Shown in pieces: positions 1 through 50,002 of a DNA stretch of 50,002 nucleotides. The notes beneath the pieces are model-generated. The model saw only the letters and a program-made list of their open reading frames with translations, had not been told where the DNA came from and made no database searches. The DNA lies in contig SUXT01000009.1 of assembly GCA_015060835.1 (NCBI GenBank), positions 1-50,002 of the forward strand, read 5' to 3'. Every line of letters starts with the position of its first letter. Position 1 is the first letter of the stretch. The position numbers and the translations under genes were made by a program. Origin of the DNA: Bacteroidales bacterium (GTDB taxonomy: Bacteria; Bacteroidota; Bacteroidia; Bacteroidales; Bacteroidaceae).

Positions 1-173
1 TTCTTACCCCATCGTACTACAATAAACCATACTACGCGAGGAAAACCCCTCCGTCTTCAAAAACTGTCGTTTTTGAATCCACCTCCCCTTTAAGGGCAGG
101 AACTTTTTAGAATAGTTTTTTATCCATAGAAGGATGGGGTTGTACTTTTTAGGTATAATATCGCATAATCATT
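1..173. other. non-coding stretch, no gene seen
   Basis: I see no convincing reading frame here. The only structure is a small hairpin at 56-77, with 9 bp arms TTCAAAAAC and GTTTTTGAA around a TGTC loop. It lies beyond the 3' end of thrC and could belong to an upstream gene outside the window. Confidence 0.4.
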
Positions 174-231
174 TTCTTTTTTCGATAATTGCCATCGGTG
201 TTATCAATGAAAAAATCTTTTACCCGCTTAT
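174..231 (+). repeat. dispersed direct repeat, copy 1
   Basis: This segment reappears at 3138-3196 in the same orientation. The core at 191-231 matches 3156-3196 over 41 bp with a single mismatch (A at 210, G at 3175). The T-tract before it also matches, apart from one base in length and a few substitutions. The two copies lie 2965 bp apart and flank the thr operon. Copy 2 forms the upstream part of the transporter promoter. Copy 1 is not followed by a TAnnTTTG element at the matching distance. Confidence 0.8.
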
Positions 232-264
232 GTTAACGTGACTTTAAAAGCCACGTTAACATAA
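228..264 (-). terminator. inverted repeat, possible thrC terminator
   Basis: Perfect 13 bp arms TTATGTTAACGTG (228-240) and CACGTTAACATAA (252-264) enclose an 11 nt loop, 32 bp past the thrC stop codon. The position suits the end of the thr transcript. The bases that follow on the minus strand (GCGGGTAAAAGATTTTTTC) hold a T-run only some 15 nt later, so it is not a textbook Rho-independent terminator. The left arm overlaps the end of the direct repeat. Confidence 0.45.
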
Positions 265-296
265 TGCTTTTGCTCGTATATTACTTGTTGCAAGCA

Positions 297-1589
297 CTAC
301 ACTTGCAACAAGTATTTTTTCAGTTCATTCTCCTCTGCGGAAATTTCGGTAAACACCCTTTTGCGTGAGAGCAGTTTTCCTATGTTTTCAGGTAGCTTGG
401 GCTTCTTGCCGATAGCCTTCTCCGTCACTTCTCCGAACTTTGCGGCACAGGCAGTGGATAGCCAGAAACCATCGACGTCAAGTTCCTTCGTCGCTGCATA
501 TCCTATTGCGCTGTGGGGGCACGATTGGTAATCATATTTCTCGTGCATCTCCTTGATTACAGCAACAATCTCCTCGTCGTTGGCGCTGAACCCACGCATC
601 TCCATGCGCAGTTTCTCAATATCGTTCCCGCACAAACACATCATCCTCTCGTAGTTGCTGGGCGCACCCACATCCATAGCGTTTGCAACCGTCTGCACAG
701 AAGCACGCGGACGGTACTCAGCACTCTTTAGAAACTCGGGAATAACGTCGTTGGCATTCGATGCCGCCACAAATCCTTTGACGGGCAGCCCCATTCTGCG
801 GGCAAGCATTCCCGCCGTCAGGTTGCCATAGTTGCCGCTGGGCACCACGATATATGGTAACTCCTTGCCTGTAAGCTCTTTCCATGCGCACCATCCGTAG
901 AAATAATAGAACGATTGCGGTATCCATCGCAGAATGTTTATTGAGTTTGCCGAGGTGATGTTTATCTCCTCGCGCATCTTCTCGTCGGCAAACATCGCCT
1001 TCACCATTCTCTGACAGTCGTCGAAAGTGCCGTTCACTTTCAGCGGGTATATATTTCCATACAGCGTAGTCATCTGCGCCTCTTGCAACGGGCTTATCTT
1101 GCCGGCAGGGTATAGCACCACCACCTTCACGCCTTTCACCCCATAGAAACCGTTGGCGACAGCACTTCCGGTATCTCCCGAGGTCGCAGTGAGCACGGTC
1201 ACCTCATCGTTGTCGTTGAGAATACCCATCATCTGCCCCATGAATCTTGCACCGAAGTCCTTGAAGGCAAATGTAGGCCCATGAAACAGTTCCAACGTGT
1301 TAATGCCCTCGGCAATGCTCTTCATCTTTATCGGAAAATCATACGCTCTCTCCACAGTGGTCTTTAATCTCTGCGCCTCCACATCGTCGCCGAAGAATAG
1401 CCCCGCCAGATAAAGTGCCATTTCCGAGTACGATTTTTTGTATAAATCCTCCACCACCTTCATCTCCGCAGCAGGGATGTGTTCGGGCATGAAAAGTCCT
1501 CCGTCGTGTGCCAATCCTTTAGTGGCAGCCTCTTTAAGCGAGAAAAATCTCTTCTCGGCTCCTCTGTCTCTTGTACTGAAATATCTCAT
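297..1589 (-). CDS. thrC: threonine synthase
   Basis: Converts O-phosphohomoserine to threonine, the last step of the pathway, using pyridoxal phosphate in the cytoplasm. The 430-residue protein has the normal family length. Its start (MRYFSTRDRG) is typical, and the motif HGPTFAFKDFGARF places the PLP-binding lysine at about K110. A phosphate-binding TATSGDTGSA loop follows near residue 135, and VVPSGNYGNL is present later. The gene lies 13 bp downstream of thrB and must share its transcript and leader. A hairpin at 228-264 follows the stop. No thrA (aspartokinase/homoserine dehydrogenase) is present in this operon, so homoserine must be made by genes elsewhere. Confidence 0.97.
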   Translation of the reverse strand: MRYFSTRDRGAEKRFFSLKEAATKGLAHDGGLFMPEHIPAAEMKVVEDLYKKSYSEMALYLAGLFFGDDVEAQRLKTTVERAYDFPIKMKSIAEGINTLELFHGPTFAFKDFGARFMGQMMGILNDNDEVTVLTATSGDTGSAVANGFYGVKGVKVVVLYPAGKISPLQEAQMTTLYGNIYPLKVNGTFDDCQRMVKAMFADEKMREEINITSANSINILRWIPQSFYYFYGWCAWKELTGKELPYIVVPSGNYGNLTAGMLARRMGLPVKGFVAASNANDVIPEFLKSAEYRPRASVQTVANAMDVGAPSNYERMMCLCGNDIEKLRMEMRGFSANDEEIVAVIKEMHEKYDYQSCPHSAIGYAATKELDVDGFWLSTACAAKFGEVTEKAIGKKPKLPENIGKLLSRKRVFTEISAEENELKKYLLQV

Positions 1590-1602
1590 GACTCCAAATT
1601 TT

Positions 1603-2532
1603 TTAATCGTTTATAATCTGTGCTCCGATGTTCGAAACCTTTGTAACATAAATGTCGGCATTGTGTCCCAACTCCTTGAAATGCTTTTCCATTGCATAGC
1701 CGATGTTTGCAGCACTCTGCATGTTCTTCGAGAGAGCAAAAACCGACGGCCCCGCACCCGAAATATTCATTGCAAGTGCACCCATTGCCAGCACCTCTTC
1801 TTTCAGTTGGTCAAAGCCCGGAATGAACTGTTTCCTGTGAGGCTCGGCAACAACATCCTTCATCGACCGTCCCACAAGATAAATATCGCCCATGGTGAGT
1901 CCTGCCACGAGTCCCGCCACGTTACCCCATTGAGTAACAGCTGTGTGCATGGAAATCTCTTTCGGCAGCACCTGACGCGCCATTGCAGTGCTTACCATAA
2001 TCTCGGGATGTGCCACAGTGCAGCAGAACTCCTCGGGCACCGGCAGACGCACTATGTCGAGCGGCTCGTAGCTGCGCAGCAACACAACACCTCCCAAAAT
2101 AGCGGGAGCCACATTGTCGGCGTGGGGCACACCATTGCTTATAAGTTTCTCGCCCTCCATCGCAAATTCCACAAGTCTCTCGTCGCTGAAAGGTCTGTCA
2201 AGCGCCTCGTTCAGCGCATAAACGGCAGCGGCTGACGATGCTGCGCTCGACCCTATTCCGCTTCCGGGGAGAATCTTCTTCTCCACAGTTACCTCAATCT
2301 TTCTTTTCATTCCGGCTGCGGCCATCAGTGCTCTCACAGCGGGAGTTATCACATTCTTCTCAATATCATCGGGCAGTTCCACACCGCTCACATTGTTGAT
2401 AATCAGCTCGTCACCCTCGGAAACCTCAACGCTCACCACATCGCCAACACCATTAAGTGTCATACCCATTATATCAAAACCACAACCCATGTTTGCAACA
2501 GTTGCAGGTGCAAATGCTTTTACCTTTTTCAT
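1603..2532 (-). CDS. thrB: homoserine kinase
   Basis: Phosphorylates homoserine to O-phosphohomoserine, which ThrC then uses. The 309-residue protein is a GHMP-family kinase: the N-terminal AFAPATVANMGCGFD strand is followed by the nucleotide loop PGSGIGSSAASSAA at residues 89-102, and the C-terminal glycine-rich NISGAGPSVFAL motif is present. It is the first large gene of the thr transcript, about 170 bp below the thr leader peptide, and is separated from thrC by 13 bp. The start at 2532 is the first ATG in frame with a family-like N-terminus. Expression is probably set by attenuation in the leader. Confidence 0.96.
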   Translation of the reverse strand: MKKVKAFAPATVANMGCGFDIMGMTLNGVGDVVSVEVSEGDELIINNVSGVELPDDIEKNVITPAVRALMAAAGMKRKIEVTVEKKILPGSGIGSSAASSAAAVYALNEALDRPFSDERLVEFAMEGEKLISNGVPHADNVAPAILGGVVLLRSYEPLDIVRLPVPEEFCCTVAHPEIMVSTAMARQVLPKEISMHTAVTQWGNVAGLVAGLTMGDIYLVGRSMKDVVAEPHRKQFIPGFDQLKEEVLAMGALAMNISGAGPSVFALSKNMQSAANIGYAMEKHFKELGHNADIYVTKVSNIGAQIIND

Positions 2533-2698
2533 ACGAAATATATTTTCCTGTTTTTTTGTGAAAACAGGTGTTAAACGATTGTCGATTTACTAAACAGTAA
2601 ATCGTTGTTGATAAAAAATTAAAAGGAATTTTGTAGCCGCCGTCTGTTACCTTGACAGACCTGAAAAAGAAAAAACGAAACCTCAACGGCAAAGTGAA
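2533..2698 (-). promoter_or_regulatory. thr operon attenuator region
   Basis: Between the leader peptide and thrB lie several inverted repeats: 2642-2647/2655-2660 (GTCTGT/ACAGAC), 2583-2591/2596-2604 (perfect 9 bp) and 2547-2554/2561-2568 (8 bp). A T-rich run on the minus strand corresponds to 2661-2676. The sequence GCCGTTG of the minus strand (2690-2684) can pair with CAACGGC inside the leader peptide gene (2781-2775). That segment can instead pair with CCGTTGC at 2769-2763. Another alternation is AACCCC (2717-2712) with GGGGTT (2708-2703) or, less well, with GAGGTT (2684-2679). Such competing stems are the hallmark of attenuators. Which stem is the terminator is not settled by eye. Confidence 0.6.
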
Positions 2699-2818
2699 CT
2701 ATAACCCCCAAGGGGTTGTAGTTGTTGTAGTAGTGGTGGTAGTAGTGCCGCACACAGTAGTGGCAACGGTTATTGCCGTTGCTTCCAAAACTGTTCTTAT
2801 GTCGAGCATGTTTACCAT
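2699..2818 (-). CDS. thrL: thr operon leader peptide
   Basis: A 39-residue frame starts at 2818 and stops at TAG 2701-2699. Sixteen of its residues are threonine, including eleven in a row at residues 25-35, encoded by a mix of ACT, ACC and ACA, so this is not a simple nucleotide repeat. It also holds two isoleucine codons, and it ends Pro-Trp-Gly-Leu. It lies directly upstream of thrB on the same strand. In Enterobacteria thrL is a short peptide rich in Thr and Ile whose translation speed controls termination ahead of thrABC. The same logic is inferred here: scarcity of charged tRNA-Thr stalls the ribosome on the Thr run and changes leader folding. It bears no sequence likeness to E. coli thrL beyond composition, so it is an analogue by position and codon content. 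Confidence 0.85.
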   Translation of the reverse strand: MVNMLDIRTVLEATAITVATTVCGTTTTTTTTTTTPWGL

Positions 2819-2839
2819 GAATTGATATCTTGTTGGTCG

Positions 2840-2846
2840 CAAAGTA
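2840..2846 (-). promoter_or_regulatory. possible thr promoter -7 element
   Basis: On the minus strand TACTTTG (2846-2840) resembles the Bacteroidota -7 element TAnnTTTG, with one base less between TA and TTTG. Transcription would begin near 2834, about 15 nt before the leader peptide start. No TTTG is visible at the -33 position; a T-rich stretch lies there instead. Confidence 0.35.
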
Positions 2847-2849
2847 AAA

Positions 2850-3137
2850 TCTTTTTTTTCTAAAAAGAAAGAAAAAAAGCAGAAAAATTACACATGTGTG
2901 AAATAAATAGTTTTGCCGTGTTGGTTATTATGGTTATAATCAATGCGTTATCTTTTTAGTATAGAGATGTTTATTACTCTCTGTAAAATCAAAGTAAACT
3001 TTTTTCATAGTTTTGTTATTTGTGCGGGAAATGTTTTTTCAGTGTACCTTTTGTTGAAGGCAATTGAAAATCAATCTGATTGATATGGAAAAAATAATCG
3101 ATAGGCAAGAATATATGTAAAAATTACCCTTTTGCTA
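2850..3137. other. AT-rich intergenic region, no gene
   Basis: This stretch separates the divergent thr operon and the transporter gene. It is AT-rich with T- and A-runs and a small palindrome CACATGTG near 2892. No reading frame or further repeat was recognised beyond the direct repeat that begins at 3138. Confidence 0.4.
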
Positions 3138-3196
3138 TTCTTTTTTTCGATGAATGCCATCGGTGTTATCAATGGAAAAATCTTTTACCCGCTTAT
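3138..3196 (+). repeat. dispersed direct repeat, copy 2
   Basis: Second copy of the element at 174-231, with a 41 bp core (3156-3196) differing at one base. It ends 9 bp before the -7 element of the transporter promoter and so includes its -33 region. An ATG at 3154 lies inside the repeat in the transporter frame but is upstream of the promoter, which argues against it as a start. Confidence 0.8.
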
Positions 3197-3205
3197 TTAT
3201 TGTAC

Positions 3206-3213
3206 TACTTTTG
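3206..3213 (+). promoter_or_regulatory. transporter promoter -7 element
   Basis: TACTTTTG matches the Bacteroidota -7 consensus TAnnTTTG exactly. A TTTT at 3183-3186 stands in for the -33 TTTG at a 19 nt spacing. Transcription would start near 3219, giving a leader of about 20 nt before the ATG at 3241. Confidence 0.6.
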
Positions 3214-3240
3214 CGCCTTGAAAAAAATGGCAGTAATAAT

Positions 3241-4929
3241 ATGATAGAATTTTTGGAGAATATGTTTGTCGGTAATCCTGCCCAGTGGGGCGGTGGTGTT
3301 GCCCACTCTGTGTTGATTTTGGCATTGGTTGTTGCAATAGGTGTGATGTTCGGCAAGATTAAGATTGCCGGTGTCTCTTTTGGTGTAACGTGGATACTTT
3401 TTATAGGTATTGTGTTCGGTTGTTTGGGTTTCAATATAAATGGACACCTGTTGCATTTTGTTAAGGAGTTCGGCCTCATTCTTTTTGTCTATTCTGTCGG
3501 TTTGCAGGTTGGTCCCGGTTTTTTCTCGGCATTCCGCAAGGGTGGTCTTTCGCTTAATGTGATTGCCATGGTGGTGGTTGCTGTGGGTGTATTGCTTACA
3601 GTGGCGCTGCACTATGCTACGGGATTGCCCATCACCACTATGGTGGGTATTTTATCGGGTGCCGTGACCAATACTCCGGGATTGGGAGCTGCCCAGCAGA
3701 CGAACAGCGACCTTACAGGTGTGGATGCTCCGGAGATTGCAATGGCTTACGCAGTGGCCTATCCGCTTGGTGTCATCGGTTGTATATTGTCGTTGTTGCT
3801 GATGCGTTATATTTTCAGAATAGATATGAAAAAGGAGGAGGCTGCTGCAATGAATGTCGAGGGTGGCGGCGGTCAGGCTGTATCTACGTTGTCGCTTGTT
3901 GTGCGTAATGTTGCTATTGCGGGCAGGAGAATTTCGGAGTTGGAGCCTTTGATGGGTCGTCATTTTGTTGTGTCGCGCATTTGCAAGGCCGGTAATCCCG
4001 ATGTGGTGGAGGTGCCTACGGCTGATACGGTTCTCTCGGTTGGTGACAAGATGCTTTTGATTGCTAAGGTTTCGGATGTGGAGAGTATCGTGGCATTCAT
4101 AGGCGAGGTATGTGAGATGAGATGGGACAGCGACTCTTCGCAGTTGATTTCGCGTCGTGTGCTTGTTACAAGACCCGAACTGAACGGCAGACATCTTTCT
4201 TCGCTGAAAATCCGTAATAATCTTGGTGTAAATATTACGAGAATCAACCGTTCGGGTGTCGATCTTGTGGCTACTCCCCATTTGCGTCTTCAGATGGGAG
4301 ACCGTGTAACGATTGTCGGCAGCGAACTTGCTGTCTCTCATGCCGAGAAGGTGCTTGGTAACTCCATGAAGCGCCTCGACCATCCTAATCTTATTCCCAT
4401 CTTCATCGGCATTGCGCTTGGTTGCCTTATAGGTTCCATTCCTTTTGCATTCCCCGGTATTCCGCAGCCTGTGAAGCTGGGATTGGCGGGAGGTCCGTTG
4501 ATTGTGGCTATTCTTGTGAGCCGTTTCGGTCCTGATTGCAAACTTGTTACTTATACGACGATGAGTGCCAACCTGATGATTCGCGAGATTGGTATTTCGC
4601 TTTTCCTTGCTTGCGTGGGACTTGGAGCAGGTGATGGCTTTGTCGATACAGTGGTCAACGGTGGCGGATATGTGTGGATAGGTTATGGAGTTATTATCAC
4701 TGTCGTGCCGTTGCTTGTTGCGGGCTTTGTGGGACGTTATGTCTATGGTGTGAACTATTTCAAGCTCATAGGTGTGTTGTCGGGTGCCATGACCAATCCT
4801 CCGGCACTTGCCTATTCGAACGAGCAGACAGCTTGCGACTCGCCTTCGGTGGGTTATGCTACTGTATATCCGCTTACTATGTTCTTGCGTGTGCTTTCGG
4901 CTCAGTTGCTTATTATTTTCTTTATGTAA
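3241..4929 (+). CDS. AspT/YidE-family transporter
   Basis: A 562-residue inner-membrane protein of the aspartate:alanine exchanger (AspT/YidE/YbjL) family. Two similar blocks of about five membrane segments (roughly residues 10-180 and 385-562) flank a soluble middle with two TrkA-C-like domains, the typical architecture. Each block carries the family motif around SGAVTNTPGLGAA and SGAMTNPPALAYS, with the N-block motif near residue 140 and the C-block motif near residue 520. The substrate is not known; members exchange dicarboxylates or amino acids. I chose ATG 3241 because the in-frame ATG at 3154 precedes the promoter and the extra 29 residues are unlike the family. A strong terminator follows the stop. 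Confidence 0.88.
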   Translation: MIEFLENMFVGNPAQWGGGVAHSVLILALVVAIGVMFGKIKIAGVSFGVTWILFIGIVFGCLGFNINGHLLHFVKEFGLILFVYSVGLQVGPGFFSAFRKGGLSLNVIAMVVVAVGVLLTVALHYATGLPITTMVGILSGAVTNTPGLGAAQQTNSDLTGVDAPEIAMAYAVAYPLGVIGCILSLLLMRYIFRIDMKKEEAAAMNVEGGGGQAVSTLSLVVRNVAIAGRRISELEPLMGRHFVVSRICKAGNPDVVEVPTADTVLSVGDKMLLIAKVSDVESIVAFIGEVCEMRWDSDSSQLISRRVLVTRPELNGRHLSSLKIRNNLGVNITRINRSGVDLVATPHLRLQMGDRVTIVGSELAVSHAEKVLGNSMKRLDHPNLIPIFIGIALGCLIGSIPFAFPGIPQPVKLGLAGGPLIVAILVSRFGPDCKLVTYTTMSANLMIREIGISLFLACVGLGAGDGFVDTVVNGGGYVWIGYGVIITVVPLLVAGFVGRYVYGVNYFKLIGVLSGAMTNPPALAYSNEQTACDSPSVGYATVYPLTMFLRVLSAQLLIIFFM

Positions 4930-4958
4930 AAGAGCAGTGTAAAGAGGTTTATAAAGTG

Positions 4959-5016
4959 GGGGTGCCCTGTCGATTTTTCGGTTTTTGACGATGGGGCACC
5001 CCTTTTTTATTTTTTT
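4959..5016 (+). terminator. Rho-independent terminator after transporter
   Basis: Arms GGGGTGCCC (4959-4967) and GGGCACCCC (4994-5002) are perfectly complementary and are followed at once by TTTTTTATTTTTTT. It lies 29 bp beyond the transporter stop. Confidence 0.85.
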
Positions 5017-5053
5017 GTGAACTTATATAAATTAGTGAGTATTGTTTTTCTGA

Positions 5054-8053
5054 TTATCTGTATATTCTCTTTTTTCCATCTATGATGTAAACGCCTCTTG
5101 TAGGGGTAGTTACTTTTCTTCCTCTGAGGTCGTAAATGCCATTGGCTTTACCATCGGGCGCCTCTATGCCTTGTATGGCATTGGTGGTCGAATGGCCGCA
5201 TATTTCGCTGTAGTCGCCGCGCTCGAACTGCCATTTGAGTATGGGGTAGCCGTTGCCGGCTGTGGCATCGCTGTGCCAAGCTCCGCCCCATTCCGAGGCT
5301 ATGCTTTGCAGTTCTTCGTGGCTTTTGCCATCGGTTATTTCTGTACCATCGAGCTTCATTCCTGCGTAGCTGTAGGTGTTGATGAGGGTGTCCTCCTCTT
5401 CGGTGATGGCGAATGATGATAGGTCGCTCTTGCTGTTTGTTCCGTTTATGGAGTTGTTCCATGCTATCACGTTTACGTATTTGCTTGCAGGGGTGGTGGC
5501 TGTCTGTCCGCCTGCTGCTATCGGGGCGGCTTTTGAGCCTGTAACAGAGCCTGTGGAGTAGCTGTTTTCTATGGTCAGTCGAGTGCATACGCGGCCTACA
5601 ATACCGCCGTAATAGTAGTTGCGGTTGGTGCCGGTGCCGGTTATCTCTACGGCTGTATATACATTGCGTATGGTGATGGGGGAGGCATTGAGCGTACCTC
5701 CTACGCTGCCTACGTATCCGCGGGCTTCTATGCTGCCTGTGAAGTAGCAGTTTTCTACTATTACAGGGTATTTGTTACCATCTTCGTCGGAGAATGTATT
5801 GTGCCCCATATAACCGCTCAAGATGCCAGCTCCTGATGCACTGCTTATGATGCGGGCATCAACGAAACCTACGTTGCGGCATTCACCGCATAGTATGCCG
5901 AAGAAACTTGGATAGCCTTCGTCTGACGAGGGTGTGAGGTTGCGTATTATGTGTCCGCGTCCGTCGAAGTTTATCCAGTGGCGGTAGTTGTTGTCGGCTG
6001 TATTGAGCTGTTCCCATGTGTAGCCTTTCATGTCGACATCGGCATCCATTGCAAAGTATATCATTTTTTCCTTTACAAGCACTTTGTGCATCTGCATCAT
6101 CTGTTCGGGGCGAGATATGATGTAGGGGTTTTCGGCTGTACCATCGCCTCTTTGATAGTTGTATCTGATGTTGTGTATGGTCTCTTCCATCTTGTCGAGA
6201 TAGAGGGAGATGCTTCCGTTGTCGGCTGTGCATTGGTTGTAGGCCCCGAGTATCTTTTCGTATAGGTATTTTGTTTCGGAATTGCAGTAGTTGCCTTGTT
6301 CGGCTTTTGTTATTTCGGCCTGCATCCATTCTAACTTTTTCTGCAATGTGTCGTACAGTTCTCTGCTTATGTTTATGCTGTCGAGGGTGTTGTGTATGGC
6401 AAGCAGTTGGTTGTATCGTGTGTCGTTGTCGGTGGTGCTTTCGGCCGTGTTGCGATATGTTTCTATTGCTGTGCGGTAGCCTTTGTAGAACTTTTCGGGG
6501 CGTGCGAAAGTTGCTTCTGCCATCAGGTAGTAGCTGTTGAGTACAGATGCGAGGGCGGCGGGGTTCTTTTCGCGGTATATTACCTGCGTCTTTCCTATGT
6601 AGAATGTTTCGCCGGCAGTGAGGGGTGAGGTGGTGCGTATGCCAATCTTCAGTGTGCCGTCGGCAACAAGGCCGTAGAAACTGCGTGCGAATTTGCCTTG
6701 ATTGAATTGTGTGCAGGCTGTCGTGTGTGTGGTGGGCAGCTCTTCGGGCTGTGAAGCATTGTGTATGGGCTCTTCGGTGAGGTTTATGTATGCCGATACG
6801 TTATATTCCGAGTCGAAGGCATTTGTCTTTATTTCGTAAAGACCGTTCTTTATGCCCGTTGCTGTCTGGCTGATGTCGAATGTGCCGCTATCCTTTGCGC
6901 AGCCTACCGAGTAGTGGTTGGTGCCTACGCCTGATATTAGGTTGCAGTCTTCGCTTTTTGTGATGTCCCAATATTTGAATGAGCTTTTGCTCATGTCCAT
7001 GTTTCTGAAAAGGTAGTTGAGGTTGGCGCCGTCGCCTTCGTAGAATACGGGTGCTGCCTGTTGGGTTGTCGATGGGGTGTTGTTGTTTATTGTGGGCCAG
7101 CCGTCGTCGCTCCATGTTATTTTGTCGAGCAGCATCATGCGGCCGTCGTCGGGGGCTTTTTTGTCTATTGCATGGTAGAGCAGCCAATCGTCGCCGTTGT
7201 CATCGGTGATTATTTCGCTGTTGTGGCCGGGTGCTATCCAGCGGCTGTTTGCGCGTAGTACGGTGGTGTAGTTGTTGTCGAGCATCTTGCCGCCTGTCTT
7301 GCTCAGATAAGGGCCTAAAAGTTTGGTGCTTCGGCCTACGACGCAGTGGTAGGTGCTGTTGAGTCCGTCGCAGCAGCTTCCTACGCTGCAAAAGAGATAG
7401 TAGAGGTTGCCGCGTTTGTGTATCATGGCTCCTTCGAAGGCGGTGCCGGCTATCATTGTCTTTTTCGAGGGGTCCTTGAGTTTTAGTCCGTCCTCGGCAA
7501 GTTCGGAGATGTATATGCCGTTCCAGCTTCCCCATGCGAGATATTTTTTGTCTTTGTCTTCCCAATAGACGGGGTCTATGCTGTTTTCCACTTTTATTTC
7601 TGTACTGCGGAACATCTTGCCCTTGTCGTCGAATTTGGTGAGTGTGTTGCCGGCGGCAACGCCTATGCCTGTGCGGCTGCCGTTGCCCCACAGGGCGCAG
7701 GCGTAGTACATTACATATTTGTCCTCCACGCGGCTTACATCGCATGCCCAGAAACTGTAGTAGTCGGTCTTCTTTTTGCCTTCGGAGTCGACATATGTGG
7801 TGTCGTTCCATGTGGGGCGATCGATTACTTTACTTACGCTTTCCCATGTTACAAGGTCTTTGCTCCTGAGACAGTTGGGTCCGGTGGCGTAGGCGTAGAA
7901 GTAGCCGTCGGTACCACGTTGTACGCTGGGGTCGGGAAAGTCGGCTTTGAATACCGGGTTAGTGTATCTTTTTTGTGAATGGCATGGGAGTATTGCCATC
8001 AGTGCGATAATTGCAGTTGCAAGAATCTGTCGGTAGATGTTTGCTTTGTTCAT
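5054..8053 (-). CDS. secreted GH43-family glycosidase with C-terminal sorting tail
   Basis: A 999-residue secreted enzyme. A signal peptide (about residues 1-26) leads into a five-bladed GH43 domain to about residue 330. ADFPDPSV contains the expected base Asp at about D41, SIDPVYWE the pKa-tuning Asp, and GTAFEGAM the proton donor at E207. GH43 enzymes act on arabinan, arabinoxylan and similar glycans, and the exact substrate cannot be read here. After a probable sugar-binding module and a helical stretch, residues of about 650-900 hold glycine-rich, GLUG-like repeats. The end, GIYDLRGRK...GVYIIDGKK, resembles type A C-terminal sorting domains of the type IX system. The start at 8053 is chosen because it begins the signal peptide. 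It lies only 22 bp after the polA stop and is probably co-transcribed with it. Confidence 0.85.
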   Translation of the reverse strand: MNKANIYRQILATAIIALMAILPCHSQKRYTNPVFKADFPDPSVQRGTDGYFYAYATGPNCLRSKDLVTWESVSKVIDRPTWNDTTYVDSEGKKKTDYYSFWACDVSRVEDKYVMYYACALWGNGSRTGIGVAAGNTLTKFDDKGKMFRSTEIKVENSIDPVYWEDKDKKYLAWGSWNGIYISELAEDGLKLKDPSKKTMIAGTAFEGAMIHKRGNLYYLFCSVGSCCDGLNSTYHCVVGRSTKLLGPYLSKTGGKMLDNNYTTVLRANSRWIAPGHNSEIITDDNGDDWLLYHAIDKKAPDDGRMMLLDKITWSDDGWPTINNNTPSTTQQAAPVFYEGDGANLNYLFRNMDMSKSSFKYWDITKSEDCNLISGVGTNHYSVGCAKDSGTFDISQTATGIKNGLYEIKTNAFDSEYNVSAYINLTEEPIHNASQPEELPTTHTTACTQFNQGKFARSFYGLVADGTLKIGIRTTSPLTAGETFYIGKTQVIYREKNPAALASVLNSYYLMAEATFARPEKFYKGYRTAIETYRNTAESTTDNDTRYNQLLAIHNTLDSINISRELYDTLQKKLEWMQAEITKAEQGNYCNSETKYLYEKILGAYNQCTADNGSISLYLDKMEETIHNIRYNYQRGDGTAENPYIISRPEQMMQMHKVLVKEKMIYFAMDADVDMKGYTWEQLNTADNNYRHWINFDGRGHIIRNLTPSSDEGYPSFFGILCGECRNVGFVDARIISSASGAGILSGYMGHNTFSDEDGNKYPVIVENCYFTGSIEARGYVGSVGGTLNASPITIRNVYTAVEITGTGTNRNYYYGGIVGRVCTRLTIENSYSTGSVTGSKAAPIAAGGQTATTPASKYVNVIAWNNSINGTNSKSDLSSFAITEEEDTLINTYSYAGMKLDGTEITDGKSHEELQSIASEWGGAWHSDATAGNGYPILKWQFERGDYSEICGHSTTNAIQGIEAPDGKANGIYDLRGRKVTTPTRGVYIIDGKKRIYR

Positions 8054-8075
8054 AGTATAGTTTGTTGGTTTTTTA

Positions 8076-10901
8076 TCAGTGTGCTTCGAGCCAGTTTGTG
8101 CCCCAACCATAGTCGGCTGTGAGGGGTACGCTGAGAGTGCAGGCGCGTTGCATCTCTTCGACTACCAGTTGTTGCAGTTTTTCGCGCTCGTCGGGGGCGA
8201 CGCTGAAGTTGAGTTCGTCGTGTACCTGAAGTATCATTGTGGAGCGCATATTTTCGGCTGTCATGCGGCGGTGTATGTTTATCATGGCTACCTTTATAAT
8301 GTCGGCAGCGCTGCCCTGTATGGGGGCGTTTACGGCATTTCTTTCGGCGTATCCGCGTACTACTGCGTTGCGCGAATTTATGTCGGGCAGGAAGCGTTTG
8401 CGGCCGAAGAGGGTAGTTACGTATCCGTTGGCGCGTGCCTCCTCCTTACAACGCTCAATGTAGGCATATATACCGGGGTAGGTGGCGAAGTAGTTTTCTA
8501 TGAGTTCCTTTGCTTCGCGGCGGTCAACATTCATGCGTTCGGCAAGACCGAAGACCGATATTCCGTAGATGATGCCGAAGTTGGCTGTCTTTGCCTTTCG
8601 GCGTTCATCCTTTGTTACCTCTTCGATGGGCTTCTTGTAGATTTTTGCAGCGGTGGCGGCATGTATGTCGTGTCCGCTTGTGAAGTCGTTTATCATGTTG
8701 CTGTCGCCGCTCAGGTGGGCCATTATCCTCAACTCTATCTGTGAGTAGTCGGCCGAGAGGAACTCTTCGCCCTCTTCGGGGATGAAGGCTTTGCGCACCT
8801 CCTTGCCATCCTCGTCGCGTATGGGGATATTCTGCAAGTTGGGGTTGCTGGAACTGAGGCGACCTGTGGCGGTTACCGTCTGGTTGTACGATGTGTGTAT
8901 CTTTCCTGTGCGGGGGTTGATAAGTTCGGGGAGGGCATCGACGTATGTGCCGAGCAGTTTCTTCAGTCCGCGGTGTTGCAGTATGAGCTGCACGATGGGG
9001 TGTTTGTGTTGCACCTGTGTTAGTACCTCTTCGGAGGTTACATACTGTCCGGTCTTTGTCTTTTTGGGTTTTTCGACGATTTTCAGTTTGCCGAAGAGTA
9101 TGTCGCCTACCTGTCGGGGCGAGGCTATGTTGAACGGTTCGCCGGCGAGGGTGTATATTTTTTCTTCAATCTCGTGCATGCGGTTGGTGAAGAGGGTGGA
9201 GGTCTCGCGCAGCGATGCTGTGTTTATCCTTGCGCCATTGCGCTCCATGTGGGCGAGTACCGGGACGAGCGGCATCTCTATTTCGTAGAATAGCTTTTCG
9301 CATCCCTCTCTCTTTAGTTCTGCTTCGAGGATGTTTTTCAGTTTCAGGGTTACGTCGGCATCTTCGCAGGCATATTCGTATATCTGCGTGCCTGTGAGGT
9401 CGCGCATATTGCGTTGTCCCTTTCCGCGAGGGCCTATGAGTGTTTCTATCTTTATTGTCTCGTAGCCGAGGTATGTTTCGGCAAGGTAGTCCATGTTGTG
9501 GTAGAGTTCTGGCTGCAACACATAGTGGGCTATCATGGTGTCGAACATTTTTCCTTTTACCTCTATGCCGTAGTTGGCGAGGACGGTTATGTCGTACTTC
9601 ATGTTTTGTCCCACTTTGGTGGTTGTCTCGTCTTCGAGTATCTCTTTCAGCCGGTCGAGGATTTTTTGTGCTTCGGCCCTTTTGTGGGGAAGGTGTACGT
9701 AATATGCACAATTTTCTTCGATTGAGAAGCTGATGCCTACAATTTCGGCCTCTATGGGGTTGGTTCCGGTGGTCTCTGTGTCGAAGCACACAGTTTGTGC
9801 TTTTTTCAGTGTAGCTGTCAGAGAGGATATATCTTCTTGTCGCTCAATGAGATGATAGCTGTGATTGAGGTCTTTTAAGCTCAAATGCGTCGATTTTTTT
9901 TCGTCGCCCGTACTCTCCTCGTCAAATATGTCAAAGAGAGAGCCTTGAATTTTGTCTCTTTTTGGGGTTGCTGTCGAGGGTGCCGCTTTTTCTTCCGGCG
10001 CAGGGTTGCCGAAGAGGTCGGGTAGGGTAGTGGTGGTTTTTTGCACTCTCTTTTTGAGTGCACGAAGTTCGTAGAGGTCGAGCAGGGCGGTGAGCTTCTC
10101 TTCGTCGGGTGCTTCGCGTTTGAGTGCTTCCATGTCCAGCGTGATGGGTACATCTGTCTTTATGGTGGCGAGGAAGCGGCTGAAGAGTATCTGCTCTCTG
10201 TTCTCTTCGATTTTTGTCTTGAGGGCACCTTTCAGTTTGTCGGTGTTGGCAAGCAGGTTCTCTATGTTGTCGAATTCTGCTATGAGCTTCTGTGCTGTCT
10301 TTTCTCCTACTCCGGGACAGCCGGGGATGTTGTCGCTGGCATCACCCATGAGTCCGAGCAGGTCTATCACCTGGTCGGTGCGGCTGAGCCCGAATTTTTC
10401 AACGACTCTTTCGGGTGTCATTATTTCGAATTCCTTGTCGCCGTACTTGGGACGGTAGATGAGGGTGGTGGGGGTTACCAGCTGACCGTAGTCCTTGTCG
10501 GGTGTCATCATGTAGGTTACTACTCCTGTGCCTTCGGCTTGACGGGCGAGTGTGCCTACAACATCGTCGGCCTCGTAGCCGGGGACTTCGAGGATGGGTA
10601 TTCTGTATGCGGCGAGTATCTCCTTTATAATAGGTACGGATTCGCGTATGGTCTCAGGGGTCTCTTCGCGTTGTGCCTTGTAGGCTTCGTAGGCTTCGTG
10701 GCGAAAGGTCTTTCCTTTGGGGTCGAAGGCTACTCCTATGTAGTCGGGGTTCTCTTTTTTGAGTATATCCTCAAGTGTGTTGACGAATCCCAGTATGGCG
10801 GAGGTGTTGAATCCTTTGGAGTTTATGCGCGGGCTTTTTATGAATGCGTAGTATGCGCGGTAGATAAGTGCGTATGCGTCAAGCAGGAATAGTTTCTTCA
10901 T
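8076..10901 (-). CDS. polA: DNA polymerase I
   Basis: A 941-residue repair and Okazaki-fragment polymerase. The N-terminal 5' nuclease (about 1-290) shows FLLDAYALIYRAYYAF and LGLMGDASDNIPG. The middle 3'-5' exonuclease keeps its acidic residues (CFDTETTG, NMKYDITVL, EDADVTLK), so proofreading is probably active. The C-terminal polymerase domain has motif A (DYSQIELR), motif B (RRKAKTANFGIIYG) and motif C (QVHDELNF). The start MKKLFLLDAYAL at 10901 fits the family better than an ATG 39 bp further upstream, which adds a hydrophobic stretch of no known role. It is divergent from the polyprenyl synthase gene and is followed by the GH43 gene with no visible terminator in between. Confidence 0.96.
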   Translation of the reverse strand: MKKLFLLDAYALIYRAYYAFIKSPRINSKGFNTSAILGFVNTLEDILKKENPDYIGVAFDPKGKTFRHEAYEAYKAQREETPETIRESVPIIKEILAAYRIPILEVPGYEADDVVGTLARQAEGTGVVTYMMTPDKDYGQLVTPTTLIYRPKYGDKEFEIMTPERVVEKFGLSRTDQVIDLLGLMGDASDNIPGCPGVGEKTAQKLIAEFDNIENLLANTDKLKGALKTKIEENREQILFSRFLATIKTDVPITLDMEALKREAPDEEKLTALLDLYELRALKKRVQKTTTTLPDLFGNPAPEEKAAPSTATPKRDKIQGSLFDIFDEESTGDEKKSTHLSLKDLNHSYHLIERQEDISSLTATLKKAQTVCFDTETTGTNPIEAEIVGISFSIEENCAYYVHLPHKRAEAQKILDRLKEILEDETTTKVGQNMKYDITVLANYGIEVKGKMFDTMIAHYVLQPELYHNMDYLAETYLGYETIKIETLIGPRGKGQRNMRDLTGTQIYEYACEDADVTLKLKNILEAELKREGCEKLFYEIEMPLVPVLAHMERNGARINTASLRETSTLFTNRMHEIEEKIYTLAGEPFNIASPRQVGDILFGKLKIVEKPKKTKTGQYVTSEEVLTQVQHKHPIVQLILQHRGLKKLLGTYVDALPELINPRTGKIHTSYNQTVTATGRLSSSNPNLQNIPIRDEDGKEVRKAFIPEEGEEFLSADYSQIELRIMAHLSGDSNMINDFTSGHDIHAATAAKIYKKPIEEVTKDERRKAKTANFGIIYGISVFGLAERMNVDRREAKELIENYFATYPGIYAYIERCKEEARANGYVTTLFGRKRFLPDINSRNAVVRGYAERNAVNAPIQGSAADIIKVAMINIHRRMTAENMRSTMILQVHDELNFSVAPDEREKLQQLVVEEMQRACTLSVPLTADYGWGTNWLEAH

Positions 10902-10969
10902 AATGTGCGTATAAATGTATGTGAATGTAAAAATAAGCAATTTTTGCTATATACCCTATTCTTTTTTAT

Positions 10970-10977
10970 TACTTTTG
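10970..10977 (+). promoter_or_regulatory. promoter -7 element of polyprenyl synthase
   Basis: TACTTTTG fits TAnnTTTG exactly and lies 23 bp before the start codon at 11001. TTTG at 10943-10946 could be the -33 element, although the 23 nt spacing is a little long. Confidence 0.55.
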
Positions 10978-11000
10978 CAAAAATATGATGTTATAAAGAT

Positions 11001-11978
11001 ATGAGTCTTCTTAAAATACAGCAGCCGATTGAGGCTGAATTTTCGGCTTTCAAGGAGTATTATGCTACTTTGTTCCGCAGCAATATTCCTCTACTGAACC
11101 GTGCGCTCTCTCATGTGAACCGTTCAAACGGCAAGATGATGCGCCCTATGCTGGTGCTTCTTGTAGCGAAGGGTGTTGCCGGTAGGGTAGGGGAGTGCTC
11201 GAACTATGCGGCTGCCTCTTTGGAGCTGTTGCATACGGCGAGCCTGTTGCACGATGATGTTGTGGACGAGAGTCCCATGCGCCGCGGCGTTCCTTCGTTG
11301 CACACGCTTTTTTCGAACCGTATAGCAATTCTTGCCGGTGATTATATTTTTTCGTCTGCTTTGCAGAATGCTTCGCTGACAAGGAATGTGGAGATAGTGG
11401 AGGCTCTTTCGTTATTGGGACAGCAGTTGAGCAAGGGTGAACTGTTGCAGTTGCAGCTTCAGCAGAGTGGTGGCTTTTCCGAGGAAAATTATATTGAGAT
11501 TATCCGTAACAAGACTGCTTCGCTCTTTGCCACTTGTTGCCGCTTCGGTGCGCTCTCTGTCGGCGCTGATGCGGAGATGGTGGAGGCTTTTGCACGCTTC
11601 GGCGAACTGTTGGGTATCTGTTTTCAGATTAAGGATGATATTTTCGATTATTACGATTCTGCCGAGGTGGGTAAGCCTACGGGCAGTGATATGCGCGAGG
11701 GCAAGATTACATTGCCTGCTCTATATGTGCTGAACAACACTGATTCCGATTTTGCACGCGAATTGCTTGCCAAACTTTCCGAGGGTTACACAATGTCTGA
11801 TGCAGAGATTGAGACACTCATTGCACTTTCTAAGGATGCCGGTGGCATCGATTATGCTCTCAGACGCATTGAGGAGTTCCGTGCCGAGGCGCTTGCGCTT
11901 ATTCCTGCATCGGTCAGCGACGAGATGCGCGAGGTGCTTACACTTTATCTTGATTTTGCAATTTCAAGGAATAAATAA
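11001..11978 (+). CDS. polyprenyl diphosphate synthase
   Basis: A 325-residue trans-isoprenyl diphosphate synthase that lengthens an allylic diphosphate with isopentenyl diphosphate, most likely to make the side chain of menaquinone. GKMMRP (44-49) binds substrate phosphate, the first aspartate-rich motif is HDDVVDE (84-90), and the second is KDDIFDYYD (211-219). Size and motif style fit the long-chain (IspB-like) branch rather than farnesyl synthase, but chain length cannot be told from this. The gene has its own promoter and is bounded by a strong bidirectional terminator. Confidence 0.92.
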   Translation: MSLLKIQQPIEAEFSAFKEYYATLFRSNIPLLNRALSHVNRSNGKMMRPMLVLLVAKGVAGRVGECSNYAAASLELLHTASLLHDDVVDESPMRRGVPSLHTLFSNRIAILAGDYIFSSALQNASLTRNVEIVEALSLLGQQLSKGELLQLQLQQSGGFSEENYIEIIRNKTASLFATCCRFGALSVGADAEMVEAFARFGELLGICFQIKDDIFDYYDSAEVGKPTGSDMREGKITLPALYVLNNTDSDFARELLAKLSEGYTMSDAEIETLIALSKDAGGIDYALRRIEEFRAEALALIPASVSDEMREVLTLYLDFAISRNK

Positions 11979-12002
11979 TAATTTAATTGTTTGATAATAA
12001 AT

Positions 12003-12042
12003 AAATTACCCTGCAAAGAGCATATTCTTTGCAGGGTAATTT
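12003..12042. terminator. bidirectional terminator
   Basis: Perfect 17 bp arms, AAATTACCCTGCAAAGA (12003-12019) and its complement (12026-12042), enclose a 6 nt loop. It sits between the convergent stops of the polyprenyl synthase (11978) and the esterase (12064) and can serve both strands; a GCTGTTTTT run follows on the plus strand. Confidence 0.8.
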
Positions 12043-12063
12043 GCTGTTTTTACAACAGTTTGT

Positions 12064-13794
12064 CTATTTGTTGAATCCTTTTGCTGTGAGGAATTCCCAT
12101 ATTCTGTCGAGGTGTGTGTAGCTGCCTGTGCCGGGTACGGAGCTGCTCTGGAAGCAGTGGCCGCGTGTGGCGAGTGTGTGCAGTTCGGACTGTATGCCCA
12201 TCTTCAACAGTTTTTCCCATGTCTTTACCGAGTTCATTGCAGCCCAACCATCGGCATCGCCGTGAATGAGGAGCATGGGTGCGGTCTTAAGGTCGAATGA
12301 GAATTCGGGAGCGAGGATGGCGCTGTCGTCATTGCCGCCGCCCTTATTGGGGTTCTCAAGGCCATCTGTAAGGGCGTAGGCAGGATAGATACCTATTCCC
12401 CATTGTACGTTGCAGGGCTGTTTGTCAATTTCGTCTATAGGCATATATGACTGATGCAGAGATGAGGTTACTCCCATAAGGGTGAGGTGGCCGCCTGCCG
12501 AACTTCCCATGATGCCTATGCGGTTGGGGTCGAGTCCGCGTGATGCTGCCTCTTGTCTTACTATTTTTATGGTACGCTGGAGATCCTGCCATGCTGTTGT
12601 GTGTTTTGCAAGGCCTTCGGGGCGGGGTGTGCGGTATTTGAGGGTTACAACTGCCATACCTTTTTCGTTGAGGTAGCGGCGGTAGGGGGTTACTTCGAAT
12701 CCGTCCAGGTCGTTGTGCTCATAGCTTCCGCCTGAGTAGATTATCTGTATGGCTTTTGTCTTTAGTTCTTTGGGCATGTGCCACTCGATGTAGGGGGTAC
12801 ACTGCTTGGTTTGTGCATCGGGCATTTTGCCGTCGGGCCATATGTTGGCTTTTGTGTGTGATGCACGGTGTTCGTCGCTTGCGTATCTATCCATTATGTT
12901 TTCTGCCTTTGCGAGAGGGGCAATGTAGCCCATCTGTCGCATGAATTCTATGCCGCGTGCAAGACCGAGGGCAGCGTGTCCTTTATCAGCGTAGAGGTGG
13001 AGTTCTGCGGGTATTTTCATGCGGCGCAACTGGCGGTAGACGAGTGTGGATGTCTGCGGTGCGTAGATGTCGCGGCCACCGTGGTGGAGACTCATGGGGC
13101 AGGTGCGCTCGTCGAATTTGAATACTTTGCTCAGTGTTACATCTGTGCCGTATCCCTGTCGTGTGGCGGGGGTGCCGCTCTCGGCGTCTGTAGTGCCGTA
13201 TGCGGGTGCATTTACTATTGCCCAATTGATGTGGCAGGGTATTGAGTCGAGCTTGTCTATGGGCTCATAGGAGCGTGTCTGTGAGCTTGTGGCGAGCAGC
13301 AGTGCAAGGTGTGAGCCGGCTGACATTGATACGGTACCTATCTTTTCGGGGTCGAAGCCGCGTTTCTTTGCTTCGCTTCTTATCATGCGCACTGCGCGTT
13401 GTCCGTCCTCCCATGCTGTCTGGTAGATTGGCAGTCCTACGGGGCGGGGTGTGCGATAGACAAGATTGACGCATTGGAAGCCGAGTTTGGTGAACTCTTC
13501 GTTCCAGTATTTTATGTAACCTACATCGCAGCAACATTCGTAACTGCCGCCTGAGATGAGTATCATGCAACCGCCGTTTCTTGTCTCTTTGGCGGGTGCA
13601 TCGTACCATTCTATGTAGGCGATGCGGTGTTTGTCGGGCTTGAATCCTTTGACGCTTGTCTCGTTTGTCATGGCTGCAATCTGGTGCTCTTGGCGGTTGG
13701 GCATTTTGCCTTTCGGCCACACTGTTTCGCGCTCTTGTGCAGGCAGGGCGATGCTTATGAGCAGGGTTGCAAGCAGTAGTGTCAGTTTTTTCAT
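12064..13794 (-). CDS. secreted protein with two alpha/beta-hydrolase (esterase) domains
   Basis: A 576-residue protein with a signal peptide (about 1-19, ending ALPAQ). It consists of two similar esterase domains of about 260 residues, each beginning with a WP(K/D)GKMP motif and carrying an ISGGSYE/YSGGSYE oxyanion segment. The nucleophile elbows are SMSAGS in domain 1 and GSSAGG in domain 2; an Asp (GGRDIYAP, GDADGW) and a His (KGHAALG, RGHCFQ) complete a triad in both. Relatives include acetyl- and feruloyl-esterase-like carbohydrate esterases. De-esterification of plant polysaccharide is inferred, not shown. It is 22 bp downstream of deoC and is probably the last gene of that transcript. 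Confidence 0.82.
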   Translation of the reverse strand: MKKLTLLLATLLISIALPAQERETVWPKGKMPNRQEHQIAAMTNETSVKGFKPDKHRIAYIEWYDAPAKETRNGGCMILISGGSYECCCDVGYIKYWNEEFTKLGFQCVNLVYRTPRPVGLPIYQTAWEDGQRAVRMIRSEAKKRGFDPEKIGTVSMSAGSHLALLLATSSQTRSYEPIDKLDSIPCHINWAIVNAPAYGTTDAESGTPATRQGYGTDVTLSKVFKFDERTCPMSLHHGGRDIYAPQTSTLVYRQLRRMKIPAELHLYADKGHAALGLARGIEFMRQMGYIAPLAKAENIMDRYASDEHRASHTKANIWPDGKMPDAQTKQCTPYIEWHMPKELKTKAIQIIYSGGSYEHNDLDGFEVTPYRRYLNEKGMAVVTLKYRTPRPEGLAKHTTAWQDLQRTIKIVRQEAASRGLDPNRIGIMGSSAGGHLTLMGVTSSLHQSYMPIDEIDKQPCNVQWGIGIYPAYALTDGLENPNKGGGNDDSAILAPEFSFDLKTAPMLLIHGDADGWAAMNSVKTWEKLLKMGIQSELHTLATRGHCFQSSSVPGTGSYTHLDRIWEFLTAKGFNK

Positions 13795-13816
13795 TTTAGT
13801 CAGTTTTTATCGGTTT

Positions 13817-14740
13817 TTACTCGGTTATTTCGTTGAGGAGTGTGGCTGCGAGACGACTGGTTCCTATTCTGAAGAGTTTGCTGTCGAGCCACTCTTTGCC
13901 CAATGTCTCTTCTACGATGGTGTAGTAGAGTAGGGCATCGTCGATGGTGCTTATGCCTCCTGCAGCCTTGAAGCCTATCTTGCGGCCGGTCTTTGCGTGG
14001 TACTCCTTTATGGTGCGGCACATGATGTAGGCTGCTTCGGGAGTGGCGCCTACGGCCTCCTTGCCGGTGGAGGTCTTTATGAAGTCTGCACCTGAGTACA
14101 TGGATAGAATGGCGGCTTTTCTGATGTTTTCTGCGCTGCGCAGTATGCCTGTTTCGAGTATAACTTTCAGTGTACGGTCGCCGCAGAGGTCCTTTAGCTC
14201 CTGTATTTCGTCGCAGAGGCTCTCGTAGTCGCCGCTGAGGAGCTTTCCTATGCTCAGCACTATGTCTATCTCTGTGGCGCCTTCTTGCAGTGCGAGGGCT
14301 GTCTCTGCTATCTTCACTTCGCTGAATGTCTGCGATGATGGGAAGCCGCCGGATACGCAGGCTACCTCCACGCTCTCTGCTTCGAGTGATTGGCTGACGA
14401 TGTTTGCGAAGTTGGGGTAAACGCATATTGCGGCTACGTTCTTGAGGTAGGGATATTTCTCTTCGAAATTGTTTACCACTTCGGTGAGTGTGAGGATGCC
14501 CTCGGCGTTGTCGGTGCACTTCAGTGAGGTGAGGTCGAGGCATGAATATATTGTTTTAAGCGCCTCTTTGTTCCTGTTTTTTCCGACCTTTTCTTCGGTT
14601 ATTTTCTTTATGGCTCTTGCAACCTCTTCTTCAGTGGGGGCTGTGCTGTATTCGTCGAGGATGTATTGGTATTTGCTCTCCTCGTTGCTGTCGTAATGGT
14701 GATGCCCTTCGTGGCAATCGCAGTGGTGATGTTCGCTCAT
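13817..14740 (-). CDS. deoC: deoxyribose-phosphate aldolase
   Basis: Cleaves 2-deoxyribose 5-phosphate to glyceraldehyde 3-phosphate and acetaldehyde in nucleoside breakdown. The 307-residue protein shows the class I aldolase signatures: the Schiff-base lysine in DFIKTSTGK and a second lysine in IGFKAAGGIST, plus CVYPNFA and ETGIL. It is longer than the short (~220-260 residue) DeoC proteins because of an N-terminal extension whose first 16 residues hold six His and two Cys. That stretch looks metal-binding, but this is a guess. It is 36 bp below the MazG-like gene and 22 bp above the double esterase, on one strand. Confidence 0.93.
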   Translation of the reverse strand: MSEHHHCDCHEGHHHYDSNEESKYQYILDEYSTAPTEEEVARAIKKITEEKVGKNRNKEALKTIYSCLDLTSLKCTDNAEGILTLTEVVNNFEEKYPYLKNVAAICVYPNFANIVSQSLEAESVEVACVSGGFPSSQTFSEVKIAETALALQEGATEIDIVLSIGKLLSGDYESLCDEIQELKDLCGDRTLKVILETGILRSAENIRKAAILSMYSGADFIKTSTGKEAVGATPEAAYIMCRTIKEYHAKTGRKIGFKAAGGISTIDDALLYYTIVEETLGKEWLDSKLFRIGTSRLAATLLNEITE

Positions 14741-14776
14741 ATCTGATGTTTTTTGTTGGTTATACTTGTTGAATTT

Positions 14777-15100
14777 CTATTTCAGTTTTGGGTTGCCTGT
14801 GTGTCTGCTGTGGTCTCTTCTGGTCTTTTTTTCGAGGTTCTTTTTCAGGGCTTCTGTCAGGTCTGTGCCTGTCTGGTTGGCTATGCAGATGAGTACCCAG
14901 AGTACATCGGCAAGTTCATCCCCGAGGTCGGCTTTCTCGCCCTCCTTGAAGGATTGTTCGCCATAGCGCCGTGCCATGATGCGTGCAACCTCGCCAACCT
15001 CTTCGGTGAGGATTGCCATGTTTGTAAGTTCGTCGAAGTAGCGCACTCCGTACTCTTTTATCCATGCGTCTATGCGCTCTTGTGCCTCTTTTATTGTCAT
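14777..15100 (-). CDS. MazG-like nucleotide pyrophosphohydrolase
   Basis: A 107-residue single-domain member of the MazG/all-alpha NTP pyrophosphatase family, which hydrolyses (deoxy)nucleoside triphosphates to monophosphates. The metal-binding helices show EEVGEVAR (about 33-40) and, downstream, DLGDELADVLW, matching the family pattern ExxE...ExxD. It is much shorter than two-domain E. coli MazG. Its start lies just after the dtd stop, so the two are probably translated together; house-cleaning of odd nucleotides beside dtd and uvrC is a reasonable theme. The C-terminus is basic (KKTRRDHSRH). Confidence 0.85.
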   Translation of the reverse strand: MTIKEAQERIDAWIKEYGVRYFDELTNMAILTEEVGEVARIMARRYGEQSFKEGEKADLGDELADVLWVLICIANQTGTDLTEALKKNLEKKTRRDHSRHTGNPKLK

Positions 15101-15101
15101 G

Positions 15102-15554
15102 CTATTCCTTGTTCTTTGTGTCGATGAATATTGTTACGGGACCGTCGTTTATCAGTTCTACTTTCATGTCTGCTCCAAAGACGCCGGTGGCGATGGGTTT
15201 GTTCAATGCTGCTTCCATTTTGCGGCAGAATTCTTCGTAGAGGGGGATGGATATTTCGGGCTTGGCGGCGCGGATGTATGATGGGCGGTTGCCTTTCTTT
15301 GTGGATGCCATCAGTGTGAATTGGCTCACTGCGAGTATTTCGCCGTCTGTCTCAAGGATGGATTTGTTCATCACTCCCTGCTCGTCGTCGAATATGCGCA
15401 GGTTGACGCACTTCTTCACAAGCCATTCTATCTCCTCTGAGTTGTCGCTCTCTTCGATGCCTATGAGGATTAGCTGGCCGTTTCCTATCTTTGATTTCTG
15501 GGTGCCGTCAATGGTTACGGAGGCTTTTTTTACTCTTTGTATAAGTGCTCTCAT
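15102..15554 (-). CDS. dtd: D-aminoacyl-tRNA deacylase
   Basis: Removes D-amino acids (and glycine) mischarged on tRNA, acting as a cytoplasmic homodimer. The 150-residue length is standard. The start MRALIQRVKKASV, the SQFTLMAST motif (about 77-85) that forms the active site, and the cross-dimer proline motif in NDGPVT near the C-terminus are all present. It lies 23 bp below uvrC and one base from the MazG-like gene, within the mnmG-apt-uvrC run. Confidence 0.95.
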   Translation of the reverse strand: MRALIQRVKKASVTIDGTQKSKIGNGQLILIGIEESDNSEEIEWLVKKCVNLRIFDDEQGVMNKSILETDGEILAVSQFTLMASTKKGNRPSYIRAAKPEISIPLYEEFCRKMEAALNKPIATGVFGADMKVELINDGPVTIFIDTKNKE

Positions 15555-15577
15555 TGTTTTTCTCTTCTATGAGGTGG

Positions 15578-17413
15578 TTATTCTTCTTGTCTGTTGAGTG
15601 CGGCAAGCACTGTTTGGGCTTTGGATTCTCCTATGATTTTAGCCACTTCTTCGTGTGTTGCAGCCTTTATGCGTTTGACGCTTTTGAAGTGTGTGAGCAG
15701 TGCCTGCTTGCTCTTTTCGCCTATTCCTTTGATGGTGTCGAGCTCCGAGGCTGTCTGCCGTTTGCTGCGTTTGTCGCGGTGGAAGGTTATGGCGAAACGG
15801 TGTACTTCGTCCTGTATCTGTGTCATCAGGCGGAAGAGGGCGCTGTTCTGCTTGAGTCCTATGCTTTCGCCGTTGCGGCCTACTATCAGTTCTGTGGTGC
15901 GGTGGCGGCCGTCTTTTACGAGGCCTGCTATGGGTATGTCAAGGTGCAACTCGTCTTCTACTATCTGGCGTATGGCCTCCATCTGTCCTTTGCCTCCATC
16001 GGCGAGTATCAGGTGGGGTAGGGGAGTGCCTTCTTCGAGAGCGCGGCTGTAGCGGCGGCGGACTACTTCGCGCATTGATGCGTAGTCATCGGGGCCCTCT
16101 ACGGTTTTAATGTTGTATTTGCGATAGTCCTTCTTTGATGGTTTCAGCTTTTTGAATACTACGCAGGCGGCTACCGCATCGCTTCCTTGTATGTTGGAGT
16201 TGTCGAAACATTCGATTATTACGGGTAGTTTATCGATTCCTGTCTCCTGCTGTATCTCTTTCATCAGGCGGGTGGCCTTCTGTTCGGGATTGAGCTTATC
16301 TTCCATCTTCATGCGGTCGGCACGATACTGTTTTACGTTCAGCTGAGAGAGTGAAAGCAGACGTCTTTTTTCGCCTTTTTGGGGCACGGTTATTGTGGTT
16401 ACTCCGGCAAATGTGGCCTCTGTTTCGAATGGAAGAATTATTTCGCGTGCATTGCTATTGAATCTTTCGCGCATCTCCACTATGCCCATTGTAAGCAATT
16501 CTTCGTCGCTTTCATCGAGCCGTTTCTTGTATTCGATGGTGAAGGCTTGGTTTATGCAGCCGTTGGTAATGTGCAGAAAATTGATGAATGCGCTCTTTTC
16601 ATCACTTTCTATTGAGAATACATCTACATTGGATATTGTAGGACTTACTACTTCGCTGCGTGTGCGGAAATTCTCGATCAATTGGTAGCGTTCTTTCAGT
16701 ATTTGCGCCTTCTCGAAATTGAGATTCTCGGCCTCGCGTTGCATCTCTGCGATGATTGTCGAGGTGAGTTTCTTTATGTCTCCTTTGAGTATGTCGCGTA
16801 CCTCTTCTATGTATCTTTGATACTCTTCGTGTGTGGTGGCGCTTATGCATGGTGCGCAACAGTTCTTTATCTGATATTCGAGGCAAGGACTGAATTTGCC
16901 GCTGCGTACTGCTTCAGGGGTGAGATTGAGTCTGCAAGTGCGTAGGGGGTACATCTCCTTTATCAGCTGTAACAATGCACTCAGAGCGCCTGCATTACTG
17001 TAGGGGCCGTAGTATCGTCCTATGCCGGGAACTATTTTGCGTGTCTTGAATATGCGCGGATAGTATTCTCCGGTGATACATATCGAGGGGTAGGTCTTGT
17101 CGTCCTTCAGTAGCACATTGTATCGTGGCTTGTGCTTTTTAATAAGATTGTTTTCGAGCAGCAGGGCATCCGATTCGCTGTTTACGACAATGTATTTTAT
17201 GTCGGCTATCTTGGAGACAAGCAGGCGCGTCTTCATTGTCTGCTGCTCTTTGTTGAAGTAGGAGGAGACGCGGCGCTTCAGATTCTTGGCCTTTCCAACG
17301 TATATTATCACTCCCTCGTCGTTGAGGTATTGATAGCATCCGGGAGCATCGGGCAGATTATTGACGATGCTCTTTATGTACTCCGTTCTTGCCGTTTGCT
17401 CCCGTTTGTCCAT
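15578..17413 (-). CDS. uvrC: excinuclease ABC subunit C
   Basis: Makes both incisions around bulky DNA lesions together with UvrA and UvrB. The 611-residue protein has the GIY-YIG nuclease domain at the N-terminus (PGCYQYL, IIYVGKAKNLKRRV), a UVR helix pair at about 200-240, the RNase H-like second nuclease region (ECFDNSNIQG, LILADGGKGQ) and a C-terminal helix-hairpin-helix (IKGIGEKSKQALL). A four-cysteine cluster region (CRLN...C...CCAPC) is also visible around 155-185. It lies 36 bp below apt and 23 bp above dtd. Confidence 0.97.
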   Translation of the reverse strand: MDKREQTARTEYIKSIVNNLPDAPGCYQYLNDEGVIIYVGKAKNLKRRVSSYFNKEQQTMKTRLLVSKIADIKYIVVNSESDALLLENNLIKKHKPRYNVLLKDDKTYPSICITGEYYPRIFKTRKIVPGIGRYYGPYSNAGALSALLQLIKEMYPLRTCRLNLTPEAVRSGKFSPCLEYQIKNCCAPCISATTHEEYQRYIEEVRDILKGDIKKLTSTIIAEMQREAENLNFEKAQILKERYQLIENFRTRSEVVSPTISNVDVFSIESDEKSAFINFLHITNGCINQAFTIEYKKRLDESDEELLTMGIVEMRERFNSNAREIILPFETEATFAGVTTITVPQKGEKRRLLSLSQLNVKQYRADRMKMEDKLNPEQKATRLMKEIQQETGIDKLPVIIECFDNSNIQGSDAVAACVVFKKLKPSKKDYRKYNIKTVEGPDDYASMREVVRRRYSRALEEGTPLPHLILADGGKGQMEAIRQIVEDELHLDIPIAGLVKDGRHRTTELIVGRNGESIGLKQNSALFRLMTQIQDEVHRFAITFHRDKRSKRQTASELDTIKGIGEKSKQALLTHFKSVKRIKAATHEEVAKIIGESKAQTVLAALNRQEE

Positions 17414-17449
17414 CTTTTCAGTATTTGTTTTGGGGTTTGTTTCTGTTTC

Positions 17450-17983
17450 CTATTCTCCTTCGAGATGCAACAGTGAGTCTATCTGTGCATCGGCGGGGAA
17501 AATCTCGCGCCCTTTAAGGTCGTCCAGTTCTATGATGAAGTTTATCATAACCCTCTTGGGGTTCATCTTCTTTACAAGATTGTATGCAGCGAGCATTGTT
17601 CCGCCGGTGGCAAGTAGGTCGTCGTGTAACAGTACGACATCATTCTCGTCGATAGCATCCTTGTGTATCTCTATTGTGTCAGTGCCGTACTCCTTGCTGT
17701 AGCTTTCGCTGATAGTTTCTGCGGGTAATTTGCCGGGTTTGCGCACGGGGACGAATCCGGCCCCCAATCTAACGGCGAGGGTGGCACCCATCACAAAGCC
17801 GCGCGACTCTATGCCTACCACTTTTGTTATTCCGCACTCTTTATACATTTCGTAGAGTGTGTCGTCGAGCTCCTTCATGCACTCGGCACTTTTGAAGAGT
17901 GAGGTAACATCGCGGAAGAGGATTCCGGGGATGGGGAAGTCGGGTATCGAGCGCAGGTTCTTTAATAGTAGTTCTGTGTTCAT
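17450..17983 (-). CDS. apt: adenine phosphoribosyltransferase
   Basis: Salvages adenine to AMP with phosphoribosyl pyrophosphate. The 177-residue length fits the family. The FPIPGILFRDVTSL segment and the PRPP-binding loop VVLLHDDLLATGGTMLAA are present. I place the start at 17983 (MNTELLLKNL). The same frame opens earlier at 18055, but that extension reads through the parS-like palindrome and does not look like Apt. It sits between mnmG and uvrC, the usual neighbourhood in Bacteroidales. Confidence 0.95.
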   Translation of the reverse strand: MNTELLLKNLRSIPDFPIPGILFRDVTSLFKSAECMKELDDTLYEMYKECGITKVVGIESRGFVMGATLAVRLGAGFVPVRKPGKLPAETISESYSKEYGTDTIEIHKDAIDENDVVLLHDDLLATGGTMLAAYNLVKKMNPKRVMINFIIELDDLKGREIFPADAQIDSLLHLEGE

Positions 17984-18038
17984 CTGTTTCTGTCTTTTTA
18001 GGGGTTGGCTAATGTCGTGGTTTTGTATAAAATAGGAA

Positions 18039-18054
18039 TGTTCCACGTGGAACA
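18039..18054. promoter_or_regulatory. parS-like palindrome
   Basis: TGTTCCACGTGGAACA is a perfect 16 bp palindrome that fits the bacterial parS pattern TGTTnCACGTGnAACA, bound by ParB (Spo0J) in chromosome segregation. It lies in the short gap between mnmG and apt. In many bacteria mnmG (gidA) lies near the origin and near parAB. No parA or parB gene is in this window, so the function is inferred. Confidence 0.65.
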
Positions 18055-18058
18055 AATT

Positions 18059-19930
18059 TTATCGTTGAGCGAGGATTAACAGCACGTTAATGTCGCTGGG
18101 CGAGACTCCGGGTATGCGGCTTGCCTGTGCCAATGTGTCGGGGTCGATGGCTGTGAGCTTCTGTCGTGCCTCGGTGGAGAGGGATTGAAGTTCGCTGTAG
18201 TTGAACTTGCCCTTAATGCGGATATTCTCCAGTCGGTTGCTCTTTTCGGCAAGTTCGCGCTCGCGCTCTATGTAGCCGCGATATTTAATCTGTATCTCCG
18301 CTGCCTCGGCAATTTCCTCTTTGTCGTCACCGAGTCGCTCCAGTCTATCGCCGAGTGCTTTTACATGTTCGGCCATTTGCAGTATGCCTATCTGCGGACG
18401 CTCAATGAGCGAGACTAACTTGCATCCCTGAGAGAGTGGGGTAGTGCCCATCTGTTCGAGTGCGTCATTTATGAGGGCTGGCTTCATGGAGAAGTTTTCT
18501 ATGAAGTCTGTCAGTTCCTGTATCTGTTTCTGCTTTTTGAGCATTGCTTCGTATCTCTCCTTGTCGGCGAGTCCTATCGCGTAGGATTTTGCTGTGAGGC
18601 GCATATCTGCATCGTCCTCTCTCAGCAGTATGCGGTATTCGGCACGCGAAGTGAACATTCTGTAGGGTTCGTCCACACCTTTTGTTACAAGGTCGTCGAT
18701 GAGCACTCCTATGTATGCTTCGTCTCGTTTGAGCGTGAAGGGTTCCTTGCCTGCGATTTTCAGTGCGGCATTGATACCTGCGATGAGTCCCTGTCCGGCA
18801 GCCTCTTCGTATCCTGTCGTGCCGTTGACCTGTCCGGCGAAATAGAGATTTTCCAAGACTTTTGATTCAAGTGTGTGGTTGAGCTGTGTGGGGTCGAAGA
18901 AGTCGTACTCTATGGCGTATCCGGGACGGTAGGCTACTGCGTCTTTCAGTGCCGGTATCTTGCGCAGGGCTGTCAACTGCACCTCCATCGGTAGTGATGA
19001 TGAGAAACCGTTTACATATATCTCCTGTGTCTCTTCGCCTTCAGGTTCGAGGAAGAGCAGGTGTCTGTCGCGCTCGGCAAAGGTTACTATTTTTGTCTCT
19101 ATGCTGGGGCAATAGCGTGGTCCTATGCTCTGAATCTGTCCGTTGTAGAGTGGTGATTCGTCGAGTCCGCTGCGCAGAGTGTCGTGTACTTCGGGATTTG
19201 TGTAGCACATCCAGCATGGTAACTGTTTGAGTGCTCTTTTTGTCTTTTTGTATGAGAAACGGTGAAAATCATTTTCGCCCTCCTGTTGCTCGGTCAATTC
19301 GAGGTTTATTGAGCGTTTGTCAAGTCGGACGGGTGTTCCGGTCTTCATTCTGTCGCTTCGTATGCCGTGACGGGTAATTGACTCGGTGAGTCCTTTTGCT
19401 GCCGGCTCGGCTACACGTCCACCCTCTATCATCACTTTGCCTACGTGCATCAGTCCGTTGAGGAATGTGCCGGCTGTGATAATGGTGCAGGTTGCGCGGA
19501 ATTCTGCTCCGAGCTGTGTCCTTACGCCTACGGCTTTTCCTTCCTCTACGATAAGCTCAGTGGCAATATCCTGCCATATGTGCAGGTTGGGAGTATTTTC
19601 AAGTGTTTCGCGCCACAGCTGGCTGAACTTCATTCTGTCGCATTGTGCTCTTGGGCTCCACATTGCGGGGCCTTTCGAGCGGTTGAGCATGCGGAACTGT
19701 ATTGCAGCCTTGTCTGTGATGATTCCCATCTGTCCGCCGAGAGCATCAATCTCGCGTACTATCTGTCCTTTGGCAATGCCGCCTATGGCGGGATTACAGC
19801 TCATCTGAGCTATTTTGTTCATGTCGATGGTCATCAGGCAAGTCTTTGCTCCGAGAGTGGCAGAGGCGGCTGCTGCTTCGCATCCTGCGTGTCCTGCGCC
19901 TATTACTATTACATCGTATTGGAATTTCAC
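18059..19930 (-). CDS. mnmG: tRNA uridine-5-carboxymethylaminomethyl modification enzyme
   Basis: With MnmE it modifies U34 of certain tRNAs; it is an FAD protein of the cytoplasm. The 623-residue length is normal. The N-terminus carries the dinucleotide fold VIGAGHAGCEAA, then the conserved MSCNPAIGGIAKG, the GRVAEPAA region, GTTGYEEAAGQGLIAG and, near the C-terminus, KYRGYIERE with a final helical domain. It is the first gene of the run leading to apt, uvrC and dtd. Upstream on the minus strand a weak TATCTTCG (near 19962-19969) may be its -7 element. Confidence 0.97.
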   Translation of the reverse strand: MKFQYDVIVIGAGHAGCEAAAASATLGAKTCLMTIDMNKIAQMSCNPAIGGIAKGQIVREIDALGGQMGIITDKAAIQFRMLNRSKGPAMWSPRAQCDRMKFSQLWRETLENTPNLHIWQDIATELIVEEGKAVGVRTQLGAEFRATCTIITAGTFLNGLMHVGKVMIEGGRVAEPAAKGLTESITRHGIRSDRMKTGTPVRLDKRSINLELTEQQEGENDFHRFSYKKTKRALKQLPCWMCYTNPEVHDTLRSGLDESPLYNGQIQSIGPRYCPSIETKIVTFAERDRHLLFLEPEGEETQEIYVNGFSSSLPMEVQLTALRKIPALKDAVAYRPGYAIEYDFFDPTQLNHTLESKVLENLYFAGQVNGTTGYEEAAGQGLIAGINAALKIAGKEPFTLKRDEAYIGVLIDDLVTKGVDEPYRMFTSRAEYRILLREDDADMRLTAKSYAIGLADKERYEAMLKKQKQIQELTDFIENFSMKPALINDALEQMGTTPLSQGCKLVSLIERPQIGILQMAEHVKALGDRLERLGDDKEEIAEAAEIQIKYRGYIERERELAEKSNRLENIRIKGKFNYSELQSLSTEARQKLTAIDPDTLAQASRIPGVSPSDINVLLILAQR

Positions 19931-20006
19931 AACTCTTTCTTTTTTGTTGGTTAGAGATTTTTCTACTGCGAAGATACAACAAAGAAATGGATTTTCGGCG
20001 TTGCTT

Positions 20007-20043
20007 GGTAAAGAAAAGCCCGACTGGCGTGTGTCAGTCGGGC
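20007..20043 (-). terminator. terminator after the MurU-like gene
   Basis: On the minus strand GCCCGACTG (20043-20035) pairs perfectly with CAGTCGGGC (20026-20018) across an 8 nt loop, then TTTTCTTT follows. It starts 8 bp below the nucleotidyltransferase stop and ends the transcript that comes from dacB. Confidence 0.85.
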
Positions 20044-20050
20044 GGGGGTA

Positions 20051-20854
20051 TTATCTGTTCTCTTGGCTGAGTATAAATTCTTCGGCGGGCTTAAGGGCAT
20101 CGAGCTTGCCTACATCGATTAGATGTAGGTTTTCTGCCTCGACTGCGTATATGGGTTTTCTGCTTGCAGCCCACAGATAGAAGTCCTTTATGGGGAAGCG
20201 TGTACCGCTTGCTGTGTCGCCGGGGAGTTGTTTTTCCTTAATGTATTCCTCCATCAGCGCGAATACTTTGTCGCTCATCATGTGTATGCCGGTGAAGGCA
20301 AGTGCGCGACATTCAGCGGGGTCTGTTTCGGGAGATATTGTAAGGTACTCGCCGGTGGCGGTATTCATCCATCCTACGAGGCGCAGGTCTGTGGGGTTAA
20401 ACAGAAAGTAGCGGCTGGTCTTGCGGTTGCTCACAAGCAGTGTGGCGAGTGCTTCGTCGCGCTGCGAGGCTATGAACTGTTGCAGGTCGCAGTCCGATAG
20501 TATGTCCACGTTGTGGATGAGGAAACTGCCGCAGCCTTCGAGGTGAGAACGTGCGTGGAGTATGGCGCCTCCGGTTTCGAGCAGGCTGGTGCGCTCGTCG
20601 CTGATGGCGAAGCGGGTTTTTCCTTTGCTCTTTCCGTCGGTGGTTATCCACTCCTGTTCATTTATCCATGCCTCTATTTTGTCGGCAAAGTAATGGATGT
20701 TTACCACAATGTCGTCTATGCCTGCCGATGTTATTTTGCGTGCAACGTGCTCTATGAGCGGCTTGCCGCATACGGGGACGAGAGCTTTGGGAAGGGTGTC
20801 GGTCAGGGGTTTCAGACGCGTTCCGAGCCCTGCAGCGAAAATCATTGCTTTCAT
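20051..20854 (-). CDS. nucleotidyltransferase, MurU-like
   Basis: A 267-residue sugar-1-phosphate nucleotidyltransferase. It opens with MKAMIFAAGLGTRLKPLTD, the nucleotide-binding signature, and then the LPKALVPVCGKPLIEH segment. The middle shows HNVDILSDCDL, where a metal-binding Asp is expected. The pattern is closest to MurU-type enzymes, which turn MurNAc 1-phosphate into UDP-MurNAc during cell-wall recycling. The neighbouring carboxypeptidase gene, 28 bp upstream, supports such a role, but the usual partner kinase AmgK is not in the window. Other sugar-1-phosphate substrates remain possible. The start at 20854 is favoured over 20929, which would overlap dacB. Confidence 0.75.
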   Translation of the reverse strand: MKAMIFAAGLGTRLKPLTDTLPKALVPVCGKPLIEHVARKITSAGIDDIVVNIHYFADKIEAWINEQEWITTDGKSKGKTRFAISDERTSLLETGGAILHARSHLEGCGSFLIHNVDILSDCDLQQFIASQRDEALATLLVSNRKTSRYFLFNPTDLRLVGWMNTATGEYLTISPETDPAECRALAFTGIHMMSDKVFALMEEYIKEKQLPGDTASGTRFPIKDFYLWAASRKPIYAVEAENLHLIDVGKLDALKPAEEFILSQENR

Positions 20855-20882
20855 AATGGTTGTCTCTATATTTATCTGCACA

Positions 20883-22235
20883 TTATCTGCACATAAGTTC
20901 GCACACCTTGTTCTGCCAGCGGCGGGCAAGCTTGGACTTCATTATTCCCTGATTGAAGATAACAAAGGCAAGTGTGTGTCCGTTTCGCGCCTGTGCATAT
21001 CCTGCAAGGGTGCATATTCCGCTTACGGTGCCTGTTTTTGCGCGTATTTTGCGTTCGGCTGCTGTTCCTGCCATGCGGCCTTTAAGTGTGCCTGTCCATC
21101 CCGAAAGAGGTAGGTGCTGTTCTATTGTGCTGTAAATCAGTTTGTTATTGTATGCATGCTTGAGTGCCTGCATCATTGTATTTGCCGATATGTAGGTGTA
21201 TAGTGAAAGTCCCGAGCCGTCTGCAATTTCGTATTCCCCGTTTATTTTAAGATTGTATTCGAGAAATGCTTTTACTATGTTTACACCATCCTTATGAGTG
21301 ATGGGACGATGGCCGTAGAGCGCTCCCAAATGAAATATAAGAGCCTCGGCGCATAGATTGTTGCTCTCTTCGAGTGCCTCCTTTATAGCGGCTGTGATGG
21401 GGCGACGGCAGGTGTAGAGGGTATCTGCATCGCAGGGCGTCTGGTTGCGTGCCGTAGTGCCTACTTTTACATCGCGTGCAGTCAGTTTTTCCATCAGTGT
21501 GGCGATGAAGTGCTCATCGGAACGGATGAGGTTCATTCTCTCTCCTGTGGTTGCGGTGCAGTTGCCGCGTATTCTTATGGTGTTGCTGTTGTCGAGCCAG
21601 TCGCGCATGATGGTGAGTTTACCTTTTGTGGCATCGTGGCTGCTTGCCTCGTTGACAATTGTGTAGTATGCCGATTGGGGAGTGCAGGTAACTGTAGGCG
21701 GTGTTCCTTTTGCGGACGGCTTCACGCATACATCCACGCAACCGCCGTTGAGCATGAGCGGCGATATGTAGGGTTGGTATTCCCACGGTGTATCGTCCCA
21801 CGACCATCCGGGGCCCCAGTAGATGGAGTCGGTGAATGTGCAGTCGGCAAAGAGGGTGTCAATGGTGATGCCTGCGGGGATAGATGCAACCATAGCATCG
21901 AGGTCTGCTTCACTGAAGAGAGGGTCTGTCTCTCCGCGCAGGTAGAGGTTGCCGTCTTTGCTGCACAGGGTGGTGTTTATAGTGTGCTCTATGCCCAATC
22001 TTTCGAGGGCAACGACAGAGGTAAGCAGTTTCAGCACTGAGGCGGGGCGGCACATCTTGTCTGCTCTGTGGCTGTATATGCTCTTGTCGTCATCGAGGTC
22101 GTATATGATTACCGACACGTCGCTGCTTTTGAATAGGTCGTCGCGCAGTAATGAATCCATAGCAGATGCAATCTCCTGTGCTTGTGCCACGAGGTGTGTG
22201 AGAAGTATTACGATGGCTGTTGTGATGGTTCTCAT
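20883..22235 (-). CDS. dacB: D-alanyl-D-alanine carboxypeptidase/endopeptidase (PBP4 type)
   Basis: A 450-residue class C penicillin-binding protein of the periplasm that trims peptide stems and cuts cross-links. It has a signal peptide (about 1-19). The serine motif SVLK sits at residues 66-69 (PASVLKL), the SxN-type motif in EESNNLCAEA, and KTG at 400-402 (IRAKTGTVSG). A large insert between the first two motifs is typical of the family. It lies just after ftsZ, separated by a 14 bp stem hairpin, and ahead of the MurU-like gene. Confidence 0.9.
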   Translation of the reverse strand: MRTITTAIVILLTHLVAQAQEIASAMDSLLRDDLFKSSDVSVIIYDLDDDKSIYSHRADKMCRPASVLKLLTSVVALERLGIEHTINTTLCSKDGNLYLRGETDPLFSEADLDAMVASIPAGITIDTLFADCTFTDSIYWGPGWSWDDTPWEYQPYISPLMLNGGCVDVCVKPSAKGTPPTVTCTPQSAYYTIVNEASSHDATKGKLTIMRDWLDNSNTIRIRGNCTATTGERMNLIRSDEHFIATLMEKLTARDVKVGTTARNQTPCDADTLYTCRRPITAAIKEALEESNNLCAEALIFHLGALYGHRPITHKDGVNIVKAFLEYNLKINGEYEIADGSGLSLYTYISANTMMQALKHAYNNKLIYSTIEQHLPLSGWTGTLKGRMAGTAAERKIRAKTGTVSGICTLAGYAQARNGHTLAFVIFNQGIMKSKLARRWQNKVCELMCR

Positions 22236-22251
22236 TGTGTGCAGTTAATAT

Positions 22252-22296
22252 AATGAGACTGCATCTGCTTTGTAGCCGGTGGGATGCAGTCTCATT
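22252..22296 (-). terminator. hairpin between ftsZ and dacB
   Basis: Perfect 14 bp arms AATGAGACTGCATC (22252-22265) and GATGCAGTCTCATT (22283-22296) enclose a 17 nt loop in the 78 bp gap. The T-run after it on the minus strand is weak (TTATATTAA), so partial termination or a transcript-processing or stability role is as likely as full termination. Confidence 0.55.
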
Positions 22297-22313
22297 GCTT
22301 TGTATGCTGATTC

Positions 22314-23549
22314 TTACTCGTGGTTGTTTGTTGACGCCTGTGAGATGTTCTTCATGTTCTGGATATCTCTTGACATACGTTTGTGTGTGGGGGAGTTTTC
22401 CATGTACGATATAAGTTCGTCGTTGTCGAGGTCTGTGTCGCTCATCAGGTATACTTTGTACTCTTCTTTGTAGAAACTGTCCATCATATTCTGTATATTG
22501 CGTTCTTCAGTTTCTCTCTGTTTCTCGTCTTCTTTGAGTATAGGGCGCATTTCGGGGATATTGTGCATGCCGAATCCTGTCGCGAGCACAGTTACTTTTA
22601 CTTCTCCTTTCTGGAGTGTCTCATCTTCGCTCATACCCCAGATTACCTCTATGTTATCGTGGTTGAATCTCTTCATGAAGTTGTTTACCCACTCCATTTC
22701 GCCCACTTTCAATCCTGCTTCGTCATCCTCATCCTCTTCGGGTTCTATGTAGATGTTGAAGAGTATTTTTTTTGAGTCGTAAATGTTGTTGTTGTTGAGC
22801 AGTGGCGAGTGCAGAGCTTTGTCGAATGCTCCGGCAAGGCGTTGTTCTCCTTTGTCGATGCCGTAGCTCATTATAGCTACGCCGCCGTCTTTCAGTACCT
22901 TTTCTACATCCTTGAAGTCGAGATTTATTATGCCGTGGATGGTGATGATTTCTGCAATGCTCTTTGTGGCGACGGTGAGAACTTCGTCAACCTTCTTGAA
23001 TCCCGTCTTTATTTTGCACTCAGGATAGATTTCCAACAGGCGCTGGTTGTTTATCACAAGCAGTGCGTCCACGTGTTTGGCTATTTCTGTAACTCCTCGC
23101 AGGGCCTGATGTATCTTGTTGCTCATTTCGAACATGAAGGGGATTGTTACAATACCCACTGTAAGTATCCCGAGACTTTTGGCTATTTCGGCTACTACGG
23201 GGGCTGCGCCGGTGCCTGTTCCGCCACCCATTCCTGCGGTTATGAATACCATCTTTGTGCCGTCATCGAAAAGGGCTGCAATCTCTTCGCGGCTATCTTC
23301 GGCAGCTTTGCGTGCAACTTCGGGGTTGTTGCCGGCTCCGAGTCCTTCGCCGAGCTGCACTTTTACAGGTATGGGGGAGTTTTCAAGTGCCTGGGAATCG
23401 GTGTTGCATATCACAAATGATACGTTGTGTATAGATGTGCGATACATATTTTCTACAGCGTTGCCGCCGCCACCGCCTACACCTATCACTTTTATTATTT
23501 TGGGAACATTGCAGGTATTTCTGAATTTGAGTGTTTCTTCTTCGTTCAT
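22314..23549 (-). CDS. ftsZ: cell division protein FtsZ
   Basis: The tubulin-like GTPase that forms the division ring. The 411-residue protein has the GTP-binding signature GGGTGTG at 108-114, the NTDSQAL strand near 49 and the T7-loop region NLDFKDVEKVL. The globular core ends near residue 335 and is followed by a charged linker. I do not see the usual C-terminal peptide of the D(I/V)PAFLR type that docks FtsA and ZipA; the end reads SPTHKRMSRDIQNMKN and may be the Bacteroidales equivalent. It is the last gene of the dcw cluster proper, 84 bp below ftsA. Its leader carries a motif shared with the frr-rsgA element. Confidence 0.97.
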   Translation of the reverse strand: MNEEETLKFRNTCNVPKIIKVIGVGGGGGNAVENMYRTSIHNVSFVICNTDSQALENSPIPVKVQLGEGLGAGNNPEVARKAAEDSREEIAALFDDGTKMVFITAGMGGGTGTGAAPVVAEIAKSLGILTVGIVTIPFMFEMSNKIHQALRGVTEIAKHVDALLVINNQRLLEIYPECKIKTGFKKVDEVLTVATKSIAEIITIHGIINLDFKDVEKVLKDGGVAIMSYGIDKGEQRLAGAFDKALHSPLLNNNNIYDSKKILFNIYIEPEEDEDDEAGLKVGEMEWVNNFMKRFNHDNIEVIWGMSEDETLQKGEVKVTVLATGFGMHNIPEMRPILKEDEKQRETEERNIQNMMDSFYKEEYKVYLMSDTDLDNDELISYMENSPTHKRMSRDIQNMKNISQASTNNHE

Positions 23550-23576
23550 GGTTGAGTGGTTTTTTGTCTTTTATAG

Positions 23577-23600
23577 GGAGGTTATATAAATTAGTTCGAT
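23577..23600 (-). repeat. copy of the frr-rsgA inverted-repeat end in the ftsZ leader
   Basis: The plus strand here reads GGGAGGTTATATAAATTAG and continues TTCGA. This matches the complement of the right end of the element at 38588-38844 over 24 bp with one mismatch. On the minus strand the conserved end stands 27 bp before the ftsZ start, comparable to its position 20 bp before rsgA. A shorter relative, TATATAAATTAGT, occurs at 5024-5036. Confidence 0.6.
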
Positions 23601-23633
23601 TTATTTATTGACCTCTCTTTGAAGCCGGGCTTC

Positions 23634-25097
23634 TTATTTGTTCTCTGTGGGTGTATCGTCGAAGTTTACTTCGTCTTCGGTCTTGGTTGCATTGTTTACG
23701 TATGTCATGGTGCCGTTAAGTATGCTCTTGAAGGCTCTGTTGACTTTGCGCGTGAAGAGTCTGAATCTAATGTTTATTGAAGATGCTTTCCTCTTTTTTT
23801 GTTTTTGGGGAGGTGTATCTTTTGTTTTTTCCTCTTCGTCTTCTTCAGGCTCTGTGGGTAGGACGTATTCTTCTGTATGGTTTTCTTTTGTTTCTGTTTG
23901 TGGATTATGGTCTGTATTCGGGGTTGGTGTTGGCTGATTATCGTAATCTTCTTCCCGGAAAATTTCCTGCATTCCGGTGTATAGCTCTTCGTGGCAGCAG
24001 TTTTGCTTGCCGTTTTTGATGAGGCCTAACAGGATGGGGCTTATTTCCTCTTTGTGCTTATGTTCGTTGTTTATGCTGAATTCGGCAAGCGGGTTTGTGG
24101 CAATGCGCATCTTTATACCGGGGATGTTTTCGGCTATCAACTCTTCGATGTTGCGCAGTTGTGAGCCGCCGCCGGTGAAGACTGCATATATAATCTTTTC
24201 GTTCGAGTTTTTGATACGATGGTTGACATTCTGGAGAATTTCGGCCATTCGTGCGCTGATGATTTTGTCGAGCAACTCCTTCTTGATGCTGCTGTTGCTC
24301 AGGCTGCCATGTTTGTATCCGGCATGTTTTTTCAGTGTTTCTGCATCTTCGTACGAGATGTGTTCGGCTGCAAGGTCGCGGGTGATGTTGTCGCTACCTA
24401 TCGGTAGTACGCAGAGGCTTCTGAGGATGCCGTTGCTGTATAATGTGAGGGTGGTGGTGTCGGCACCTATGTCTACAAGGGCGCAACCATCACGTTTTTC
24501 ACTGTCGTTGAGCAATTCTTCTGCGGTTATTTTGGCAGCTGTAAAGCTGTCGGCAATCTCTACTTTGGCAATGCTTAGGCTCTCTTCGAGCTGGCGCATG
24601 AACTGGTTCTTGGCAATTATGTTTATGTAGTTGCCTTCGATGCGGTTTACGCTCATGCCTATCGGGGTGAGACAAGGATCGCCGCCAAGCTTGTATTCTT
24701 GCGTGATTACCTGTATCTTCTGGTAATCGGCAGGAATATTCGCGGCTTCATCATTCTCAAGCGCCATCTTCTCGATGATATAGGGTGTAATCTTGGTGTA
24801 ATCGGGGAATTCGGTTACGATGCTGGTCTTTATCGACCTGACAGATTGGCCATTTATCGAGATGTAGGCTTTTTCTATGCTTTCTCCGTCAAGCTGTTCT
24901 TCGAGAGCGTTTATTATGTTGCTGATGCACCGGCCTGTTTCGTCGATGTTGCGTACAACGCCTTTGGATATGAAGCCTTTGACCGGCTCTTGGGCATAGG
25001 CTATTATAGTTGTGCCATCGTAGCCGTTGATGCCTACTGCGCCTTGTATCTTGGAGGTGCTTATTTCGAGTGCTACTATGTATTCTTTTGTTGCCAT
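23634..25097 (-). CDS. ftsA: cell division protein FtsA
   Basis: Actin-like protein that tethers FtsZ to the inner membrane. The 487-residue protein has the N-terminal VALEISTSKI phosphate loop, GCALVDIGADTTTLTLY and the AVFTGGGSQLRN motif that binds ATP. After about residue 380 comes an unusually long acidic and proline-rich linker (ETKENHTEEY, EPEEDEEEKTKD), then a basic amphipathic segment (NIRFRLFTRKVNRAFK) that probably inserts in the membrane. The start at 25097 is 4 bp from the ftsQ stop; an earlier in-frame ATG at 25136 would overlap ftsQ. Confidence 0.95.
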   Translation of the reverse strand: MATKEYIVALEISTSKIQGAVGINGYDGTTIIAYAQEPVKGFISKGVVRNIDETGRCISNIINALEEQLDGESIEKAYISINGQSVRSIKTSIVTEFPDYTKITPYIIEKMALENDEAANIPADYQKIQVITQEYKLGGDPCLTPIGMSVNRIEGNYINIIAKNQFMRQLEESLSIAKVEIADSFTAAKITAEELLNDSEKRDGCALVDIGADTTTLTLYSNGILRSLCVLPIGSDNITRDLAAEHISYEDAETLKKHAGYKHGSLSNSSIKKELLDKIISARMAEILQNVNHRIKNSNEKIIYAVFTGGGSQLRNIEELIAENIPGIKMRIATNPLAEFSINNEHKHKEEISPILLGLIKNGKQNCCHEELYTGMQEIFREEDYDNQPTPTPNTDHNPQTETKENHTEEYVLPTEPEEDEEEKTKDTPPQKQKKRKASSINIRFRLFTRKVNRAFKSILNGTMTYVNNATKTEDEVNFDDTPTENK

Positions 25098-25101
25098 ATT
25101 G

Positions 25102-25830
25102 TTAATCTTGCTTGGTGCAGATGACTTGTTTGTCAAATTCTATATTCAGTCTGTTGTACTTGTTCCATCCTATCTTGTTGAGTCCTTTTTCGTAGAACTC
25201 CTTCAGCTTGGATAGTTTCTCTTCTATGTTGTCGGCTTTTCCCAGCTCTATCAAGTGGTTGCCTATGCGGGGGACAAGGACTATTTCCTGTCGGGGTGTA
25301 ACGTGTATCTGTTCGGTCTGTTCGCACCAGAAGCGGTCGTCTTCGAGGTATTGGGCTATTTTTATTAGTCCGCGGACGGTCTCTTCGTTTTTAATCTCTC
25401 CGCTTGCTACGGGGAGGTATATGGCCGACTCTATGCTTTTTATCCTGTTGCCTTTCTCATCGAGGTAGTATTCACCGGTCTGGTCAAAGACATGGATGAG
25501 GGGTTTTTTGCAGCTTATGCTTATGCTTATAAGGTCTTTGTGTGTCTTGTAGCATTCGCATTCCTCTATTATTGATATCTTCTTCAAGGCTTTTTCTATC
25601 TCTATGCTGCTGATTTTTTCCATCGGGGTGTCTTTGAAGCGGAAGCCTTTGCTCTTGAGGTACTGTTCTATGCTTTTGGAACTCAGTACCTGCGTACCGT
25701 TGTCGCTGATGTTTATTTCGACTCCCTTGCATTTGGGTGATGCGGGGGGCGTATTCAGGTAAAACAATGCGAGCAACAGGTAGGCTGTGGCTGCTATGCT
25801 GACGGTTATTATGACTATCTTCTTGAGCAT
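25102..25830 (-). CDS. ftsQ: cell division protein FtsQ
   Basis: A 242-residue bitopic protein that joins the FtsL/FtsB complex at the septum. One membrane helix lies at about 4-25 (IVIITVSIAATAYLLLALFYL), followed by a POTRA-like domain and a periplasmic beta domain (YYLDEKGNRIKS, IHVTPRQEIVLVPRIG). Sequence identity to proteobacterial FtsQ would be low, so the call leans on size, topology and position between murC and ftsA. The gaps are 5 bp and 4 bp. Confidence 0.85.
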   Translation of the reverse strand: MLKKIVIITVSIAATAYLLLALFYLNTPPASPKCKGVEINISDNGTQVLSSKSIEQYLKSKGFRFKDTPMEKISSIEIEKALKKISIIEECECYKTHKDLISISISCKKPLIHVFDQTGEYYLDEKGNRIKSIESAIYLPVASGEIKNEETVRGLIKIAQYLEDDRFWCEQTEQIHVTPRQEIVLVPRIGNHLIELGKADNIEEKLSKLKEFYEKGLNKIGWNKYNRLNIEFDKQVICTKQD

Positions 25831-25835
25831 TGTTT

Positions 25836-27230
25836 TTAGTGTTTGGTATCCCGTTGTTTAAGTATTTCGGCAATTTGCGGAGTATCGCTTTCGAGGTCGC
25901 CTGCACCGAGGCATATAAGCACCTCAAACTCCTCTTTTCTTTCTCTTATGTATTCCACGGCTTCAGAGCGTTTGCATTGGCTTTTCTGTACGCCTGCATC
26001 GATGTTGTCGTATATGAGGTTGCTCGTTACTCCGGGAATAGGCTGCTCGCGGGCCGGGTATATGTCGAGCAGTATCACCTCGTCGAAGAGCGAGAGCGCT
26101 GCTGCAAATTCGCGGTAGAAGTCCTTTGTGCGGCTGAAGAGGTGGGGCTGGAACATGGCGGTTATCTTCTTGTCGCTGTAGAGCTCTTTCATGGAGAGAG
26201 CGCAGGCCTTTATTTCGTCGGGGTGATGAGCATAGTCGCTGAGCATCACTATGTTGTCCTCTTTTATTCTGAAGTCGAAACGGCGTTCCACTCCGCTGAA
26301 CGTACCCATTGCCGTTCTTATCTCCTCGGCTGTGGCGCCGCTTATCTGTGCTATTGCCATTGAGGCAATGCCGTTTTCTATGTTTATGCTGACGGGTACA
26401 CCGAGTTCCACATCATGTATATCTCCTAAGGGGGAGATGTAGTCGATGATGATGCGACCGCCTCCGATGCGTATGTTTTCGGCGTGGAAGTCGCCGCTTT
26501 CGCGGCCGTAGGTGTAGCATGTTACACCGGCTTTGGGGCGTGGGGTTACTTCAAGACCTTCATGGATAATCATGTAGCCGTCTTCACGGATGAGCCCGGT
26601 GAAGTGGGCGAAACTTTCGAGGTAGTTCTCTTTTGTGCCGTATATGTCGAGGTGGTCGGCATCGGCGGAGGTTATAAGTGCAATATATGGTGTGAGCTGG
26701 TGGAATGAACGGTCATATTCGTCGGCTTCGATTACCACAAAGTCGCTCTTGTCGGTGAGCAGCAGGTTGCTGTGGTAGTTCTTGGATATGCCGCCGAGGA
26801 AAGCTGCGCAGCCTATGTGTGAACTGTGCAAAAGGTGGGCGGTCATAGTCGACGTTGATGTTTTTCCGTGGGTGCCGGCTATGCATAAACCTCGTTTGTC
26901 GCGGGTGATAAGTCCGAGGACTTCGGCGCGTTTCTTTATGATGTAGCCCTGTTGGCGCAGGAATTGCCACTCCTTATGGTCGCCGGGAATGGCGGGGGTG
27001 TATATGACAAGCGTGCATTCTTTGTCGAGGAAGCTTGCGGGGATGTAATCGGGATTGTCATCGAAGTGGAGCATGGCGCCTTCTTCGATGAGTTGTGAGG
27101 TGAGGGGGGTAGGGGTGCGATCGTATCCGGCTACCTCCTTGCCTTCGCTCAGAAAGTAGCGTACGAGGGCGCTCATGCCTATTCCGCCGGCGCCGAGGAA
27201 GTATATGTTTTTGATGTCCTTGAGTTCCAT
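25836..27230 (-). CDS. murC: UDP-N-acetylmuramate--L-alanine ligase
   Basis: Adds L-alanine to UDP-MurNAc, the first peptide-stem step, using ATP. The 464-residue protein has the Rossmann start YFLGAGGIGMSAL, the ATP loop GTHGKTSTS at 119-127, and VIEADEYDRSFH in the central domain. The C-terminal domain has DYAHHPDEI. It lies 9 bp below murG and 5 bp above ftsQ. Confidence 0.96.
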   Translation of the reverse strand: MELKDIKNIYFLGAGGIGMSALVRYFLSEGKEVAGYDRTPTPLTSQLIEEGAMLHFDDNPDYIPASFLDKECTLVIYTPAIPGDHKEWQFLRQQGYIIKKRAEVLGLITRDKRGLCIAGTHGKTSTSTMTAHLLHSSHIGCAAFLGGISKNYHSNLLLTDKSDFVVIEADEYDRSFHQLTPYIALITSADADHLDIYGTKENYLESFAHFTGLIREDGYMIIHEGLEVTPRPKAGVTCYTYGRESGDFHAENIRIGGGRIIIDYISPLGDIHDVELGVPVSINIENGIASMAIAQISGATAEEIRTAMGTFSGVERRFDFRIKEDNIVMLSDYAHHPDEIKACALSMKELYSDKKITAMFQPHLFSRTKDFYREFAAALSLFDEVILLDIYPAREQPIPGVTSNLIYDNIDAGVQKSQCKRSEAVEYIRERKEEFEVLICLGAGDLESDTPQIAEILKQRDTKH

Positions 27231-27239
27231 TTGAGCTTC

Positions 27240-28394
27240 TTATTTCAGATTTTCGTTTTTGCGTCTTGTCTCTTTTTCGGCATAGGCTTCGGCCAGCAGT
27301 ATTACCTCTTCTGCTATCTCTTCGGCTGCTTTGGGCTTAGCCATTGTACTTATGTTTTTGCTGAGTGTGGCGAGGGTATCGTCGTTTTGTACGGTAGCTA
27401 TTGCCGTTGCAACCAGCTTTTCCTTTGCTTCGCTGTCGCTTACAAGTATTGCAGCTCTCTTTTCTATCAGCGCCATTGCATTTTTTGTCTGGTGGTCTTC
27501 GGCTACGTTGGGCGAGGGAACGAGTATGACGGCTTTGCCGAGAAGGGCAAATTCCGATATCGAGCCGGCGCCGGCGCGTGAAATGACGAGATTGGCAGCT
27601 CCCAATGCCGAGGCCATATCCGAAACAAAGTCTGTTATTGTAAGGTTTGCGGGTTTACCGGCCTTTTCTATCCGTTCGGTTATTTCCTTATAGTAATATT
27701 TGCCTGTCTGCCATACGAATTGTATGTCGGGATTGGCCTTTATGGTGTCAAGTGAGTGCAACATACTTTCATTCATGGTGCGTGCGCCAAGACTGCCGCC
27801 TACGAGCAGTATGGTCTTTTTCGTTGCATCGAGATTCATGGCACGTGCACACTCTTCGCGGCTGCCTTGCTTGCTGAGAAGTGTGTTGCGTACGGGGTTT
27901 CCGGTGAGCTTAATCTTTTCGTGAGGGAAGAAGCGCTCCATGCCTTCGTAGGCCACACATATCATTTTGGCCTTTTTTGCAAGCAGTTTGTTGGTTACTC
28001 CGGCATAGGAGTTCTGTTCCTGTATGAGTGTGGGAATCTCCATTTTTGCGGCGATGTTCAGTGTTGGGCCGCTGGCATATCCGCCTACGCCTACTGCCAC
28101 TTGCGGGGCAAATTCCTTGATGATTTTCTTTGCCCTGCGGCGACTGATGAAGAGTTTCCACAGTACCTTTATGTTTCGCAAGGGGTTGCTGCGGTCGAAT
28201 CCCATTACGGGAAGCCCTATTATAGGGTATCCGGCTTCGGGGACGCGTTGCATTTCCATGCGGTTTTCTGCGCCTATGAAGAGTATTTCTGCGTCGGGGT
28301 ATTTGCTCCTTATGGCATCGGCTATTGAGAGGGCGGGGAAAATATGTCCTCCTGTGCCGCCGCCGCTTATTATTATACGGTAGTTCTTGCTCAT
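27240..28394 (-). CDS. murG: lipid II synthase MurG
   Basis: Transfers GlcNAc from UDP-GlcNAc to lipid I at the inner face of the membrane. The 384-residue protein shows the N-terminal GGGTGGHIFPAL loop, IQEQNSYAGVTNKLL, and the donor-binding GGSLGARTMN and ISRAGAGSISEFALLG motifs of the GT28 family. It is somewhat longer than E. coli MurG (355) at the C-terminus. It sits between ftsW and murC in a close-packed series. Confidence 0.97.
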   Translation of the reverse strand: MSKNYRIIISGGGTGGHIFPALSIADAIRSKYPDAEILFIGAENRMEMQRVPEAGYPIIGLPVMGFDRSNPLRNIKVLWKLFISRRRAKKIIKEFAPQVAVGVGGYASGPTLNIAAKMEIPTLIQEQNSYAGVTNKLLAKKAKMICVAYEGMERFFPHEKIKLTGNPVRNTLLSKQGSREECARAMNLDATKKTILLVGGSLGARTMNESMLHSLDTIKANPDIQFVWQTGKYYYKEITERIEKAGKPANLTITDFVSDMASALGAANLVISRAGAGSISEFALLGKAVILVPSPNVAEDHQTKNAMALIEKRAAILVSDSEAKEKLVATAIATVQNDDTLATLSKNISTMAKPKAAEEIAEEVILLAEAYAEKETRRKNENLK

Positions 28395-28418
28395 GGTGTC
28401 GGTCGTTTGTCGGCTTTT

Positions 28419-29627
28419 TTATTCTGCCGGTGTGTAGTTTCTTTTCTCTTTTTCAGCTTTTAGCTTGCCTGCATATCTGCTGACGCTGAGTATCATTCCT
28501 ATGTATACGCTATTGACTACCAATGACGAACCGCCTCGGCTTATCAGTGGCAACGGTTGGCCACTAATGGGGAACAGTCCGGTTGAAATGGACATATGTA
28601 TCATGGCCTGTATACCTATAAGCAGGGCTGCTCCCATTATCAGGTATGCGGCAAATGGGTCGTCGCAGTTCTTGGCTATCTGTCCGGTGTGGAACAACAG
28701 GGTAAGATAGAGTATAAGCAATCCTACACAGCCTATTATAAGTCCCCATTCCTCTATTATGATAGCATATATAAGATCGGAGTATGCTTCGGGGAGATAT
28801 TCGCGCTCCTCGGAGTTGCCGGGCCCTTTACCGAATATTATGCCACTGGAGGCTATTGCTATGTTGGCATATTTGCGCTGGTCGTCTTTGCCGTCGTCAA
28901 CTTTCTTTTCCTCTTGCTTTTCGCCGAATGGCATGTATTTGCTTATTCGGCTTTGCCATGTTTCTACTCTCTTGAATGGGGTGCCTCTTACTTTTTCGGC
29001 GGGAATGACCATTATTGTTGTTGCTCCCGCAATTGCAAGCGCCATGCAGACTAAGGTAAATTTTGCCATCAGTTTACGGGGCAGTTTGGCTAGCACCAAC
29101 ATCATGTATACTGCGGAGAGTATTATGAGTGCCGTCGAGAGGTTGGTAATGACAATCGGTATACATACTCCCAGTGTTACAATGATTATTTTCTTCAGTG
29201 TATTCCAGGCTGTTTCATTGTCTTCCTGCCAGTCGGCTATGAATTTCGATATTATGAGCAGCAGACCCAGTCGTGCAAATTCCGAGGGTTGTATGCTGTA
29301 GCCTGCTATACTTATCCATCGTGTTGCATCGCCTTTTGCTTCTCCGAAGATTGTTCCGTAGATAAGGAGCGCCGTAAATAAAGCATATGCGTAAGGGGCT
29401 GCTTTCTTGAACCACTCCATAGGAAAATTGTGTACAGCCCATGCTGCGAATATGCTCAGCAACAGAAATTTGGCATGTCCTATCAGTGGTCCCCACAAGC
29501 TGTACCTGATAGTGAGACGGCTGGCTGCGCTGAATACCTCTACAAGTGATATTGCGCAGAGCACGGCGAAGAGTATCCATGTTACCGTGTCGCCTTTGAA
29601 TATTCTTTTTATGATGTTTCTGCTCAT
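28419..29627 (-). CDS. ftsW: SEDS-family peptidoglycan polymerase FtsW
   Basis: A 402-residue polytopic membrane protein that polymerises lipid II at the septum with its partner FtsI. About ten membrane segments can be seen. The family motifs GDATRWISI, QPSEFARLGLL and, near the C-terminus, PLPLISRGGSSLVVN are present. A charged cytoplasmic or periplasmic loop (GEKQEEKKVDDGKDDQRK) interrupts the middle. It is 12 bp below murD. Confidence 0.94.
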   Translation of the reverse strand: MSRNIIKRIFKGDTVTWILFAVLCAISLVEVFSAASRLTIRYSLWGPLIGHAKFLLLSIFAAWAVHNFPMEWFKKAAPYAYALFTALLIYGTIFGEAKGDATRWISIAGYSIQPSEFARLGLLLIISKFIADWQEDNETAWNTLKKIIIVTLGVCIPIVITNLSTALIILSAVYMMLVLAKLPRKLMAKFTLVCMALAIAGATTIMVIPAEKVRGTPFKRVETWQSRISKYMPFGEKQEEKKVDDGKDDQRKYANIAIASSGIIFGKGPGNSEEREYLPEAYSDLIYAIIIEEWGLIIGCVGLLILYLTLLFHTGQIAKNCDDPFAAYLIMGAALLIGIQAMIHMSISTGLFPISGQPLPLISRGGSSLVVNSVYIGMILSVSRYAGKLKAEKEKRNYTPAE

Positions 29628-29639
29628 CTTTTATAGTTG

Positions 29640-30977
29640 TTATTTAAGGTTGTGTACCTCTTGCTTGAACTGTTCGCCGCGGTCTTCGTAGCTTTTGAAT
29701 AGGTCGAAGCTGGCACAGCAGGGGCTCAGTAGCACTGTTTCACCCTCTTTTGCCATTTTGCTTGCAGTCTCTATGCAGTCGTGCATGTTGTCTACATCGG
29801 CTGTGGGCAGGCCGAAACTGTCGAAGAACGCATGTAGCTTGCTGTTGTCGGCGCCGAGGTATATGAGGCCGCAGCATTTCTCTTTCACCAGTTCTGCAAT
29901 TTCGCTGTAGTCGTTGCCTTTGTCCTTTCCGCCGAGTATGAGTACGGTCTTCCTTTTCATGCTCTGCAAGGCGTACCAGCAACTGTTTACATTGGTGGCT
30001 TTGGAGTCGTTTATGTATTCCACTCCGTTAATTTCGGTTACCTTTTCGAGTCTGTGTTCAACACCTGTGAAACTTTTCAGTGCCTCCTGTATGGTGTTTT
30101 TGCGTATGCCGGCTACGTTGGCCGATATTCCGGCAGCCATCGAGTTGTAGAGGTTGTGCTTGCCGGTGAGGGCGAGTTCTTCCTGCTCCATGTTGAAGGC
30201 AGTCGGTTCGGTGAAGATAATCTTCTCGCCTTCGGTGTAGGCTGCGAGGCCCTCTCGCTTATCTTCGGCAAAGGGATATAGTTTGCCATGTTGCTGGTAT
30301 TTTGCGAGCTCGCGGTTGATGATGGGGTCGTCGTTCCAGTAGATGAAGGCATCTTCGGGCTGCTGGTTGCGCAGGATGCGGAATTTGGAGTCCACATAGT
30401 TCTGCATCTTGTATTCGTAGCGATCCATGTGGTCGGGGGTGATGTTCATCAGCACGGCTACGTTTACGCGGAATTCGTACATGTTGTCGAGCTGGAAACT
30501 GCTCAATTCCACTATGTAGTAGTCCTTGTCGCCTTCGGCCACCTGCAGGGCGAGGCTCTTGCCTATGTTGCCGGCGAGACCTACGTTGAGACCTGCTTCG
30601 CGGAAGATGTGATATATGAGCGAAGTGGTTGTGGTCTTGCCGTTGCTGCCGGTGATACACACCATTTTGGCTTTGGTGTAGCGGCCTGCAAATTCTATTT
30701 CGGAGATTATGGGTATGCCGGCGGCTTTTGCTTTCACTATAATGGGGGCTGTTTCGGGTATGCCGGGGCTTTTGATTATCTCCTGTGCCGAAAGGATTTT
30801 TTCTTCGGTGTGCTGCTGTTCTTCCCAGAGTATGCCACGGCTGTCGAGCTGCTCTTTGTAGCGGTCGGCTATTTTGCCGAAGTCCGATACAAAGACATCG
30901 AATCCAAGTTTCTTTGCGAGTATGGCTGCGCCGCTGCCGCTTTCGCCGGCACCGAGTATGACTATTCTTTTTTCCAT
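29640..30977 (-). CDS. murD: UDP-N-acetylmuramoylalanine--D-glutamate ligase
   Basis: Adds D-glutamate to UDP-MurNAc-L-Ala. The 445-residue Mur ligase has an N-terminal Rossmann-like domain (VILGAGESGSGAAIL), the ATP loop GSNGKTTTTS at 110-119, NITPDHMDRY in the centre, and NDSKATN and LGGKDKGNDY in the C-terminal domain. It lies between mraY (2 bp) and ftsW (12 bp), the common order in dcw clusters. Confidence 0.97.
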   Translation of the reverse strand: MEKRIVILGAGESGSGAAILAKKLGFDVFVSDFGKIADRYKEQLDSRGILWEEQQHTEEKILSAQEIIKSPGIPETAPIIVKAKAAGIPIISEIEFAGRYTKAKMVCITGSNGKTTTTSLIYHIFREAGLNVGLAGNIGKSLALQVAEGDKDYYIVELSSFQLDNMYEFRVNVAVLMNITPDHMDRYEYKMQNYVDSKFRILRNQQPEDAFIYWNDDPIINRELAKYQQHGKLYPFAEDKREGLAAYTEGEKIIFTEPTAFNMEQEELALTGKHNLYNSMAAGISANVAGIRKNTIQEALKSFTGVEHRLEKVTEINGVEYINDSKATNVNSCWYALQSMKRKTVLILGGKDKGNDYSEIAELVKEKCCGLIYLGADNSKLHAFFDSFGLPTADVDNMHDCIETASKMAKEGETVLLSPCCASFDLFKSYEDRGEQFKQEVHNLK

Positions 30978-30979
30978 TG

Positions 30980-32239
30980 TTATCTTACCTTGAGTGTCAT
31001 TATTGTTATTGCTGCAAGCACGATGGTTACTATCCAGAAGCGTACCGTAACTTTGGCTTCGTGCATGGGCTTCAGGGGTTTTCTTATAAGGTATGTGCTC
31101 TCTTTGTCGAGCTTTTCATCGCTTATCGTGTAGTGGTGGTGCAGGGGAGTGCACTTGAATATTCTCTGTCGTATCCCTCTCTTTTTTCCTTGTTTGAAGT
31201 AGGCTACCTGCATGATTACCGAAAGGTTCTCTGCCACGAATATTCCGCAGAGCAGCACGAGCAGTATCTCCTTGTGCAGCAGTATGGCTATAACTGCTAT
31301 TATTCCGCCTATGGTCAGGCTGCCTGTGTCGCCCATGAATACTTGTGCGGGGAAGGCATTGTACCAAAGGAAGCCTATGAGTGCTCCCACAAAGGCGCAT
31401 ACGAAGATTACCACCTCTTCGCTGCCGGGGAGGAACATTATATTAAGGTATTCTGCCATGTTTACGTGGCTCGACACATATGCGAGTATGCCGAGTGTAA
31501 CACCTATGATGGCAGCATTGCCTGCCAGCATGCCGTCCATGCCGTCGTTGAGGTTGGCGCCGTTGGATACGGCGGTTACAATGAATATGGTCACTATCAC
31601 AAAGAGCACCCATCCTGCCGCGTGGGAGTATTTCCCGCAGAAGGACATTATCTCGCCATAGTCGAAGTTGTGGCTCTTGATGAAGGGTATTGTGGTCTTT
31701 GTCAGTTTCTCGGCCTTCTGCTCGTGCTGCACCTCTATCTGGTTGCCGGCATTGGTTACGGTAATATTCTCGCGCATCACAGCCTGTGGGCTCAGGTAGA
31801 GGGTGAGTCCTATGAGCAGGCCGAGACCTACCTGCGCCACAACCTTCACTTTGCCGGGTATGCCATCCTTGTTCTTCTTGAATGTCTTTATGTAGTCGTC
31901 GGCGAAGCCCACTATGCCCAACCATACGGTGGTGACGATGAGCAGCAGCATATAGACATTGCCCAGTCGGCCAATAAGCAGACAGGGTACGAGGATGGAT
32001 ACGATGATTATGAGTCCGCCCATAGTGGGGACACCGACTTTCAGATTGTTCTTGTCGACGTCGCGCAGTGTCTCTGTTATCTGTTTCTTCTTGAAGTAGC
32101 GTATGAAGTACTCTCCGAATATCGAGGAGATGAGCAGGGCGAGTACTATGGCAAGCAGGGCACGGAAAGAGGTGTACCCGAAGAGTCGCCATCCGGGTAT
32201 GCTGTACTCCTGCATCAGTTGGAATATATAGTTGAGCAT
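30980..32239 (-). CDS. mraY: phospho-N-acetylmuramoyl-pentapeptide transferase
   Basis: Transfers phospho-MurNAc-pentapeptide to undecaprenyl phosphate, giving lipid I. The 419-residue inner-membrane protein has about ten helices. Conserved sites include KVGVPTMGGL (67-76), the catalytic GFADDYIK (111-118), SNGANLNDGMDGML (225-238) and the C-terminal TPLHHHYT. It is about 60 residues longer than E. coli MraY. Much of the excess is a soluble stretch at about 155-205, after the ASP-rich motif, of a kind seen in Bacteroidota. It overlaps nothing and lies 16 bp below murE. Confidence 0.96.
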   Translation of the reverse strand: MLNYIFQLMQEYSIPGWRLFGYTSFRALLAIVLALLISSIFGEYFIRYFKKKQITETLRDVDKNNLKVGVPTMGGLIIIVSILVPCLLIGRLGNVYMLLLIVTTVWLGIVGFADDYIKTFKKNKDGIPGKVKVVAQVGLGLLIGLTLYLSPQAVMRENITVTNAGNQIEVQHEQKAEKLTKTTIPFIKSHNFDYGEIMSFCGKYSHAAGWVLFVIVTIFIVTAVSNGANLNDGMDGMLAGNAAIIGVTLGILAYVSSHVNMAEYLNIMFLPGSEEVVIFVCAFVGALIGFLWYNAFPAQVFMGDTGSLTIGGIIAVIAILLHKEILLVLLCGIFVAENLSVIMQVAYFKQGKKRGIRQRIFKCTPLHHHYTISDEKLDKESTYLIRKPLKPMHEAKVTVRFWIVTIVLAAITIMTLKVR

Positions 32240-32255
32240 GGTGCGTCAGTTTGTC

Positions 32256-33713
32256 TTATTGGTTGTTGAATATTTCTCTTACTGTCTCCTTGTCGTCGAA
32301 GTGGTGTTTCACTCCTTTTATCTCCTGATAGTCTTCGTGTCCTTTACCTGCGATTACTATAACATCGCCTTTGGCGGCGAGGGCACATGCTGTCTTTATT
32401 GCCTCCTTGCGATCTACGATGCTTATCACTTTGCGGCGCTGTTCGTCGTTGAGACCGGCGAGCATATCGTTGATAATATCCTGCGGCTCTTCGAAGCGGG
32501 GGTTGTCCGAGGTTATTATCACTCTTGTGCTTGCCTTGACAGCCTCCTGCGCCATGATTGGACGCTTGCCTTTGTCGCGGTTGCCTCCGGCTCCCACTAC
32601 GGTTATTATGTTGCCTTTGCCGCGCAGCACTTCGTTTACGGTGCTTAGTACATTCTTTATGGCATCGGGGGTATGTGCATAGTCTACGATGGCAGTGTAT
32701 CCCTCCTTGCTGTGTATGGTCTCGAAACGACCCGATACCGGCTTCAGGCTGCTGAGTACGCGCAACACCTCCTGCGGCTCTTTGCCGAGTTCTACGGCTG
32801 TGGCGAATATTGCGAGCAGATTGCTTACATTGAAGCGTCCTGTGAGGTGTGTTGTGAACTCTATGCGGTTGAATTCGAGCAACATACCGTCGAGGTGTGT
32901 CTCCACTATGCGTCCTTTGTAGTCGCCGAGTGTGCGTGCCGAGTATTTCTTGATGTCGGCGCGTGTGTTCTGTACCATTACGGGGCCGTTCTTGTCATCG
33001 AGGTTTGTTATTGCGAAGGCATCCGAGGGCAGGTTGTCGAAGAAACTCTTCTTGCATCTCAGATACTCCTCCATCGTATTGTGGAAGTCTATGTGGTCGC
33101 GTGTGAGGTTGGTGAAAATACCTCCTGCGAAGCGCAGTCCACCTATACGTTCCTGTGCAAGTGAGTGCGAGCTTACTTCCATAAAGGCATATTCGCATCC
33201 TTCGTCGGCCATTCTGCCGAGCAGTCGGTTGAGCGACACAACATCGGGTGTGGTGTGTGTCGAGGGGTAGGCTTCTCCGTCGATGTAGTTACATACGGTA
33301 GAGAGTAGGCCGCATTTATGTCCCATGCTGCGGAATAGTTCGTAGAGCAGGGTAGCAATGGTGGTTTTACCGTTGGTGCCGGTTACGCCTACGAGTTTGA
33401 GTTTTTCTGTCGGGTTGCCGTAGAAAGCTGTTGCAATCTTGCCTGCGACAGCCTGGCTGTCGGCTACCTTTATATAGGTAACATTGGGGTTAATCTGTTC
33501 GGGAAGCGATTCACACACTATGGCTACAGCCCCTTTCTCTTCGGCTGCGGCAATATATTTGTGTCCGTCGACCTGAGTGCCGCGCATGGCGATGAACAGG
33601 TCTCCGGGTTCAACCATACGTGAGTCGATGTTCACTCCCGTTATTTCCGATTCGTTCTTGGGGAGTATTATGTGGTTTGACTGTATCTCTCTTGTTATCT
33701 CTTTCAGTTGCAT
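32256..33713 (-). CDS. murE: UDP-MurNAc-L-Ala-D-Glu ligase for meso-diaminopimelate
   Basis: Adds the third stem residue. The 485-residue Mur ligase shows the ATP loop [11 protein letters not shown] at 112-122 and [13 protein letters not shown] in the centre. In the C-terminal domain the DNPR motif ([10 protein letters not shown]) is the signature of enzymes using meso-diaminopimelate rather than lysine, so a DAP-type wall is inferred. It lies 12 bp below the penicillin-binding protein gene. Confidence 0.97.
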
Positions 33714-33725
33714 GGCCGATGGATT

Positions 33726-35882
33726 TTAAGGTGTTAGTGTAATGTGTATATGGCTTCCTTTGCTGACCTTCTGTCCGGGAGGAATTGTCTGTTGGGTAAC
33801 TTTACCGTAACCGCTGAGACGGGCATTTAGCCCGGCTTTTTTCAGCAGGTATATTGCATCTTTGGCACCCATACCCCTTACATCGGGTACTATTCCTTCT
33901 TTTATATTTCGGGGCTCGTATGTGAGTTTTTCGCCCTCTTTACGGATTTTGCCCCATGTGTACTCCCCGTTGGACTTCAGGTCGTTGTCTGTTTCAATGT
34001 CGAGTTTGTCGAGCAGATAGTTTGCAGCAGTCAGGTTCCCGTGTTTGGCTGCCGGGGTGTGGCTGTTGAGGGTGTCTGTCGCAGCTTGTAGCGGCAGGCG
34101 CAGGCTCTTTGCCATAACCCTCTCTGCAATATCCTTGAATACAAGTCCCGACATTCCGCCACCACTGCCGGGGCCCGCCTTTATTATCTGTACTATGCAG
34201 GTGTACTGTGGCTTGTCGGCGGGGAAGTAGCCGCAAAAGCTCAGCAGGTACTCCATGGGTGAGTAGTTGTATCCGTATCCGGGTTTTACCCTTCGTGCCG
34301 TTCCTGTCTTTCCGGCTATCTGGAATTTGTCGCTCTTCACTTTCTTGCCGGTACCGTTCTTGTCGTTGACCACTTCGAAGAGTATCATCTTCAGGTCTTT
34401 GACAGTCTGTTCGGACAGCGCCTGTTCTCTCAGAACTTCGGGCTCGAACTCATGCACTACTTCACCATCCTTTATTATGGCTTTTACTATTCTGGGTTTC
34501 ATCTGCTTGCCATCATTGGCAATCGTGTTGTAGAAAGTTACCATGTTCAATGGGGTGGTTTCCACTACATAACCATATGACATTGAGACAAGATCCATAA
34601 GCGACCAGTTCTTCTCTTTCGGGGTCTTTAAATACGGCTTTCTTGAGCCGAGCAGTATATCGTATTTATCGTCGACGCCCATCTCTTTGAGGCGGTCGAT
34701 GAATTTCTGCGGGTTTTTCTTGTATCCACGGTTTATGATCTCGCCCATACCGATGTTCGAGGATTGCTCCATCACTTCGATTACACTGTATTTTGAGGTT
34801 CCGTTGCTGTAGCTGCCGGTGTCGGTGATTCTGCTGTTGCCATAGAACACGTGCGACTTGTTGTGGTGGGGTACCGAGTCGTAAGGGGTTATCAGCTTAT
34901 CTTCGAGTGCGGCAGCGAGGGCTATGGGTTTGAAGATAGAGCCCGGGTTGCTTCTTTCGTATACGAAACTTTCCATCTCCTTGTATCTCCCTTCGCCGGT
35001 CTTGGTGAGGTTTACTATTGATTTTATATCTCCGGTTTCAACCTCCATCAGTATTACGCGGCCCGATATTCCGTTTACTTTTATAAGTTCGTTCAGCAGG
35101 GCTGTTTCGCAGATGTCCTGCATCTCTACGTTGAGTGTTGTCTGTATGTCGGAACCGTTTATGGCAGGTACATCTATGATATCAATGTTCCTTTGGTTTA
35201 TTTTGGTGATGTGTTTTATGCCGGGTCTTCCTCGCAGTATTGAGTCATATTTCAGTTCAAGTCCGCGATAGGCCGAATCGGTTTGTGTGTTCAACCTGCC
35301 GAGCGTATGTTCGGCAAGTGAACCGAAGGGTTTCTTTCGTATTGTGTCCATGCCTGAACCTAATCCGCTCCATGCCACTTTGTGGCGCAGGATGTGGAAC
35401 TTCTTCAACTCTTTGTACTGGGCGTATGATACCTTGCGTGGGAGAAACTTGTGGTATCTCGATTTTTTTGCTTTTCCTTCGAGCAGGTGTTTTTTGTATT
35501 TCTGCACACTCCATATGGGGCAGAACTGGTTGAGCTCCCTGCATAGGGTGTCTATGTCTGCCTTCCAGATGGAGTCTCTTTTTGCGTTTACTTCTATCTC
35601 GGTCTTTTTGCTTATTCTGTCGATGTATACGAATTCTATGAATGGGGTGTATTGGGGCAAGCTGCTTACGAGCAGTTCGCCTTTGTCGCTGAGTATGTTG
35701 CCGCGCTGGGGTTTTATTGGAAGATTTACTTTTACCTGTTTTTTCTTCTCTTCCATCCAGCGACCGCGGTCTATAGTCATGAGTACAAGGGCCATGGCGA
35801 ATATGCATACGGCCCACGGGAGGAAACCGCATACAATCATGGACATATACCGTGTCTTTATCTCATCTTTGTCTTTGAACAT
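33726..35882 (-). CDS. ftsI: division transpeptidase FtsI (PBP3 type) with PASTA domain
   Basis: A 718-residue class B penicillin-binding protein that cross-links septal peptidoglycan together with FtsW. It has one membrane helix at about 15-37, a pedestal domain starting at QRGNILSDKGELL, and a transpeptidase domain with the serine motif SIFK at 315-318, SSN in MEQSSNIGMG, and KTGT at 525-528. The C-terminal 65 residues form one PASTA domain (VPDVRGMGAKDAIYLLKKAG), which binds unlinked peptidoglycan; E. coli FtsI lacks it. The upstream ftsL-like stop is 6 bp away. Confidence 0.94.
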   Translation of the reverse strand: MFKDKDEIKTRYMSMIVCGFLPWAVCIFAMALVLMTIDRGRWMEEKKKQVKVNLPIKPQRGNILSDKGELLVSSLPQYTPFIEFVYIDRISKKTEIEVNAKRDSIWKADIDTLCRELNQFCPIWSVQKYKKHLLEGKAKKSRYHKFLPRKVSYAQYKELKKFHILRHKVAWSGLGSGMDTIRKKPFGSLAEHTLGRLNTQTDSAYRGLELKYDSILRGRPGIKHITKINQRNIDIIDVPAINGSDIQTTLNVEMQDICETALLNELIKVNGISGRVILMEVETGDIKSIVNLTKTGEGRYKEMESFVYERSNPGSIFKPIALAAALEDKLITPYDSVPHHNKSHVFYGNSRITDTGSYSNGTSKYSVIEVMEQSSNIGMGEIINRGYKKNPQKFIDRLKEMGVDDKYDILLGSRKPYLKTPKEKNWSLMDLVSMSYGYVVETTPLNMVTFYNTIANDGKQMKPRIVKAIIKDGEVVHEFEPEVLREQALSEQTVKDLKMILFEVVNDKNGTGKKVKSDKFQIAGKTGTARRVKPGYGYNYSPMEYLLSFCGYFPADKPQYTCIVQIIKAGPGSGGGMSGLVFKDIAERVMAKSLRLPLQAATDTLNSHTPAAKHGNLTAANYLLDKLDIETDNDLKSNGEYTWGKIRKEGEKLTYEPRNIKEGIVPDVRGMGAKDAIYLLKKAGLNARLSGYGKVTQQTIPPGQKVSKGSHIHITLTP

Positions 35883-35888
35883 TCTCTT

Positions 35889-36227
35889 TTATTTTATCAC
35901 GTATGGTGGTTGTGTGGCTATTCTCAGTTCGCTGTTGTTCTCTTTTATGTATTGTTCTATGTGGGACTGGCGTCCTTTCTCGGATAGTTCGCTCTGTTTG
36001 TCAAGTACGTCGTATTTCAGTGTCGTTACTTCTCTCTTAAGTTTGGCTATCGTGTGCAGTTCCTGTTGCAGGATGTAGCGGTTGCCTACATACAGCAACA
36101 TATATAGTATAATCAGCAGAAACAGACCGAAGTTGTTTGTTACCCTTTCGTCCCTCAGTGCTTTGCCGTTGAGTATCCTTGCGAAGATTCCCTCTTTTTT
36201 TCTTGGTCTCTTTTTCTCTTTTGTCAT
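35889..36227 (-). CDS. ftsL: FtsL-like division protein
   Basis: A 112-residue bitopic protein. It has a very basic N-terminus (KEKKRPRKKEG), one membrane helix at about 33-55 (NFGLFLLIILYMLLYVGNRY), and a leucine/heptad-rich coiled coil in the periplasmic part. FtsL proteins pair with FtsB and FtsQ, and their primary sequence is poorly conserved, so the call rests on topology, size and place between rsmH and ftsI. Its start overlaps the rsmH stop by 4 bp, which indicates coupled translation. Confidence 0.8.
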   Translation of the reverse strand: MTKEKKRPRKKEGIFARILNGKALRDERVTNNFGLFLLIILYMLLYVGNRYILQQELHTIAKLKREVTTLKYDVLDKQSELSEKGRQSHIEQYIKENNSELRIATQPPYVIK

Positions 36228-37144
36228 TGTGCCGTCTCTTCTTTCTTTGTTGCTACTCTGAGTTTCGCGCTGCGCGAGCGGGGGTTGCGTTCGAGCTCTT
36301 CGTCGGTGGGTGTTATTATCTTTTCGGTGATGTAGGGCGAGGTGCTCCGTCCGAAAAAGTCCTGTTCTATCTTGCCTTCGATGTTGCCGCTCTTCATAAA
36401 GTTCTTTACTATGCGGTCTTCTATCGAGTGGTAGGTTATTACCACGAGCCTGCCGCCGGGTTTAAGCACTTCCGTGCATTGCTGCAACATCTCCTTTAGG
36501 CTTTCCATTTCGTGGTTTACCTCTATGCGCAGTGCCTGAAAGACTTTTGCCATCTCTTTCTTCTCGCGCTGTGGCGGGCAGAAGGGTTTGGCGGTTTCTA
36601 TGAGGTCGCTTACGCGTCTGTAGGGGCGGGTGGCTCTTCTCTTGACAACAGCGGATGCGAGTTTGCGGCTGCAATTGAGTTCGCCGTAAATTTTGAATAT
36701 CTCTGTGAGTTTTTCCTCGGTGGCGGTGTTGAGCAGGTCGGCTGCGGTTTCTCCGCCGCGTTTGTTCATGCGCATGTCGAGGTCGGCATCAAAGCGGAAT
36801 GAGAATCCTCGTGTCTCGTCGTCGAAGTGGTGTCCGGAAACACCGAGGTCGGCGAGTATGGCATCAAGTCCTTCTACACCGTGATAGCGCATGAAGTTGC
36901 GCAGGTATCTGAAATTGCTGCGCACGAAGACGAAACGGTCGTCGTCGGGAGCATTTCCTTCGGCATCCTCATCCTGGTCGAAGCCGTAGAGGGTGCCGCC
37001 GGCGCCCATGCGCGAGAGAATTTCCCGGCTGTGGCCTCCGCCGCCGAATGTGAGGTCGGCGCACAGTGTGTCGCCTTCGACTTGCATCTTGTCAATGCTC
37101 TCGGCGAGCATCACAGGGGTGTGGTATATTGTCTCTTCTGTCAT
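36224..37144 (-). CDS. rsmH: 16S rRNA (cytosine-1402-N4)-methyltransferase
   Basis: S-adenosylmethionine-dependent methyltransferase (MraW) acting on 16S rRNA C1402. The 306-residue protein has YHTPVMLAE at the N-terminus, the SAM loop ADLTFGGGGHSREIL, DAILADLGVSGHHFDDETRGFSFR, and the C-terminal NPRSRSAKLRV. The length is normal. It overlaps mraZ by 4 bp (37141-37144) and ftsL by 4 bp, so the top of the dcw operon is translationally coupled. Confidence 0.97.
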   Translation of the reverse strand: MTEETIYHTPVMLAESIDKMQVEGDTLCADLTFGGGGHSREILSRMGAGGTLYGFDQDEDAEGNAPDDDRFVFVRSNFRYLRNFMRYHGVEGLDAILADLGVSGHHFDDETRGFSFRFDADLDMRMNKRGGETAADLLNTATEEKLTEIFKIYGELNCSRKLASAVVKRRATRPYRRVSDLIETAKPFCPPQREKKEMAKVFQALRIEVNHEMESLKEMLQQCTEVLKPGGRLVVITYHSIEDRIVKNFMKSGNIEGKIEQDFFGRSTSPYITEKIITPTDEELERNPRSRSAKLRVATKKEETAQ

Positions 37145-37605
37145 TGCTGTTCTTTATCTTTGTGTCCGGACATTGCTTTCTCTATCTCTATGCTGAATGT
37201 TTCCGCATCCATCAGGCTCTCTTCGAGTCTATCCTTTGCCCATATCTCTATGGTGTCGTTCATGCCTACGAAGCAGACCTCCTGTTGTATGCCTACAAGT
37301 GTCATGTAGCGTTTGGGTATAAGTATTCTGCCGTTGCTGTCGAGCGTTGTCTCCTCTACGTTAGCCACGAATTTGCGGAAGATGCTCTGGTCTTTCCCGT
37401 TCCATGGGTCGAGCTGTGCGCGCAGTTCATCCACCCGTCGGTTCCAGCTCTCTTCGGGGTAGAGCACAAGGCAACTTTGGAATATATCCTTGCGCATCAT
37501 AAGCCTCTCTGCTCCGCCGGCTTGCAGCGTGCGTCGAAAGATGGCCGGGACAAAAACTCGCCCCTTGCTGTCTGCTTTTGCTTCTATGTTGCCGATGAAA
37601 CGCAT
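37141..37605 (-). CDS. mraZ: transcriptional regulator MraZ
   Basis: An AbrB-like DNA-binding protein that represses its own dcw operon. The 154-residue protein has two SpoVT/AbrB-type repeats: MRFIGNIEAKADSKGRVFVPAIFR at the N-terminus (here split by a linker) and LDSNGRILIPKRYM at about 90-103. It is the first gene of the cluster and its start is 13 bp from a near-perfect promoter with two phased operator boxes, so autoregulation is likely. The C-terminal 30 residues are charged (EIEKAMSGHKDKEQQ). Confidence 0.95.
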   Translation of the reverse strand: MRFIGNIEAKADSKGRVFVPAIFRRTLQAGGAERLMMRKDIFQSCLVLYPEESWNRRVDELRAQLDPWNGKDQSIFRKFVANVEETTLDSNGRILIPKRYMTLVGIQQEVCFVGMNDTIEIWAKDRLEESLMDAETFSIEIEKAMSGHKDKEQQ

Positions 37606-37617
37606 AGTCTATCTACC

Positions 37618-37667
37618 CAAAATTACTATATTGGCTTCAAAATTACAAAATTCCCCACAATTCCCCA
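37618..37667 (-). promoter_or_regulatory. dcw operon promoter with MraZ boxes
   Basis: On the minus strand TTTG (37649-37646), a 20 nt spacer and TAATTTTG (37625-37618) match the Bacteroidota -33/-7 promoter. A second TAATTTTG at 37645-37638 is a possible alternative. Just upstream two TGGGG boxes, at 37667-37663 and 37657-37653, recur with a 10 bp period. MraZ in E. coli binds TGGGn repeats with the same 10 bp phase, so these look like its operator. The predicted start of transcription is only a few bases before the mraZ ATG, so the leader would be very short. Confidence 0.75.
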
Positions 37668-38026
37668 CTATATTTGGCAAATAATTTTTCCTTAAAGTTT
37701 TCAACAGCTTGTTTACAACCCTTTTTTGCTTATATTGCGCTGAAAATAAAATGTTTGGAAAAGTGGGGGATGTCTCTCTTTTTTTGCCCCGGCATTATCC
37801 TTTTTCCTGCCTGTGTTCACTCTTTTTTGGATACTCTCCATTATAAAGATTGAGGTCTTAAAAAGGAAAAATCTGCCATCTTCTATTGTTAAAAAACGCT
37901 AAAATCAGTAAAGGTTGCTGTATAATCTCTATATTTGCCGTACAGCGGATATACATTGCACTCGCTGTGCAAAAGTCGGGCTATAAAGCTCCGGAAAATG
38001 AATGTAAAACCAAAAGCAAAATATTT
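37668..38026. other. intergenic region between divergent mraZ and frr
   Basis: No gene is seen. TATATTTG at 37930-37937 fits the -7 element and probably drives frr; no good -33 element stands at the right distance. A frame open from 37886 into frr is discounted because its translated start is unlike Frr. The stretch has A/T runs and no clear repeats. Confidence 0.5.
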
Positions 38027-38587
38027 ATGTTAGATGTAAAAGTTTGTCTGAATGACTGCGAAGAGATGATGGAGATGGCTGTAATGCACCTTGAGGAGGA
38101 GTTTTCACACATCCGTGCCGGAAAAGCCAATGTGCACATTCTTGATTGTGTGCGTGTAAACTCATACGGCTCAGAGGTTCCCTTGAACAACGTGGCTACC
38201 ATCACCACTCCCGACCTTAGAACAATATCCATAAAACCCTGGGACAAGAATATGTTCCATGCCATCGAGAAGGCTATCATAGACTCTCCCGTAGGCATCA
38301 TGCCTGCCAACAACGGTGAGGTTATCATCATAGCAATCCCCCCCTTGACCGGTGAGCGTCGTCAGCAGCTTGTAAAGCAGTGTGCAAAGGAGATGGAGAC
38401 AGCAAAGATAAGCATCCGCAATGCCCGTCGCGACGGCATCGACACACTGAAGAAGGCCGTCAAGGACGGACTGCCCGAAGACATGGAGAAGGATGGCGAG
38501 GAGAGCTTGCAGCGCATCCACGACAAGTTCATCAAAAAGACAGAAGAGCTCTTTGCCGCTAAGGAAAAAGAGATTATGACAGTCTAA
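38027..38587 (+). CDS. frr: ribosome recycling factor
   Basis: With EF-G it splits the post-termination ribosome. The 186-residue length is standard. Recognisable segments are FSHIRAGKANVHILD, the TPDLRTISIKPWD strand, the PLTGERRQQLVK motif and the coiled-coil end (SLQRIHDKFIKKTEELFAAKEKEI). I chose ATG 38027; the frame is open further up, but those residues are not family-like. The stop codon is directly followed by the first base of the inverted-repeat element. Confidence 0.96.
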   Translation: MLDVKVCLNDCEEMMEMAVMHLEEEFSHIRAGKANVHILDCVRVNSYGSEVPLNNVATITTPDLRTISIKPWDKNMFHAIEKAIIDSPVGIMPANNGEVIIIAIPPLTGERRQQLVKQCAKEMETAKISIRNARRDGIDTLKKAVKDGLPEDMEKDGEESLQRIHDKFIKKTEELFAAKEKEIMTV

Positions 38588-38844
38588 GGGAGGTACTATA
38601 AATTAGTAGTTTATATTCTTTGTAGGGTGGTTCCCTTTTCGGTCGCTTTGGAATTCTCCGAAGTTCTTTTGTACTCGTTGTAAATAAAAACTTTTATTTA
38701 CTCGTTTATACGAACTTTTGGCTTTATTTTTGCATCTTTTTGATATGTGCTCAGTTGCGATGCCCGCATCGCGCCGTCGCTAATATCAAAAATCTTCTAA
38801 AAATAAAACTCAAAATCAACTCGAACTAATTTATAGAACCTCCC
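38588..38844. repeat. 257 bp non-coding element with 20 bp terminal inverted repeats
   Basis: The left end (38588-38607, GGGAGGTACTATAAATTAGT) and the complement of the right end (38825-38844) differ at one base. Inside are three further stems. A 10 bp pair lies at 38680-38689/38692-38701 and another at 38737-38746/38783-38792. Nested in the latter is a 7 bp GC stem, GCGATGC/GCATCGC (38757-38763/38766-38772). A TATTTTTG at 38725-38732 may be the rsgA promoter. No reading frame and no clear target duplication were seen. The size, terminal repeats and lack of a gene are MITE-like; a structured regulatory or RNA element is the alternative. Confidence 0.7.
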
Positions 38845-38864
38845 ATAAATCACAGATACCGGGC

Positions 38865-39794
38865 GTGCAGGGATTAGTAATAAAAAACACAGGTAACATT
38901 TACACCGTAAAGACCGACAGCGGAGTGGTGGAGTGTCGCATTAAGGGCAATTTCCGCCTTAAGGACATCAAGAGTACCAACCCCGTTGCAGTAGGCGATC
39001 GTGTAACAATATCCATGCGCGAGGACAATACCGCCTTCATAAGCGACATATTGCCCCGCCGCAACTACATAGTACGCAAGGCATCCAACCTATCCAAGCA
39101 GTCGCATATATTGGCAGCCAATGTCGATATATGCCTGCTTGTGATTACCGTAAATTACCCCGTAACCTCCACCACCTTCATCGACCGTTTCCTCGCTTCG
39201 GCCGAGGCCTACAGAGTGCCTGCTGTGCTTGTATTCAACAAGTGCGACCTCTACACCCCCGACGACAGCGCGACAATGGAGAGCCTCATAGCCCTTTACA
39301 GCAAGATAGGCTACCGCTGTGTGCGCACCTCGGCAACCACAGGTGCCGGCATTGACGAACTGAAAGAGATAGTCGACGGTAAAATATCGCTCCTCGCCGG
39401 CAACTCAGGCGTAGGCAAATCGAGCATTGTCAATGCAATCTCCCCCGAAACGGCTGCCCGCATAGGAGAAATCTCCAAAATCCACAACAAGGGAATGCAC
39501 ACGACCACATACTCCGAAATGTTCGAATTTCTCCCCGGCAGCTACCTTGTAGATACTCCCGGAGTAAAAGGTTTCGGCACGTATGATATGGAAATAGAAG
39601 AGATTGCCGACTACTTCCTCGAAATATTCGAGTGCTCGAAAGGCTGTCGCTTCGGCAATTGCACCCACATACACGAACCGGGTTGCGCAGTGCTTCAGGC
39701 TGTTGAGGAGGGCGAAATATCCCTCTCTCGTTATGCCTCATATCTGAGCATGATAGAAGAGAAGAAAGAGGGAAAATACCGCGTATCGGAATAA
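38865..39794 (+). CDS. rsgA: ribosome small subunit-dependent GTPase A
   Basis: A circularly permuted GTPase that helps mature the 30S subunit. The 309-residue protein has an N-terminal OB fold ([20 protein letters not shown]), then the G4 motif NKCD ahead of the Walker loop [17 protein letters not shown], and a C-terminal zinc site ([18 protein letters not shown]). The start appears to be GTG at 38865, the only start that yields the expected N-terminus. It follows frr, a neighbour pair common in Bacteroides relatives, with the inverted-repeat element between them. Confidence 0.96.
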
Positions 39795-39828
39795 TCCCTC
39801 CATTATAACAAATTATCCCCTATTAACC

Positions 39829-41775
39829 ATGAGAAACACATTGATAATTACGCTGTTGATTGCGTTGTTCGCAAGTTGCAGCAATCAGTCGCGTCTATAC
39901 GTAGGCGACAGCAGGCTGTACATTGACGGCACCACGGTAGGTGAAATAGCACCGTACGAAACAGCCAATATACGCACCACCGACAAAGTGGAGCGCGTCA
40001 ACGACAACACAATAAAGTTGACACGAACATTCGAAGCCCTCGCCGACATTGACAGCGTGCGTCTGACCATCGACATACGCCACAGCCGTCCCTGTCATCG
40101 CGCCATCATCCCCTCGGTCTGCTACGACGGCAACCACTGGGGTCGCGGCAAAGAGCCCAAAGGATATGCGACAGATGGCATCTGCCACACATACTCATAC
40201 CGTCGTACCCCGATTCCCGGTGCCACCTACTCCGAGAGCGAAAAATACTCGGTAGCAGTCTGGAGTGAGCTTCCCACAAGTGAGAGCGAAGCCTTTTCGT
40301 GCAGTATTCTTCCCGACAGCCTCGCCACCACCCACACGCTCATCCTCCCCGAAGAGGAGCGCCCATTCACCTACATCGACAAGAACAGATACGGTGCCCC
40401 TCACACCATTAAACTCGCCATGCAGAAAGGCGATAGAAAACAGTTGCAGGCCTACATCCACATCACCGAAAAGCAGGAGGGTACAGACCCCATTGCCCCC
40501 TTCATAGACCAGGCATGGGCGATGGCAGATAAAAAATACGCTAAAGTAATTCCCGCTGAAAAGGTGTGGGAGTACGGTGTGCAATATGCCAAAGAGTCTC
40601 TATGGGCCGAGGAACAGGAGTACAAGGGATTCAGCATAGGACTTGTTCCCGATGGGCAGGGAGGATGGAAGCAGCGCCCCTTCGTGAAATACGAAATAGG
40701 CTGGTGCGGACAAAATTCATCCTACATAAATTCGCTTCTTGTTGACTACCTCAGAGGAGGCAACATCGAATCAAAAGAGAAGGCACTTGCTGCCATTGAC
40801 ACATGGACTGCCCCCGCCACACTGCGTCCCAACGGCTTCTACATAATCAGTTACGATAATATCCTTGCCGGCCGCACTACAGCCGTATCCGATGCCTGCA
40901 ACCTCGGTACAGCCGCATACAACTTCTTCGAGGCATCTACGCTGCTCCAACAGTGCGAAGACACCCTGCGTGCAGCACGCACAAAAGAGGTCGCCCTTGC
41001 AATATGCGACTTTGTAAAAGCCCGACAGGATTCTACCGGAGTTTACGGTAAAGGATGGAACGAAGCTGGCGAATGTCTCTACCGCGACGGCACGGTAGGT
41101 GCCTTTATGATAGCCCCTATGCTGTCGGCATACAATGTTACAGGCGACAAGAGCTATCTTGCCTCTGCAACCGATGCCTACGACTATTATTACGATGAAT
41201 TTCTGAAGAACGGATACACCACAGCCGGCGCCCTCGACACATGGTGCGTCGACAAGGAGTCCTCAATGCCATTGCTCCGCGCATCTCTCCTCTTCTTTGA
41301 TGCCACAGGCGACTCCACATATATAAGCAAAGCTGAGCGCATCTCAAACTACCTCTCTACATGGCTGTGGCACTACACGGCTGACTACGATGGCAACACC
41401 GATATGGAGGTCTACGGCTACAACACCTTCGGTGCGACATCAGTCTCAGTGCAGCATCACCATCTCGATGTATATGCTCTGCTTTTTGTTGGCGATTGGT
41501 TGCGCCTTTCCGAACTTACAGGTCGCAGTATATGGCGCGAAAAGGCTCTTGCCGTATGGACAAACAGCTGTCAGCTCATATCCGATGGTACACTCGAAAT
41601 AAATGGCCTTGTGCGCCCTGTAGGCAGTCAGAACGAGGCCTTCTTCAACTGTCGCTGGGGATTCGGCAGCACCCCCGGAAGATCGCGCATAAACAACTGG
41701 CTTGTTGCATGGCCCGGAGCATTCAGACTCGAAACATTGAGGAAACTCTCCGATTGGGGAGTGCTTGATGAATGA
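39829..41775 (+). CDS. lipoprotein, probable six-hairpin glycosidase fold
   Basis: A 648-residue lipoprotein: signal peptide with lipobox LFASC, lipidated Cys at residue 17. The N-terminal third is beta-rich (residues 25-190). From about residue 220 onward the sequence is helical with aromatic-rich turns (WCGQNSSYINSLLVDYL, GYNTFGATSVSVQHHHLDVYALL), as in (alpha/alpha)6 barrels of glycoside hydrolases and lyases. I do not recognise the family, and the substrate is unknown. It lies 34 bp after rsgA and is followed by a structured, apparently non-coding region. Surface or periplasmic glycan breakdown is inferred from the fold only. Confidence 0.6.
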   Translation: MRNTLIITLLIALFASCSNQSRLYVGDSRLYIDGTTVGEIAPYETANIRTTDKVERVNDNTIKLTRTFEALADIDSVRLTIDIRHSRPCHRAIIPSVCYDGNHWGRGKEPKGYATDGICHTYSYRRTPIPGATYSESEKYSVAVWSELPTSESEAFSCSILPDSLATTHTLILPEEERPFTYIDKNRYGAPHTIKLAMQKGDRKQLQAYIHITEKQEGTDPIAPFIDQAWAMADKKYAKVIPAEKVWEYGVQYAKESLWAEEQEYKGFSIGLVPDGQGGWKQRPFVKYEIGWCGQNSSYINSLLVDYLRGGNIESKEKALAAIDTWTAPATLRPNGFYIISYDNILAGRTTAVSDACNLGTAAYNFFEASTLLQQCEDTLRAARTKEVALAICDFVKARQDSTGVYGKGWNEAGECLYRDGTVGAFMIAPMLSAYNVTGDKSYLASATDAYDYYYDEFLKNGYTTAGALDTWCVDKESSMPLLRASLLFFDATGDSTYISKAERISNYLSTWLWHYTADYDGNTDMEVYGYNTFGATSVSVQHHHLDVYALLFVGDWLRLSELTGRSIWREKALAVWTNSCQLISDGTLEINGLVRPVGSQNEAFFNCRWGFGSTPGRSRINNWLVAWPGAFRLETLRKLSDWGVLDE

Positions 41776-41842
41776 TATTGCTTACTTTGCAGCAATATGT
41801 TGCTGCCGTTATAGGGTGTTTGGCCGATTGTAGCCGCACCTG

Positions 41843-41873
41843 TTGTATTGCAATGAAATATGCACTATATTTG
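41843..41873 (+). promoter_or_regulatory. promoter-like site upstream of the hairpin repeats
   Basis: TTG at 41843-41845, a 20 nt spacer and TATATTTG at 41866-41873 match the Bacteroidota promoter. It reads into the repeat locus at 41956-42424, which has no convincing gene and ends in a strong terminator at 42471-42508. Confidence 0.55.
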
Positions 41874-41912
41874 CAGACTAGTAAAGAATCCGGATAGCTA
41901 TATAATAAGGGG

Positions 41913-41931
41913 ATGTACTTTTGTAGTACAT
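41913..41931 (+). terminator. short hairpin with following T-rich run
   Basis: Arms ATGTACT (41913-41919) and AGTACAT (41925-41931) enclose a 5 nt loop and are followed by TCTCTTTTGTTTTG. It may end the transcript of the lipoprotein gene, or be an early hairpin of a transcript from the promoter at 41866. Confidence 0.4.
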
Positions 41932-41955
41932 TCTCTTTTGTTTTGTGTGTTTTAT

Positions 41956-42136
41956 CTCGTCCCTTCGCGTTACAAACGCGAAGGGACGAGTATAAGCATC
42001 TGTGCTGCGCTAAAATAAAACCTATTATGAATCTATGTACTTCAGTCTTCGTTTATGTAGGTTTAATCGGATTATATAAGCGCATTTTAAATGCTGATAC
42101 TCAAAGCATCCGCATTGCAAATGCGGATGGACAGGG
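41956..42136 (+). repeat. multi-hairpin repeat, copy A
   Basis: Copy A (homologous part 41962-42136) begins with a perfect 16 bp inverted repeat, CTCGTCCCTTCGCGTT (41956-41971) and its complement (41975-41990), loop ACA. It also holds the palindrome GCATTTTAAATGC (about 42082-42094) and a 10 bp stem CATCCGCATT/AATGCGGATG (42107-42116/42120-42129). Copy B at 42254-42424 matches closely, including the flanking TATAAGCATCTGTGCTGCGC block. No known family was recognised. Confidence 0.8.
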
Positions 42137-42179
42137 GGAGGAGCTTATGTAACCAATTGAAAGACAAGAAAAAACAGCT

Positions 42180-42201
42180 CTCCCTCTTGGATAAGAGGGA
42201 G
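42180..42201. repeat. hairpin between the two repeat copies
   Basis: Arms CTCCCTCTT (42180-42188) and AAGAGGGAG (42193-42201) are perfect, with a GGAT loop. The next bases, CCGGAGGGGGAGGGAG, are purine-rich and could offer alternative pairing with the left arm. Confidence 0.6.
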
Positions 42202-42253
42202 TACCCGGAGGGGGAGGGAGTTTGAAAGAATACACAAGCAAAAGGTTTCGGTA

Positions 42254-42424
42254 CCTTCGCGTTTGTAACGCGAATGATAGAGTATAAGCATCTGTGCTGC
42301 GCTAAAAAGCTATTATAAACCTATGCACTTCAGTCTTTGTTTATGTATGTTCAATTGGATTATTTAAGCGCATTGTAAATGCTGATACTCAAAGCATCCG
42401 CATTGCAAATGCGGATGGACAGGG
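42254..42424 (+). repeat. multi-hairpin repeat, copy B
   Basis: Second copy, starting 292 bp after copy A. The first hairpin is shorter (TTCGCGTT 42256-42263 with AACGCGAA 42267-42274, loop TGT). The last 10 bp stem is identical (42395-42404/42408-42417). The middle palindrome has changed to GCATTGTAAATGC but still pairs. Conservation of pairing despite base changes suggests that the structure matters. Confidence 0.8.
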
Positions 42425-42470
42425 AGCCTGAGAGGGCTTATAGTAAGTGGTGCTTTGTCTGTCATACACA

Positions 42471-42508
42471 AAAAAACGGTTCGCTTCATTTGAGCGAACC
42501 GTTTTTTT
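42471..42508. terminator. bidirectional Rho-independent terminator
   Basis: A 15 bp perfect stem, AAAAAACGGTTCGCT (42471-42485) with its complement (42493-42507), has a 7 nt loop, with A-run on one side and T-run on the other. It can end the minus-strand lipoprotein gene (stop at 42535) and anything transcribed from the repeat locus. Confidence 0.88.
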
Positions 42509-42534
42509 AAAAGAGTAGTATCTATCTCTGATAA

Positions 42535-44010
42535 TTATTTCACACAGCAACAGGCCTTTTCGCCTTTAGCCAGCTCCACTTCGGCAAATGAGATGGTTTG
42601 TCCCATTGCATCGGTACGCTTCTCTGCCTTCACGCTCTTGCCGTTTACAAGGATATTTTCATACTCTCCCATGAAGGCTGCCTCCCATGTAATTTCAGAG
42701 GCAGTGTTGTTTAGCAGGGCAGATGTGCGGTTGTCATTGTGGCGTACGCTGATTGTGCCGCCGAGTGTAGGCAGATTGCTTATCTGCAAATAATTCTCGC
42801 CTGTAATCTTCGGTAGGGTGGTGATGCGTTTCTTCGATGCGCTCGGCTCTATGCCCATAGTTCCGCTGACGATGCCCTCGACCATTCCATAGGATACTTC
42901 GGGGTATTCGCAACGTCTTGCAAGCACGATGTCCTTGAGTATTTTGTATGCCTCGTCGCTGTAGTTGTAGCGGTACCACAGCAAGGGGAAGTAAGAGATG
43001 TTTTCTATGTTCCACTCCTTGCGTGCGAGCATCTTCTCCACAGTGCCCTTGATGCGTGCAGCATCTTTCACAGCGCCGAACCATATGACGTGTGTAAGTC
43101 CCTCGCCGTCGGCAAATTCGCCCTTGCTGGTCCAGAATGTATGATAGCTGTTGATGTCGCTGCTCCACCACTTCTCGTCAAGGTGCTTACGGTACTCCTC
43201 GGCACGTGCTGCCATCTGTTTGCTCTTTTCGCTGTTGCCGGCCTCGGCAAGAATCTTGCTGTATGCCTCATAGCCACCGTAGATGGTTGCCACAAGGTCC
43301 GAACTGCTGTAAAGTCCGCCGTAGGATTCAACGTATGAGGGTACACCGCGTGCTATGCCGAATCGCTTGGCATCGGGCTTGCGGTTCACCTCACGTGTGC
43401 GTGTGAGCATCTGTTCGGGGTTGAGCTGCCAGCTGTCTACATACTCCTTGGCCGATAGCGAGTAGAATTTGTTGAATGCGGCATCCTCGATATATCGCTT
43501 GTCGCCAGTCCATTCATATAGGCGCCAGCAGGCATACATCACATCGAAGTTGGCATTGAGGTTGTACCAGAAGTCGTTGTCTGTTTCATAGTCGGCAGGG
43601 CAGGGTTTGTCGTCCTTGTCAATCTCCCAATAGCTACACCAATCTTTCGATTCGCTGATGTTTGCAGCGAATTTCGACATCATGTTGTAGTTGTGCTTCG
43701 ACAGACCGAGAATCTCCGCACCAATGCTCTGATGGGCAGCGTCGCGCATGCAGAAGGCGTTGCGACCGGGGAGTGCTGCTTCGTACCAGCAACCTACGGC
43801 ATCGTCGCCGTGGTGGGCATAGGAGAGCGCCATCTTCTCGCCCCAAAGGAAAGTAAGTTCAAGGTTCTTGTCCGAGGATTCGAAGCGCAGTTCCTTGCCG
43901 GAATCCTCTGCGATTGTGCAACATTTTTCTGTGCAATTATTCGATGCAGGTGTGCAGGCAGCCAACAATGTCAGCATAGCCGATGCGATAAACAGTCTTG
44001 TCTTTTTCAT
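42535..44010 (-). CDS. lipoprotein, probable six-hairpin glycosidase
   Basis: A 491-residue lipoprotein with lipobox LLAAC and lipidated Cys at 19. The body is helical with the barrel-type motifs GRNAFCMRDAAHQSIGAE near residue 82, DFWYNLNANFDVMYACW, and SYFPLLWYRYNYSDEA near 350, typical of (alpha/alpha)6 glycosidases. The arginine-aspartate pair in the first motif resembles acidic active-site loops of such enzymes. The last ~90 residues are beta-rich. The exact GH family and substrate are not recognised. It faces the other six-hairpin lipoprotein gene across the repeat locus. Confidence 0.65.
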   Translation of the reverse strand: MKKTRLFIASAMLTLLAACTPASNNCTEKCCTIAEDSGKELRFESSDKNLELTFLWGEKMALSYAHHGDDAVGCWYEAALPGRNAFCMRDAAHQSIGAEILGLSKHNYNMMSKFAANISESKDWCSYWEIDKDDKPCPADYETDNDFWYNLNANFDVMYACWRLYEWTGDKRYIEDAAFNKFYSLSAKEYVDSWQLNPEQMLTRTREVNRKPDAKRFGIARGVPSYVESYGGLYSSSDLVATIYGGYEAYSKILAEAGNSEKSKQMAARAEEYRKHLDEKWWSSDINSYHTFWTSKGEFADGEGLTHVIWFGAVKDAARIKGTVEKMLARKEWNIENISYFPLLWYRYNYSDEAYKILKDIVLARRCEYPEVSYGMVEGIVSGTMGIEPSASKKRITTLPKITGENYLQISNLPTLGGTISVRHNDNRTSALLNNTASEITWEAAFMGEYENILVNGKSVKAEKRTDAMGQTISFAEVELAKGEKACCCVK

Positions 44011-44705
44011 ATAGTGTGTCTTTTTTTGTTAGGTATTAGGATGTGATTGCAAACTTACGAAAAAAATGCAATATAAATGTTTGATTTATGATTGTTATAA
44101 AAAAAAATGTTATATTTGCACTAACCACGAAAATAGACAACCTTGCTGTTGAAAATCAAAGTAGCAATTGGGTGTGGTGTATTCGTGGTAAGGATTCTTA
44201 CGGTATTATATACTTTCATGTTGATATTGATTTTATAATACCGGCCCGCGCCGATGGGCTTTTGCAAGCACAGAAGTGTATCGCATACAGTGGGAGAATC
44301 AAGACATATTAAAGGCGTTTACACGACGCTATGTTCATAATGGATTGAAACTTCGCAAACTTCAGGTACTGTAATGGACTTAGCAACGGTAGATGCCCAT
44401 GGGATGTGTATATGTACGTATCCTGTGCCGGTGAAAATATATGCCAATAGTGTGTGTATTTTTCACTGCATAGGTGTTATATATTCATATCGGCGTGGGT
44501 TTCGACGTTGCTCGTTCTGACAGTACCGGGCAATGCGAAGGCCTCAATCCGTGGGACGAGCGACAAGCATTCCCGCGCTTTTTTTATGTCCGCAAACAAA
44601 GAGATAGGCGAAGCACTATCCTGTATCTGTGGACAGAAATACTATAAAAGAACAGATAATGCTTCCGGTATATGATTATTTTATTAACTTAAATATTAAT
44701 CTATT
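44011..44705 (+). promoter_or_regulatory. ~600 bp structured leader ahead of the secreted-protein genes
   Basis: TATATTTG at 44111-44118 is a -7 match, although no TTTG stands at the usual -33 distance. Downstream are a 10 bp stem CGGTATTATA/TATAATACCG (44201-44210/44234-44243) and, directly after it, GCCCG/TGGGC (44244-44248/44255-44259) followed by TTTT, which resembles an attenuator. Further on, GTTGCTCGT and ACGAGCGAC (44507-44515/44556-44564) pair with one wobble around a 40 nt loop. Short open frames at 44088-44312 and 44454-44675 look accidental. If transcription starts near 44124, the leader of the next gene is about 580 nt. Confidence 0.45.
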
Positions 44706-46091
44706 ATGAAAAAAAGTATTTATCTGTTTTTGTTTACAGTGTGTGCAATGTTGCACGTAACAGCGCTTTCGGCACAGGAAACAGCAAAATTTAGAATTGA
44801 GTCGACAGGGTATATCCCAAAGGGCCTGACGAAAACCGGTGTTCCTTATCTGTTTGCTTTTGATTCAGGAAATGATAATAAGGGTAATGTAAAGATGTAT
44901 GATTCAAATTTTGAGGAAATTGCATCCTTTGCTTATGATTATGGATATAGAGTTAAAAAGAGAATCGTAGAAGAGAGAAAAGAAGAAATAACAAATATAA
45001 ATTACAAGCATTCTGCTTGGAGTTCTGTATTAAATATCAGGGATGCATATTCCCGAATCGATAGCGCCACAGCCACATTGGATATAAACGATATATCTTG
45101 CGAAAATGTTGTCAAGATGTGGTTGGCATTAGGTAGTGATACAGCTTCGTATTATAGAAAAGAAGACGCACGTTTTTATAAACTGACATCCGATACAATA
45201 TTCTACCCAAAGAACTCACAGGATTATTATTATCCTGAATATTTCGGGGAAAAATATCCTAAATATACAGCAACATATGAGCTTCGTACAAGCTATGATT
45301 ATGATTACGAAATTGACGAATACAAGAAAATTGGTGTAATTGTTATACATGAAGCATATTTTGATGCAGATCGTGCATATACAGGTGATTGGGAAATTGT
45401 ATCAGAAACGTATGATACAATAGAAATTGAAGCAGTTGAGTTAGACTTTGTCAATGCGAATGGAGAGAATATAACTACAGCATATAACAAAATTTTTTCA
45501 CAAAATTTTTTCAATGATGATGACAAGTTCGAATCATTAGTTCCTGTATATATCCCAAATGGTACAACGGTATATTCAGAATATGATCGCGACTACGATG
45601 GTGAGAAAGATAAAAGAACAATAGACACTAAATTTGATATCAAATTTGCTGTGTATTCCAATGGTTCCTTTAGCCATTACCTGAATAATATGTACGAAAT
45701 ATATTCATCATATTATAAATCTTCAGCAGAAGTTGTGCTGTTTGGCGATAACAAATATCTTCATTTAGAAGAAAAAATAAATGATGAGTATTACAATGTT
45801 TTTTATCGCATTAATAAATCCACAAACAATATAGAACAGGTTGGTGAACCGGTGCGTGCAAAAATGTCTGTACGCAACGAAGTTGTAGCCATTGAGTTCA
45901 AGGAACCGGTAAAGGAACAGTGCGAACTTATTGTGTCTGATGCAACCGGAAAACAGTATGAAAAGATTTTTGTCGAGGCCGGCAGTGCCAATATTAATTA
46001 TGAAACACGCGCACTCGCAGCCGGAATATACAATTTTACAGTGGTAAACAAGGGTAAGGTTGTAGAAAACGGAAAGATTGTTGTGAGATAA
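44706..46091 (+). CDS. secreted protein of unknown function with C-terminal sorting domain
   Basis: A 461-residue protein with a signal peptide (about 1-24, ending ALSAQ). The body is rich in Tyr, Asp, Glu and Lys and shows no domain I recognise. The last ~75 residues (from about VRNEVVAIEFKEP to KGKVVENGKIVVR) form a beta-rich module that ends like type A sorting domains of the type IX system (DATGK...AAGIYNFTVVNKGKVV). Export to the cell surface is inferred from this. The gene is more AT-rich than the cluster to its left and has a long structured leader. It is followed by the LRR gene in the same direction, 95 bp on. Confidence 0.7.
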   Translation: MKKSIYLFLFTVCAMLHVTALSAQETAKFRIESTGYIPKGLTKTGVPYLFAFDSGNDNKGNVKMYDSNFEEIASFAYDYGYRVKKRIVEERKEEITNINYKHSAWSSVLNIRDAYSRIDSATATLDINDISCENVVKMWLALGSDTASYYRKEDARFYKLTSDTIFYPKNSQDYYYPEYFGEKYPKYTATYELRTSYDYDYEIDEYKKIGVIVIHEAYFDADRAYTGDWEIVSETYDTIEIEAVELDFVNANGENITTAYNKIFSQNFFNDDDKFESLVPVYIPNGTTVYSEYDRDYDGEKDKRTIDTKFDIKFAVYSNGSFSHYLNNMYEIYSSYYKSSAEVVLFGDNKYLHLEEKINDEYYNVFYRINKSTNNIEQVGEPVRAKMSVRNEVVAIEFKEPVKEQCELIVSDATGKQYEKIFVEAGSANINYETRALAAGIYNFTVVNKGKVVENGKIVVR

Positions 46092-46119
46092 TAATACGTG
46101 TTAAAAGTATAATCTGGAG

Positions 46120-46161
46120 GCTGACCCAAAGGTATTTTAATTTTCATCTTTTTGGGTCAGC
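46120..46161 (+). terminator. inverted repeat between the two secreted-protein genes
   Basis: GCTGACCCAAA (46120-46130) and TTTGGGTCAGC (46151-46161) form a perfect 11 bp stem with a 20 nt T-rich loop. No T-run follows, so termination may be partial and the LRR gene could still be co-transcribed. Confidence 0.5.
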
Positions 46162-46186
46162 TTGACAGCTCCTATTAAAAAAGGAA

Positions 46187-49100
46187 ATGAAAAGAGTTAA
46201 TTTTAGGCAGTTGCTCCTTATAATGGTTGCGCTGCTGTGTTGTTGTCCGATGAATGCTCAATCGGAGCTTCCTTGGTACAATATAGATGGAGTCTATTAC
46301 AGACTTGTAGGTAATAATGAAGCAGTCGTAACGTACAAAGGAAAGTATCCGCAATCTTACAATAATGAATATGCCGGTCATGTGGTTATTCCTGAAACTG
46401 TTACTTGGGAAGGCAAGAAATATATAGTTAAGTATATTGAGGCCGGTGCATTTGCATATTGTGATAAACTGACTGGTATAACTATTCCTAGTAGCATTAA
46501 GTCCGTAGGGCTCGAAGCATTTGCTTATTGCTATAACCTTACAGCTGTTCACATTACCGACCTCAGTGCGTGGTGTGATATCGATTTTCTCGCATATGGT
46601 AATCCGTTGAATTATGCAAACGACCTCTATCTGAATGGGCAACCAATCATCGATCTTGTTATCCCCGAAGATGTTACAGAAATTAAGGCAGATGCTTTTC
46701 AGTGTTGGGACAATCTTAGGAGTGTAACAATCCACGACAATGTTACAAGTATAGGTAGGTATTCGTTCCAAATTTGCAACAACCTTTCAAAGGTAACAAT
46801 CGGTAAAGGAGTTAGAAATATTGATGAATATGCATTCTATGAATGTCGGGCCCTAACCGATCTTGTTATTTCCGAGAGTGTTAGAAGCATTGGTGAATAT
46901 GCATTCTGTAATTGTCGGGCCCTAACCGATCTTGTTATTCCCGACAGTGTTACAACAATAGGGGCATACGCTTTCTATGAGTGTAGAAGTCTTGCCACAC
47001 TTACACTTGGAAGTGGCGTACAAACAATAGGTGATGGAGCATTTGTAGGTGCCGAACTAAAGTCCGTTCACATAAAGGACCTCAGCGCATGGTGCAATAT
47101 TGACCACGCTGATTTGCTGGCTAGTCATTGTCTCTATTTGAATGGAGAACTACTTACAGACCTTGTAGTTCCGGAAGATGTTACAGAAATAAAAAAGTAC
47201 AGTTTTTATGATTGCAATAGCCTTAAAAGTTTAACAATTCACGACAATGTAAAATCTATAGCGGATAAAGCATTTTATCATTGCGATAGCCTTAAAAGCG
47301 TTACTATAGGTGATGGAGTAACAATCATTGGTGATAATGCTTTCGAAGGTTGTTATGCTATTGATAATCTCGTCATTGGCAATAGTGTAGTATCGATAGG
47401 AAATAAAGCTTTCTATTATTGCAACATACTTACAAATTTGGAGATTCCTAACAGCGTGGAAACCATCGGTGACCATGCTTTCGAAGGTTTGGATGTCCTT
47501 GAAATAAGTATCGGCAACAGTGTAAAGACTATTGGTTATAGTGCCTTTTATGAGTGCGATGGAATTACAACTATTGAAATTCCTAATAGTGTGTTAACTA
47601 TCGGCGACGGTGCATTTGGATGTTGTGATGGCCTTGAAAGTGTTGCTATAGGTAACAGCGTAACAACCATCGGTGATGGTGCATTTGCACATTGTAACTC
47701 ACTTACAACCGTTAATATACCTGAGAGTGTAACATACATTGGTTCTTATGCCTTTAAAGGAGACTATGCTCTAAATGCAGTACATATAAACAATCTTAGT
47801 GCATGGTGTAATATTTCATTTTACCTTGGTGATTACACTTGGGATAATTATAATTTGGAATCTAATCCGTTATACTACGCACATAATCTCTATTTGAATG
47901 GCGAATTGCTTACCGACCTTGTTGTTCCCGAGGATGTAACAGAGATTAAATGTATGGCCTTTGCCGGTTGTACTCCTCTTAAAAGTGTTACATTCCATAA
48001 TAATTTTAAAAAAAGCGGGGATTTTGCATTCATGGATTGCCCTAATCTTACAGCAGTGCATATAAATGATCTTACAGCATGGTGTAATATAGATTTTCGT
48101 CATTGTGGCAACCCATTGAACGATTCTCACAAGCTCTATCTGAATGGCGAATTGATTACCGACCTTGTCATTCCCGAAGATGTAACAGTAATAAAAGATC
48201 ATACTTTTGAATGGTGTAACAGTATCAAGAGTATAACTTTGCACGATAATATTACAAGCATAGGGTTTTGCTCGTTCCAATTATTGGATAGTGTTACAAA
48301 TATAAATATCCCGGAGAGCGTAACAAGTTTGGGAGTGAAATCATTTTTGGGTTGTTCCGGTGTTACCGACCTTGTAATTCCCAACGCTGTCAAGGTTATC
48401 AATGAAGGTGCCTTTCAGGATTGTATCGGCTTGAAGCATGTTACGATAGGCACAGGTGTTTCTAAAATAGACAAAGACGTTTTTTATAATTGTCCTGCTC
48501 TTGAATTTGTTTATTTGAAGAGTTCCACTCCTCCCGAACTTTCATATCTCGGCTTTCCCGATGATGTTCGCGCTAACGCTACATTGATTGTGCCCAAAGG
48601 TTCGCTTGATGCTTATCGAATTTCTTATGCATGGAGAGATTTTAATGATATTATAGAGGAGGGAACAAGAACTTCTGTCTGTGAATTACGTTATAGGACA
48701 ATTGATGGTAAAGCTATCAATTTCAATAGAAATGCATTTGGTGACGCTAAAGTAGCTACACATACTTATGAAAATGGTTATGGTACTATAGGGTTCTCTG
48801 CCGAAGTAACAAGCATAGGGGAAAATGCTTTCTATGAATGTACCAGCCTTGTCGATGTAGAAATTCCTAAGAGTGTAACGTTTATAGGGAAATATGCGTT
48901 CCGTTATTGCAGTGCTCTTGAAAATGTAGATATTCCCGGCAGTGTGAGTAGCATAGGTCCGGCAGCATTTGAATATTGTACCGGATTGAAAAGTATAGAT
49001 ATTCCGAACAGTGTTACAAGTATTGGCGAATGGCAGTTTAATGGTTGCAGCAGTCTGGAAAGCGTAACTCTTCCTGACAATATAACTATGATTGACAATC

Positions 49101-50002
49101 ATCTATTCCAAAATTGTACTGCTCTTACAGCTGTTGATATTCCCAATAATGTAACGAGTATCGAGGAGAGGGCTTTCAATGGATGTACAGCTCTTAAAGA
49201 TATAAACATTCCCGGTAGCGTTAAAACCATGGGCCTTGATGCCTTCTTTGGTTGTACAAGTCTTATGGCTGTACATATTGACAATCTCAGTGCATGGTGT
49301 AAAATTGACCACAGTTCATATTCCAATCCCTTGAACTATGCAAATGACTTTTATCTGAATGGACAACTAATCACCGACCTTGTTATTCCTGATGATGTTA
49401 CGGAAATTAAGAATGATGCATTTCAGTGCTGGGACAATCTAAAGAGTGTAACAATCCACGATAATGTTATAAGCATCGGTCATCATGCGTTCCAACTTTG
49501 CGACAGCCTCGTAGACGTTAAGATAGGTGCTGGAGTTACATCTATAGATGTGGCTGCATTCAAGGAGTGTCCTTCTCTTAAAACTATTTCTTTGGGTGCT
49601 TCCGTTCCTCCGACTGTTGTTGATTCTGAGAATTTTACATGGAGTAATTACGAAAATGCAGTGTTGATTGTGCCTGAGGGTTCACAGAATGCCTATAAAA
49701 ATGCCGGTGTATGGAGAAATTTCAAGAAAATACATGGGCCTTATTTTAAAATAAATTATATAGTCGATGGCGAAGTCTATGCAACCGACAGCATTGCTTA
49801 TGGCGACAGCATTGTACTTCTTTCTTCTCCCGAAAAGGAGGGTTACACGTTCAGTGGCTGGAGTGAAGCACCTTCTATTATGCCGGCTGATGATATTACC
49901 ATAGATGGTACATTCAGTGCAAACTACTATAGAGTTACTTATGTAGTCGATGGCGAAGTCTATGCAACCGACAGTATCGCTTGTGGCGACAGCATTGTAC
50001 TT
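46187..50002 (+). CDS. very large BspA-type leucine-rich-repeat surface protein (partial)
   Basis: The frame from ATG 46187 has no stop through the last base, giving at least 1272 residues; the true end lies outside the window. A signal peptide (about 1-25, ending MNAQ) is followed by many ~23-residue repeats of the BspA type (I(P/G)xSVxxIGxxAFxxCxxLxxVxI). Five larger blocks contain SAWCxI...LYLNGEL(I/L)TDLV(I/V)PEDVTEIK, near 46559, 47078, 47790, 48068 and 49280. From about 49740 the protein changes to two copies of a Listeria-Bacteroides-type repeat (VDGEVYATDSIAYGDSIVL and GYTFSGWSEAP). BspA-like proteins of oral and gut Bacteroidales bind host matrix or other bacteria; adhesion is inferred here. 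Confidence 0.88.
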   Translation, partial: MKRVNFRQLLLIMVALLCCCPMNAQSELPWYNIDGVYYRLVGNNEAVVTYKGKYPQSYNNEYAGHVVIPETVTWEGKKYIVKYIEAGAFAYCDKLTGITIPSSIKSVGLEAFAYCYNLTAVHITDLSAWCDIDFLAYGNPLNYANDLYLNGQPIIDLVIPEDVTEIKADAFQCWDNLRSVTIHDNVTSIGRYSFQICNNLSKVTIGKGVRNIDEYAFYECRALTDLVISESVRSIGEYAFCNCRALTDLVIPDSVTTIGAYAFYECRSLATLTLGSGVQTIGDGAFVGAELKSVHIKDLSAWCNIDHADLLASHCLYLNGELLTDLVVPEDVTEIKKYSFYDCNSLKSLTIHDNVKSIADKAFYHCDSLKSVTIGDGVTIIGDNAFEGCYAIDNLVIGNSVVSIGNKAFYYCNILTNLEIPNSVETIGDHAFEGLDVLEISIGNSVKTIGYSAFYECDGITTIEIPNSVLTIGDGAFGCCDGLESVAIGNSVTTIGDGAFAHCNSLTTVNIPESVTYIGSYAFKGDYALNAVHINNLSAWCNISFYLGDYTWDNYNLESNPLYYAHNLYLNGELLTDLVVPEDVTEIKCMAFAGCTPLKSVTFHNNFKKSGDFAFMDCPNLTAVHINDLTAWCNIDFRHCGNPLNDSHKLYLNGELITDLVIPEDVTVIKDHTFEWCNSIKSITLHDNITSIGFCSFQLLDSVTNINIPESVTSLGVKSFLGCSGVTDLVIPNAVKVINEGAFQDCIGLKHVTIGTGVSKIDKDVFYNCPALEFVYLKSSTPPELSYLGFPDDVRANATLIVPKGSLDAYRISYAWRDFNDIIEEGTRTSVCELRYRTIDGKAINFNRNAFGDAKVATHTYENGYGTIGFSAEVTSIGENAFYECTSLVDVEIPKSVTFIGKYAFRYCSALENVDIPGSVSSIGPAAFEYCTGLKSIDIPNSVTSIGEWQFNGCSSLESVTLPDNITMIDNHLFQNCTALTAVDIPNNVTSIEERAFNGCTALKDINIPGSVKTMGLDAFFGCTSLMAVHIDNLSAWCKIDHSSYSNPLNYANDFYLNGQLITDLVIPDDVTEIKNDAFQCWDNLKSVTIHDNVISIGHHAFQLCDSLVDVKIGAGVTSIDVAAFKECPSLKTISLGASVPPTVVDSENFTWSNYENAVLIVPEGSQNAYKNAGVWRNFKKIHGPYFKINYIVDGEVYATDSIAYGDSIVLLSSPEKEGYTFSGWSEAPSIMPADDITIDGTFSANYYRVTYVVDGEVYATDSIACGDSIVL

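Follow-up and report, generated by a model that had tools for sequence, protein, structure and literature searches.

The window, by which we mean the whole 50,002-nt stretch of Bacteroidales DNA analysed here, carries a short reading frame dense in threonine codons upstream of thrB. The question is whether this frame controls the genes behind it and, if so, by what kind of switch. The earlier note on this DNA had proposed ribosome-mediated attenuation as known for the E. coli thr operon.

A threonine-rich frame precedes thrBC

The features of the locus are as follows.
297..1589, minus strand: thrC, threonine synthase (profile match)
1603..2532, minus strand: thrB, GHMP-type homoserine kinase (profile match)
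2699..2818, minus strand: leader ORF of 39 codons, 16 of them Thr (sequence and leaders of relatives)
2714..2746, minus strand: 11 uninterrupted Thr codons (sequence; third-position bias in relatives)
2840..2847, minus strand: promoter-like box TTACTTTG, 5' of the leader (sequence)

The frame runs from an ATG at 2818 to a TAG at 2699 (a start at the ATG at 2809 is also possible) and translates as MVNMLDIRTVLEATAITVATTVCGTTTTTTTTTTTPWGL. Its 39 codons include 16 Thr codons, eleven of them consecutive (2746-2714) and of the three types ACT, ACC and ACA, just as the earlier note had reported; the run is followed by P-W-G-L and the stop codon. The position ahead of thrB was also given correctly: 166 nt separate the leader stop from the thrB ATG (2532), thrB scores above the NCBIfam cut-offs of NF002288 and TIGR00191, and thrC (TIGR00260) comes next. 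The locus shares with ribosome-mediated amino-acid leader attenuators a short ORF rich in codons for the product, placed upstream of the biosynthetic genes. The operon lacks thrA, as had been said. The genome has a single homoserine dehydrogenase match, on a different contig, and the 600 nt ahead of this separate thrA showed no Thr-rich frame, which fits the proposal that control is limited to thrB and thrC.

Elsewhere in the six frames of the whole 50-kb window the longest Thr run has four codons, and none of 2,000 first-order Markov copies of 2533-2846, read in three frames, contained a run longer than six. The same region folds better than its shuffled versions (z -3.0; 1 of 100 shuffles equally good). 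Tandem Repeats Finder detects an imperfect triplet array in the Thr run (score 30; a 12-base unit scores 47), so slippage could have contributed to its origin. The promoter-like box is to be compared with TAnnTTTG, which we take to be the Bacteroides -7 box; by eye, TATATTTG stands at a comparable position upstream of the leader in several relatives.

The gene divergent from the leader (3154-4929, plus strand) codes for an AspT/YidE-type antiporter. A short hairpin, CCTGTTTT..AAAAAACAGG (2568-2547, minus strand), lies ahead of the thrB start; the relative L030 has CCTATT..AATAGG at this position, a matching change, and some other relatives have different hairpins close to the thrB start.

Relatives keep threonine while the codons change

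Relatives were collected by scanning named genomes with ThrB, the best 80 of 115 were used, and for each the most Thr-dense short frame within 600 nt upstream of thrB was taken. By eye, 18 of these best 80 have a leader that ends in T-P-x-G (L029-L039, L042-L045, L047, L056 and L087), and a pattern search for the hairpin H1 described below recovers the same 18 loci and the window; the selection of the 18 was not blind to H1, because T-P-x-G codes for it. Among the other loci, several have a best Thr frame that overlaps an upstream coding gene.

Nine pairs of relatives, chosen by us, show 44 differences in the last ten codons before H1, of which 7, 5 and 32 fall on codon positions 1, 2 and 3, respectively. 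Two pairs, each with ten Thr codons, differ at third positions only (7/7 and 8/8); the bias is absent from the pairs L236/L247 (0, 2, 1) and L044/L047 (3, 0, 2). Given this concentration at third positions, selection appears to retain mostly threonine rather than the DNA sequence. Preservation of codon identity while the DNA changes, here 32 of 44 differences in the nine chosen pairs, is a feature of ribosome-mediated attenuators, and the conservation of Thr that the earlier note wished to see in related genomes is thereby observed. As Thr is kept while codons change, the frame is most likely a threonine-sensing leader peptide. Among 35 aligned sequences, the window included, the 20 codons before H1 contain between 3 (L036) and 13 (window and L003) Thr codons; Ile codons are interspersed in many leaders, up to 8 of the 20, with 1 in the window.

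A hairpin, H1, is encoded by the end of the leader

2704..2716, minus strand: H1 hairpin ACCCC-TTG-GGGGT, coding for T-P-W-G (sequence, relatives and thrA leaders)

The general form of H1 is ACCCC-loop-GGGGU at the leader end, coding for T-P-x-G. In the 35 aligned elements its Thr codon is always ACC and its Gly codon always GGG (35/35 each, an invariance that is partly built in because the set was found with models containing H1), whereas the 284 Thr codons outside H1 are divided between ACC (112), ACT (69), ACG (56) and ACA (47). H1 shows no covariation, four of its five pairs being invariant.

H1 is also present before thrA. A search of 198 genomes of the order gave 68 thrA matches, and upstream DNA was available for 65, counting the window's own and one region of only 52 nt. 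CCCC-loop-GGGG occurs within 300 nt upstream of thrA in 19 of these 65 Bacteroidales regions, and each of the 19 has, for the frame reading Thr-Pro at H1, an in-frame ATG upstream. Thr accounts for 0 to 6 of the ten codons that precede H1 in these 19 leaders, the lowest being L152 (0), L151 and L193 (1 each). With ACCCC-loop-GGGG at the end of its Thr frame, the window belongs to the set of Bacteroidales threonine leaders with H1 as defined here.

The pattern CCCCTTRGGGGGT gave 13 matches in 119 genomes, 8 before thrA, 1 before thrB and 4 that are not leaders, against 6 matches for its reversed control. This form of H1 thus looks Thr-specific. Since 9 of the 13 matches precede thrA or thrB and the other 4 are non-leaders, the idea that H1 is a general mark of amino-acid leaders was rejected.

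Shortened H1 variants such as ACCCTTAGGGGT were seen by eye at the end of Thr-containing frames before thrA (L142, L143, L191, L195 and L202); L142 and L143 are from the window's own family.

A conserved structure lies between leader and thrB

2763..2782, minus strand: hairpin A:A' (2782-2776 with 2769-2763) inside the leader; A could pair with B instead (folding)
2685..2690, minus strand: B, 5' arm of P1 (GCCGTT), 8 nt past the stop codon (comparison, folding)
2642..2660, minus strand: H2 hairpin GTCTGT-caaggta-ACAGAC (comparison)
2636..2641, minus strand: C, 3' arm of P1 (GGCGGC) (comparison, folding)

The earlier note had based its attenuator on two alternative pairings, and its arithmetic is right: GCAACGGC at 2782-2775 can pair with 2769-2763, or, through its CAACGGC, with GCCGTTG at 2690-2684. 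The A:B pairing is thus present in the window, where it exceeds codon shuffles with a 12-nt B arm (p 0.007) but not with a 19-nt B arm (p 0.15). Across relatives its support is weak. In L030, the nearest divergent relative, it does not exceed them with either arm (0.56 and 0.65); summed over 35 or 20 representatives, A:B is reached by none of 400 codon shuffles each, but for the 20 by 23 of 400 sets in which partners were swapped between species.

The structure that is conserved is a different one, absent from the earlier note. It consists of a stem, P1 (2690-2685 paired with 2641-2636), which lies between the leader and thrB and encloses the hairpin H2. The H2 loop (2654-2648) has the consensus CNAGG(Y)N, with AGG retained in 35/35 rows. 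By eye, a third hairpin could be accommodated in many relatives.

P1/H2 was compared with shuffled and slid pairings in two sets. For 14 sequences in a MAFFT-only alignment, with the structure named from L034, 93.2% of cells are paired (83.2% shuffled, 42-58% slid) and covariation is 0.374 against 0.171 (0/500 shuffles); 7 pairs, 2 in P1 and 5 in H2, have changed on both sides against 4.7 (13/500), and there are 17 further pair types against 15.5 (104/500). For 35 sequences aligned to the covariance model R2, and hence fitted to the structure, the paired cells amount to 94.7% (78.6% shuffled, 36-58% slid) and covariation to 0.432 against 0.149 (0/500). In this larger set, 9 pairs have changed on both sides against 7.5 (29/500), four of the six in P1 and five of the six in H2, and further pair types number 22 against 21.8 (304/500); these are the two of five covariation measures that are not outstanding. 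RNAalifold recovered H1 and H2 from the 35 sequences but not P1, which makes P1 the weaker claim. The P1 energy over 20 sequences, with the H2 arm length hand-set in four, is -165 against -101 +/- 9 for shuffled partners and -152 +/- 7 for species-swapped partners; the latter pair nearly as well because P1 is conserved in sequence.

Three near copies (L226, L235 and L238) and three matches at 18-34 bits (L243, L248 and L249) were left out of the 35. L243 and L248 match the model poorly, and L249 was rejected as a weak member, as it lies inside an unrelated frame without thrB or H1. L220-L225 and L227-L229 are repeats of elements already in the set.

Two roles for the H2 loop were considered and dropped. 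As a mimic of the tRNA-Thr anticodon (GGU in the window), it would need a base that many relatives replace by C after GG, and in the window the GGU sits off the anticodon position of a tRNA loop. A kissing pair with the CCU of H1 does not fit either, since AGG is retained in L047, L056, L087 and L231, which have no CCU. A downstream partner of arm C, which would be a hidden terminator arm, was not found in the window by eye. The leader stop is further downstream in four relatives, at the end of the P1 5' arm (L042, L043 and L045) or inside the H2 loop (L087), so that a ribosome finishing the leader would there cover a larger part of the structure.

Distribution of the element

A scan of 393 genomes of the order with the covariance model R1 found the window and three other loci. 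L138 and L139 precede thrA-type genes; the gene after L137 is an aspartokinase-like frame of only 216 residues, below the family cut-offs, and L137 was therefore rejected as an element before a full thrA. Among the three, only L137 has H2 (L138 and L139 judged by eye). R1 gave 31 matches in 250 genomes of the family to which L031's genome belongs; of the 30 examined, 29 have H1 and a downstream thrB, and L249 has neither.

With R2, 395 genomes of the phylum yielded the window and six weak matches (21-26 bits), in none of which a thr leader was seen. In 62 other thrB loci, L055 inside the window's ThrB clade being one of them, R2 detected no such element (highest score 11.4 bits, L089). Its best score in thrA leaders, 27.9 bits for L187, which by eye has no H2 loop, compares with 28.1 for L087, the weakest counted row. 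P1/H2 is known from Rikenellaceae-like thrB leaders, from the window's lineage and from upstream of one aspartokinase-like gene.

No Rfam 15 family reaches its gathering score in the window. With the threshold relaxed to E 10, nine matches with unrelated names fall in 2500-2900, none of them a Thr leader, and at E up to 1, ten relatives have four matches, none a leader or attenuator. Tentatively, and at somewhat less than even odds, we propose that Bacteroidales own a threonine leader RNA family not matched in Rfam, with a Thr-rich peptide ending in the RNA-constrained T-P-x-G hairpin, which in the thrB lineage would drive the CNAGG(Y)N-loop junction structure and give control of transcription free of an intrinsic terminator, via Rho or a loop-binding factor. 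The set yields a covariance model, a testable switch set by ribosome position, and an RNA whose output a U-tract terminator does not explain.

Predicted switching and output

The RNA 2836-2620 was folded with a ribosome masking 17 nt before to 13 nt after the first base of the A-site codon, a footprint size of our choice. The predicted probability of P1 is 0.94 on naked RNA, so absence of translation would look like starvation. With the ribosome stalled at Thr codons 1, 3, 6, 8 and 11, it is 0.82, 0.92, 0.55, 0.41 and 0.95, and with the ribosome at the stop codon 0.00; two earlier ribosome places give 0.30 (2794) and 0.83. H1 is predicted to be lost with the ribosome at Thr codons 8 and 11 and at the stop. 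In these foldings P1 behaves by antiterminator logic, with starvation permitting its formation.

We assign a probability of about 0.68 to the reading that the leader of thrBC is threonine-responsive and works by ribosome-mediated attenuation with a non-standard, perhaps factor-dependent, output. Under Thr shortage, a ribosome stalled in the Thr run would leave the P1 arms free, P1/H2 could form and the operon would be transcribed through. With ample Thr, a ribosome that has reached the stop codon would cover the P1 5' arm and block P1, which would lead to an early stop of transcription without a U-tract. We propose Rho, most likely, or another factor for this step because no terminator was found and the support for A:B is weak. 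The H2 loop might be the site of action of this factor, or else the Thr run, which is rich in C and free of G; this composition is not independent evidence, as it largely follows from the codon ACN. H1 is a candidate RNA polymerase pause hairpin that would hold the polymerase until the ribosome arrives.

A classical E. coli-type attenuator, in which an intrinsic terminator is set against A:B and other pairings, is unlikely, albeit the best of the alternatives. The Thr-rich leader and the A:B complementarity of the window agree with it, and a simple rule finds a stem with a U-tract in 6 of the 19 thrA leaders with H1. In the window, however, there is no terminator-like site on the minus strand of 2533-2846, and no intrinsic terminator of the E. 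coli type between H1 and the thrB ATG by the simple rule. Nor is a U-tract terminator conserved across the 35 sequences: 20 of them have some match to the rule, but these are scattered, and the recurrent one is H1 (11/35). At least 5 T in 8 shortly past P1 occur in 6/35, the window among them, and A:B is not clearly conserved. Of the E. coli-like attenuation proposed earlier, the sensing part is well supported by conserved Thr codons and by similar endings before thrA in other Bacteroidales; the switching part is not as in E. coli, no intrinsic terminator having been found between leader and thrB in the window.

Upstream of thrB in L066 and L084, a different Thr-dense frame (..VTTITT..) is followed by what looks by eye like a GC stem and a U-run, as the classical arrangement would have it. 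Canonical attenuators may therefore exist in other Bacteroidales thrB operons.

That H1 itself is a weak terminator, with U-rich sequence behind a hairpin that is opened when a ribosome stalls at the last Thr codons, seems slightly less likely still. H1 is nearly invariant and often has a U-rich stretch behind it in thrB leaders, the rule scores it as terminator-like in the 11/35 just given, and a ribosome at Thr codon 8 or 11 is predicted to abolish it. On the other hand, the stem is only 5 pairs long, with A and G breaking up the first bases behind it, the rule does not score H1 in the window, and the covarying H2 and P1 would be left unexplained.

Post-transcriptional action of the leader and P1/H2, on thrB translation or mRNA stability, is about as improbable: the failure to find a terminator suits it, as does an element end only 43-47 nt before the thrB ATG in L230, L231, L239 and L244, but in the 33 of 35 sequences with a thrB start placed by pattern this distance ranges up to 193 nt, and in 29 of the 33, the window included, it is 73-193 nt.

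Relation to known leaders

Attenuation with a non-standard output, the reading that we prefer, has partial counterparts elsewhere. The window resembles the E. coli thrL attenuator in having a Thr-rich leader peptide ahead of threonine genes, and the Ile codons interspersed in many of its relatives recall ThrL, which also contains Ile codons. It differs in the operon, thrBC instead of thrABC, and in having no detected intrinsic terminator, P1/H2 in its place and an H1 coded by T-P-x-G.

In a tnaC-type leader, a stalled ribosome shields the message from Rho, the stall being due to the nascent peptide and bound Trp. Such a leader would give an output free of a U-tract, as proposed for the window; there, by contrast, stalling would come from a lack of charged tRNA-Thr, with Rho as a candidate.

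The Bacteroid-trp RNA precedes trp genes. The window region matches no Rfam Thr leader (RF00506; PMC3766115), even at a permissive threshold. The Bacteroid-trp RNA, RF01692, is a likely cis-regulatory RNA of Bacteroidetes according to Table 1 of PMC2864571, but has no match in the window or in ten relatives. According to PMC7366714, long 5' UTRs of B. thetaiotaomicron contain small frames reminiscent of leader peptides. A literature search on attenuators, leaders and Bacteroidetes, which covered few subscription journals, showed no threonine attenuator for this phylum among the matches listed, and amino-acid sensing in gut Bacteroidales seems little described.

Origin of thrBC and its leader

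A close ThrB, with 89-100% identity, is present in just 3 of the genus's 44 genomes, where the remaining listed matches have 25-46%, and 9 of 399 genomes of the family have a ThrB at E up to 1e-30. In a ThrB tree of 86 rows, the window, L029 and L030 belong to a supported group of 15 (99/93); the remaining rows of this group carry the label Rikenellaceae, Alistipes or just Bacteroidales. The six other ThrB of the window's own family lie elsewhere in the tree. ThrC is above the cut-off in 15 of the 44 genomes of the genus; the other 29, many of them incomplete, have none above it, though a weaker criterion of E up to 0.001 gives a match in 42 of the 44.

In the four loci examined outside the window's lineage (L250-L253), thrC follows a second gene, which in two scanned loci is above the cut-off of the 'proposed homoserine kinase' TIGR02535 and is apparently the ThrB2 of PMC9026213. 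Given the rarity of a close ThrB in genus and family, its grouping with Rikenellaceae and Alistipes and the use of a second gene at the other loci, thrB was probably acquired from a Rikenellaceae-like donor, and thrC and the leader probably arrived together with it. A regulatory leader may have travelled along with its genes when threonine genes were replaced. Completeness of the genome is 86%, so that it is not proved to lack other thr genes.

The proposed homoserine kinase paired with thrC in these other genus members, L250-L253, is of the phosphoglycerate-mutase type. One further locus, L008 (G013:C95:550-756), has a ThrB-like stretch, 46% identical over 81 residues and with two internal stops, which is perhaps a remnant.
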